In this document: positions 1 through 33,078 of the stretch, piece by piece
Layout: each line of letters begins with the position of its first letter
Position numbering within the stretch: the first letter of the stretch is position 1
IMG/VR virus record: IMGVR_UViG_3300035670_000822
Span: 1 to 33,078 of that record
Origin: a virus
Strand: one strand, 5' to 3'
Length of the DNA stretch: 33,078 nt
Position numbers and translations under genes: made by a program
Notes under the pieces: model-generated
Told to the model about the DNA's origin: nothing
Seen by the model: the letters and a program-made list of their open reading frames with translations, nothing else
Database searches by the model: none

Positions 1-220
1 GGTTCGGGTCCTCGGTGTCGAGCACTCGAGCTCGCAACGTAACAGCGCCACCGGTGTAGGTCGCATAAATAGCCCACACGTACCGATTCGCCTCGACCAC
101 GAGCCGAGGCGGACCGTACGCAAGGTCTCTCGTCGACTGTAGCTTGTCCCACTTGTAAACCCAGCGGTTGCCGGGATACTCAAGGATTCCTCCCTCGACA
201 CACCCATTCCCACTTGCAAC
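1..220. repeat. Left copy of the 220-bp overlap that closes the circular map
   Basis: These bases recur at the right end (32859-33078) with two differences, at 128 and 130 (T and T here, G and G at 32986 and 32988). Joining the ends restores an uninterrupted reading frame for the long tail gene. The simplest reading is an assembly overlap of a circularly permuted or circular phage genome. A physical terminal repeat is less likely because the repeat lies inside a coding sequence. Confidence 0.9.
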
Positions 221-637
221 CAGCAACAGTGTCCGTGCCCAAACAATATATCCGTTGCAGTAGACTGCGTCGAGCTCGGCTGCGTCGACCTCGGGGTTGC
301 TATAGAGCTCGTGCTTGGCGATCATCCGGAAGTCGGGAAGGCGCATGTCCGACGACGTCACCCAAATCCCGAGGTTGGGATCGTGGCGCCAAACATAGGA
401 CCCATCGGTCGCGCAAATAACTCCGTCCTGCTCCCAAACCTGCTCGATGTCGCCCATCGACACGTGCGGAGTCGAGTGCGCGATAAACCCGCGCCGCTTG
501 TGCATCGCGCCGCGTTTATCGAACACAACATTCTCGCACTTGAGAAGCCGACCATTTGGGACCAATGGATCGGCGACGTCCTGCGCGACACCGCCGGTCA
601 ACGCAACATCCAGGTTTTGCCATTGCAGCGGTGCCAT
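1..637 (-). CDS. Large tail protein, N-terminal part (continues at the right end of the window)
   Basis: This is the first 212 codons of a gene of 1043 codons (1042 aa) that crosses the map cut and continues at 32858-30367. Translation from the ATG at 637 runs in frame into the ORF at the right end. The start MAPLQWQNLDVALTGGV and the later CENVVFDKRGAMHKRRGF fit the opening of nozzle or stabilisation-type proteins of short-tailed phages, where a 'gG.d....' start is followed by 'eNv.f...g.l.kR.Gf'. The start codon overlaps the stop of the upstream gene as TAATG, which implies translational coupling. Codon 170 is AGA here and CGC in the right-hand copy; both encode Arg. The exact tail role is inferred from size, position after the adaptor genes and this N-terminal pattern. 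Confidence 0.8.
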   Translation of the reverse strand, partial: MAPLQWQNLDVALTGGVAQDVADPLVPNGRLLKCENVVFDKRGAMHKRRGFIAHSTPHVSMGDIEQVWEQDGVICATDGSYVWRHDPNLGIWVTSSDMRLPDFRMIAKHELYSNPEVDAAELDAVYCNGYIVWARTLLLVASGNGCVEGGILEYPGNRWVYKWDKLQSTRDLAYGPPRLVVEANRYVWAIYATYTGGAVTLRARVLDTEDPN

Positions 638-921
638 TACTCAATCCTCACCGCTATCGTGCAGGTCCCGCTCGCCCGCAGAGTGAGATGCACATTGTCC
701 CAACCGACACGCCAGACAGTTCGGTTGGCGTCGATATCAAGGAGCCACCAGTGTTTTGGTTGCCGTCCAAGTCCGTGGTGTATTTGAATATCGGTCGCCA
801 CGACCATGTCAACGCCAAAAACCTCGGAGAAATTGATGTCCTCGGGTTTTGACAACCGGCGCACCGCCTGCTCGAGACGTCGTTGGTCCGGGTCTTTCGA
901 TTTGACGCGGATCGCAGTCAT
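637..921 (-). CDS. Small virion-region protein of unknown function (94 aa)
   Basis: The protein starts MTAIRVKSKDPDQRRLEQAV and contains a beta-rich middle with several Trp residues (KHWWLLDID, TVWRVGWDN). I chose the ATG at 921 because it overlaps the stop of the adaptor gene (ATGA) and has GGGAG eight bases upstream; an in-frame GTG at 951 is the alternative. It lies between the head-tail adaptor and the large tail protein, with a TAATG coupling to the latter. That suggests a head-tail joining or tail accessory protein, but no family was recognised. Confidence 0.75.
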   Translation of the reverse strand: MTAIRVKSKDPDQRRLEQAVRRLSKPEDINFSEVFGVDMVVATDIQIHHGLGRQPKHWWLLDIDANRTVWRVGWDNVHLTLRASGTCTIAVRIE

Positions 922-1619
922 GGTCGCTGCTCCCGCGTCGGGGTTTGCCACGGGGCGAGCACCATGCGCACTGTCTGGCCTTGTTGCTGTTGGCGTCGAC
1001 CCGCGTTGCGGATGACCGCACGGAACCGCTCACGCTCGGCGAGCAGCGCGGAAGCGTCAGACTCCTCGACCAAAAGACACTTGGCAGCAAGGTCGGCAAT
1101 CAAAAACCCCTCCCAACCGCCGAAGCAATCAATCGACCCGCCGACCGAGATAGTCGCCGGTCCCGGGACGTAGTGCACGCGGAGCGTCCACCCCGCAGTC
1201 GACGGGGCTGGTGCCACTACAATCCGGTTGTTGTTGACGATCCGAAACTGGCAAGGGTATCCGGTGTCGCCGACAAATTGGTTGCGGTCGGCGAGCGTGC
1301 ACGGGGCGAGCTCGCGGACGTCGGTGCTCGACACAACCAGGTCGACAGCAAGAATTGACAGCATCTCGATTGCAGTCCCGCCGACCAGCCCAGTGTCGGT
1401 GAGGTAGTACGTATCCGTGCTCGCGACGGTCGTGTATCCCTTGCTCGTCGACGCATAGTCATCGCCGAGTGCGGAAAGGACTTCGTTGTAAAATTCGGGG
1501 TAGGTCGACGAATTTAGCCAGTCGATAATCGACGCGTCGGTGATTGGCGACGTCGTCATGTCGCACCGCGACCGGACGCGCGTAATCAGGTTTGCCAACG
1601 AGATACTGCGTCCGGCCAT
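918..1619 (-). CDS. Probable head-tail adaptor / tail tubular A-like protein
   Basis: This 233-aa protein starts MAGRSISLANLITRVRSRCD after a good Shine-Dalgarno (GGAGGAG about nine bases upstream). The order is an N-terminal helical segment (LITRVRSRCDM, then SIIDWLNSSTYPEFYNEVLS), a beta-rich middle (TDTYYLTDTGL, CQFRIVNNNRIVVAPAP, GWTLRVHYVPGPA) and a C-terminal helix rich in Arg and Gln. This layout, its size and its place between capsid and tail genes match gp4/gp11-type adaptors of short-tailed phages, which bind under the portal. The assignment rests on architecture and order, not on a diagnostic motif. Confidence 0.6.
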   Translation of the reverse strand: MAGRSISLANLITRVRSRCDMTTSPITDASIIDWLNSSTYPEFYNEVLSALGDDYASTSKGYTTVASTDTYYLTDTGLVGGTAIEMLSILAVDLVVSSTDVRELAPCTLADRNQFVGDTGYPCQFRIVNNNRIVVAPAPSTAGWTLRVHYVPGPATISVGGSIDCFGGWEGFLIADLAAKCLLVEESDASALLAERERFRAVIRNAGRRQQQQGQTVRMVLAPWQTPTREQRP

Positions 1620-1625
1620 GTTCGG

Positions 1626-1829
1626 TCACTCCTCCGCAAGCATTGCCAACACGGTTGCGCGCAGGGCCGACTCGGCGCCCGCCTTGTCGTCGGATTTGAC
1701 CGCCGACCAAAATTCGTCAAATGCCATTGTCGAGGACTGCTCCTCGTCCTCGGTGTCGGATTTCGGCGACCCAAATCCGTCCCGAGGTGCGAGGAGCAGC
1801 ATCGCGTCCGGTTTGCCCTTCTGTTTCAT
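1626..1829 (-). CDS. Small acidic protein of unknown function (67 aa)
   Basis: The product is MKQKGKPDAMLLLAPRDGFG followed by an acidic linker (KSDTEDEEQSS) and a C-terminal helix (FDEFWSAVKSDDKAGAESALRATVLAML). The ATG at 1829 overlaps the stop of the 448-aa gene as TGATG. A GTG one codon upstream (1832) is possible. The C-terminal pattern (WsAVKsgD...A..ALr) resembles small head-region proteins of some phages, but I do not assign a family. It is cotranscribed with the adaptor gene six bases downstream. Confidence 0.7.
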   Translation of the reverse strand: MKQKGKPDAMLLLAPRDGFGSPKSDTEDEEQSSTMAFDEFWSAVKSDDKAGAESALRATVLAMLAEE

Positions 1830-3175
1830 CACGCACCAACCGAACTGTTCCGCAGGACTGCCTGCAAACAGAGCTCGCCCGAAATCAAATTCTCTTTCGG
1901 GTCGGAAACCTCATAGAACAGTGCGAAGTCGGCGGACCCGTCGAGTGCAGTGTTTGGGTCCCAACTGCCGTACGGCGGGTCGGTCGCCGCGGCGACGATC
2001 GTCCCGTTTGGTGCAGCAACAACCGCGGTGTCAATGCACGCGACCGCAGCCGCGACTCCAGCACGCGACTTGATCGGCTTGTCTAGCCCGAGCTCGTCGG
2101 TAAATCCAATCGTGTACGATGCCCCAGTCCCAGCACCGGCCGTCAAAAGGATGCGCTCGAGCGTTCTGAACACCTTCGAGGAGTAATAGGTTCCTCCTCC
2201 TCCCGTTTCGAGCGCTCCGATTGTGTCCGTGATCACGTTGCCGTCGATATCGGTCCCGACGAGATACGCGTCCGGATGCATGTCCGTTGGCGTCCCGCCT
2301 GCTCCTACTGTGATAGAAATCACGCGGGGCGTTGCGAGAATTTTTGCTTCGCCCGCGTCGATGAAGTCCGTGGTCGTGAGCTCGGTCAACGCAGCCGCGG
2401 ACGTCCCGCCCGTAATCAACCCGTCCGCGTCGAGAGCCGCGGGGTTCGTCCATTCTTGCCAATGCATGTCCGGGCCACATACCAAAAAATCGACGTACGG
2501 TTTGATTGTCTGGCCGAGCGTTGCCGCCGTGACAGTCCCGTAACCCATCGCGATTGTCGCCCCGGTACCGTCCGCAGCGGGAAACTCAACACGCGACACG
2601 GTTTTGAACGCCTTCGTCCCGCTCGCAATTGTTGCGGTTTGCGCCAGTGTGATTGTCTCGGTTTGCGCTGCGTCGTTGACGTCCGTCCCGGTAACTGTCA
2701 CGGTCGCCGGTGCGTCCGCAGCGGTTCCGCCCGCTGTCGTAAACGTTACGTTCCGCGGGTAGTTGTACAATTCCGACAACCCTGCGGTGAGCAGGTCGGA
2801 TGCGCCCCATGTCTCTTTTCTGGCGACGGTCGCGGTCGCGGCTTTGATTGCGTTCGCGGTCGCCGAAGCCATTGACGAGTATGCAATTGTCCCGGACGAA
2901 TTGACCCGACACGCTTGCACGGTTAGATTTTGCCCGGTCGATTTCACAACGTGGCCAAACCAGTCGACACAACCGCGGTAACGGTCAAGGTCTGTCGCAC
3001 TCTTGCCGAGCCACAACCGATAGAGTCCGCGTGAGATTCGCGCAATCGTCGCCGCTTGCCCGGTTGCGTCCGTGGCTGCGGTTGGGTCGCCGCTTGAATC
3101 GGTCGTGGCGCGATAGCTCAACAGCACGCGGCCGACGCCGATCGTTCGGAGTGGAGATTCTATTCGACTTGCCAT
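1829..3175 (-). CDS. Structural protein with a duplicated beta domain (448 aa)
   Basis: The gene follows the major capsid gene by 15 bases with AAAGGA eight bases before the ATG. Two segments, about residues 141-221 and 284-364, look like diverged copies of one domain. Each has an opening R-x-V/I-T/S strand, a V-x-GTD motif (TVTVTGTDVND; AYLVGTDIDGN), then TETITL or ITDTIG, K-x-F-x-T-x-x-R, and a closing GTGA-x-x-x-x-G before LG. The domain type is frequent in phage decoration or head-fibre proteins. The N-terminal 70 residues (LYRLWLGKSATDLDRYRG) differ. Position after the capsid gene supports a head-decoration or virion-appendage role; this is inference. Confidence 0.75.
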   Translation of the reverse strand: MASRIESPLRTIGVGRVLLSYRATTDSSGDPTAATDATGQAATIARISRGLYRLWLGKSATDLDRYRGCVDWFGHVVKSTGQNLTVQACRVNSSGTIAYSSMASATANAIKAATATVARKETWGASDLLTAGLSELYNYPRNVTFTTAGGTAADAPATVTVTGTDVNDAAQTETITLAQTATIASGTKAFKTVSRVEFPAADGTGATIAMGYGTVTAATLGQTIKPYVDFLVCGPDMHWQEWTNPAALDADGLITGGTSAAALTELTTTDFIDAGEAKILATPRVISITVGAGGTPTDMHPDAYLVGTDIDGNVITDTIGALETGGGGTYYSSKVFRTLERILLTAGAGTGASYTIGFTDELGLDKPIKSRAGVAAAVACIDTAVVAAPNGTIVAAATDPPYGSWDPNTALDGSADFALFYEVSDPKENLISGELCLQAVLRNSSVGA

Positions 3176-3190
3176 CGCGCCAGTCCTTTC

Positions 3191-4510
3191 TCACGCCAGT
3201 GCGGTTGCAGCAAAATTGATATGGACTGCGCGCGATGGGCGTTTGCAAACCATCTCGGTGTAGGACTTGATCCGCCCCTCGAACGCGTCGCTGGTCGTAG
3301 CTCGCAAAATCAGGTTGCCGTCCGACTGGTCGATGTGCGCCATTGGTCCGTCGCCGCCGCGAGCAGCTTTATCCTCGTATGCGCTGTACACAAATTCGTA
3401 GTCCGTCGGGTCGACCATAAAAGCATGCCCCACCGGACAATACGGGTCGTTGAGCACTAGCACAGGTCCCCAACCCGTTTCGAGCTGGACTCCGGAGTAC
3501 GATACCGAAGCATTGAACTTCGAGGTCATAGTGCCTTTCGGAATTTTTGCCTGGTAGGTCGTCGACTCAAGCTCATTGAGTAGCGATTGATAGTCCGTCG
3601 GGTTGAAATAGGTAACCATGTTTGCGAGCCCGGGACCGTTCGCCGGTTGGTGTTTGCCCGCCTTGCTGATTGCCTCGATCAACGCTTCGCGTTTGGTCAA
3701 GTTACCCGCGGCAACGCGGGACCCGCAATGTTTTTGCACGTCGACCGACCGGTCAATCCCAAAAAACGAGTCGCCACTAGTCGGTGCTGTCCACGGATGC
3801 CATGCTGACAACCCGTTGATGCACGCCGCGAAGTCTGATTTCCTAAAAATGTAGTCGTTGACCGCAGCCTCCGACACCGTGTTGATGTTTGCGCTGAATG
3901 TTACCAGCCCCGCCTCGCGGTTGACCGCGGACACTGTCAACGTCCCGGATCGCACTGCGCCAGTCCGCGCGTCGCCCGTTGTGTCGTCGAGCTCGACGAC
4001 CATCCCTACGTCAAAATAATGAGCATCCTCGACGTTGATAAGTTTGGCAACCGCTCCAGTGATCGGATACGACCCGTTGTTTTCGATCTGTCCTAGCGCT
4101 CCGCCGCCTGCGCGGAACGCTTGAAACCCCAAGTACCCGTTGTGCCCCATGAGTGCGGCGTCGATTTCGTTGTCAACGACGTCCACCATCGACCCGTCGC
4201 CAGCACTCGGAGCAATCGCCATCGCCAACCCCTCGAGCGTAAATACCGTGTAATGCGGCCAGAGTGCATCCGTCGATTTCGTAAACTTGCTCGCTCTGCT
4301 CCGACCAGAGTTGTTGATCGCGGTCGACAGTAGCGCTGACGTCGATTGGTTGACTCCATACTGGATTGTCCGGGACCAACTGAGTCCCGTCACTCGTGTG
4401 TGGTTGACCAGCCCGAGAAATGGGCTGGACGCGTACATCGCGATTTTCATCGCGTCGCTGGGATATCGTTCTTTGATGTAGGCCGCGAGTTGCGCTGCTG
4501 TGATCGCCAT
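3191..4510 (-). CDS. Major capsid protein
   Basis: A 439-aa protein opening MAITAAQLAAYIKERYPSDA, preceded by AAGGAG eight bases from the ATG. Length, the absence of motifs typical of enzymes and the position downstream of portal and scaffold identify it as the HK97-fold coat protein. Features in keeping are the helical N-terminus, a central beta segment (ITGAVAKLINVEDAHYFDVG, then VVELDDTTGDARTGAVRSGT), and a C-terminal domain with RAVHINF near the end. A terminator separates it from the upstream terminase-portal-scaffold genes, so it may be expressed from its own promoter for high yield. No protease gene was found; the scaffold is probably a separate protein that is not processed in cis. 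Confidence 0.8.
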   Translation of the reverse strand: MAITAAQLAAYIKERYPSDAMKIAMYASSPFLGLVNHTRVTGLSWSRTIQYGVNQSTSALLSTAINNSGRSRASKFTKSTDALWPHYTVFTLEGLAMAIAPSAGDGSMVDVVDNEIDAALMGHNGYLGFQAFRAGGGALGQIENNGSYPITGAVAKLINVEDAHYFDVGMVVELDDTTGDARTGAVRSGTLTVSAVNREAGLVTFSANINTVSEAAVNDYIFRKSDFAACINGLSAWHPWTAPTSGDSFFGIDRSVDVQKHCGSRVAAGNLTKREALIEAISKAGKHQPANGPGLANMVTYFNPTDYQSLLNELESTTYQAKIPKGTMTSKFNASVSYSGVQLETGWGPVLVLNDPYCPVGHAFMVDPTDYEFVYSAYEDKAARGGDGPMAHIDQSDGNLILRATTSDAFEGRIKSYTEMVCKRPSRAVHINFAATALA

Positions 4511-4608
4511 GGGTGCACTCCTTAGGTTGTGAAATAAGGTTACACCGCATAGCCTTGACTAAGCAAGAATTGCATATGGTCAGATTGACTCAATCCGAGT
4601 GTCCTAGA

Positions 4609-4624
4609 TGTTTCACGTGGAACC
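4609..4624. promoter_or_regulatory. parS-like site (ParB-binding consensus)
   Basis: The plus strand reads TGTTTCACGTGGAACC and the minus strand GGTTCCACGTGAAACA. The bacterial chromosomal parS consensus is TGTTNCACGTGAAACA, so the minus-strand reading differs only at the first base. No ParA or ParB gene is present, so any binding would be by host ParB. It could instead be a phage operator that happens to resemble parS. Confidence 0.5.
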
Positions 4625-4630
4625 TCGCGC

Positions 4631-4659
4631 AAAAAAAAAGCCCGGACCATCCGGGCTTT
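4631..4659 (-). terminator. Rho-independent terminator after the scaffold operon
   Basis: On the minus strand a 10-bp stem (AAAGCCCGGA pairing with TCCGGGCTTT, three-base loop) runs into nine T residues (complement of 4631-4639). It lies downstream of the gene ending at 4865 and upstream of the capsid gene, so it splits the late transcript. Confidence 0.9.
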
Positions 4660-4717
4660 GAAGCATCGCGGGCGGGGGACAACCGCTCGCACCGACATGC
4701 TACCACCAGCAAAAATC

Positions 4718-4770
4718 AAGGGCCTTGTTTCAGGGGAAAGTTTGGCCGCTGCCCCTTGAAAAAGGCCCTT
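4718..4770 (-). other. Long imperfect hairpin in the late intergenic region
   Basis: AAGGGCCTT (4718-4726) pairs with AAGGCCCTT (4762-4770), and inside it TTTCAGGGG (4728-4736) pairs with CCCCTTGAAA (4752-4761) with one bulged base. The result is a stem of about 18 bp with a 15-base apical loop. It lacks a T-tract and so is not a simple terminator; it could protect or process the 3' end of the scaffold transcript. Confidence 0.6.
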
Positions 4771-4864
4771 CCGCCATATCCTCCAATGGACCAGCGTCTG
4801 GTTGTGATACCAGATTGGTTGCGCCTTGGCAAAAAAAACGCGGGGCTGGTCGATTGTCTATCAG

Positions 4865-5209
4865 TCAGTCTGTTTTGGGTAGGCTTTGCTGCTTGGGCAG
4901 GGGCTTGGTTGTCACGACCTCGTGCGTGTCGGTTCGGACCAGGTCCGTCTCGCCGTCCGCAACCCGGTCAAACCATTGGCAGTCGACGTCGCGCACCTCT
5001 TTACCGAGATGGATCGCACTCAACAGCTGGTCGCGTTCTGCCTCGAGAACTTTGACCTTGATCAAGCTGGTCGTCGCCGCCAGCTGCTCCTGCAAATTCC
5101 CGCACTCAGCCACAACCTCCGCAGCCTTCTTACTTTTGGTAAGGACTTCCTTTTCAGTGAGATTGCACCATAGGTGGCATTTCACTATGTTCTGCTTTTC
5201 CACTTGCAT
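4865..5209 (-). CDS. Coiled-coil protein of a phage-wide unknown family (114 aa)
   Basis: The sequence begins MQVEKQNIVKCHLWCNLTEK. A heptad-like helix follows (residues about 17-70, KEVLTKSKKAAEVVAECGNL to LLSAIHLG), then EVRDVDCQWFDRVADG and ETDLVRTDTHEVVTTKPL. The order coiled coil, 'G..yRdVeC....', 'vrlDTgEvv..r.m' matches a small protein I recall from many unrelated phages, of unknown function, usually near replication genes. Here it sits at the end of the scaffold operon. Start: ATGATG directly after GGAGG, so either 5212 or 5209; I prefer 5209 for spacing. A terminator follows downstream. Confidence is good that it is a gene and low for any role. Confidence 0.8.
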   Translation of the reverse strand: MQVEKQNIVKCHLWCNLTEKEVLTKSKKAAEVVAECGNLQEQLAATTSLIKVKVLEAERDQLLSAIHLGKEVRDVDCQWFDRVADGETDLVRTDTHEVVTTKPLPKQQSLPKTD

Positions 5210-6042
5210 CATCCTCCGAATAGTTTTCTGGCCATGTGCTCGCCCCGCCTGCGGTAATACTCGTGCTGTTCCGCAAGCGTAGCGGTCGGGGCTGGCCCCG
5301 ACCCGCCGTTGCCCGACTTGGCAACCGCTGCGCCTTGCGACGGGACCGATGCCGTCCCCGGGTTTTTTGCTGGTTGGGCTTGCCCCGCCTTGGGCTTGAG
5401 TTTCTCCCACAACCTCGCACGTTTTTCAAGGTCGGCGAGGATAATTTTCTCATACTCCGCCGCCAAGTCGCCCGCAGTCGTTGGATTTCCCGAGTTATAC
5501 CGGTTCCAAAATTCCGTGTGCAAATTCCCTGCAACGTCAATCCCGAGCTCCGACTGCGCCGCCAATAGTGCTGGCGTTGCCGTTTCTGACAGATTCTTCT
5601 GTATTATCGCAAGCTCTGTTGCTTTCTGCTTTGCTGCCTCTGCTTGCTGGTACCGTTCCGACATCTCTTTTTGATGTTGCTGCATTGCGGCAAGCTCGCG
5701 TTGTACCTTTGCAAGCTCCGAGTCTTTTGGCGCGTTGAGCCCAGCCTCCAACAATTTTGCATAGTCGAGTCCCCTATCCCGCAGCGCTTCCAATGGGTCC
5801 TCGGCGAGCTTGGCTTGCCATCGCTCGAGCTCCTCGTACTTTTTTGCGATGGTCTCCAGCTCCGACTCGCGCGACTTGAGTTGCTGCTCCCGCCGAGCGA
5901 GCAAGGCAGCACGCTCGCCAACCGGGTCAGGCTTCGGTTGCTCAACAGAAGCGGGCTCGGGGCTTACCTGCTCGCCGTCGCCCGGGATTTGCTCCTCGGT
6001 CGGCTCTGTCTGTCCAGTGTCTTCAGTGTTTTCAATTTCCAT
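5209..6042 (-). CDS. Scaffolding protein
   Basis: A 277-aa, highly charged protein with an acidic low-complexity N-terminus (TGQTEPTEEQIPGDGEQV), a long coiled coil (about residues 43-155: AALLARREQQLKSRESELET and onward, Gln/Glu/Lys/Ala rich), and a basic C-terminal tail ending HEYYRRRGEHMARKLFGG. This layout, including a basic C-terminal helix that would bind coat protein, is that of internal scaffolds. It lies between portal and capsid genes. The ATG has AGGAGG six bases upstream and overlaps the portal gene by 11 bases. Confidence 0.85.
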   Translation of the reverse strand: MEIENTEDTGQTEPTEEQIPGDGEQVSPEPASVEQPKPDPVGERAALLARREQQLKSRESELETIAKKYEELERWQAKLAEDPLEALRDRGLDYAKLLEAGLNAPKDSELAKVQRELAAMQQHQKEMSERYQQAEAAKQKATELAIIQKNLSETATPALLAAQSELGIDVAGNLHTEFWNRYNSGNPTTAGDLAAEYEKIILADLEKRARLWEKLKPKAGQAQPAKNPGTASVPSQGAAVAKSGNGGSGPAPTATLAEQHEYYRRRGEHMARKLFGG

Positions 6043-7738
6043 TGGGGACCTCCTGCGGACCGGCCGGCGGAACCGCTGCTGCTACTCTGTCCATATAATC
6101 CTGGCATTGTGAGATATACGCGAGCAGGAGCTCAAGCGACGGGTTATCCGGGTTGCGAGCTTTGCTCTGTAGGTAAACCCCTATTGTGAGCGCATGTGCT
6201 TGCTGTAGGTTCATGTATTCGTCAGGTTCACGGGGCTCGCCCCGGGTCATCGCGTCGACGTCCTCGCGCCAAAGTTTGTAACTTGCGCCTGACGGGTCAA
6301 CCTCGCCCGCCAGGTCGTGTGCGTCGAGCAGTCGGCGCGCCTGGTCCTGCGACAACAAACCCTTGTCGAGCAGGTCGCTCACGTCTTGCAATCGGCCCGG
6401 CGGTGTCTTGCGCAGGTAGCCACTCGCGGCAATCGATAGGACAAACCGGTCGCGATCCATTTCGACGTCGCCCAACGATATCCGCGTCAAACCATCCGGG
6501 TCGCTCACTCGTGCATAGATCTCGTCCGGGCTATCGTGCGCGACATCCAAAATCAGATGACCGAGCTCGACCGCGAGAGCATCGAAGTCGAGCGAAAACT
6601 CTTGGAAACGCTGCGATTGTGCATCCTGATACGCGCGCAGCGCAACGCCTGCGTTGAGCCCCGCCGGTTTTTTGCTCATGGCTGCGAGCTCGGACACTCC
6701 AGCCAACTGCCACGACTGCGCAACCAAATCCCACAAGTATTTGTACACATCAGGAGCGATCGTTTGGGGCAGGACAATCTCTGGCGGTCGCCCGCGGTAC
6801 GAGTAGGTCTGCAACGGATTGTCCGTGAGTTGTCGCGGTAGCAGGTCGCTACCCTCCTCGACAAACACGTGCGGATGCCCGAGCCCTTTGCGCCCGACAC
6901 CTAAACGATAGAGTACGTCCCAAATTTCACGCTGGATTGGCTCGAGTTGCTCAACAACGCCCTTGCCCCACCAGCTGCATTGCCTGTGCTTCCACCGGAT
7001 TGCCGCGACCGGGAACCGATTGCGCTCCCATGGCTCGTGCACAACTGTGTCGGTCCTGGTCCCAATGACGTGCGCCGACCGCAAACGCCACCCCTCGACA
7101 ATCTCTATCGTGTCGTCGCCGAGATCTCGCCGGGCCCCGCGGTACGATGGCGACATGCGCAGTTGGTCGGCTGCGTTGGGCCACAACTCCAGCGCATGGT
7201 CGCGTTGCAAATACGTGACCGCGTACATTTCCCGGACGTGCCCGTATCCCGACTGGTCCGTTGGCACGACCAAATCCCAAGGAAACACGCGGTCGAAAAC
7301 CACGTCGCTCCCGTCGCCCCGCGGTTTGATAAGCCCCGTGCCCCACACGAAACAATCCTTTCCTGCCCGGCGCATTGCCGCATGCGCCTTCGAATACTGG
7401 AATGTCCCGTCCAAAAATCTTTGGGCGCGAGTGCGTTGGTCGAGTGCTTTTGAGTCGCCTCCATCGGTTTGCACCATTGGAGTCGGGCGCGCAGTTGCGA
7501 GGTGCGAAACCAACGTGTCGACAATCGACTCGACCACGTTGAGCTTGATCTCAAAACCGTCCGGTGTAACCAGCGACGCGTCGGTCCGCATGTCGTCGCG
7601 GTCCTCGAGTGCGTTGTCGCCCTCATACAACACGGTTTGCGCAGCGCACCGAGTGCGGCGGGTCTCGCCGCCACTCCCGCAACGGTCAACAGCATTCCAA
7701 AGCTCCGCGATCGGAGCGCTTTTCACCCACCAAGCCAT
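6032..7738 (-). CDS. Portal protein
   Basis: I take the ATG at 7738 (MAWWVKSAPIAELWNAVDRC) although the frame stays open upstream, because it overlaps the terminase end by 16 bases as its neighbours do. The 568-aa product fits the portal family of short-tailed phages. It has an N-terminal segment with KLNVVESIVDTLVSHLATAR and 'P.....dggd', a middle wing domain (DRVFPWDLVVPTDQSGYG; 'Y.Qrd.alelwP'), and a long C-terminal helical part (AAMSKKPAGLNAGVALRAYQ, then RFQEFSLDFDALAVELGHLI). The 'aglnaGvALra..d....Rf' stretch is typical of portals of this kind. The portal forms the vertex ring for DNA packaging and tail attachment. Confidence 0.88.
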   Translation of the reverse strand: MAWWVKSAPIAELWNAVDRCGSGGETRRTRCAAQTVLYEGDNALEDRDDMRTDASLVTPDGFEIKLNVVESIVDTLVSHLATARPTPMVQTDGGDSKALDQRTRAQRFLDGTFQYSKAHAAMRRAGKDCFVWGTGLIKPRGDGSDVVFDRVFPWDLVVPTDQSGYGHVREMYAVTYLQRDHALELWPNAADQLRMSPSYRGARRDLGDDTIEIVEGWRLRSAHVIGTRTDTVVHEPWERNRFPVAAIRWKHRQCSWWGKGVVEQLEPIQREIWDVLYRLGVGRKGLGHPHVFVEEGSDLLPRQLTDNPLQTYSYRGRPPEIVLPQTIAPDVYKYLWDLVAQSWQLAGVSELAAMSKKPAGLNAGVALRAYQDAQSQRFQEFSLDFDALAVELGHLILDVAHDSPDEIYARVSDPDGLTRISLGDVEMDRDRFVLSIAASGYLRKTPPGRLQDVSDLLDKGLLSQDQARRLLDAHDLAGEVDPSGASYKLWREDVDAMTRGEPREPDEYMNLQQAHALTIGVYLQSKARNPDNPSLELLLAYISQCQDYMDRVAAAVPPAGPQEVPNGN

Positions 7739-9072
7739 TGTCGTTTTCCTTTGGGTTGCAACGAGTGCTCGCGCATCTTCTTTTCTTGATATTCGATTGT
7801 CCCGGGCGTGTCCTCGGGACGTTTCCGAACCGATTTGTATGTCCAATGATACGACTCTTTTGAGCCGTATAAAAACGCATCGCAACAATGGTCCGCCCCG
7901 TCGCGGATTTCGTCGTGTCGGTCCGACCATGCCAGGTTACTTGCTTCGCCGAGCAGTGCTTTGCAATTGTCCGCCACAACCTGCACCTTGCCGGTTTTGA
8001 TATCTCCAGCGATGTGCTCGACGCATCCGAGCTTGTCAGTCTTGTCGGCGGCGAGGACCGGGATCCCATACCGGCGGCGCATCTCCTCGACATAGCCCTT
8101 GCCAAATCCGCCAGTGTCCGCGACCGTGCGTTTGGGCGAGTAGATTTTGCGCAACTCTTCGGTGTAGTCAGCGACCTGACCAGCCAGTTGCTTGTATCGC
8201 TTGTGCGCCTCGACCACGACTAGAGCGGGATAGGTCCGCGACTCCGCGAGCACAACCCAAGCACTTGCGTGCTCGTAGCCAAGGTCTATCCCAATGATGT
8301 ACGTCCAATTTGGCCCGTCTGGCAACCGGTCTATCTGGTTGATTGCACTAAACGGATAGACCAACGAGTCCAGATCGAGAATCCACTCCGCCAAATACTC
8401 GCGGCGGAATTTGGGATTGTCGCGAGACCATCCGTTGAGTCGCAAAACCTCCGCGAGGTATCCGTCGAAATCTATGATTGTCGGATTGTCCGCGGCAGTC
8501 CACGTCCGCACCGACCAGCCCAGCGTCCCGGTCGTCGCCTCATAAAAATACCCGGAGGGGACATAACCCGGCGAGGATGCAATTGCGAGCTCGCCGCGTA
8601 GGTCCAGTAGCGCTGGCTGCAATGCGTCGGTGATAAGGTCGTGCAACACTCCGTCGCCAAAAAACGCTGCCTCATCAATCGCCACCCGCCCGTACGCCGA
8701 CCCGCGAAAACGCTCGACGCTCGGTCGATCGTTGCATCCATCGAGACGGATTGTCGACCCGTTGAGCAACACAATTGCAAGGTCGCCTTTGACAACGACA
8801 TGCGGGATACCGAGTCGCGCAATCAATAGCCGCAACGGGCGCCACATGCGCAACCGCGCATGTTTTTGCGACAACGAGACATATAGGTTGAGCGACCCCT
8901 GCCTCTCAAGCGCTCCATCAATCAAAAACGCTGCGAGCGCTACTGTTTTTCCACCGCGCCGCCCGCCGAGTAGTGCTCGGTACGGATTTGGGTCGCGCAA
9001 AAATTCGAGCTGCACAGGGTGCAACAACTCGCGGAGCTCGACTTGGTATTTGCACAACACCTGTTGCGGCAT
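7723..9072 (-). CDS. terL: Terminase large subunit
   Basis: A 449-aa packaging motor. The ATPase has Walker A GGRRGGKT (residues 36-43) and Walker B VAIDEAAF (130-137). The RNase H-like nuclease has GIDLG (Asp263), a second acidic site near VADTGGFGKG (Asp319) and the closing ADHCCDAFLYG (Asp398), close to the usual DH..DA..Y pattern. Length is normal for phage TerL. The gene follows a small upstream gene by three bases and overlaps the portal gene. Which packaging mode it uses (headful or cohesive ends) cannot be read from the protein alone; the circularly closing map agrees with headful packaging but does not prove it. Confidence 0.95.
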   Translation of the reverse strand: MPQQVLCKYQVELRELLHPVQLEFLRDPNPYRALLGGRRGGKTVALAAFLIDGALERQGSLNLYVSLSQKHARLRMWRPLRLLIARLGIPHVVVKGDLAIVLLNGSTIRLDGCNDRPSVERFRGSAYGRVAIDEAAFFGDGVLHDLITDALQPALLDLRGELAIASSPGYVPSGYFYEATTGTLGWSVRTWTAADNPTIIDFDGYLAEVLRLNGWSRDNPKFRREYLAEWILDLDSLVYPFSAINQIDRLPDGPNWTYIIGIDLGYEHASAWVVLAESRTYPALVVVEAHKRYKQLAGQVADYTEELRKIYSPKRTVADTGGFGKGYVEEMRRRYGIPVLAADKTDKLGCVEHIAGDIKTGKVQVVADNCKALLGEASNLAWSDRHDEIRDGADHCCDAFLYGSKESYHWTYKSVRKRPEDTPGTIEYQEKKMREHSLQPKGKRQWLGG

Positions 9073-9075
9073 TGA

Positions 9076-9291
9076 CTACTCGGATGATTCGACTCGCCAC
9101 CAGGCGATTTGCGCGAGCGGGACGTAGTACGTCGACGGAGTGCGAGCGTTGACCAGCTGCGCGATCTGCCCGCGGAATGAGATCACCCAACCGTCCGAGC
9201 CGCGGAAATTTTTGGTCACGTCGCGACCGACCCGGACCGCGGACACAGTGCACAACTCCGACACGACCGACTCAGCCTTTTTCGCTGCCAC
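9076..9291 (-). CDS. Small protein of unknown function upstream of TerL (71 aa)
   Basis: The reading frame begins with GTG at 9291 (read as Met, then AAKKAESVVSELCTVSAVRV) with AAGGAA about ten bases upstream. The product has a beta-rich centre (FRGSDGWVISFRGQIAQLVN) and ends TYYVPLAQIAWWRVESSE, which looks like a compact small-barrel protein: the 'y.vPl.qI.ww' ending resembles surface-lining motifs in small phage proteins. It overlaps the preceding gene by 20 bases and ends three bases before TerL. No known function was recognised. Confidence 0.7.
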   Translation of the reverse strand: MAAKKAESVVSELCTVSAVRVGRDVTKNFRGSDGWVISFRGQIAQLVNARTPSTYYVPLAQIAWWRVESSE

Positions 9292-9526
9292 GCGACACGT
9301 TCCTTTCCTTACGCAGGAGTCTGACTACCTGCGCCGAGTCTCGATACGCAACCTCGTACACCGATCGGGATCCACCATCCGCAACAACAGCAACCTCCAT
9401 CGGCAATTGATATTGGCTCGCATACCGAGCTGCCCACTCACCGATTATTTTTGCCGACCCGCGACCAGTGAATTCAAGTGCAACCGGGCCCGCAGCAGGC
9501 CCCGACGGGATAATTTTATACCTCAC
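9272..9526 (-). CDS. Small protein of unknown function (84 aa)
   Basis: A GTG start at 9526 overlaps the upstream stop as GTGA, with AAGGAAA upstream. The mature frame begins with V/M then RYKIIPSGPAAGPVALEFTG, continues KIIGEWAARYASQYQLPMEV, and ends in a basic tail (RLLRKERNVSRGSEKG). It is coupled to both neighbours in the packaging operon. Nothing diagnostic is visible; the basic tail could contact nucleic acid or the terminase. Confidence 0.72.
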   Translation of the reverse strand: MRYKIIPSGPAAGPVALEFTGRGSAKIIGEWAARYASQYQLPMEVAVVADGGSRSVYEVAYRDSAQVVRLLRKERNVSRGSEKG

Positions 9527-9903
9527 AGTATTTCCTTTTTCAAAAAACCATCGATAGCTGTCGTCGCTGGTTTCGTGTTTTTGAGCAGCAGCTCGAGCAG
9601 ACGAGTTTTCGCTTTGATTGTCGCCAACCACTCTGCACCTTCGACAGAGCCCCGCGACTCGTGCGCTGCAATCTTGCGGTTGAGTTGCCCCATGGTTTGC
9701 GCGACCTGCGCCATGGCGTAATCCGGTCCGATTGTCCCGGCTCGGGCGACGGGCACCGGTACCTGGCATTGGTTGTAGTGCGCACGCAATTGTTGTGGTT
9801 CGAGGTTGTACTCAACAGCAACAACGTCAAAAGACCCGCCGGTTGCTCCAATCGAACCCTCTATTGCGCCCCGTTGTGGGTGACTACAAATTGCGCATGC
9901 CAT
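9523..9903 (-). CDS. Candidate terminase small subunit
   Basis: The 126-aa product opens MACAICSHPQRGAIEGSIGA and continues with a helix-turn-helix-like stretch (SFDVVAVEYNLEPQQLRAHY), then a helical region (MAQVAQTMGQLNRKIAAHES; KTRLLELLLKNTK). The start pattern 'C.iCsHp.R..Ie..l..G.s...va..y.l....l..H' is one I associate with small DNA-binding proteins next to phage terminases. It is the first gene of the packaging operon. There is no Shine-Dalgarno; a promoter-like TTGACC (9938-9933), 18 bases, AACAAT (9914-9909) places the transcript start at or very near the ATG, so translation may be leaderless. The family assignment is moderate. Confidence 0.6.
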   Translation of the reverse strand: MACAICSHPQRGAIEGSIGATGGSFDVVAVEYNLEPQQLRAHYNQCQVPVPVARAGTIGPDYAMAQVAQTMGQLNRKIAAHESRGSVEGAEWLATIKAKTRLLELLLKNTKPATTAIDGFLKKEIL

Positions 9904-9908
9904 ATCGC

Positions 9909-9938
9909 ATTGTTGTGTTGGCGTTGTGGCCAGGTCAA
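9909..9938 (-). promoter_or_regulatory. Possible promoter of the packaging operon
   Basis: TTGACC (9938-9933) and AACAAT (9914-9909) are 18 bases apart on the minus strand, directly downstream of the terminator that ends the methyltransferase transcript. The expected start site falls on the ATG at 9903. The -10 matches four of six consensus bases, so the call is tentative. Confidence 0.4.
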
Positions 9939-9940
9939 TA

Positions 9941-9968
9941 AAAAAAACCTGGGCACCGCGCCCAGGTT
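9941..9968 (-). terminator. Rho-independent terminator after the methyltransferase gene
   Basis: On the minus strand AACCTGGGC (9968-9960) pairs with GCCCAGGTT (9954-9946) around a five-base loop and is followed by a run of Ts (complement of the A run at 9940-9947). It isolates the methyltransferase from the late packaging genes. Confidence 0.9.
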
Positions 9969-9992
9969 GGTCCGATCAAGAATCCGCACACT

Positions 9993-10958
9993 CTACAATA
10001 ACGTCAATGCAGTTTCAAAATTTTTGCAATGTGGGCTGAACCAAATCCGCTCGCGGCTCGCATTGTCCCGCCCGTGTCCAGATTGATTCGCATACCCGCC
10101 ATTGGCTTTCCAAGGTACTTCGGTCCAATTCGACGGCCATTTAAAATGGCCCTCGTATCCACAATACGCGATACGCAGGTGTGGATTGTCGCCGTGCTCG
10201 ATTGCCCATTTGTATGCGCGGACGGCGACGTCGTTACCATCGTCATGCGTGTAGACTTTGGATGTCCTGTCATGTTGCAAATACGGCGGGTCGAGGAACA
10301 CGCCCGTCGATGAACCGGTCATCCAAATACGTCCTGAATCGAGTACGCTATTGCCCAACACGCGTTCAAAATCACCACAACAAATTCGGACATGGCGCAA
10401 TCTGTCGCGCAATTGCTCAAACCAGTCTAACAACGCAACCCGTGGCCGGTTGACACCTTGCCCAGCGTCGCCGAGGTGCGGCAATTGCCGTTTGACACCG
10501 CGCCCAGCATCGCCGGTCTTGACCACACCATCTGGGCCAGCTGTCCATGGACCGTTGCCGCTACACCAACCACCCCCGATCCAACAGCACAACCCCCAAA
10601 CCCACCAAACCGCTATTTTTGCGTCAAACCAATCTGGATCTGCCATCGTCTTGTGCGGCTTGTGGTCTAGCAACCATAGATGCCTTGCATGCAGATCTGC
10701 TTCGTTGACGGGTTGGTCTGCCCAATGCGCGACTTGCTCGGGATCGTGCTGGGTTGCTCGCCAAAAATTGGCAAGGTAGCAGTCTAGGTCGTTGACAGTC
10801 TCGACAGCTGTCGCGTGTGCAGTCGGAGGTCGGTCTAGCAGGACAGCGCCACTCCCAAAAAACGGCTCGATATAGTTTTTGACGTCGCCAAACCGTTGCC
10901 AAACAAGCGGAGCGACTCGCGATTTGCCACCAAACCAGGGAAACGGGGCCTTGACCAT
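9993..10958 (-). CDS. DNA adenine (N6) methyltransferase, D12/Dam class
   Basis: The 321-aa enzyme carries the class-defining motifs: PFPWFGGKSR at 5-14, the SAM-binding IEPFFGSGAVLLD (30-42) and catalytic DPPY (223-226). It transfers a methyl group from S-adenosylmethionine to adenine in DNA. Such phage enzymes usually protect against host restriction or mark DNA; no partner restriction enzyme is present. Residues about 149-174 contain two tandem copies of a short Gly-rich unit (GDAGRGVKRQLPHL and GDAGQGVNRPRVAL), inserted between motifs. The start is ATG 10958; a GTG precedes it by one codon. No clear Shine-Dalgarno is visible. A minus promoter candidate is TTGGCC, 16 bases, GATAGT just upstream. 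It is a single-gene unit ended by its own terminator. Confidence 0.92.
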   Translation of the reverse strand: MVKAPFPWFGGKSRVAPLVWQRFGDVKNYIEPFFGSGAVLLDRPPTAHATAVETVNDLDCYLANFWRATQHDPEQVAHWADQPVNEADLHARHLWLLDHKPHKTMADPDWFDAKIAVWWVWGLCCWIGGGWCSGNGPWTAGPDGVVKTGDAGRGVKRQLPHLGDAGQGVNRPRVALLDWFEQLRDRLRHVRICCGDFERVLGNSVLDSGRIWMTGSSTGVFLDPPYLQHDRTSKVYTHDDGNDVAVRAYKWAIEHGDNPHLRIAYCGYEGHFKWPSNWTEVPWKANGGYANQSGHGRDNASRERIWFSPHCKNFETALTLL

Positions 10959-11011
10959 CACGGCAGACTATCCCGCAAAAAAAAAACGGGCCAAATCCCT
11001 TCCACTGGTCC

Positions 11012-11040
11012 TTGCCACAATAGCCGTCCGGGCGTATATT
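11012..11040 (+). promoter_or_regulatory. Early promoter P1 with embedded operator
   Basis: TTGCCA (11012-11017), 17 bases, TATATT (11035-11040). The spacer holds CGTCCGGGCG (11025-11034), a one-base variant of the palindrome found in the other early promoters. From CACAATAGCC through the ATG the sequence is nearly identical to the Erf leader at 20151-20193. Confidence 0.8.
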
Positions 11041-11057
11041 GGCAGGAGGAGGATGAT

Positions 11058-11282
11058 ATGGTGCACTGGAGCTTTTGCAAAATCATATCGCGGGACCGGG
11101 ACGGCCGGTTCCACACTCGACCCGCCCGAAGCGCGCGGGTTGACATGCTTCACTGGCTCGAGACCGGCGAGCTCGCCGGTTGGGTCTACCCCGCCAGCAT
11201 GGGACTGGCGGATGTCGTTGACGACCTGCTCAATGGCGGCGCTGGGCTCGCCCCGGAGCAGGTAGACGATTCAGGTCTGTAG
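11058..11282 (+). CDS. Early protein of unknown function (74 aa)
   Basis: The ATG at 11058 follows a very strong Shine-Dalgarno (AGGAGGAGG) and sits 17 bases after the -10 of promoter P1, with the same leader as the erf gene. The product is MVHWSFCKIISRDRDGRFHT, followed by a helical region (VDMLHWLETGELAGWVYPAS; LADVVDDLLNGGAGL). It stands alone, opposite the divergent methyltransferase gene. No family was recognised. The shared leader suggests it is expressed together with the recombination protein early in infection. Confidence 0.75.
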   Translation: MVHWSFCKIISRDRDGRFHTRPARSARVDMLHWLETGELAGWVYPASMGLADVVDDLLNGGAGLAPEQVDDSGL

Positions 11283-11556
11283 CTTCCATCCCTGGTCGCG
11301 GAGCCCCGCGACCATACCACAACCCACCCAAAAAAGCAAAAATCCGCCAGGGAACCTGGACGAGCACGCCAAACGCTCATGGTTCGGATGGAGTTGCGTA
11401 TTGTCCAGCGTTTTCTCCAGACTCTTTCTACGTAGTCCAACTACTCCAGCGTGCGAATATGCCGCCATTGGCAGGAGCACGCGTTGCGCCCAAAACGAAC
11501 GGTCTTGCACGCAATCCTGTTTCTTGTGCAAGACAATGCAACACGGGTGCGTGAAA

Positions 11557-11673
11557 ATGACGCAATCTAAAACGACATATCGTTTACGTGTGAACGTTCA
11601 CGGTCCAAGTTCGCAAGAAAACAACGGAATAGCGTTTGGAATATCGCTAGATATACTCAAAGGACTGCGCTGA
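11557..11673 (+). CDS. Possible small protein (38 aa)
   Basis: An ATG at 11557 opens MTQSKTTYRLRVNVHGPSSQ and continues ENNGIAFGISLDILKGLR before TGA. The sequence alternates like two beta strands and looks protein-like. Codons are AT-rich, unlike the rest of the phage. The upstream GGGTGCGTGAAA is a poor Shine-Dalgarno, and a 9-bp hairpin (11502-11534) precedes it. It may be an acquired gene or a chance frame. Confidence 0.3.
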   Translation: MTQSKTTYRLRVNVHGPSSQENNGIAFGISLDILKGLR

Positions 11674-12058
11674 TATACCGCCTATCAATACCGTGCCCGA
11701 TCTGCCCGACTCATTGTGACCGCATTGCAAGAATAAATGTCAAAGGTTTCGGTAGTAACCAAAGGAATTCAAGTTTTGAGTGTTCATGCCAGACCGGTCA
11801 TCCTTTTTCTCCGGATAGTAAATGGCCTTCTTTCCAGCCTGCAATCGTGACATGTATCGCGGTTTTGCGCGCCAGCCCCGCACCCCGTTTTGCGTTTGCT
11901 CAAACGCTGAAATACAGTTGGGTGGCGGGAATAAGAATTCCAGGGTTTTCTTCAGCATGTTCCAGGTTGGCGAAAAAAGATGGAGTAAAACTGAGCGTTT
12001 CCGTTTAGAAACCGCTCAAAACCGCCGGATTTTTTCCAGATTCGGATCATGCTCACAG

Positions 12059-12082
12059 AGGCTTTCGAGCCAAATTCGGCTG
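12059..12082 (+). repeat. 24-bp direct repeat, copy 1
   Basis: Identical to 12208-12231, 149 bp downstream. It starts AGGCTTTCGAGCC and ends AATTCGGCTG. Internally GGCT, AGCC, GGCT alternate in orientation, so it can form a GGCT-TTCG-AGCC hairpin or serve as three inverted half-sites. Confidence 0.85.
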
Positions 12083-12207
12083 AAACTGCAACAGCTGCAA
12101 CCACTTCCACTCCATAGCTCTATTTTAAGCTCCATATTTCCGTTACCGATAAAACCAAGGACAGGATTATGGACTGAGAAATAGGTCCGCGTTGGGAAAA
12201 CGGGTTT

Positions 12208-12231
12208 AGGCTTTCGAGCCAAATTCGGCTG
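12208..12231 (+). repeat. 24-bp direct repeat, copy 2
   Basis: Identical to 12059-12082. This copy is followed by GAAGATTTCCAGATT, which places a TCCAGAYT box eight bases beyond the repeat. Confidence 0.85.
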
Positions 12232-12526
12232 GAAGATTTCCAGATTGCCAAAATGTCACAGATCGTGAGCGGTTAGGTGGTTTATAAAGCCCCGTTTCGG
12301 CTCCAAATCGGGTCTCCGGATTCCATTTTGGCTGGAAAGCCCAACTGAGAAACCTGGAAATGCCCCACGATATCTTCGGAAACAAGGCAAAAGTCTGGAC
12401 AGAGCGCACCAGACTCGGCTTGGAATAACCAATATCCACAAGTGTATCTCAAAAGCGCACAACCGTGCCACGTTCCATGTTTTGCCAGAGACAGGAAGGT
12501 GAGTGAACACTTACATCAGAACGCAA

Positions 12527-12553
12527 AAGTCTGGAAAGCAACCTTCCAGACTT
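12527..12553. repeat. Perfect inverted repeat AAGTCTGGAA / TTCCAGACTT
   Basis: Ten-base arms (12527-12536 and 12544-12553) separated by AGCAACC. Each arm contains a TCCAGAYT box. It has no T-tract and so is not a terminator. The right arm runs into the first of two GACTTGCCAGC repeats. Confidence 0.85.
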
Positions 12554-12696
12554 GCCAGCGTCGTGTGTGCGACTTGCCAGCATACGGGTTGCAATCCGCC
12601 CATGTATCTATTGTGTTCAGCTTTTTTGCGCACGGCTTTCCAACCGCTGGGCAGTTTGAGCGGCTTTGACCACACATACAGGTATCTGATTATCCC

Positions 12697-12724
12697 TTGC
12701 GCAGTATCCGTCCGTGCGTAGCTA
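12697..12724 (+). promoter_or_regulatory. Early promoter P4 (degenerate member)
   Basis: TTGCGC (12697-12702), 16 bases, TAGCTA (12719-12724), with TATCCGTCCGTGCG in the spacer in the same register as the other early promoters. The -10 overlaps an imperfect hairpin GTCCGTGCGTAG/CTACGCGGAC (12711-12732). It would serve the tiny ORF at 12750 or an RNA. Confidence 0.5.
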
Positions 12725-12749
12725 CGCGGACGATGGGGAGTGGGGCATC

Positions 12750-12836
12750 GTGACCGAGGTTGCCGCGGTCCGCGCAATCGACCTTGCGCAGGTCCGGGAC
12801 TGGCTGGAGTCCGAGGGGTACGACTCGTTTAGTTGA
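12750..12836 (+). CDS. Possible tiny early protein (28 aa)
   Basis: A GTG start after GGGGAGTGGGG gives V/MTEVAAVRAIDLAQVRDWLE then SEGYDSFS and TGA. It lies directly downstream of promoter P4 and overlaps the convergent minus gene by eight bases. The amphipathic helix with an acidic tail looks plausible, but the length gives little statistical support. An in-frame GTG at 12714 would give 40 residues. Confidence 0.35.
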   Translation: MTEVAAVRAIDLAQVRDWLESEGYDSFS

Positions 12837-13089
12837 GCAGGTAGCGCAGGTCGGCGGGGCAAGAGTGGCGGCGGTGTCGGGCGAGTCGCCGGGCCATTGC
12901 GAGCAAAACGGCGGAGTGTCGGACCCAACCCTGGTCGTCGACCGGGTCGGGCGCCAGCCCCGCGACAAGGCGCGCATCGACAATGGTGAAAAAACTGTAG
13001 GGCCGGTCGTCGAGGAGCTCCTGCACTGCGTCAACAGCATTCAGCACCGAGCGGACCCGCGACCACCATGCGCGTCGACTCAGCCTCAT
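12829..13089 (-). CDS. Basic protein of unknown function (86 aa)
   Basis: The ATG at 13089 overlaps the stop of the upstream gene (ATGA). The product begins MRLSRRAWWSRVRSVLNAVD, has a central DRPYSFFTIVDARLVAGLAP, and ends in an Arg/His-rich segment (MARRLARHRRHSCPADLRYL). It is the second gene of a two-gene minus unit driven by the promoter at 13501-13473. The charge suggests nucleic acid contact; no family was recognised. Confidence 0.65.
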   Translation of the reverse strand: MRLSRRAWWSRVRSVLNAVDAVQELLDDRPYSFFTIVDARLVAGLAPDPVDDQGWVRHSAVLLAMARRLARHRRHSCPADLRYLLN

Positions 13090-13448
13090 GGCCTTTTGAG
13101 CCTGGTCACTGCAACGATCCGGCCCTGCCCGTCGCGTACGCACTCGTCGAGTGGGCCGGTCCCGGGCACAACAACATCCGGTCGACCGCGCAGCGCTGCG
13201 CCTGCAAGAGCAGACACTATGTACGTGTCCGCCCCGGGCAGCGGCATTTCTCCCGGTGCTCGCCCGTCCTTGTGCACCAGCTTCACCTCGCCGGGCCGGT
13301 CCGGGCCGTACACCGGGAACGGCTGCCCCTGTTCCCGCTCGCCGGGCAGGTTGTCCACGACCGCGACGGAGCCGCTCGCAGAGATGGTCTCGGTTTGCCC
13401 TGTGGGATACTGTAGCACGATAGGATGGGGTGTGAGATTGATAAACAT
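13086..13448 (-). CDS. Phage protein of the 'NLTPHPI' family, unknown function (120 aa)
   Basis: The product starts MFINLTPHPIVLQYPTGQTE and continues TISASGSVAVVDNLPGE, GPDRPGEVKLVHKDG and DTYIVSALAGAALRGRPDVV. I recall this family from many phages and some bacteria; the conserved opening NLTPH.I and a segment ending in a nucleotide-like 'TYIVS.l.a' are its marks, but its function is not established. The ATG at 13448 has AAAGGAGG six bases upstream. It is the first gene of a two-gene unit under a near-consensus promoter. Confidence 0.82.
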   Translation of the reverse strand: MFINLTPHPIVLQYPTGQTETISASGSVAVVDNLPGEREQGQPFPVYGPDRPGEVKLVHKDGRAPGEMPLPGADTYIVSALAGAALRGRPDVVVPGTGPLDECVRDGQGRIVAVTRLKRP

Positions 13449-13472
13449 GTCATCCTCCTTTCAGGTCGTCCC

Positions 13473-13501
13473 AAAATACGCCCGGGCCAGTATCCTGTCA
13501 A
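13473..13501 (-). promoter_or_regulatory. Minus-strand early promoter with GC palindrome
   Basis: TTGACA (13501-13496), 17 bases, TATTTT (13478-13473). The spacer ends in GCCCGGGCG, so the palindrome GCCCGGGC abuts the -10 exactly as CGTCCGGACG does in the plus-strand promoters. It drives the two genes from 13448 to 12829 and is divergent from promoter P3. Confidence 0.75.
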
Positions 13502-13512
13502 CCGATTTTTGA

Positions 13513-13540
13513 TTGACTATTATCCGTCCGGACGTATATT
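13513..13540 (+). promoter_or_regulatory. Early promoter P3 with embedded operator
   Basis: TTGACT (13513-13518), 16 bases, TATATT (13535-13540), with the perfect palindrome CGTCCGGACG at 13525-13534. It is the best consensus match of the family and transcribes a leader of about 165 bases before the SWIM protein gene. Confidence 0.82.
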
Positions 13541-13546
13541 ATAAGA

Positions 13547-13714
13547 TGTGAGGGGCAGGCAGCAAAAAGCCCCCGGGTCTTTGAAAATCTAAACCTCCCG
13601 CGCGCGACACGACGCAGGCGCCAGCCAAGAAACAGCGCACGCCGCAACCGGGAGTTCTGAGTTGATGACAGCGCACCTCGGTGCGCTCACATGAGCCCAG
13701 AACAGGAGGATGCA
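13547..13714 (+). promoter_or_regulatory. Long structured leader of the SWIM gene operon
   Basis: About 165 untranslated bases lie between promoter P3 and the ATG at 13715. Visible pairings are GGGGC/GCCCC (13552-13556 and 13569-13573) and CTCCCG (about 13594) with CGGGAG (13649-13654). There is also an outer stem GTTCTG/CAGAAC (13654-13659 and 13698-13703) enclosing the hairpin AGCGCAC-CTCG-GTGCGCT (13670-13687). The Shine-Dalgarno AGGAGGA starts directly after the outer stem, the same placement as in the two pseudoknot elements downstream. A cis-regulatory RNA is likely; its ligand or factor is unknown. Confidence 0.6.
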
Positions 13715-13996
13715 ATGAAGTTGACAGCAGCATGCCTTCGCCTTTTGAAAGGCGGAGCGGAGCCTGTGCGCCTTGACAAGGCGCACAGGCTGTTCGTGAC
13801 CGGAGGCGTGTTCGAGTTCCCGGCGTTGCCGGGCTCGACCGACCGAGTTTTCGCCGTCCGCGGCAGCGGAGCGGCGGAATACACCGTGACAGTAGCCGGG
13901 CGCAAGGCCCGGTGTGCTTGCCCCGACCACAAGGTGCGTGGGCAACGTTGCAAACACGTCCTAGCCGCGGCAATCGCGGCTATGGTGTCCCGGTAA
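13715..13996 (+). CDS. SWIM-type zinc finger protein (93 aa)
   Basis: The start at 13715 (MKLTAACLRLLKGGAEPVRL) has AGGAGGA at normal distance. The centre is beta-rich (RLFVTGGVFEFPAL; RVFAVRGSGAAEYTVTVAGR). The C-terminal CACPDHKVRGQRCKHVLAAA fits SWIM, C-x-C...C-x-H: Cys, Cys, Cys and His are all present. SWIM domains bind zinc and mediate DNA or protein contacts. Stand-alone SWIM proteins occur in phages, with roles mostly unknown. It is the first gene of the P3 operon. Confidence 0.85.
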   Translation: MKLTAACLRLLKGGAEPVRLDKAHRLFVTGGVFEFPALPGSTDRVFAVRGSGAAEYTVTVAGRKARCACPDHKVRGQRCKHVLAAAIAAMVSR

Positions 13997-14061
13997 CTTG
14001 AGTCCTGGCGAGTTGCCCCGCACCGCGGGGCATACGCGAGCACTCAAGCTCGACGGAGGAT
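13997..14061 (+). promoter_or_regulatory. Pseudoknot-type RNA element, copy A
   Basis: Between the SWIM gene stop and the next Shine-Dalgarno lies TTGAGTCCTGGCGAG (13998-14012), a hairpin TGCCCCGC-ACC-GCGGGGCA (14014-14032), then TACGCGAGC (14033-14041) and ACTCAAGCTCG (14042-14052). CGAGC (14037-14041) pairs with GCTCG (14048-14052), exposing the loop ACTCAA, which is the exact complement of TTGAGT at 13998-14003. Loop pairing would form a pseudoknot; pairing CTTGAGT with ACTCAAG instead would open the second hairpin. GGAGG follows three bases later. Copy B shows the same design with a different, compensated inner stem. Confidence 0.82.
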
Positions 14062-14067
14062 GATTCA

Positions 14068-14340
14068 ATGCGGAAATATTACGCTGGCGTGTGGACGTAT
14101 GGGTCACCAATGAGCGACTCTACAGGTAGGGACATCGCGGACTGGTTCCGCTTCGCGAACCGGGCTGAACGCGACGCGTTCGTCGCGGAAACGACCGGTG
14201 CTTTCAGCGTCTCAGTTCGCTCTGCCCACTACCTCGACCTGCGCTACGACCTGCGCCGAGCGCACGGTTGGGAACGGGCCTCTCTCACAGATCCGGAGGG
14301 AGTGCGGGACCGCCCGCAGAAATATGAATGGTTGGTTTGA
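14068..14340 (+). CDS. Early protein of unknown function (90 aa)
   Basis: The ATG at 14068 follows CGGAGGATGATTCA. The product is MRKYYAGVWTYGSPMSDSTG, then DIADWFRFANRAERDAFVAE, FSVSVRSAHYLDLRYDLRRA and a C-terminal RDRPQKYEWLV. The motif 'F.s..eRdafV' resembles small phage proteins of unknown role. Its stop codon is part of the 5' strand of RNA element copy B, so translation termination and that structure overlap. It lies between the two copies of the element. Confidence 0.78.
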   Translation: MRKYYAGVWTYGSPMSDSTGRDIADWFRFANRAERDAFVAETTGAFSVSVRSAHYLDLRYDLRRAHGWERASLTDPEGVRDRPQKYEWLV

Positions 14341-14400
14341 GTCCTGGCGAGCGGCGCCCGCAACGGGCGCCTACGCGAGCACTCAAGCTCGACGGAGGAT
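14337..14400 (+). promoter_or_regulatory. Pseudoknot-type RNA element, copy B
   Basis: TTGAGTCCTGGCGAG (14337-14351) is identical to copy A. The inner hairpin is GGCGCCCG-CAA-CGGGCGCC (14353-14371), different in sequence yet fully paired. TACGCGAGC (14372-14380), ACTCAAGCTCG (14381-14391) and ACGGAGGAT (14392-14400) are again identical to copy A. The first four bases include the TGA stop of the upstream gene. Sequence-divergent but pairing-conserved stems are direct evidence that RNA structure is selected. Confidence 0.85.
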
Positions 14401-14406
14401 AGGGTT

Positions 14407-14616
14407 ATGACAAAGAATGAAGCGTGGGAAACAGTAATGGGCAACAGATCACCAAGCCAACTGGTATCTGAATTCGACCCGGTGGACACGCCGGACCTAA
14501 CAGAATGGATTGATGCAAGTATTGATGCTGCGATACGCGAATGCGCCTCGGCGGAGGACCTGTGGCCCTTCGCTGAGTGGATGCAAGCGGAAATTGCCGA
14601 AGCCTGCAACGAATAG
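14407..14616 (+). CDS. Small acidic early protein (69 aa)
   Basis: The product starts MTKNEAWETVMGNRSPSQLV and ends LWPFAEWMQAEIAEACNE. It is acidic and mostly helical (LTEWIDASIDAAIRECASAE). The ATG at 14407 follows ACGGAGGATAGGGTT, with the Shine-Dalgarno supplied by RNA element copy B. No family was recognised. Small acidic early phage proteins often bind and inhibit host enzymes or mimic DNA; that is only a possibility here. Confidence 0.75.
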   Translation: MTKNEAWETVMGNRSPSQLVSEFDPVDTPDLTEWIDASIDAAIRECASAEDLWPFAEWMQAEIAEACNE

Positions 14617-14675
14617 ACGAATAGCCCTCCCCCGGTCTGCGACAAGCCGGGGGGTGCGGCGTTTAAGGAGGAGAT

Positions 14676-14993
14676 ATGAAAATCTTCGATCCGACCAAAC
14701 ACATTAACGACCCGTCTCCAGTGGACGGTTTTTTGACGTGGCATCCCGACGGCACCGCAACGGTGTCGTTGGACCCGACGGAAAACTCCCGCCCTATCCT
14801 CAAGGGGCGGAATGCTCACGACAGTCCAGACCAGCCCCGAGTTACACGCGCGGTTGGTCGCCCCGCGACCGGGCGAACCAAGCTCCGAAAGGAGCTGTAC
14901 CTCGCGGCTGCTGCGGTCGCCGAGCTCGACCGCCGCTCCGCGGCAGCTGGCCTCACTGCCAGTGCCTACATCGAAAGCCTACTGTGCAAGTAG
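14676..14993 (+). CDS. Early protein with a ribbon-helix-helix-like C-terminus (105 aa)
   Basis: The ATG at 14676 follows AAGGAGGAG. The N-terminal half is MKIFDPTKHINDPSPVDGFL followed by WHPDGTATVSLDPTEN; the C-terminal half has RKELYLAAAAVAELDRRSAA then AGLTASAYIESLLCK. The last 40 residues fit the helix-turn-helix spacing of ribbon-helix-helix proteins (a.a..aeLdrraaa.glt.saYie.ll), so it may bind DNA and act as a regulator. A GC hairpin, CCCCCGG (14629-14635) with CCGGGGG (14647-14653), lies upstream. It is the last gene of the P3 operon, convergent with the primase operon. Confidence 0.75.
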   Translation: MKIFDPTKHINDPSPVDGFLTWHPDGTATVSLDPTENSRPILKGRNAHDSPDQPRVTRAVGRPATGRTKLRKELYLAAAAVAELDRRSAAAGLTASAYIESLLCK

Positions 14994-15022
14994 GTCCCAA
15001 CTTCGCACCTCTCGCCGCCGGT

Positions 15023-17626
15023 TCAGGCGGCAACCTCCCCAATAGACCAGAGCGTATTTCCGTTGTCGCGGCGGTGTCTCAACCGCAGCCCCGCGACAAC
15101 GCGCGACCGGTATCGGGACAGCATTGCCCCGAGTTGTCGGACCGACGGGACAACTCCGGGTCGGGTCCCGCACAACTGGCCGACTGCATTGGCCAGCACC
15201 TCCCAACGGAGCTCGCCCCGAGCCTGCCCGTACTTTTCGGGGCGGGCGAGGAGCTCGTCGTCGCGTAGCTCCCGCACAATATCGTGGGTTGTGACCCAAC
15301 CATCACGGTATTGCCTGCCGAGACCGCGGAGCCCGTCGAACAGGTCGAGGACACCGGACTCGTCGCTGGCGGACTCAAAAACCATGAGCTCCCGCGCAGT
15401 CGCCGGGTCCGCGCAACCGGCGAACACAATCGCAGAGCGGACCAGGTTTGACCATCCCTCGAAACTCCCCCACGGCGGAAGCGACTGGTTGGGGCGACCC
15501 GCTGCGCAATACGCGCGCAGGATTGTCAATGCAGCCTCGACATAGCGCGCACGGTTGTCAAGGACGTGTTGTTGTAGGTCGGCAATCCGAAAACCCGTCC
15601 TGGTCTCCGGGTTTTCGACCGGGGACTCGACACGGACGTACGATATCCTCCGGATAACGTCGCGTTTGCGAAACGCGACGTTGTTGCCGGTCGCGTACCA
15701 GGTCGCCATTGAGTCGCCCGACCAGTTTTGCGTGCGACCAAGCATGCGGTCGGTCCAGTGTGTGTCCGTCAGCAGTGCCTCGATTGGAGCCCCGCCGAAT
15801 TTTTTCGACAAGTTGTCGAGGAATATCATGTTCGACCCGGCGACGAGGTGCGAGGTGATCATCTTGCGTTGCTCCGCGTCGTCCTCGGGCTCGGGCGTCG
15901 GCGGGACGGTTGCCCCGCGGAAGATCAAACTGATTAACTGGACGAGTCGCGACTTGCCAACCCCGGGAGCGTTGCCGTCGACCAGAGTAAGCGGGGCTGG
16001 TCCAGCGAACGCGTACCTTGCAAACGGAGTGAGCAGTCCAGCTAGCCATGCGCTCGCGTCCGAGGTCGAGGCAAACGGAAAGTCGCCGACCAGCTCGAGC
16101 AACTGGTGCGCGGCAATCGCCGCGGAGTCCTGCGACGAGCCAATCGTGAGCGACCCGAGGTTGTGTGCCACAACTGTTTGCGTCGACGGGTCGTACCCAT
16201 TGTTTAGTCGCACGTGGCCGTCGGGACCTAGAACAGGTGCTCGCACTATAGTCCGACACGTCCGCAATTTTTGCCAACTGCCCATACCGAGGAGTGCGTC
16301 GAGCACTGCGGGCGGAACCTTCGTTTGCGTCCGCGATGAATTTCGCTTGTGGAACTTGAAGGTGCGAGCGAGCTCGTAGCGAAGTCCGCCCCTGTCCATT
16401 GCCCGCAGCACTCCATCTGGGCACGCTTTGACAATGATCCCGTTGTTGTCGTACACGTCCGCAAGCTGGTCGAGCTTGTCGAGCACTCCGTCAATCGCAA
16501 CGGACTCGTCAATCGACACGTAAATAATGGAGCGCGGGTCCTTTGGCGCATGGTCGGGGCTCGGTGCCAAATCGGGTCGGGGCTTGCGCGCAAGCGGAAT
16601 GTTGGCGTGCTCGAGCACCCATTGCATTGCCTCGACCGGCGACACGCGGAGCGACGCAACAACAACGTCGACCGGACCGCGAAGGCCATCGCGTTCAGAT
16701 TTGCAAGAGTTGTGGAAGCATTTGAGCTTGTTGACGTTGCCCGCGACCATGGCGTCGTCCGCGTTGCACCCCGGGCATGTCCAGCGGTCGCGTTTGGAGC
16801 CTGGCTCCGTTCCGAGCCAACCGAGGACCGTTTCGATCGGCACGTTGTTGGCTTTCTCAAAATTTGACTCGCCATGGGTGTACGTATTTGTTGCCCGCGG
16901 GGCTGGTCGCTCGGGCGGGAAACGTGACTCGAGTTGGTCTGCTACCTCGGTCAACCGAGTCCAACCGAGTCGACGGTCGCCATTGGTCGTGATGTTGGTT
17001 TTCCGCCACGGGCGCCCCGGGAGGTTCGCTCCTTTTTTTTTGACGGTACCAAACATAGGGATCAACCTACTTGCGTTGTACACCGACACGTCGATTGTCT
17101 TGCCGCAACCTCGCCGCAACGACTCCACAATCCGCCGAGCTGCGGACAATGTTTTCTCGGACTCCTCGACCGGCTCCGCTTGGATCAACACACAATACCC
17201 GTTACCAGACAGACCTACGGCCCGGGACTCGACCGGGACACCGCACTCGCGGAGCACGTCGAGCACCTTGCGTGTGCATGTTTTCGCAATGGCGAGCTCG
17301 TCGTCGGTCGCCGAAACACCGCGTACACGCGGAGCGTCCACGTCGATGTACACGCACCGCCGGTGCGTGATATCCGCGTCCGATGCGCGGCCGGACGATG
17401 CTATTTGCCAATGGTTGAGCCGTCGATACCTGGCAGCAACCGCCGGGTCAATCCGGTTTGCGCAAATGTAAACACCAGTCGTCCCGCCGAGCGCATCGCC
17501 TTCGGTCGCGCATTTCGGGATCTGCGACCCGTGCGCATAGCAGACCTGGATCGGTCCCTTGCCCGACGGGAGTGCTATGAGCTCAACAATTTCGTCGCTT
17601 GCGATTTCGAGGATTTTTTCAAGCAT
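15023..17626 (-). CDS. Primase-helicase
   Basis: I take the ATG at 17626 (MLEKILEIASDEIVELIALP), giving 867 aa. Residues about 60-230 look like an archaeo-eukaryotic primase: YIDVDAP at 93-99 (two Asp), SGNGYCVLI at 140-148, and RLIPMFGTVKKKG at 187-199. A zinc ribbon follows with Cys284, Cys287, Cys303 and Cys308. The C-terminal part is a P-loop helicase with GNAPGVGKS (551-559), Walker B IFLDN (601-605) and a sensor ATGNN (645-649), then RKRDVIRR. It would prime and unwind phage DNA. No phage DNA polymerase is encoded, so host polymerase is needed. The start overlaps the upstream zinc protein gene by 52 bases. Confidence 0.85.
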   Translation of the reverse strand: MLEKILEIASDEIVELIALPSGKGPIQVCYAHGSQIPKCATEGDALGGTTGVYICANRIDPAVAARYRRLNHWQIASSGRASDADITHRRCVYIDVDAPRVRGVSATDDELAIAKTCTRKVLDVLRECGVPVESRAVGLSGNGYCVLIQAEPVEESEKTLSAARRIVESLRRGCGKTIDVSVYNASRLIPMFGTVKKKGANLPGRPWRKTNITTNGDRRLGWTRLTEVADQLESRFPPERPAPRATNTYTHGESNFEKANNVPIETVLGWLGTEPGSKRDRWTCPGCNADDAMVAGNVNKLKCFHNSCKSERDGLRGPVDVVVASLRVSPVEAMQWVLEHANIPLARKPRPDLAPSPDHAPKDPRSIIYVSIDESVAIDGVLDKLDQLADVYDNNGIIVKACPDGVLRAMDRGGLRYELARTFKFHKRNSSRTQTKVPPAVLDALLGMGSWQKLRTCRTIVRAPVLGPDGHVRLNNGYDPSTQTVVAHNLGSLTIGSSQDSAAIAAHQLLELVGDFPFASTSDASAWLAGLLTPFARYAFAGPAPLTLVDGNAPGVGKSRLVQLISLIFRGATVPPTPEPEDDAEQRKMITSHLVAGSNMIFLDNLSKKFGGAPIEALLTDTHWTDRMLGRTQNWSGDSMATWYATGNNVAFRKRDVIRRISYVRVESPVENPETRTGFRIADLQQHVLDNRARYVEAALTILRAYCAAGRPNQSLPPWGSFEGWSNLVRSAIVFAGCADPATARELMVFESASDESGVLDLFDGLRGLGRQYRDGWVTTHDIVRELRDDELLARPEKYGQARGELRWEVLANAVGQLCGTRPGVVPSVRQLGAMLSRYRSRVVAGLRLRHRRDNGNTLWSIGEVAA

Positions 17627-17880
17627 TCGATGTGATCTTTCCCGCTCGCCGTTGGGCGACCGCACCAACTGCAAACGTCTTGTCGTTGCTCGGGCAACAG
17701 TTGGGATCGCCCCGAGCATTGTGTACACAACTCGCCAACCCAACCAAGGTGGGCCAGAATGTTGGCATGTTCGCGGCCCGCAACGGGACTGCAACGCAGG
17801 TACGGGCCCGCTTCGTTCCCGCAAGCACACCTAAATTTTATTAGCTGCGCGCCCGGGAATTGTTTGAGTACCAGGATCAT
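17575..17880 (-). CDS. Small multi-cysteine zinc-binding protein (101 aa)
   Basis: The frame begins MILVLKQFPGAQLIKFRCAC and contains C-x-C (RCACG), a Cys/His stretch (YLRCSPVAGREHANILAHLG), C-x-x-C (LCTQC) and C-x-x-C (VCSWCG), then H and C near DHIEC. The spacing fits one or two zinc ribbons. The gene overlaps the end of the VRR-NUC gene by 50 bases and the start of the primase gene by 52 bases, each in a different frame. The start is uncertain because ATG 17880 has no Shine-Dalgarno. Its position suggests a partner of the nuclease or the primase. Confidence 0.65.
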   Translation of the reverse strand: MILVLKQFPGAQLIKFRCACGNEAGPYLRCSPVAGREHANILAHLGWVGELCTQCSGRSQLLPEQRQDVCSWCGRPTASGKDHIECLKKSSKSQATKLLSS

Positions 17881-18208
17881 GGAGTCGCGATTGTAGGTCT
17901 GCATACCAGCTGAGTGCATCCTGCACCGACCGGACGAGGACATATTGCCCGCCGCCCCACCGAGTGATGCGCTGCTCCCACTCGATTTGGTCGGGCGATT
18001 GTTTGCCGGTCGGGGTTTTTACCTCCATCCCAACGAACAATCCAAACGCGCAAATTATCAGGTCAGCGGAGCCCGGACCGAGCCCAGCATACACCCATTG
18101 CCCCTCTATTTTTCGTTTGAGCTGCGCGTTGCGCATCACAATCAACCCGGGCAGGCAACCAAGTGCATCGACAATCCGCGACTGCAAAACAGTTTCGGGA
18201 TTGCTCAT
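17831..18208 (-). CDS. VRR-NUC nuclease (Holliday junction resolvase-like)
   Basis: The 125-aa product opens MSNPETVLQSRIVDALGCLP and carries the family core: an N-terminal E-x-x-x-Q motif, 'RNAQ......G.WV..GlgpGsaDLI' ending in the catalytic Asp, GMEVKTPTGKQSPDQIEWEQ with the E-V-K site, and 'GG.YvlVRs'. VRR-NUC domains cut branched DNA. The ATG overlaps the helicase stop (ATGA) with GGGAGG six bases upstream. It is usual next to replication and recombination genes and probably resolves replication intermediates before packaging. Confidence 0.9.
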   Translation of the reverse strand: MSNPETVLQSRIVDALGCLPGLIVMRNAQLKRKIEGQWVYAGLGPGSADLIICAFGLFVGMEVKTPTGKQSPDQIEWEQRITRWGGGQYVLVRSVQDALSWYADLQSRLHDPGTQTIPGRAANKI

Positions 18209-19491
18209 TGCCAACCTCCCGGCCAATGGCCGTATAGCGATTTGTATTTCCATTTTGCCCAACCGGGCTTGTAGCCTTTGGCTTTACCGGTCGCGACGAG
18301 TCGATCGTATGCCGCCCGTCGCTGGGAGTCGGGGCGAGTTGCCCTTGCCTCGACCAGGGCAACCTCGGTCTGTCTGATTTTTGGCGGCGGCGGCGGCGGA
18401 AACTCGACACCGCACCGCGCGCAAAACTGCGCAGGGCGTTGCACTCCTCCGCACTCGCGACACGTCCGCAACGCCAAAGCCTGCTCGCTCGGTCGGATGG
18501 GTTTGCCGTCGAGCGAGTAGCTCCGGGGCTCGTCCGGGAGTCCGTGCTCGTGCACCGCCCCAACCAAATCAATTATTTTGACGTGATCTTTGCTCGGGTC
18601 GGGTCGAAGGCCCCGCCCGACTTTTTGCAAATAGGTGCCCTGCGAGCTCGACCCGGACGCGAGTATCACGGTTTGGATACCAGGGCAATCGTACCCCTCT
18701 GTTAGAACGTATACGTTGGTCAACACGCGCAGGTCGCACTGAGCAAAACTGGTCAAGTGCTTCGACCGCACTGAACTTGACAGATTGCCGTCGACACACT
18801 GGGCGGGAAACCCGGCGGCATCAAACCGCTGCGCGAGCTCCTGCGCGTGCGCTACGTTTGGGCAAAAGACAAGGGCTTGTGTGTCCGGTGCGATTTGTCT
18901 GTACGCGTCGAGTGGATCCATCGCAAGCGCGCTTTGCTTGTCGGCGGGCGCGTACACTTGCGTCGGGACGAGGTGCCCCGAGGCAATGAGCTCCGCCGGT
19001 TGCGCCACGACCACCAGCTGGTCAAACGCATCCCGCAACCCGCGCCCGTCAGCACGTTGCGGTGTCGCTGTCAATCCGAGCAACGCGCAGTTGCGGTAGT
19101 GCTCCGCGACCTGCGCCCATGTGTTTGCCGCAACGTGATGACATTCATCCCAAATCACAACGTCCGCATGCGGTCGCATGTCGCGTGCAACCAATGTCTC
19201 GATTGATGCAACCTGTATTGCCCGGTCGAGTTGCTGCTCGGTCCCGGGTTGTATCACGCCCGGCCGGAGCCCGAGCGCGTACAGTTTGCGGTGAGCCTGG
19301 TCGACGAGCTCCGCCCGGTGCGCCAACCACAAGACCCGTCTACCCTTGGCAACCGCTCCGCGCGCAATCGCACACGCAATCACTGTTTTCCCGGCACCGG
19401 TCGGGGCGACAATGCACACTCGGTGCGCCCCGGACGCATACACTCGCCGGGTCTCGTCGACGGCTCGCACCTGATAGTCGCGCAGGATCAT
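18205..19491 (-). CDS. SF2 DNA helicase (DECH-box, RecQ/RadB-like phage type)
   Basis: 428 aa from the ATG at 19491, which overlaps the repressor stop (ATGA). Motifs: I APTGAGKT (29-36), II DECH (115-118), III TAT (141-143), and VI with Gln289, Arg293 and Arg296 in YLQKVGRGLRP. Beyond them is a zinc ribbon with Cys343, Cys346, Cys356 and Cys359, then a proline run and a C-terminal segment ending LYGHWPGG. This is the standard phage-type SF2 helicase with a C-terminal zinc ribbon. It likely works with the Erf annealing protein and the nuclease in replication or recombination. Confidence 0.92.
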   Translation of the reverse strand: MILRDYQVRAVDETRRVYASGAHRVCIVAPTGAGKTVIACAIARGAVAKGRRVLWLAHRAELVDQAHRKLYALGLRPGVIQPGTEQQLDRAIQVASIETLVARDMRPHADVVIWDECHHVAANTWAQVAEHYRNCALLGLTATPQRADGRGLRDAFDQLVVVAQPAELIASGHLVPTQVYAPADKQSALAMDPLDAYRQIAPDTQALVFCPNVAHAQELAQRFDAAGFPAQCVDGNLSSSVRSKHLTSFAQCDLRVLTNVYVLTEGYDCPGIQTVILASGSSSQGTYLQKVGRGLRPDPSKDHVKIIDLVGAVHEHGLPDEPRSYSLDGKPIRPSEQALALRTCRECGGVQRPAQFCARCGVEFPPPPPPKIRQTEVALVEARATRPDSQRRAAYDRLVATGKAKGYKPGWAKWKYKSLYGHWPGGWQ

Positions 19492-19787
19492 AGCGGGTCC
19501 GCCGACCATCGCCAGTATTCAATAATAGCGGGCGCGCCGGAAGGATCGTCGCCTTGCCATCGGGAAACCGACCAGCACCGATCGCCCGTCCGAAAAAAAA
19601 CCGCGGGCGCAACGTTGAGCGCTCGAGCCAATGCCGCAACGACCGACAATTTCGGGTCGGAAACGATCCCATGCTCGAGATTGAAAAGCGTCGCTCGCGA
19701 GATACCGGATTTGATTGACAATTGCCGCACGCTCAAACCCGCGGCAATCCGCAGTTTTGAGATAGTGTCGCCTAAGGTCGGATTCAT
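19488..19787 (-). CDS. XRE-family transcription regulator (99 aa)
   Basis: From the ATG at 19787 the protein is MNPTLGDTISKLRIAAGLSV followed by RQLSIKSGISRATLFNLEHG and PKLSVVAALARALNVAPAVF. That is a complete Cro/CI-type helix-turn-helix with L..R..aGlSv.qLs..sGIs...l...E.g......l..lA.alnV. The C-terminal 30 residues look partly unfolded. It is the first gene of the replication operon and is divergent from the sigma-like gene across an inverted-repeat region. It is the obvious candidate for autorepression of its own operon. No Shine-Dalgarno is visible; a longer start at 19814 is possible. Confidence 0.88.
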   Translation of the reverse strand: MNPTLGDTISKLRIAAGLSVRQLSIKSGISRATLFNLEHGIVSDPKLSVVAALARALNVAPAVFFRTGDRCWSVSRWQGDDPSGAPAIIEYWRWSADPL

Positions 19788-19795
19788 GGCCAATA

Positions 19796-19835
19796 GGTTG
19801 ACACGGTAACCCATTGTATGTCAAAAAACTGACAT
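19796..19835. promoter_or_regulatory. Divergent operator region between repressor and sigma-like genes
   Basis: ATGTCA (19818-19823) and TGACAT (19830-19835) form a perfect inverted repeat around AAAAAC. Next to it GGTT (19796-19799) and AACC (19808-19811) are inverted around GACACGGT. TTGACA occurs on both strands here (19798-19803 plus; 19824-19819 minus), and TACAAT (19818-19813 minus) is a -10 candidate. The ATG of the plus-strand gene (19834) lies inside the right arm of the inverted repeat. Confidence 0.6.
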
Positions 19836-20175
19836 GCCACGATCGTCTATTTTTGGCCTGAAACGAGAATGCAAGCGATATTTGCTCCGAACACCAAAAA
19901 ATGTAGGCGCGCCGCGGACCCGCGGCGAGTGCGTCGACGGCCCGCGACCTTGCCCATGGGTCCGTTGCCGCTACCATCTAGGGATAGATGTGCGCCCAAC
20001 CGGAGGGGTCCGGATCACGGCTGCGCGCGAGTCCTGCACTCTGGACGTAGCAGATCGCGGCCGGGCGTCGCTCAAACAGATTGCCACCGCGATGGGCGTG
20101 TCGGTACAGTACGCACACCGAGTCCTAAAATCGGCAATGGCACGGTTGCACAATAGCCGTCCGGACGTATATTAG
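19834..20175 (+). CDS. Sigma-factor-like regulator with CPW cysteine motif (113 aa)
   Basis: The N-terminal 25 residues may be untranslated, since the core starts at residue 28 (PRTRGECVDGPRPCPWVRCR) with Cys33, Cys40 and Cys45; YHLGIDV and ESCTLDVADRG (Cys68) follow. A helix-turn-helix like sigma-70 region 4 is at about 79-105 (SLKQIATAMGVSVQYAHRVL). I recall such 'ecvdGPRPCPWV.CR.HL..DV ... SC.LDVAdrg' proteins from Myxococcota and related bacteria and phages. It could redirect or modulate transcription at the early promoters, one of which overlaps its own 3' end. No Shine-Dalgarno precedes ATG 19834. Confidence 0.75.
   Translation: MPRSSIFGLKRECKRYLLRTPKNVGAPRTRGECVDGPRPCPWVRCRYHLGIDVRPTGGVRITAARESCTLDVADRGRASLKQIATAMGVSVQYAHRVLKSAMARLHNSRPDVY
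20146..20173 (+). promoter_or_regulatory. Early promoter P2 with embedded operator (erf leader)
   Basis: TTGCAC (20146-20151), 16 bases, TATATT (20168-20173), with the perfect palindrome CGTCCGGACG at 20158-20167. It overlaps the last codons of the sigma-like gene. The transcript begins just before AGGAGGAGGATGAT and the ATG at 20191, a leader shared with the gene at 11058. Confidence 0.82.
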
Positions 20176-20190
20176 CAGGAGGAGGATGAT

Positions 20191-20802
20191 ATGAAAACCG
20201 AAGGAAACATAGGGCCTTTATTCGCAGCGCTCGCGAAAGCGAGTGCGGAACTCGCAAGCATCACCCGCGACTCGCGGGTTGATACTGGCAGGTACCAGCA
20301 CAGTTTCGCGTCGCTCGACGCGATTTTGGCAACGGTAAAGCCCGTGCTCGCGAAGCACGGGCTGGTCATCATCCAGTGTCCGTCCTACTCGGACGGGCTT
20401 GTCGCCATTGAGACCACGATCGCGCATGTGGAAGGTGGGCACATATCGTCAACGCTGAGTATTCCTGTGGCGCAAGCCACACCACAGGCGGTCGGAAGCG
20501 CTGTATCCTACGCGCGGAGGTATTCTCTGCGCGCTATGTTGTCGTTGTCTGAGGATGATGATGACGGGCAGGAAGCTGCCCGTCCAGCCCCGCGCCCGTT
20601 GGCGAAGCCGGTAGACCAGGCGACGAGCGCCAAGCTCGCCGCCGGGTATGTTGAGCGGCTCTCCGGTCCGCTCACGAGAGCGGACATTGAGGAGATTGGA
20701 GAGGAAATAGCGGGTCGCGCTTCAGAAATGACGCGCGACGACCTCAACCGCGTGCGGGCGAAGTATTCGCCAATCTATCAGACCCGGTTTGAAAGGGCGT
20801 GA
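20191..20802 (+). CDS. erf: Erf-family single-strand annealing protein
   Basis: 203 aa starting MKTEGNIGPLFAALAKASAE. The family core is complete: a central beta-rich region (YQHSFASLDAILATVKPVLA; LVIIQCPSYSDGLVAIETTI; HISSTLSIPVAQATPQAVGS) and the signature AVSYARRYSLRAMLSLSEDD with an acidic run. The remainder is a proline-rich linker plus helical tail (LTRADIEEIGEEIAGRASEM). Erf-type proteins anneal complementary strands and support recombination and genome circularisation, which matches a circular map. The strong leader (AGGAGGAGG) and promoter P2 indicate high early expression. Confidence 0.93.
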   Translation: MKTEGNIGPLFAALAKASAELASITRDSRVDTGRYQHSFASLDAILATVKPVLAKHGLVIIQCPSYSDGLVAIETTIAHVEGGHISSTLSIPVAQATPQAVGSAVSYARRYSLRAMLSLSEDDDDGQEAARPAPRPLAKPVDQATSAKLAAGYVERLSGPLTRADIEEIGEEIAGRASEMTRDDLNRVRAKYSPIYQTRFERA

Positions 20803-20804
20803 AA

Positions 20805-20969
20805 ATGTCCGTCAACCGGTTCGCGACCGCCTACCTCATGTGGGTGGTCGCGCTCAAGCACGCGGTCGCCCGACCCGGTTGGGCGACACGCTCACGACTG
20901 CGCATGGCGCAGGCCCTGCTCGACGACGCAATGGAGCTCGTCGAGCCCTATACTGATTTGCCGTTTTAG
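20805..20969 (+). CDS. Small protein of unknown function (54 aa)
   Basis: The ATG at 20805 lies two bases after the erf stop, with AAAGGGCG upstream. The product is MSVNRFATAYLMWVVALKHA, then VARPGWATRSRLRMAQALLD, DAMELVEPYTDLPF. It is short but looks real: it is tightly placed between erf and a following gene whose Shine-Dalgarno (TTAGGAGG) overlaps its stop codon. An N-terminal hydrophobic stretch (LMWVVALKHA) is too short to be sure of membrane insertion. Confidence 0.65.
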   Translation: MSVNRFATAYLMWVVALKHAVARPGWATRSRLRMAQALLDDAMELVEPYTDLPF

Positions 20970-20978
20970 GAGGATGTT

Positions 20979-21380
20979 ATGCTACGACCCGGTTTGACCC
21001 CATGGACGCAGGTTGTCCTAATTGACCCGAGCGGCGACGAGTTGTCGCCTCTCGACGAGTTGTTGTACGCCAAGTTCATGTCCCGCTTCCTCGAGGACGG
21101 GACGATGGAGCGCTTCTTTCCTTTTCCCGCGGACGCGTCCGCGGGAATGTGCCAAAACGATATCGACTCGCTGGGCCCGGACGCGGGGCTGGCGGTCGAG
21201 GATATTGATTGGACTGGTTTTGAGTCGTGGCAAAACGCTGGTTGCCCTGTCGACCAGCTGCCAACCGAGCCCCGACAAGCTTATCGAAACAACCGTTGGG
21301 TTTGGCTACCAGAGTACGACCCGGCGGGGACCGTCCCGTACGCACAGTGCCTTGCGCTCTGCGAAGCGAAAAACCGCTAA
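20979..21380 (+). CDS. Protein of unknown function (133 aa)
   Basis: MLRPGLTPWTQVVLIDPSGD begins a mixed alpha/beta protein. It continues LSPLDELLYAKFMSRFLEDG, MCQNDIDSLGPDAGLAVEDI, DWTGFESWQNAGCPVDQLPT and NRWVWLPEYDPAGTVPYAQC. It has four Cys but no obvious metal motif. The Shine-Dalgarno TTAGGAGGATGTT precedes ATG 20979. It is the last gene of the erf unit and ends four bases into the convergent peptidase gene. No family was recognised. Confidence 0.75.
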   Translation: MLRPGLTPWTQVVLIDPSGDELSPLDELLYAKFMSRFLEDGTMERFFPFPADASAGMCQNDIDSLGPDAGLAVEDIDWTGFESWQNAGCPVDQLPTEPRQAYRNNRWVWLPEYDPAGTVPYAQCLALCEAKNR

Positions 21381-21946
21381 TCCCACCAGCCCGGGCAGCT
21401 CGCCCAACCCAAAACAACTCGACCTCCCAACTGCCCGTTGAGCAATCGTCTCGAACGGAACCTCACCGCCTGTAACCCGTGCGAGTCCGTCTGTCCACCG
21501 TCGACCGACTCGTACGTGTCGCCGTCAATCCCAACGACTGTGAGCGCGTGCGGGTTGCCGCCGGGACCGAGCACTACCAGGTCGCCGAGCTCGGGCGCTC
21601 CATCTGTGCACCAGTTGCCACGCGCTTGGGCAGCTTCGATTGTTCGGCGGATCGACGAGCCGAAAACGTACGGGCGGTGAAACGCTGGGACTGGACACCC
21701 CAGTTTGCGGAGTATCCCCTCTGCCACCAAACCGCAGGTTGAGATACCCTTCGTTTTCCCGTCGACGGTTTGATACGGCACGTCGAGTGGCCAACGCAAA
21801 CCCGGCGACAATGGCCCGCACAAATCCGCAATAACAATCAGTTCGACCGGGTTGCTCGCGGATAGCGGGCAAAAAGTCCGAGCATAGTCCGCAACGACCC
21901 CACGGATGATTTCGGGTCGCAATGCGCGCATGAGCAGTTGGTCCAT
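21377..21946 (-). CDS. Cysteine peptidase/amidase, candidate endolysin (189 aa)
   Basis: The sequence has the order of an NlpC/CHAP-like hydrolase: a Cys in KGISTCGLVAEGILRKLG (Cys71), the loop NWCTDGAPELGDLVVLGPGG, His133 in NPHALTVVGID, and a polar site YESVDGGQTDSHGLQ. Such enzymes cut peptide crosslinks in peptidoglycan, which suits an endolysin or a virion-associated lysin. It is alone in its transcription unit, after two terminators. A 10-bp RNA hairpin (21993-21968 on the minus strand) lies 22-47 bases before the ATG, and no Shine-Dalgarno is clear. Because the papain-like protein and the holins lie upstream, the division of labour is uncertain. Confidence 0.68.
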   Translation of the reverse strand: MDQLLMRALRPEIIRGVVADYARTFCPLSASNPVELIVIADLCGPLSPGLRWPLDVPYQTVDGKTKGISTCGLVAEGILRKLGCPVPAFHRPYVFGSSIRRTIEAAQARGNWCTDGAPELGDLVVLGPGGNPHALTVVGIDGDTYESVDGGQTDSHGLQAVRFRSRRLLNGQLGGRVVLGWASCPGWWD

Positions 21947-21967
21947 CGCTCTAGTCTACAAACGCGG

Positions 21968-21993
21968 AGCGGCCGGGACCAGCCCCGACCGCT
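21968..21993 (-). promoter_or_regulatory. Hairpin in the peptidase leader
   Basis: On the minus strand AGCGGTCGGG (21993-21984) pairs with CCCGGCCGCT (21977-21968) including one G-U pair, with loop GCTGGT. Without a T-tract it is not a terminator. It may control timing of the peptidase. Confidence 0.5.
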
Positions 21994-22052
21994 ACACTTG
22001 CAATCCTCGAAATCGCAATCCGCAATCTACTCGCGCTGCGCCGTTTGTCAAA

Positions 22053-22083
22053 TAAAAAAACCCGGAGCTACGGCACTCCGGGT
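22053..22083 (-). terminator. Terminator downstream of the lysis cluster (second)
   Basis: ACCCGGAG (22083-22076) pairs with CTCCGGGT (22067-22060) and the minus strand continues with a run of Ts (complement of the As at 22054-22060). It backs up the stronger terminator just upstream. Confidence 0.88.
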
Positions 22084-22130
22084 AACTGGTCCGGAGGATG
22101 AAGGACCAGCCCCGCAACGCTACCGCACCG

Positions 22131-22175
22131 CAAAAAAAAACGCAACCAGTTGTGGGGGGAAGCAACCGGTTGCGT
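22131..22175 (-). terminator. Terminator of the late operon, abutting the lipoprotein stop
   Basis: On the minus strand a 14-bp stem, AACGCAACCGGTTG with CAACTGGTTGCGTT (one G-U pair), is followed by about nine Ts (complement of 22132-22140). The stem begins at the base after the stop codon of the lipoprotein gene. Confidence 0.9.
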
Positions 22176-22442
22176 TCAACAACTCAGCATGTCCGAGCAG
22201 GAAGTCGCAACTACCATACACGATATCGGCCAGCGCATCGAATAATTTGGAGCTGTTTCGCAGATCTCGGCGCAGGTCGCCGGGTTTTTCGGGCGGGCGA
22301 TATCCGCACAACCGAGCTCCTCCGCATGCGCGCACACGTCCGCGCAAGTCGGGGCGGTCGCCGGTTGCACGGGTTGCACGGGCCCGGTCGTTGGAACACA
22401 TGAGCTCAACGCAATTGCCGCAACTATTAGGGCTTGCCTCAT
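22176..22442 (-). CDS. Cysteine-rich lipoprotein (88 aa)
   Basis: MRQALIVAAIALSSC is a lipoprotein signal peptide with a lipobox (ALSSC), followed by a proline-rich linker and a Cys-rich part with regularly spaced pairs: CADVCAHAEELGCA, ATCAEICE, SCMVVATSCSDMLSC. The mature part has nine Cys, as expected for a disulphide-rich periplasmic protein. It is the last gene before the terminators and is next to lysis genes, so an outer-membrane spanin subunit (Rz1-like) or a superinfection-exclusion role is possible. A -10-like TACAAT (22454-22449) lies just before the ATG and no Shine-Dalgarno is present. Confidence 0.7.
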   Translation of the reverse strand: MRQALIVAAIALSSCVPTTGPVQPVQPATAPTCADVCAHAEELGCADIARPKNPATCAEICETAPNYSMRWPISCMVVATSCSDMLSC

Positions 22443-22469
22443 AGTTGGATTGTAGCTTGAGCGGTTTGG

Positions 22470-23264
22470 CTATGCACGTATGGCGTAAAAATCGCTGGCG
22501 AGGTCGGAGCCGAGCAGCGCAGTCGACAACCAGCCACGGCCGGCCACTCCCCACTCAGTGCCCCACCAGTTGTCAATCAACCCGTCGGTTTTTGTGAGGT
22601 CGAGGATTGTGAACATATGACCGCCAAGCACACCATCATAGTCGACGTGGCGGATAGGCTCGGGGCCTGTGTGGTCGATGAATCTCTTGTCGACCAGGAT
22701 CCCTCCGACGACCACGTAACCAGCTGCGCGCGCATCGCGGATTGCCTCGAGCCTATCTTGATAGTAGCCGCCGACTCGAAAGTATTCGAAATCCGCGAGC
22801 GGGACGCATGCGGTTTGGTGCTTCGGTCTCGGGGCTCGGACAACGAAGTCGCCTATCAAATCGGCGAAACTGCAATCTCGCCAGTCCGGGACTCCGATGT
22901 GCAACCCTCCCCGGGTTTTGCGCCGCACACCCTGCATTGCTACCCGAGGGTAGCAACCCAAATCCTCAAAATCCAATGCCAAACCGCCGACTGGCTGCGC
23001 GGTTGCAAGTGCGGTCGCGTAAATAAACGAGGGGCTTGGCAAAAACGCTGGCTTGCCTTGGATTGCCAACGACATTTGGATTGCGCGAGCGATTGCGCAA
23101 CCGACGCAGGACTGCCCGACTTGCACGATCGGGTCGCCGACGTATCGCGTTTGGTCTTGCGTGTCGAGCTCTCGCACGGGTTTCTCGAAAATTGCCTGAC
23201 CGACGGGATAGTCCCGCGGGTCGTGCGTGTCCATGCGCCAACCAAGCAACTTTGGATTGTTCAT
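22470..23264 (-). CDS. Papain-fold (C1-like) cysteine peptidase (264 aa)
   Basis: The three C1 landmarks are in order. A nucleophile region reads QVGQSCVGCAIARAIQ (Cys53 or Cys56). His216 is in VLGGHMFTILDL. The Asn site is in DGLIDNWWGTEWGVAGRGWL (Asn232), which is the N-S/W-W-G-x-x-W-G signature. Upstream, MDTHDPRDYP resembles the 'dprD' start of secreted and phage relatives. The alignment around the nucleophile is irregular: the Gln before it is five residues away from Cys53, not six. It may process virion proteins, be carried in the virion, or act in lysis. Papain-like enzymes are uncommon in phages of this size. Confidence 0.75.
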   Translation of the reverse strand: MNNPKLLGWRMDTHDPRDYPVGQAIFEKPVRELDTQDQTRYVGDPIVQVGQSCVGCAIARAIQMSLAIQGKPAFLPSPSFIYATALATAQPVGGLALDFEDLGCYPRVAMQGVRRKTRGGLHIGVPDWRDCSFADLIGDFVVRAPRPKHQTACVPLADFEYFRVGGYYQDRLEAIRDARAAGYVVVGGILVDKRFIDHTGPEPIRHVDYDGVLGGHMFTILDLTKTDGLIDNWWGTEWGVAGRGWLSTALLGSDLASDFYAIRA

Positions 23265-23322
23265 TCTCAGCCTAAATTTGATTGATAGACATGAGCAGCA
23301 GCAACCAACCAATACGCGCAGT

Positions 23323-23577
23323 TCACTTTTCGCAACCCCGGGCGACTTGCGCTTCGCCAAGCAACTGGTCAATCAACGGTGCAAGGTCGCGGGACACTAG
23401 GCACATATTTGCAATGTCGTCGCGACGGTACGCGTTTGCCAGCGCAACGCACGCGTCGCTGGTGATTGCGAGCGACCGGGCGGTTTGCGCGGCGGAACAC
23501 GCGGACCAACCTCCCGCGACAATGCATCCCAACACGGCAATGATTCCGACGCCCGACCAAAAAAACTTATCGTCCAT
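23323..23577 (-). CDS. Small membrane protein of the lysis cluster (84 aa)
   Basis: The N-terminus MDDKFFWSGVGIIAVLGCIV continues AGGWSACSA, one hydrophobic segment near residues 7-28 with the N-terminus likely inside. The remainder is soluble and partly helical (TSDACVALANAYRRDDIANM; SRDLAPLIDQLLGEAQVA). GGGAGG stands seven bases before the ATG. An inner-membrane spanin (i-spanin) or an accessory holin role would fit its place between the XhlA-like protein and the papain-like protein, but no family is certain. Confidence 0.65.
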   Translation of the reverse strand: MDDKFFWSGVGIIAVLGCIVAGGWSACSAAQTARSLAITSDACVALANAYRRDDIANMCLVSRDLAPLIDQLLGEAQVARGCEK

Positions 23578-23580
23578 TTT

Positions 23581-24063
23581 TCATCCTCCCAATAGCGGGA
23601 CGAGTGCACGCACGACCTCAACAATGGTCGCGCACACAATCCCAACCGCTGCGTATTTGCTCGCGGCAATCGCACGGGTTTTACCCGAGCTGACCTTGGG
23701 CGGCAAAGAATTTTTCAAACCGACTGCTCGTTGCACCTCGCCCATCCCAGCGCGAAGCTCCGCGACGTCCGCCTTGATATCCGCGACGTCCTTTTTCGTC
23801 TCTGCGGTCGCGGTTGAGATAGTCGAGAGCGCACCCAATATCCCGCGCCCCGGCACTTGAAGCGCGGGGTTGGGTGCGCGCCCGAAAAGATTACGGTTTT
23901 CGATTTGCTCCTCGCGCAACCAGTCGAGCAGGTCCGGTGCGGTGCATACGTGCCTAGTCGCAGGCGATATCTCGGGCGCAGATCTCAACCGCCCGCGGGG
24001 CGCTGTTGCAATTGTTTTGTCACGTTGGTCAACATTGCTGTGCTCCCGATCGCTCCGATCCAT
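23581..24063 (-). CDS. Coiled-coil protein with a C-terminal membrane segment, XhlA-like (160 aa)
   Basis: The ATG at 24063 has GAGGAG seven bases upstream, even though it overlaps the holin gene by 79 bases. The product has a charged N-terminus (MDRSDREHSNVDQRDKTIAT), a DLLDWLREEQIENRNLFG segment, and a coiled coil (TETKKDVADIKADVAELRAG). A single C-terminal hydrophobic segment (KYAAVGIVCATIVEVVRALV) ends in PLLGG. This order matches haemolysin XhlA/holin-accessory proteins. It likely acts with the adjacent holin. A TTG at 23988 is an alternative start. Confidence 0.6.
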   Translation of the reverse strand: MDRSDREHSNVDQRDKTIATAPRGRLRSAPEISPATRHVCTAPDLLDWLREEQIENRNLFGRAPNPALQVPGRGILGALSTISTATAETKKDVADIKADVAELRAGMGEVQRAVGLKNSLPPKVSSGKTRAIAASKYAAVGIVCATIVEVVRALVPLLGG

Positions 24064-24239
24064 GTCAAAACTCCTCGTTTGAGTTGCTCGACCCATGGCC
24101 CCGAGCCAGTTGCGAGCACGACCAGTGCGGTAACAATCGCCGCGACCGGGAGCACCAACCAACCGTCGAGGCGCGGGACACGCGCACGAAGTGCGGCAAC
24201 ACTCGCCACGACCAGAGCAATCGACTCGGCATCCATCAT
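23985..24239 (-). CDS. Holin-like membrane protein (84 aa)
   Basis: From MMDAESIALVVASVAALRAR the protein has a hydrophobic first stretch, then RVPRLDGWLVLPVAAIVTAL continuing into VVLATGSG as a second transmembrane segment. A third, weaker one follows (VLTWIGAIGSTAMLTNVTKQ) before a polar tail (LQQRPAGG). Two or three membrane helices in under 90 residues beside an XhlA-like gene are typical of a holin. Start is 24239 (GGAG eight bases upstream); 24236 is the neighbouring in-frame ATG. The gene overlaps the upstream stop (ATGATG). Confidence 0.7.
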   Translation of the reverse strand: MMDAESIALVVASVAALRARVPRLDGWLVLPVAAIVTALVVLATGSGPWVEQLKRGVLTWIGAIGSTAMLTNVTKQLQQRPAGG

Positions 24240-24535
24240 CCAATCTCCGGGGTTGGCGGGTCCCAAACTGCGGACCTGTCGCGCACTGTTGCTCTGGCAG
24301 CGTCGACCTCGACAAGCTCACTAGCGTTGAGCGCTCGTCGGATGGTTTGCGAGCCGAGCATCCCCTCGAGCCAACACAGGATGACAGCGACCTTGCGAGC
24401 AGCGACGTTGGGCTCGGGGATTGCCCAGGTTATGGTCCCGGTTGCAGGGCTCGGAAATCCCATTGCCTTGTCCAGCAAGGCGACGAAGCGTTTCGCTTGC
24501 GGGAGTGAATCGAATTCTATTTGGCGAGTCGGCAT
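24236..24535 (-). CDS. Small protein of unknown function (99 aa)
   Basis: Begins MPTRQIEFDSLPQAKRFVAL, then LDKAMGFPSPATGTITWAIP and KVAVILCWLEGMLGSQTIRR. The ATG at 24535 overlaps the stop of the appendage gene as TAATG. The middle looks like a mixed alpha/beta fold. It lies between an appendage protein and the holin, so it could be a chaperone for the appendage or a lysis accessory; no evidence decides. Confidence 0.7.
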   Translation of the reverse strand: MPTRQIEFDSLPQAKRFVALLDKAMGFPSPATGTITWAIPEPNVAARKVAVILCWLEGMLGSQTIRRALNASELVEVDAARATVRDRSAVWDPPTPEIG

Positions 24536-25368
24536 TATGGCCCCCAACCGCGGCCTAGCAAATATGCCTCGACCGCGGCGCAATCTGCGTTGGATAGATA
24601 CGACCCGTACATCAAAAATGCCGGAAGGTGCCCGGTCGCATGGTAGAGAACGGCCGTTTGCGTCCCATAGTAGAGTGTCAAATTCGGGTCGTCCGTTGTG
24701 CACGGATACGAGCCCGAGACGTTCCCGGATATTTTCGACACGCCATCGACGCGCACATCATAATCCGTTGCCTGCGCAGTATCGAGTCTGTACGTGATGA
24801 CATGCGTTTGGTCCTGCGTCAGGACCGTGTTTGGAGTGTAGGCAAAAATCGGTGCACCGGCAGGATCCCCGCTGAAAACCTCGAGATACAAACAACCTGG
24901 TTTGGCAGGCGACCCGGCGAGGAGAAATTCGCGCAAGCCCATACCTTTCGACCCGTATGCGGTCGCCGCCGAGGTATTGAATAAAAACTGGCGGGCTCCT
25001 GCTAACGACAACGTTAGGTTGCAGACGATAAATGCTGTTACCCCCGTTCCATCATGCAGTTTCTTATAGTTGGTCGCGGTCGCTGTCGAGACCAGCTTGG
25101 TCGCGCTAACCGCAGAGAATAGTGCAGACTGCGCACCTCCGACGGAGGATAGGAGTGGCTGGTTTGCTTTGGTCCCTTCTGACAACGCCCCGCCGATTGA
25201 CCCGCGGTTGGTTATCGACGAAATAGTGTCGGCACCTGTCTCGTTGACCGTGATATCCGGAGGAGTCCAAATCGCCTCCGACCAGTGCATCAAACCAGAT
25301 ATCCGGTTGGGCGCCCATGGTGCTCCGCCGCGAAACGAGAGAGCTACACTGTGGCCGTGGTGTCCCAT
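24535..25368 (-). CDS. Lectin-fold virion appendage protein (277 aa)
   Basis: The N-terminal 60 residues (GAPWAPNRISGLMHWSEAIW, then PPDITVNETGADTISSITNR) lead into a LamG/concanavalin-like sandwich. Strand-rich stretches are FIVCNLTLSLAGARQFLFNT, GCLYLEVFSGDPAGAPIFAY, HVITYRLDTAQATDYDVRVD and NLTLYYGTQTAVLYHATGHL, and the closing FLMYGSYLSNADCAAVEAYL is characteristic of phage lectin-like receptor-binding or tail-fibre domains ('..y..l.....v..yl..rw'). It probably decorates the tail and may bind the host surface. One base separates its ATG from the upstream stop. Confidence 0.75.
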   Translation of the reverse strand: MGHHGHSVALSFRGGAPWAPNRISGLMHWSEAIWTPPDITVNETGADTISSITNRGSIGGALSEGTKANQPLLSSVGGAQSALFSAVSATKLVSTATATNYKKLHDGTGVTAFIVCNLTLSLAGARQFLFNTSAATAYGSKGMGLREFLLAGSPAKPGCLYLEVFSGDPAGAPIFAYTPNTVLTQDQTHVITYRLDTAQATDYDVRVDGVSKISGNVSGSYPCTTDDPNLTLYYGTQTAVLYHATGHLPAFLMYGSYLSNADCAAVEAYLLGRGWGP

Positions 25369-25369
25369 T

Positions 25370-25639
25370 TTACGTACTCAATCTTGGCTTGGCTCGACAA
25401 TAGAGCGTGACAACAGCGCTGGTCGGTCCCGATGTAAATTTTTGGATTTGACCTACGTATTGGATACCCTTGTACCGATAGTGAGCAATCGTTGCACTGT
25501 TTTGGGCAAAAAGGAACGTGTACGTCCCGTCGGTGTCGACCTCGTATCCCTGCACCTCAGCCACAATCGTTGGGTCAAATGCAGTCGAGCTCGCAGTTAC
25601 GGCGAGCTCGTATTTGTGTGGCTCTAGTCTGTAACTCAT
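25370..25639 (-). CDS. Small beta-rich protein (89 aa)
   Basis: The product is MSYRLEPHKYELAVTASSTA, DPTIVAEVQGYEVDTDGTYT, FLFAQNSATIAHYRYKGIQY and VGQIQKFTSGPTSAVVTLYC. It is almost entirely strand-like with no enzyme motif. AAAGGA precedes the ATG by seven bases, and the start overlaps the upstream stop (ATGA). It lies between the ejection-type protein and the lectin protein, which suggests a small virion or tail component. Confidence 0.75.
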   Translation of the reverse strand: MSYRLEPHKYELAVTASSTAFDPTIVAEVQGYEVDTDGTYTFLFAQNSATIAHYRYKGIQYVGQIQKFTSGPTSAVVTLYCRAKPRLST

Positions 25640-27537
25640 TGCAGGTCCTTTCTGTCAGCAGGTGCTGCGATTGCTGCGACTTGACGTTGCCCTGTTGTTG
25701 CGCTCGGCGCCGGGCGGCGGGGCGGCGAGCTCGTTTGGTATATTGATTGCGCTGAACGAATTGAATGCGCGCTCCCGCGGCCGACACCAACACCGAGCAG
25801 TGTGTCAAATACTCGCCGCTCCGCGTCTGGCAGCGGACTCGACCTCTGCACAAGAGCGTCGACTGCGGACGCGACCAAACGCGCGTGTAACTCGGGGCTG
25901 GTCGATGCAAGCGCGTCGACATGTCGCGGAGTCAGGGTCTTGTTGGTGATGTGTTTGGCAATTGACATGGGGTCTGTCACAACCTCCGCGCGCTCGAGCC
26001 AATGCTGTTGGTCCCGTTTACTTACCGCGTGGCGCTCGAGGTGCGGCGTGAGCGTTTTGGCTCCGTCGTTTTTCGGTCGGTGCTGTTCTAGGTACGCGAT
26101 TTTTTGCGCTGCAACTCGAGTTGCTTCGGTCGACGCAGCACCGAGTCGTCGGGTCCCGGCAACAGGGCCAACCTCGGCGGCAACCTGCTCCGCGCCCGCG
26201 GGACCGGCCACACTCTTGACCGCCTTGACAAGCGAGTCGTATTGACTATCCGCCGTTGTCGCAGCGACGTTCCGCACCGCGTCGGTTTTCGCGAGTGCGA
26301 ATTTGATAACCTTGTCCTCGACTGTCCCTACGTTGGTCGCCAGCGCTTTGGCGACTTGCTCGCCAAGCCCCGGAGCCAACCGCTCTTTTATTCCTTTTGC
26401 CACCGCCGCGCCGGGCAAACCGCCAACCAGGCCACCAGCAAGCCCGCCCAAAGCGCCCGCGGCAGAGCTGACACCGGCGCCAACCGCACGTTGCCCAAGC
26501 GTTGTTGCCACAACGTCAGCCGTTGACGTTGCCGCAATGTTAGGTGATTTGCCAAGTATTTGCCCCGCGATTTCGGCGACTTTACCTGCTCGACCGGGCA
26601 GCAATTTGGCGAGCCACGGAACTGTATCGTCGACTGCTCCCGCCGCACGACCGGCAACCCCACCGAGCCCCGGGATATTGAGTTGCGCACCGAGCCCCGC
26701 CCCTCCTTGCCCGGCGAGTAGCTTCCGGACCCAACCGCCTGCCTTGCCGATTTCATCGGTCGACCTCCCCAGTACATCATCGATTTTTGCCGCGGCGCGG
26801 TTGCCCGCCGCGTGCAATCCAATCGCGGTCGACCCGGCTTTGCGAGCGACCGCGGTGCCGACTCCGCCTATCAAAGCACCAGCCCCAGCTCCAATCAGCG
26901 CACTCCGCAATGCTGCGCTCGCAATCAATTCTCCGTTGAGCTTATCCTCAGCCTCGAGTTGTTTGACAGCGGTCGACACAATCGCGCCGCCCGCCGCGTC
27001 GACCGCCTGCGCGGCTGCACCTCGGATGATGCCCTGCCCGGTTTTGAGTGCGAGCGATGCGTCTTTTGCGCCTGCCAACCTCGCCGCGATTTGTCCCGCA
27101 CGGTCGACTGCGCCACCAAGAAAAATCGAGGAGAAACCAATGCTTCCGGCGACGTCGCCAACCGCGCCAGCTATTGGGTGTTGTTCGCGTGCTGATTTGT
27201 ACTGTTCGGCGAGCAAACCGGTGTCGAACGCGCCCTGCAACAGTCCGCCCGTTAGCCCCGTTGCCAGCCCCGCTCCGCCAGCCAATGCTGCTCCGCCGAT
27301 CCCCGACATTGACTCGCGGACGTCCGCAGCTCGTTTTTCCTCTTGCGTTATCGGAACGAAACCTTGCTCGGTTGCTTGTCGTAGGTCCTGCGGTGCAATA
27401 GCACCAGCCCCGCCGCTCGGCGCCGCGACGGGAATCTCTGTTGGCAAACTGTACCGGCCGGACTCGTACGCGGCGACCAGCTGGTCATTGGGTACGTCAA
27501 CCCACGCCCCGGTTTGGACGTCGCGAGCAAGCGTCAT
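25636..27537 (-). CDS. Ala/Gly-rich internal virion (ejection) protein, 633 aa
   Basis: MTLARDVQTGAWVDVPNDQL begins a protein dominated by Ala/Gly-rich hydrophobic helices (GGAALAGGAGLATGLTGGLL; AALRSALIGAGAGALIGGVG; AGALGGLAGGLVGGLPGAAV). The tail end is charged and helical (KKIAYLEQHRPKNDGAKTLT-like) with a Pro/Ser region. Such proteins are packed inside the head of short-tailed phages and are ejected to form a DNA conduit through the cell envelope. The DVPNDQL...A..SG.Y motif near the start recalls a 'gk...vp.e.a..al.sG.y' domain of other ejection proteins. The family match is by composition. Confidence 0.72.
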   Translation of the reverse strand: MTLARDVQTGAWVDVPNDQLVAAYESGRYSLPTEIPVAAPSGGAGAIAPQDLRQATEQGFVPITQEEKRAADVRESMSGIGGAALAGGAGLATGLTGGLLQGAFDTGLLAEQYKSAREQHPIAGAVGDVAGSIGFSSIFLGGAVDRAGQIAARLAGAKDASLALKTGQGIIRGAAAQAVDAAGGAIVSTAVKQLEAEDKLNGELIASAALRSALIGAGAGALIGGVGTAVARKAGSTAIGLHAAGNRAAAKIDDVLGRSTDEIGKAGGWVRKLLAGQGGAGLGAQLNIPGLGGVAGRAAGAVDDTVPWLAKLLPGRAGKVAEIAGQILGKSPNIAATSTADVVATTLGQRAVGAGVSSAAGALGGLAGGLVGGLPGAAVAKGIKERLAPGLGEQVAKALATNVGTVEDKVIKFALAKTDAVRNVAATTADSQYDSLVKAVKSVAGPAGAEQVAAEVGPVAGTRRLGAASTEATRVAAQKIAYLEQHRPKNDGAKTLTPHLERHAVSKRDQQHWLERAEVVTDPMSIAKHITNKTLTPRHVDALASTSPELHARLVASAVDALVQRSSPLPDAERRVFDTLLGVGVGRGSAHSIRSAQSIYQTSSPPRRPAPSATTGQRQVAAIAAPADRKDLQ

Positions 27538-29306
27538 TTCCCGCCCCGCTTGAAACTGGCTGGCGCGCCCGCCGGTGGACTTGGCAGCTTTCCTCCCCGT
27601 TGCAGATAGAGCGCAACATCATTGGGATCGGCGCCCGCCAACACGTTGTCGAGCTCCCGTTGTGTTGCAGCGTCCGCTGCCTCGACCGAGTTGCGGATTG
27701 CTCGCGGGTCGCTCGCAGCGCCAGTTGCAATCGGCGACATGAGTTGCCGCTCTGAGTCCGACACCGCGCCTGGACCGGCGAGTTGTTTGGTCAACGTCGC
27801 ACCGAGTCGTTGCACGACCTGGTTGTTGTTGAGAGCCTCTTCGGATGACAACGCCCGTTGCGCGGATGCAAACGGGATTTTTGCGACAAGCCCAGTCCCA
27901 TAGTTTAGCCCGGGCACATCATCTTGTCCCGGATACCGGTTGAGCATCGCCCGTGCGTCCCTCGTGACGTTGAACCGCTCTAGGATTGGTGCCAGGTCCT
28001 TGGCCAACTGTTTTGCTCCAGCTGATTTCCCTTTAGTCGGGTCGCCGCCGCGGAACCCAGGCGCACCGACCGCACCACCAACCGTGGCGTAGGTCGCGGG
28101 TCGATTGATGTCCGTTTGCGACGTGACAACCTTGTCAGCTTCGGTCGTGGCGATCTTGGTTATCTCCGCCGCCCGGCGCCGGTCGAGCTCCGCCATCGTT
28201 TGGTCAAGTGCGGCCGCTTGCTCCTGCGATTTGGCAACCGCCCGGAGTTGCCCCGCCTGCGCTCCGACCAGCTCGTACGCTTGCGCACGAGCTGCGGATA
28301 GCGCTTGTTGCTCGTCGCCCCATTGCGATTTGAGTCGCGCAATCGTGCCAGTCGCCCGGTTGTACTTATCGCGTTTGCTGGCGATGTCTCGTTCGATGGC
28401 CTTGTCGATTATCTGCAACGCAACGTTCGGTCCGCCGCCCAGGATTGCCGCCCATTGACCCGCCGCCATTGCAATGGCACCGGCAATCCGGTCGCCGGTG
28501 TTTCGGTCTTCCCAAAACGTTGTTGGGTTTGCTGCTTCCGCCGCCGCTCGTTCCGCTGTAGCTCTTGCGGTGTCGTACTGTTGTTTCGACCGCGCAAACG
28601 CGTCGTTGTATTCCTGCGCGACCTGCTCTCGGCCCGCCGCTTCGATTGTGTTTGCGCGGTTGTTCGCCGCCATAGCCATCATCGCGTATTTTTCCGCAGC
28701 AGCTCGCTCGGTCGCGTACGCGTCAGCGGTCAATTGCTTCGCTTCCTCCGGGACGGCAACGCCTTTGGTTGTTTGCGTCTGCCACGATTGCGGGGTGCGC
28801 CCGCCTTTGCTCGTCTGCACAACCCGCGGGCGAGCAAATGGTTGTTGCAGTTGCGTGGCTGGCCCGCCCGGCGGAGCAAATTCCATCCCGCTCGGCGCAA
28901 ACCCCAGCACGGCTTTTTGCGCTTGCCCAGCCAGCTGCCGGTCGAGTCCTGATTGCAAACTGATATCGGGCGCGGGCTCGGGGCTGGCGAACGTTCCGAT
29001 CCCGACCGGATGGGCGCCGGTCATTTTTACAGTGGGCAATCCCGCTTGCGGATCGCCCGGTGCTGGCGGTGCGATTGACCACTCCGGGATCGTTGCGGGA
29101 GCGCCGGTCATCATTGGAGATTGCGCTGGCGGAGCGGTTGCCGCCGCAACTTGCGCTGCAATTGCGTCCGCCGTGGTCTGCCCGGGCGGGGCTGGCGCTG
29201 CGGGCGGGACGTAACCAGGCGGAGCCATAGTTGGGGCTGGTGATTGAGGTGCCATGAGCGCTTGCGCAGCCGCCTGGTCAATCATCTCTTGTGTGGTCAT
29301 TGGCAT
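27534..29306 (-). CDS. Coiled-coil internal virion (ejection) protein, 590 aa
   Basis: After a Pro/Ala-rich N-terminus (about residues 15-110: PQSPAPTMAPPGYVPPAAPA) and a Gln-rich linker comes a long coiled coil (residues about 190-260: AKQLTADAYATERAAAEKYA; TIEAAGREQVAQEYNDAFAR). A hydrophobic-amphipathic part (RIAGAIAMAAGQWAAILGGG) and a further helical stretch (AAALDQTMAELDRRRAAEIT) follow. The C-terminal part carries NRYPGQDDVPGLNYGTGLVA, a segment like 'iPG.g....', then SSEEALNNNQVVQRLGATLT. It is the second of three adjacent ejection-type proteins. ATG 29306 has GAGGTGA upstream. Confidence 0.72.
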   Translation of the reverse strand: MPMTTQEMIDQAAAQALMAPQSPAPTMAPPGYVPPAAPAPPGQTTADAIAAQVAAATAPPAQSPMMTGAPATIPEWSIAPPAPGDPQAGLPTVKMTGAHPVGIGTFASPEPAPDISLQSGLDRQLAGQAQKAVLGFAPSGMEFAPPGGPATQLQQPFARPRVVQTSKGGRTPQSWQTQTTKGVAVPEEAKQLTADAYATERAAAEKYAMMAMAANNRANTIEAAGREQVAQEYNDAFARSKQQYDTARATAERAAAEAANPTTFWEDRNTGDRIAGAIAMAAGQWAAILGGGPNVALQIIDKAIERDIASKRDKYNRATGTIARLKSQWGDEQQALSAARAQAYELVGAQAGQLRAVAKSQEQAAALDQTMAELDRRRAAEITKIATTEADKVVTSQTDINRPATYATVGGAVGAPGFRGGDPTKGKSAGAKQLAKDLAPILERFNVTRDARAMLNRYPGQDDVPGLNYGTGLVAKIPFASAQRALSSEEALNNNQVVQRLGATLTKQLAGPGAVSDSERQLMSPIATGAASDPRAIRNSVEAADAATQRELDNVLAGADPNDVALYLQRGGKLPSPPAGAPASFKRGGK

Positions 29307-29314
29307 GGCTCACC

Positions 29315-30367
29315 TCAAAAATTATACGGCAATCCGGACGAGTATCGATTGGACGGTCCCATTTGGTTGCCGGGCGGCGGGGCTGGTGCAGGAGTCGGTG
29401 TTGTCGCAAGCGCAGTCGCAGGAGCTTGCCCCGACCTTTGCGATAGAGCACCAGCCCCGAGCGTTGCGCCTGCTCCGACCCATGCCGCTTGTTGTTGTGC
29501 GCGTGCTTGTCGGTTTGCCGCGGCGGCTTGCAATTGCGACCCGTAAATATCACCAGAGTACCCGGACGCTTGACCCATTTGCGCGGACAACGCGGATTGC
29601 CTCCCGCCCTGCAACTCGAGCTCGCCACTCAAATACGCGCGCGCCATCGCGTCGTTGAGCCCCGTTTGCGACAACTGCGTCTGCACTCCAAACTGTTGGC
29701 GCGACATCTCCGCCTGTTGTTGTGCGAGTTGCGCTTGTTGTTGTTGTGCGAGGAGCTGCGCATACTGTTGGCGAGCAGCTAGTTGTTCGCCAGCTCGGAG
29801 TTGCGCTGCTTGTTGGTTTGCCGTGAGCATGTTTTGGTTGCCAGCGTACGCAGCTTGTTGCCGGGCGGCGAGTTGCGCCTGCGCTCCGCCCCGTGCACTG
29901 TTGGCGAGCGAAAGTGCGTTGCGGGTAGCTGCCGCCTGCCCAGCGTACAGTTGACGCTCCGCAACCGACGGACCGCCTTCGCCGTACGCAGCGTCCGCGA
30001 GTGCTCCTCCGAGCACGTCCTGCCGTTGCACGACACCGCGACTTGCGTTGCGCTCGTCGTTGTATTGCGTCCAATCCGCCTGCGGTGCCCCTCGCCCGGC
30101 GACACCGGTCCGCTCGGTCGATAGCGATGATTGCATATCCTGCGACTGGCCCATCGACGAGCGCATCCCGTACGCCAGCGAATTTGGATCGTTGACGTCG
30201 CCCCATGGGTTTGGAGGCGGGGCTGGCATATTGTCGCCGCCGCCAGACATACCGCCAACCACTCCGCCGAGGACCGCACCACCCAAAGTGCCCCATGGTC
30301 CAAGCGCGGAACCAGCAGCCGCACCGCCGAGTGCACCGCCAAATGCAGAGCCAAAATCGAACGCCAT
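29315..30367 (-). CDS. Gln/Ala-rich internal virion protein, 350 aa
   Basis: The start MAFDFGSAFGGALGGAAAGS is a Gly-rich hydrophobic segment (LGPWGTLGGAVLGGVVGGMS), then a polar linker and a long Ala/Gln coiled coil (residues about 150-290: LAARQQAAYAGNQNMLTANQ; QYAQLLAQQQQAQLAQQQAE). The end is Pro-rich (TPTPAPAPPPGNQMGPSNRY). This order is shared by 'head-tail injection' proteins in short-tailed phages. The ATG at 30367 overlaps the stop of the large tail protein (TGATG). The Gly-rich start is a membrane-active segment candidate. Confidence 0.75.
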   Translation of the reverse strand: MAFDFGSAFGGALGGAAAGSALGPWGTLGGAVLGGVVGGMSGGGDNMPAPPPNPWGDVNDPNSLAYGMRSSMGQSQDMQSSLSTERTGVAGRGAPQADWTQYNDERNASRGVVQRQDVLGGALADAAYGEGGPSVAERQLYAGQAAATRNALSLANSARGGAQAQLAARQQAAYAGNQNMLTANQQAAQLRAGEQLAARQQYAQLLAQQQQAQLAQQQAEMSRQQFGVQTQLSQTGLNDAMARAYLSGELELQGGRQSALSAQMGQASGYSGDIYGSQLQAAAANRQARAQQQAAWVGAGATLGAGALSQRSGQAPATALATTPTPAPAPPPGNQMGPSNRYSSGLPYNF

Positions 30368-33078
30368 CACGTGTCTCCTACTCGGTGCTGTCCTCGTTTG
30401 AGTCCAAGCTCTAGTGTAAGCCCGTCGATGCGCGGACCGATGCCGAGATTTTGGTACGTCGCAAAATTCGTGTCGTCGCCTGCGGTGTCGTAGATTTGGA
30501 TTTTGACCGCGGCGCACCGCTGCGTAAGAAAACGCATCGGGACCAATATCCGCTCGGACACCGAGTACGATTGCATCGACCCGTACGCAATCGTGAGCTC
30601 GGACGTCGCCGTGTCGACGTAATCACGTGCGGTCGCGACAACCAAACCATGGCTGGACTGCGCGTGCTGCAAATGCCCAACGATCGTGACCTTGCGCGCT
30701 CGTTGGAATCCGGCGAGTGCTCCGATCTTGAGCCATGGTGTCTCGATCTTGAGCGTTATCCAATCGCCCTTGCTCCCGCGGTCCACAGGTTGCGCATCCC
30801 AATAGTAGGTATCGTCCTTGTAGACGTTGCCGTCCTTGCTGGCCCAATGCCACAACCCACCAACCACTCCGGACGCTTTGAGTACTGCGAGCGACCCGAC
30901 GCTGTCTGAGATTTTCCAAACAGACCAGGCGTTGACCGCGTAATTGTACGCCAGAACTTGCCCGACAGACTCTGAAGTGTCGCTGACACAAAACACAACG
31001 ACGTCCCGGTCCGGAAGGTGCGTCGCAGCATTGACCTGTGGGTATGTCAAAAATTCGTCCTGCACCGGGTCGCCGACCGGTAAGAAATCGCCGCCTTGCG
31101 TGAGCTGGCGTATCCCGCCCGCCGACATGAAAAACACTCCGGCAGGCATTGTGACAACCGACTTGGCTTGCGAGCAACCGATACCGCGCACCAGCTCCTG
31201 TTCTAGATACGTCCCGTTGAGCCCCGTCAACGCAGGGCCGTCGCCAACCACAACAGACACTGAGTTGTTTTTGAGCACGACCAACCGGTCGACCATTGGA
31301 GCGAGTGCAACTGCGGTGTCCTCGCCGAGCAGGTCGATTGTCAGGACCGGCGACCAGGCTGGCCCCTGGTCACCTAACCAGGGTTGGGAAAACCAAAGTT
31401 GCCGCGGGTTTTCTGCGGATATCCCCCACAACCTGCCCTGCCACGACACCATATACAAAAACCCGGGTGGGCAAACCGAAGGCGGAACTCCTCCGTCCGT
31501 GTAGAGTATTTCCTGCTCCTCGACGGAAGAGTCCGCCGCACTTTCAGTCAAATCCCATGGCATCGTTTCTGGGTTGATACGAGCGATACCGGTCCCAAGC
31601 GTGACAGCGTACGGGACGCAACGCCGATAGATCGTGGGATAATTGAGCGTGTTGCGGTAGAAAACGATGTGCGCATCCTGCACAAGCGCAGCGGTCGAAA
31701 CCCTTGTGCTGAGTGCTAACGAATTGACTCGGATAGTCGCCTTGTGCAAAGACGCTGCGAAATTTAGCAGGTATGGTTTGCCTGGTGCCGACTGATACCG
31801 GATCCCATTGCGGTCAAACCACTCCCAGACCGCTGTCCACGAGTAGTCTCCTGCACTCAACCCACCAGTCACTCCGCCGTCTGCCACGTAATCGATCATT
31901 GGCGGATGTACAAAACTTGACTCGCACGCGGTGCGCCCGTCGAACACTGTGTTGTTGGCAAACTGGACGGAGTTCCCCCACTTGACCGGGAGCGAAGGCG
32001 GCAAGGTGTTGTCGAAAACAAATAGCGACCCGGTCGACGCGAGGTTGGTCACTCCACCATATTTCGTTGGCAACGCGACCATGATCGTCTTGCCGGAGTC
32101 CGGCGAGGTGAATTGCGCGCCCGCGTACGACCCGGCGCTCCGCGCACCGGTGTTACCGGAGTTGCCAGCTATCCCGTATGCCAGCCCAGCGACGACGCGA
32201 GCGCGCTCGCTTATTACAAAACCAGTGTCAACCTCATCGATTGCCACCAGGCAATACGCGGACTCGAGATAGCCATACCCGCCGGTGCTATACAGATTGC
32301 CCGACTGGCGGAGCACGAGAAAGACCGAACCGTTTGCAAAATAGGCTTTGCTCGCAATCGTGAGCTCGGCATACATGAGTCGGTGCGTCCCGCTAACAGT
32401 GTACGCCGCGTCGATTTTGAGATAGTGCAACAATCGGTAGGTGACAGAAACCCACTCGACGATAATCAGTATCCCGTCCGCGGTTGCTGCGGTTGTCAAC
32501 CTCCGCACGTCCGCGCCGATAGACGCACCGGTGTACAACTCTGCACTCGTCGCAATCAGGTTGAGCGTCGCCATTGGCTGTACGTATGCGCCGGACCCAG
32601 GCGCCGTCCGGAAATAGCTTGCCCAAAGGACTGAACCCGTGCGAGATAGACAGACCGTCCGCAAAACGGCGGACGCCGGAGTGTATGTCGCCGTGACCGC
32701 TCCCGCAAAAGTGCGGTCGCACTTCCAAAGGTATAGAGTCCCGGCCGCGAGGTTGACCGCGACGTACGTGTACGTACCATCGTTCAGCGCGTCGTACGCA
32801 AGATCGATCCTGGTGGCTTGGCAGTTGGTGACGATCGTTTGCTCGGTTCCCCACGCAAGGTTCGGGTCCTCGGTGTCGAGCACTCGAGCTCGCAACGTAA
32901 CAGCGCCACCGGTGTAGGTCGCATAAATAGCCCACACGTACCGATTCGCCTCGACCACGAGCCGAGGCGGACCGTACGCAAGGTCGCGCGTCGACTGTAG
33001 CTTGTCCCACTTGTAAACCCAGCGGTTGCCGGGATACTCAAGGATTCCTCCCTCGACACACCCATTCCCACTTGCAAC
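30367..33078 (-). CDS. Large tail protein, main part (nozzle/hub-type, 1042 aa in total)
   Basis: These 904 codons continue from the N-terminal part at 1-637 across the map cut. The protein is mostly beta (EANRYVWAIYATYTGGAVTL; GTYTYVAVNLAAGTLYLWKC; CDRTFAGAVTATYTPASAVL) with a centre rich in short strands (MIDYVADGGVTGGLSAGDYS; LLNFAASLHKATIRVNSLAL). Then comes a region similar to nozzle proteins: GFLYMVSWQGRLWGISAENP, PMVDRLVVLKNNSVSVVVGD, GCSQAKSVVTMPAGVFFMSA and GGIRQLTQGGDFLPVGDPVQ. The 'd.l...k...vy.i.GdgP...g......gv...g....spv..p.Gvff.s..G.y' pattern is typical of tail nozzle or hub proteins. It ends in TGATG with the ejection protein. Confidence 0.8.
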   Translation of the reverse strand, partial: VASGNGCVEGGILEYPGNRWVYKWDKLQSTRDLAYGPPRLVVEANRYVWAIYATYTGGAVTLRARVLDTEDPNLAWGTEQTIVTNCQATRIDLAYDALNDGTYTYVAVNLAAGTLYLWKCDRTFAGAVTATYTPASAVLRTVCLSRTGSVLWASYFRTAPGSGAYVQPMATLNLIATSAELYTGASIGADVRRLTTAATADGILIIVEWVSVTYRLLHYLKIDAAYTVSGTHRLMYAELTIASKAYFANGSVFLVLRQSGNLYSTGGYGYLESAYCLVAIDEVDTGFVISERARVVAGLAYGIAGNSGNTGARSAGSYAGAQFTSPDSGKTIMVALPTKYGGVTNLASTGSLFVFDNTLPPSLPVKWGNSVQFANNTVFDGRTACESSFVHPPMIDYVADGGVTGGLSAGDYSWTAVWEWFDRNGIRYQSAPGKPYLLNFAASLHKATIRVNSLALSTRVSTAALVQDAHIVFYRNTLNYPTIYRRCVPYAVTLGTGIARINPETMPWDLTESAADSSVEEQEILYTDGGVPPSVCPPGFLYMVSWQGRLWGISAENPRQLWFSQPWLGDQGPAWSPVLTIDLLGEDTAVALAPMVDRLVVLKNNSVSVVVGDGPALTGLNGTYLEQELVRGIGCSQAKSVVTMPAGVFFMSAGGIRQLTQGGDFLPVGDPVQDEFLTYPQVNAATHLPDRDVVVFCVSDTSESVGQVLAYNYAVNAWSVWKISDSVGSLAVLKASGVVGGLWHWASKDGNVYKDDTYYWDAQPVDRGSKGDWITLKIETPWLKIGALAGFQRARKVTIVGHLQHAQSSHGLVVATARDYVDTATSELTIAYGSMQSYSVSERILVPMRFLTQRCAAVKIQIYDTAGDDTNFATYQNLGIGPRIDGLTLELGLKRGQHRVGDT
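32859..33078. repeat. Right copy of the 220-bp overlap
   Basis: Same sequence as 1-220 except G at 32986 and 32988, where the left copy has T. Both differences fall in codon 170 of the tail gene and both versions encode Arg (AGA left, CGC right). Confidence 0.9.

Follow-up and report, generated by a model that had tools for sequence, protein, structure and literature searches.

A private family of three leader hairpins in the early operon of an orphan phage: candidate RNase III-type processing sites

We describe a family of three interrupted RNA hairpins, E0, A, and B, each of which lies before one of three consecutive genes in the early operon of an orphan phage. This structured family is well supported and, as far as the searched collections go, occurs only in this phage. 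Most likely, the hairpins are three cis-acting signals in the early mRNA that would be read by an RNA-binding factor. The explanation that we consider best, tentatively and with rather less than even confidence, is that they form a phage-private family of predicted RNase III-type processing sites.

The phage and its early operon

The window, i.e. the whole stretch of DNA analyzed, is a virus record of 33,078 bases. Because its two ends share a 220-bp direct repeat (1-220 and 32859-33078, 99% identical), the record is probably close to complete, and this terminal repeat, which lies within a late gene and has a few mismatches between the ends, suggests a circular map. The encoded proteins include a large terminase subunit, a portal-like head-tail adaptor, a DNA helicase, a primase-like protein, and an endonuclease; further, a 203-aa protein (20191-20802, + strand), judged solely by reading its sequence, looks like an ERF-family recombination protein. 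The best relatives in IMG/VR share ~40% or less of the terminase residues (up to 39% for the primase), the places listed for the phage collection are below 33%, and a terminase alignment search of GTDB genomes found no relative. The early operon is made up, in order, of the following features.

13513..13540, + strand, sigma-70-like operon promoter (TTGACT-16-TATATT, 10 of 12 consensus matches)
13654..13703, + strand, hairpin copy E0, the third and diverged copy (motif scan and covariance model; fold z = -4.27)
13715..13996, + strand, gene 1, 93 aa, SWIM zinc finger (Pfam PF04434, E = 5e-7)
13997..14048, + strand, hairpin copy A, directly after the TAA stop of gene 1 (13994-13996)
14068..14340, + strand, gene 2, 90 aa, no relative found
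14336..14387, + strand, hairpin copy B, whose 5' outer strand contains the stop codon of gene 2 (TGA, 14338-14340)
14407..14616, + strand, gene 3, 69 aa, acidic (D/E-rich), no family found
14625..14661, + strand, long, unrelated G+C-rich hairpin before the Shine-Dalgarno sequence (SD) of gene 4, without the conserved motif
14676..14993, + strand, gene 4, 105 aa, sequence GRTKLRKELYLAAAAVAELDRRSAAAGLTASAYIESLL

The ORF start listed for gene 1 (13691) falls inside E0, which ends right at the SD AGGAGG (13704-13709); this SD points to the ATG at 13715. The AlphaFold model of the SWIM protein (pLDDT 49) is too poor for use, and for neither this protein nor the 90-aa protein was a relative found among viral contigs. 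The gene 4 product has a C-terminal two-helix segment of high prediction confidence and looks like a ribbon-helix-helix DNA-binding protein.

The spacer of the operon promoter, ~110 bases 5' of E0, holds the palindrome CGTCCGGACG (13525-13534). In three promoters on the + strand (11021-11041, 13521-13541, and 20154-20174), the spacer contains CGTCCGG(A/G)CG and the -10 element is TATATT; two of them (11016-11060 and 20149-20193) also have 45 bp in common, through the SD to the ATG. These three promoters may represent a phage regulon, perhaps bound by the predicted ribbon-helix-helix-like 105-aa protein (14676-14993). A divergent promoter-like site (TTGACA-17-TATTTT, 13473-13501, - strand) faces the operon promoter and precedes a leftward 120-aa ORF (13086-13448). 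Elsewhere, a 27-bp direct repeat, AGGCTTTCGAGCCAAATTCGGCTG(A/G)AA, occurs at 12059-12085 and 12208-12234 in an A+T-richer, apparently gene-poor region (11300-12700), which is a possible replication or partition region.

Three copies of one nested hairpin

Each of the three copies folds as a single nested, interrupted hairpin of ~50 nt (50-52 nt) with 19-20 bp. At the base, an outer stem of 6-7 bp is followed by a 1x1 mismatch and 2-3 bp; above these come the conserved G.G mismatch and a stem of 3 bp. An internal loop (2-3 by 2) that contains the conserved A.A mismatch then leads to the inner stem (7-8 bp), which is capped by a loop of 3-4 nt; in E0, the layout reads GTTCTG A GTT G ATG AC (P2) CA CAT G AGC C CAGAAC. 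Copies A and B are also more stable than shuffled sequence (folding z of -4.2 and -3.1, respectively). The sequence-only reading of this DNA had located A and B correctly to within a base and had described their identical 5' (TTGAGTCCTGGCGAG) and 3' (TACGCGAGCACTCAAGCTCGACGGAGGAT) parts, as we also find, but it overlooked E0.

We scanned the window for the motif UG, 3 nt, A, stem, A, 3 complementary nt, GAG, with an outer stem of at least 4 pairs and an inner stem of at least 5 pairs. Exactly three matches were found (at 13663, 14006, and 14345), compared with 0.057 on average and 1 at most in 300 dinucleotide shuffles of the window; in none of the 300 shuffles were the stems as long as those of the real copies. 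The motif had been composed with all three copies already in view, and an independent test with a covariance model was therefore made. A model built from A and B alone detected E0 with 21.1 bits (E = 0.001, filters off). The model (R1) also matched positions 3-30 and 32861-32888 with 20.4 bits; these matches, in which the inner stem is deleted and only the arms are matched, lie inside the late coding region (the terminal repeat) and are taken as chance. Because they score close to E0, the E-value of the model is by itself modest. Further evidence, which the E-value does not include, is that E0 lies on the right strand and directly 5' of the first gene of the operon. Reverse-strand matches of the model at A and B are the expected self-complement of a hairpin. 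Three copies and no more are present, each before one of three consecutive genes, and they agree in strand orientation and in their position 5' of the SD.

In the predicted folds, none of the three hairpins includes its SD, a point against simple sequestration, although parts of the SD are predicted to pair locally with other nearby bases. The distance from hairpin to ATG is 11-19 nt, with the bases of A and B 19 nt 5' of the ATG. Neither a T-run after the hairpin nor a predicted terminator was found at any of the three elements, which argues against termination, and an intrinsic terminator or attenuator was rejected because no T-run lies behind any of them.

Stems change while the mismatch letters are kept

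MAFFT misaligned E0 to A and B. The pair counts therefore come from a manual, structure-guided alignment, which leans toward structure. On this alignment, no pair is broken; 12 of 20 pairs are changed on both sides and 1 on a single side. The outer stem, for example, is TTGAGT/ACTCAA in A and B and GTTCTG/CAGAAC in E0, and the 3-bp stem changes from GCG/CGC to ATG/CAT. Unchanged in all three copies are the G.G and A.A mismatches, the U-A pair before G.G, and the G-C pair before A.A. The retention of the mismatch letters amid this turnover of the stems suggests specific recognition; with effectively two independent sequences (A/B and E0), conservation of the loop letters could also reflect shared ancestry. 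Between A and B, 4 of the 8 pairs of the inner stem are swapped on both sides and the other 4 are identical in register, so that the two stems differ by compensatory change as had been proposed but are not completely different. The perfect inner stems of A and B could have arisen by templated (quasi-palindrome) mutation rather than by selection. Overall, the earlier proposal of a structured RNA element with compensatory changes before small early genes is supported.

Searches for relatives

No Rfam family matched the hairpins at the gathering threshold, and the sub-threshold matches were chance ones, in agreement with the earlier statement that no described riboswitch or ribozyme class is recognizable; nothing points to self-cleavage. 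In IMG/VR, the exact pattern GAGTCCTGGCGAG...CGCGAGCACTC gave 0 matches, the pattern CCTGGCGA...TACGCGAGC gave 45 stretches (approximately chance level, none with the required stems), and the core motif together with an SD gave 87 stretches, none of them convincing. A pattern search of GTDB genomes returned 0, and blastn returned nothing against phages and weak short matches only against plasmids. The distant relatives found via terminase and primase have no copy by either model R1 or the motif scan. The expectation that a covariance model from A and B would retrieve related copies before small phage genes is therefore borne out by E0 within the phage itself but not in its distant relatives or elsewhere in the searched collections. 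As far as these collections go, the hairpin family is private to one phage.

Comparison with known systems

The phage T7 early hairpins R0.3, R0.5, R1, and R1.3, which lie before genes 0.3, 0.5, 1, and 1.3, are RNase III sites. Like E0, A, and B, they are interrupted hairpins of ~50 nt before successive early genes, and the first early gene of T7 is likewise preceded by a copy. The four T7 sites, folded for comparison, measured 39-52 nt with 17-21 bp and lay 16-23 nt from the start codon, compared with 50-52 nt, 19-20 bp, and 11-19 nt to the ATG for E0, A, and B. Both sets have an upper stem (~8-12 bp in the comparison), a small apical loop, and an internal loop or mismatches. The T7-type architecture (an interrupted hairpin of about two helical turns with an internal loop before early genes) is thus present here, although hairpins of such size are common by chance. 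The two sets share no sequence similarity and have different mismatch letters, and the upper-stem sequence is largely kept among the T7 copies but variable among E0, A, and B, for which RNase III cleavage is predicted only.

Aca2, the MS2 coat protein, and T4 RegA are small regulators that bind phage RNA operators, and operators of this type usually include the SD or the start codon. E0, A, and B resemble them as RNA hairpins beside the SD of phage genes but exclude the SD and the start codon, and a binding protein is putative only.

The ESAS elements of cluster K mycobacteriophages are 17-bp imperfect repeats of conserved sequence that accompany the 13-bp SAS GGGATAGGAGCCC; they are inverted repeats with a variable center just 5' of the translation starts of some nonstructural genes, and their role is not known (PMC3203893). 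E0, A, and B are likewise a repeated inverted-repeat element with a variable center before starts, but here the sequence varies while the structure is kept, and there is no SAS: GGGATAGGAGCCC was sought at the hairpin genes and was absent, the SD contexts being ACGGAGGAT and AGGAGGAT. HK022 put RNA, a cis-acting RNA of roughly 70 nt, recurs in early phage transcripts (PMC9378689). To this extent it resembles our hairpins; however, put consists of two stem-loops that lie 3' of early promoters, and it acts on RNA polymerase, whereas E0, A, and B are one hairpin per gene and are tied to ribosome-binding sites. We conclude that repeated leader hairpins of phage early genes are a kind already known and that the E0/A/B family is new; a described family containing it was not found.

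Discussion

We rank a processing site as our first choice and a translational operator as a close second. Each hairpin occupies the stretch from the preceding stop codon (in E0, from the promoter) to an SD left outside it. For processing, its helix geometry and mismatch letters would be recognized by an RNA-binding factor. Host RNase III would cut the polycistronic early mRNA at the internal loop, which would separate the genes and provide each mRNA with a trimmed 5' end beside an intact ribosome-binding site. Because the upstream stop codons touch or enter the 5' strand, A and B would be opened transiently by terminating ribosomes. The TGA in the 5' strand of B had been read as linking termination to structure, and terminating ribosomes must indeed open the outer stem of A and B; E0, however, has no upstream operon gene, from which we infer that termination coupling cannot be the common function. 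What speaks for processing is the occurrence of three copies before three consecutive genes, the pair changes with kept mismatch letters, and the resemblance to T7 RNase III sites in length, pair number, upper stem, internal loop, and start distance. Against it, the likeness to T7 is one of architecture only, and the shape lacks specificity, since some unbranched hairpin with 17 bp or more lies at a comparable distance in 176 of 1074 predicted leaders (from this and other phages).

The conserved G.G and A.A letters are not obviously required by RNase III and would fit better with a protein that reads sequence. It is possible, if doubtful, that a phage RNA-binding protein, perhaps from the same operon, reads G.G and A.A in the three hairpins; its binding would then block or help the 30S subunit at the adjacent SD and co-regulate three early genes. 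The fixed mismatch letters within variable stems, an element common to three successive genes that adjoins the SD (and, in E0, abuts it), and an operon whose products include a likely DNA-binding protein besides a small SWIM zinc-finger protein are consistent with such an operator. Yet SD and start codon are not part of the hairpins, A and B have their bases 19 nt 5' of the ATG, no protein is linked to the hairpin RNA, and the searched collections gave no homologues for a co-occurrence test. That the hairpins constitute a new type of RNA operator, in which a phage protein, possibly the SWIM zinc-finger product of gene 1, reads a G.G/A.A hairpin before three genes and sets a post-transcriptional early regulon, we regard as unlikely.

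A pseudoknot or mutually exclusive switch, possibly a riboswitch, in which ACTCAA in the loop of a CGAGC/GCTCG hairpin pairs with TTGAGT, had been proposed earlier and seems to us improbable. A and B do contain the complementary strands, ACTCAA and TTGAGT being exactly complementary, and the CGAGC-ACTCAA-GCTCG hairpin can be drawn in both copies; it even becomes the best fold if the 5' strand is blocked, e.g. by a terminating ribosome. But TTGAGT/ACTCAA is the outer stem of the nested hairpin, which has energies of -33.1 (A) and -31.8 (B) kcal/mol compared with -22.7 and -24.1 for the two-hairpin fold; the pseudoknot helix adds approximately -4.7 at most, so that a lead of 8-10 kcal/mol for the nested fold shrinks to roughly 3-6 after this credit. 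Further, the GCTCG strand, which forms the 3' half of the needed hairpin, is missing from E0, the nested helices are those kept by covariation, and there is no Rfam match. In view of the nested-fold energies and the absence of GCTCG from E0, we reject the pseudoknot as the main fold. We give similarly little credence to a general mRNA stabilizer, i.e. a hairpin that, placed 5' of the ribosome-binding site or 3' of the upstream stop, shields RNA from exonucleases in an unspecific manner. B and A rank first and third by hairpin energy among the 1074 leaders and gene 4 has its long unrelated hairpin in the equivalent place, as a stabilizer would lead one to expect, but kept mismatch letters and one motif in three copies are not predicted by it. 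Least probable is a duplicated DNA repeat (a cruciform or start-associated repeat) that does nothing at the RNA level. The identical flanks of A and B look like those of a recent duplication, and start-associated inverted repeats are found in cluster K mycobacteriophages (PMC3203893); however, E0 preserves structure and not sequence, whereas DNA-binding sites conserve sequence, and all three copies have the same strand and the same place 5' of the SD.

With regard to importance, the hairpins come from one orphan phage only, and the case for their structure is solid while that for their function is weak. The family is undescribed, and its three paralogous hairpins make the keeping of structure over sequence visible within a single genome. 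If the hairpins are bound by a protein, they would define a new phage post-transcriptional operator; if they are processed, the gene-by-gene cutting of early mRNA that T7 uses as a strategy would extend to an unrelated phage.
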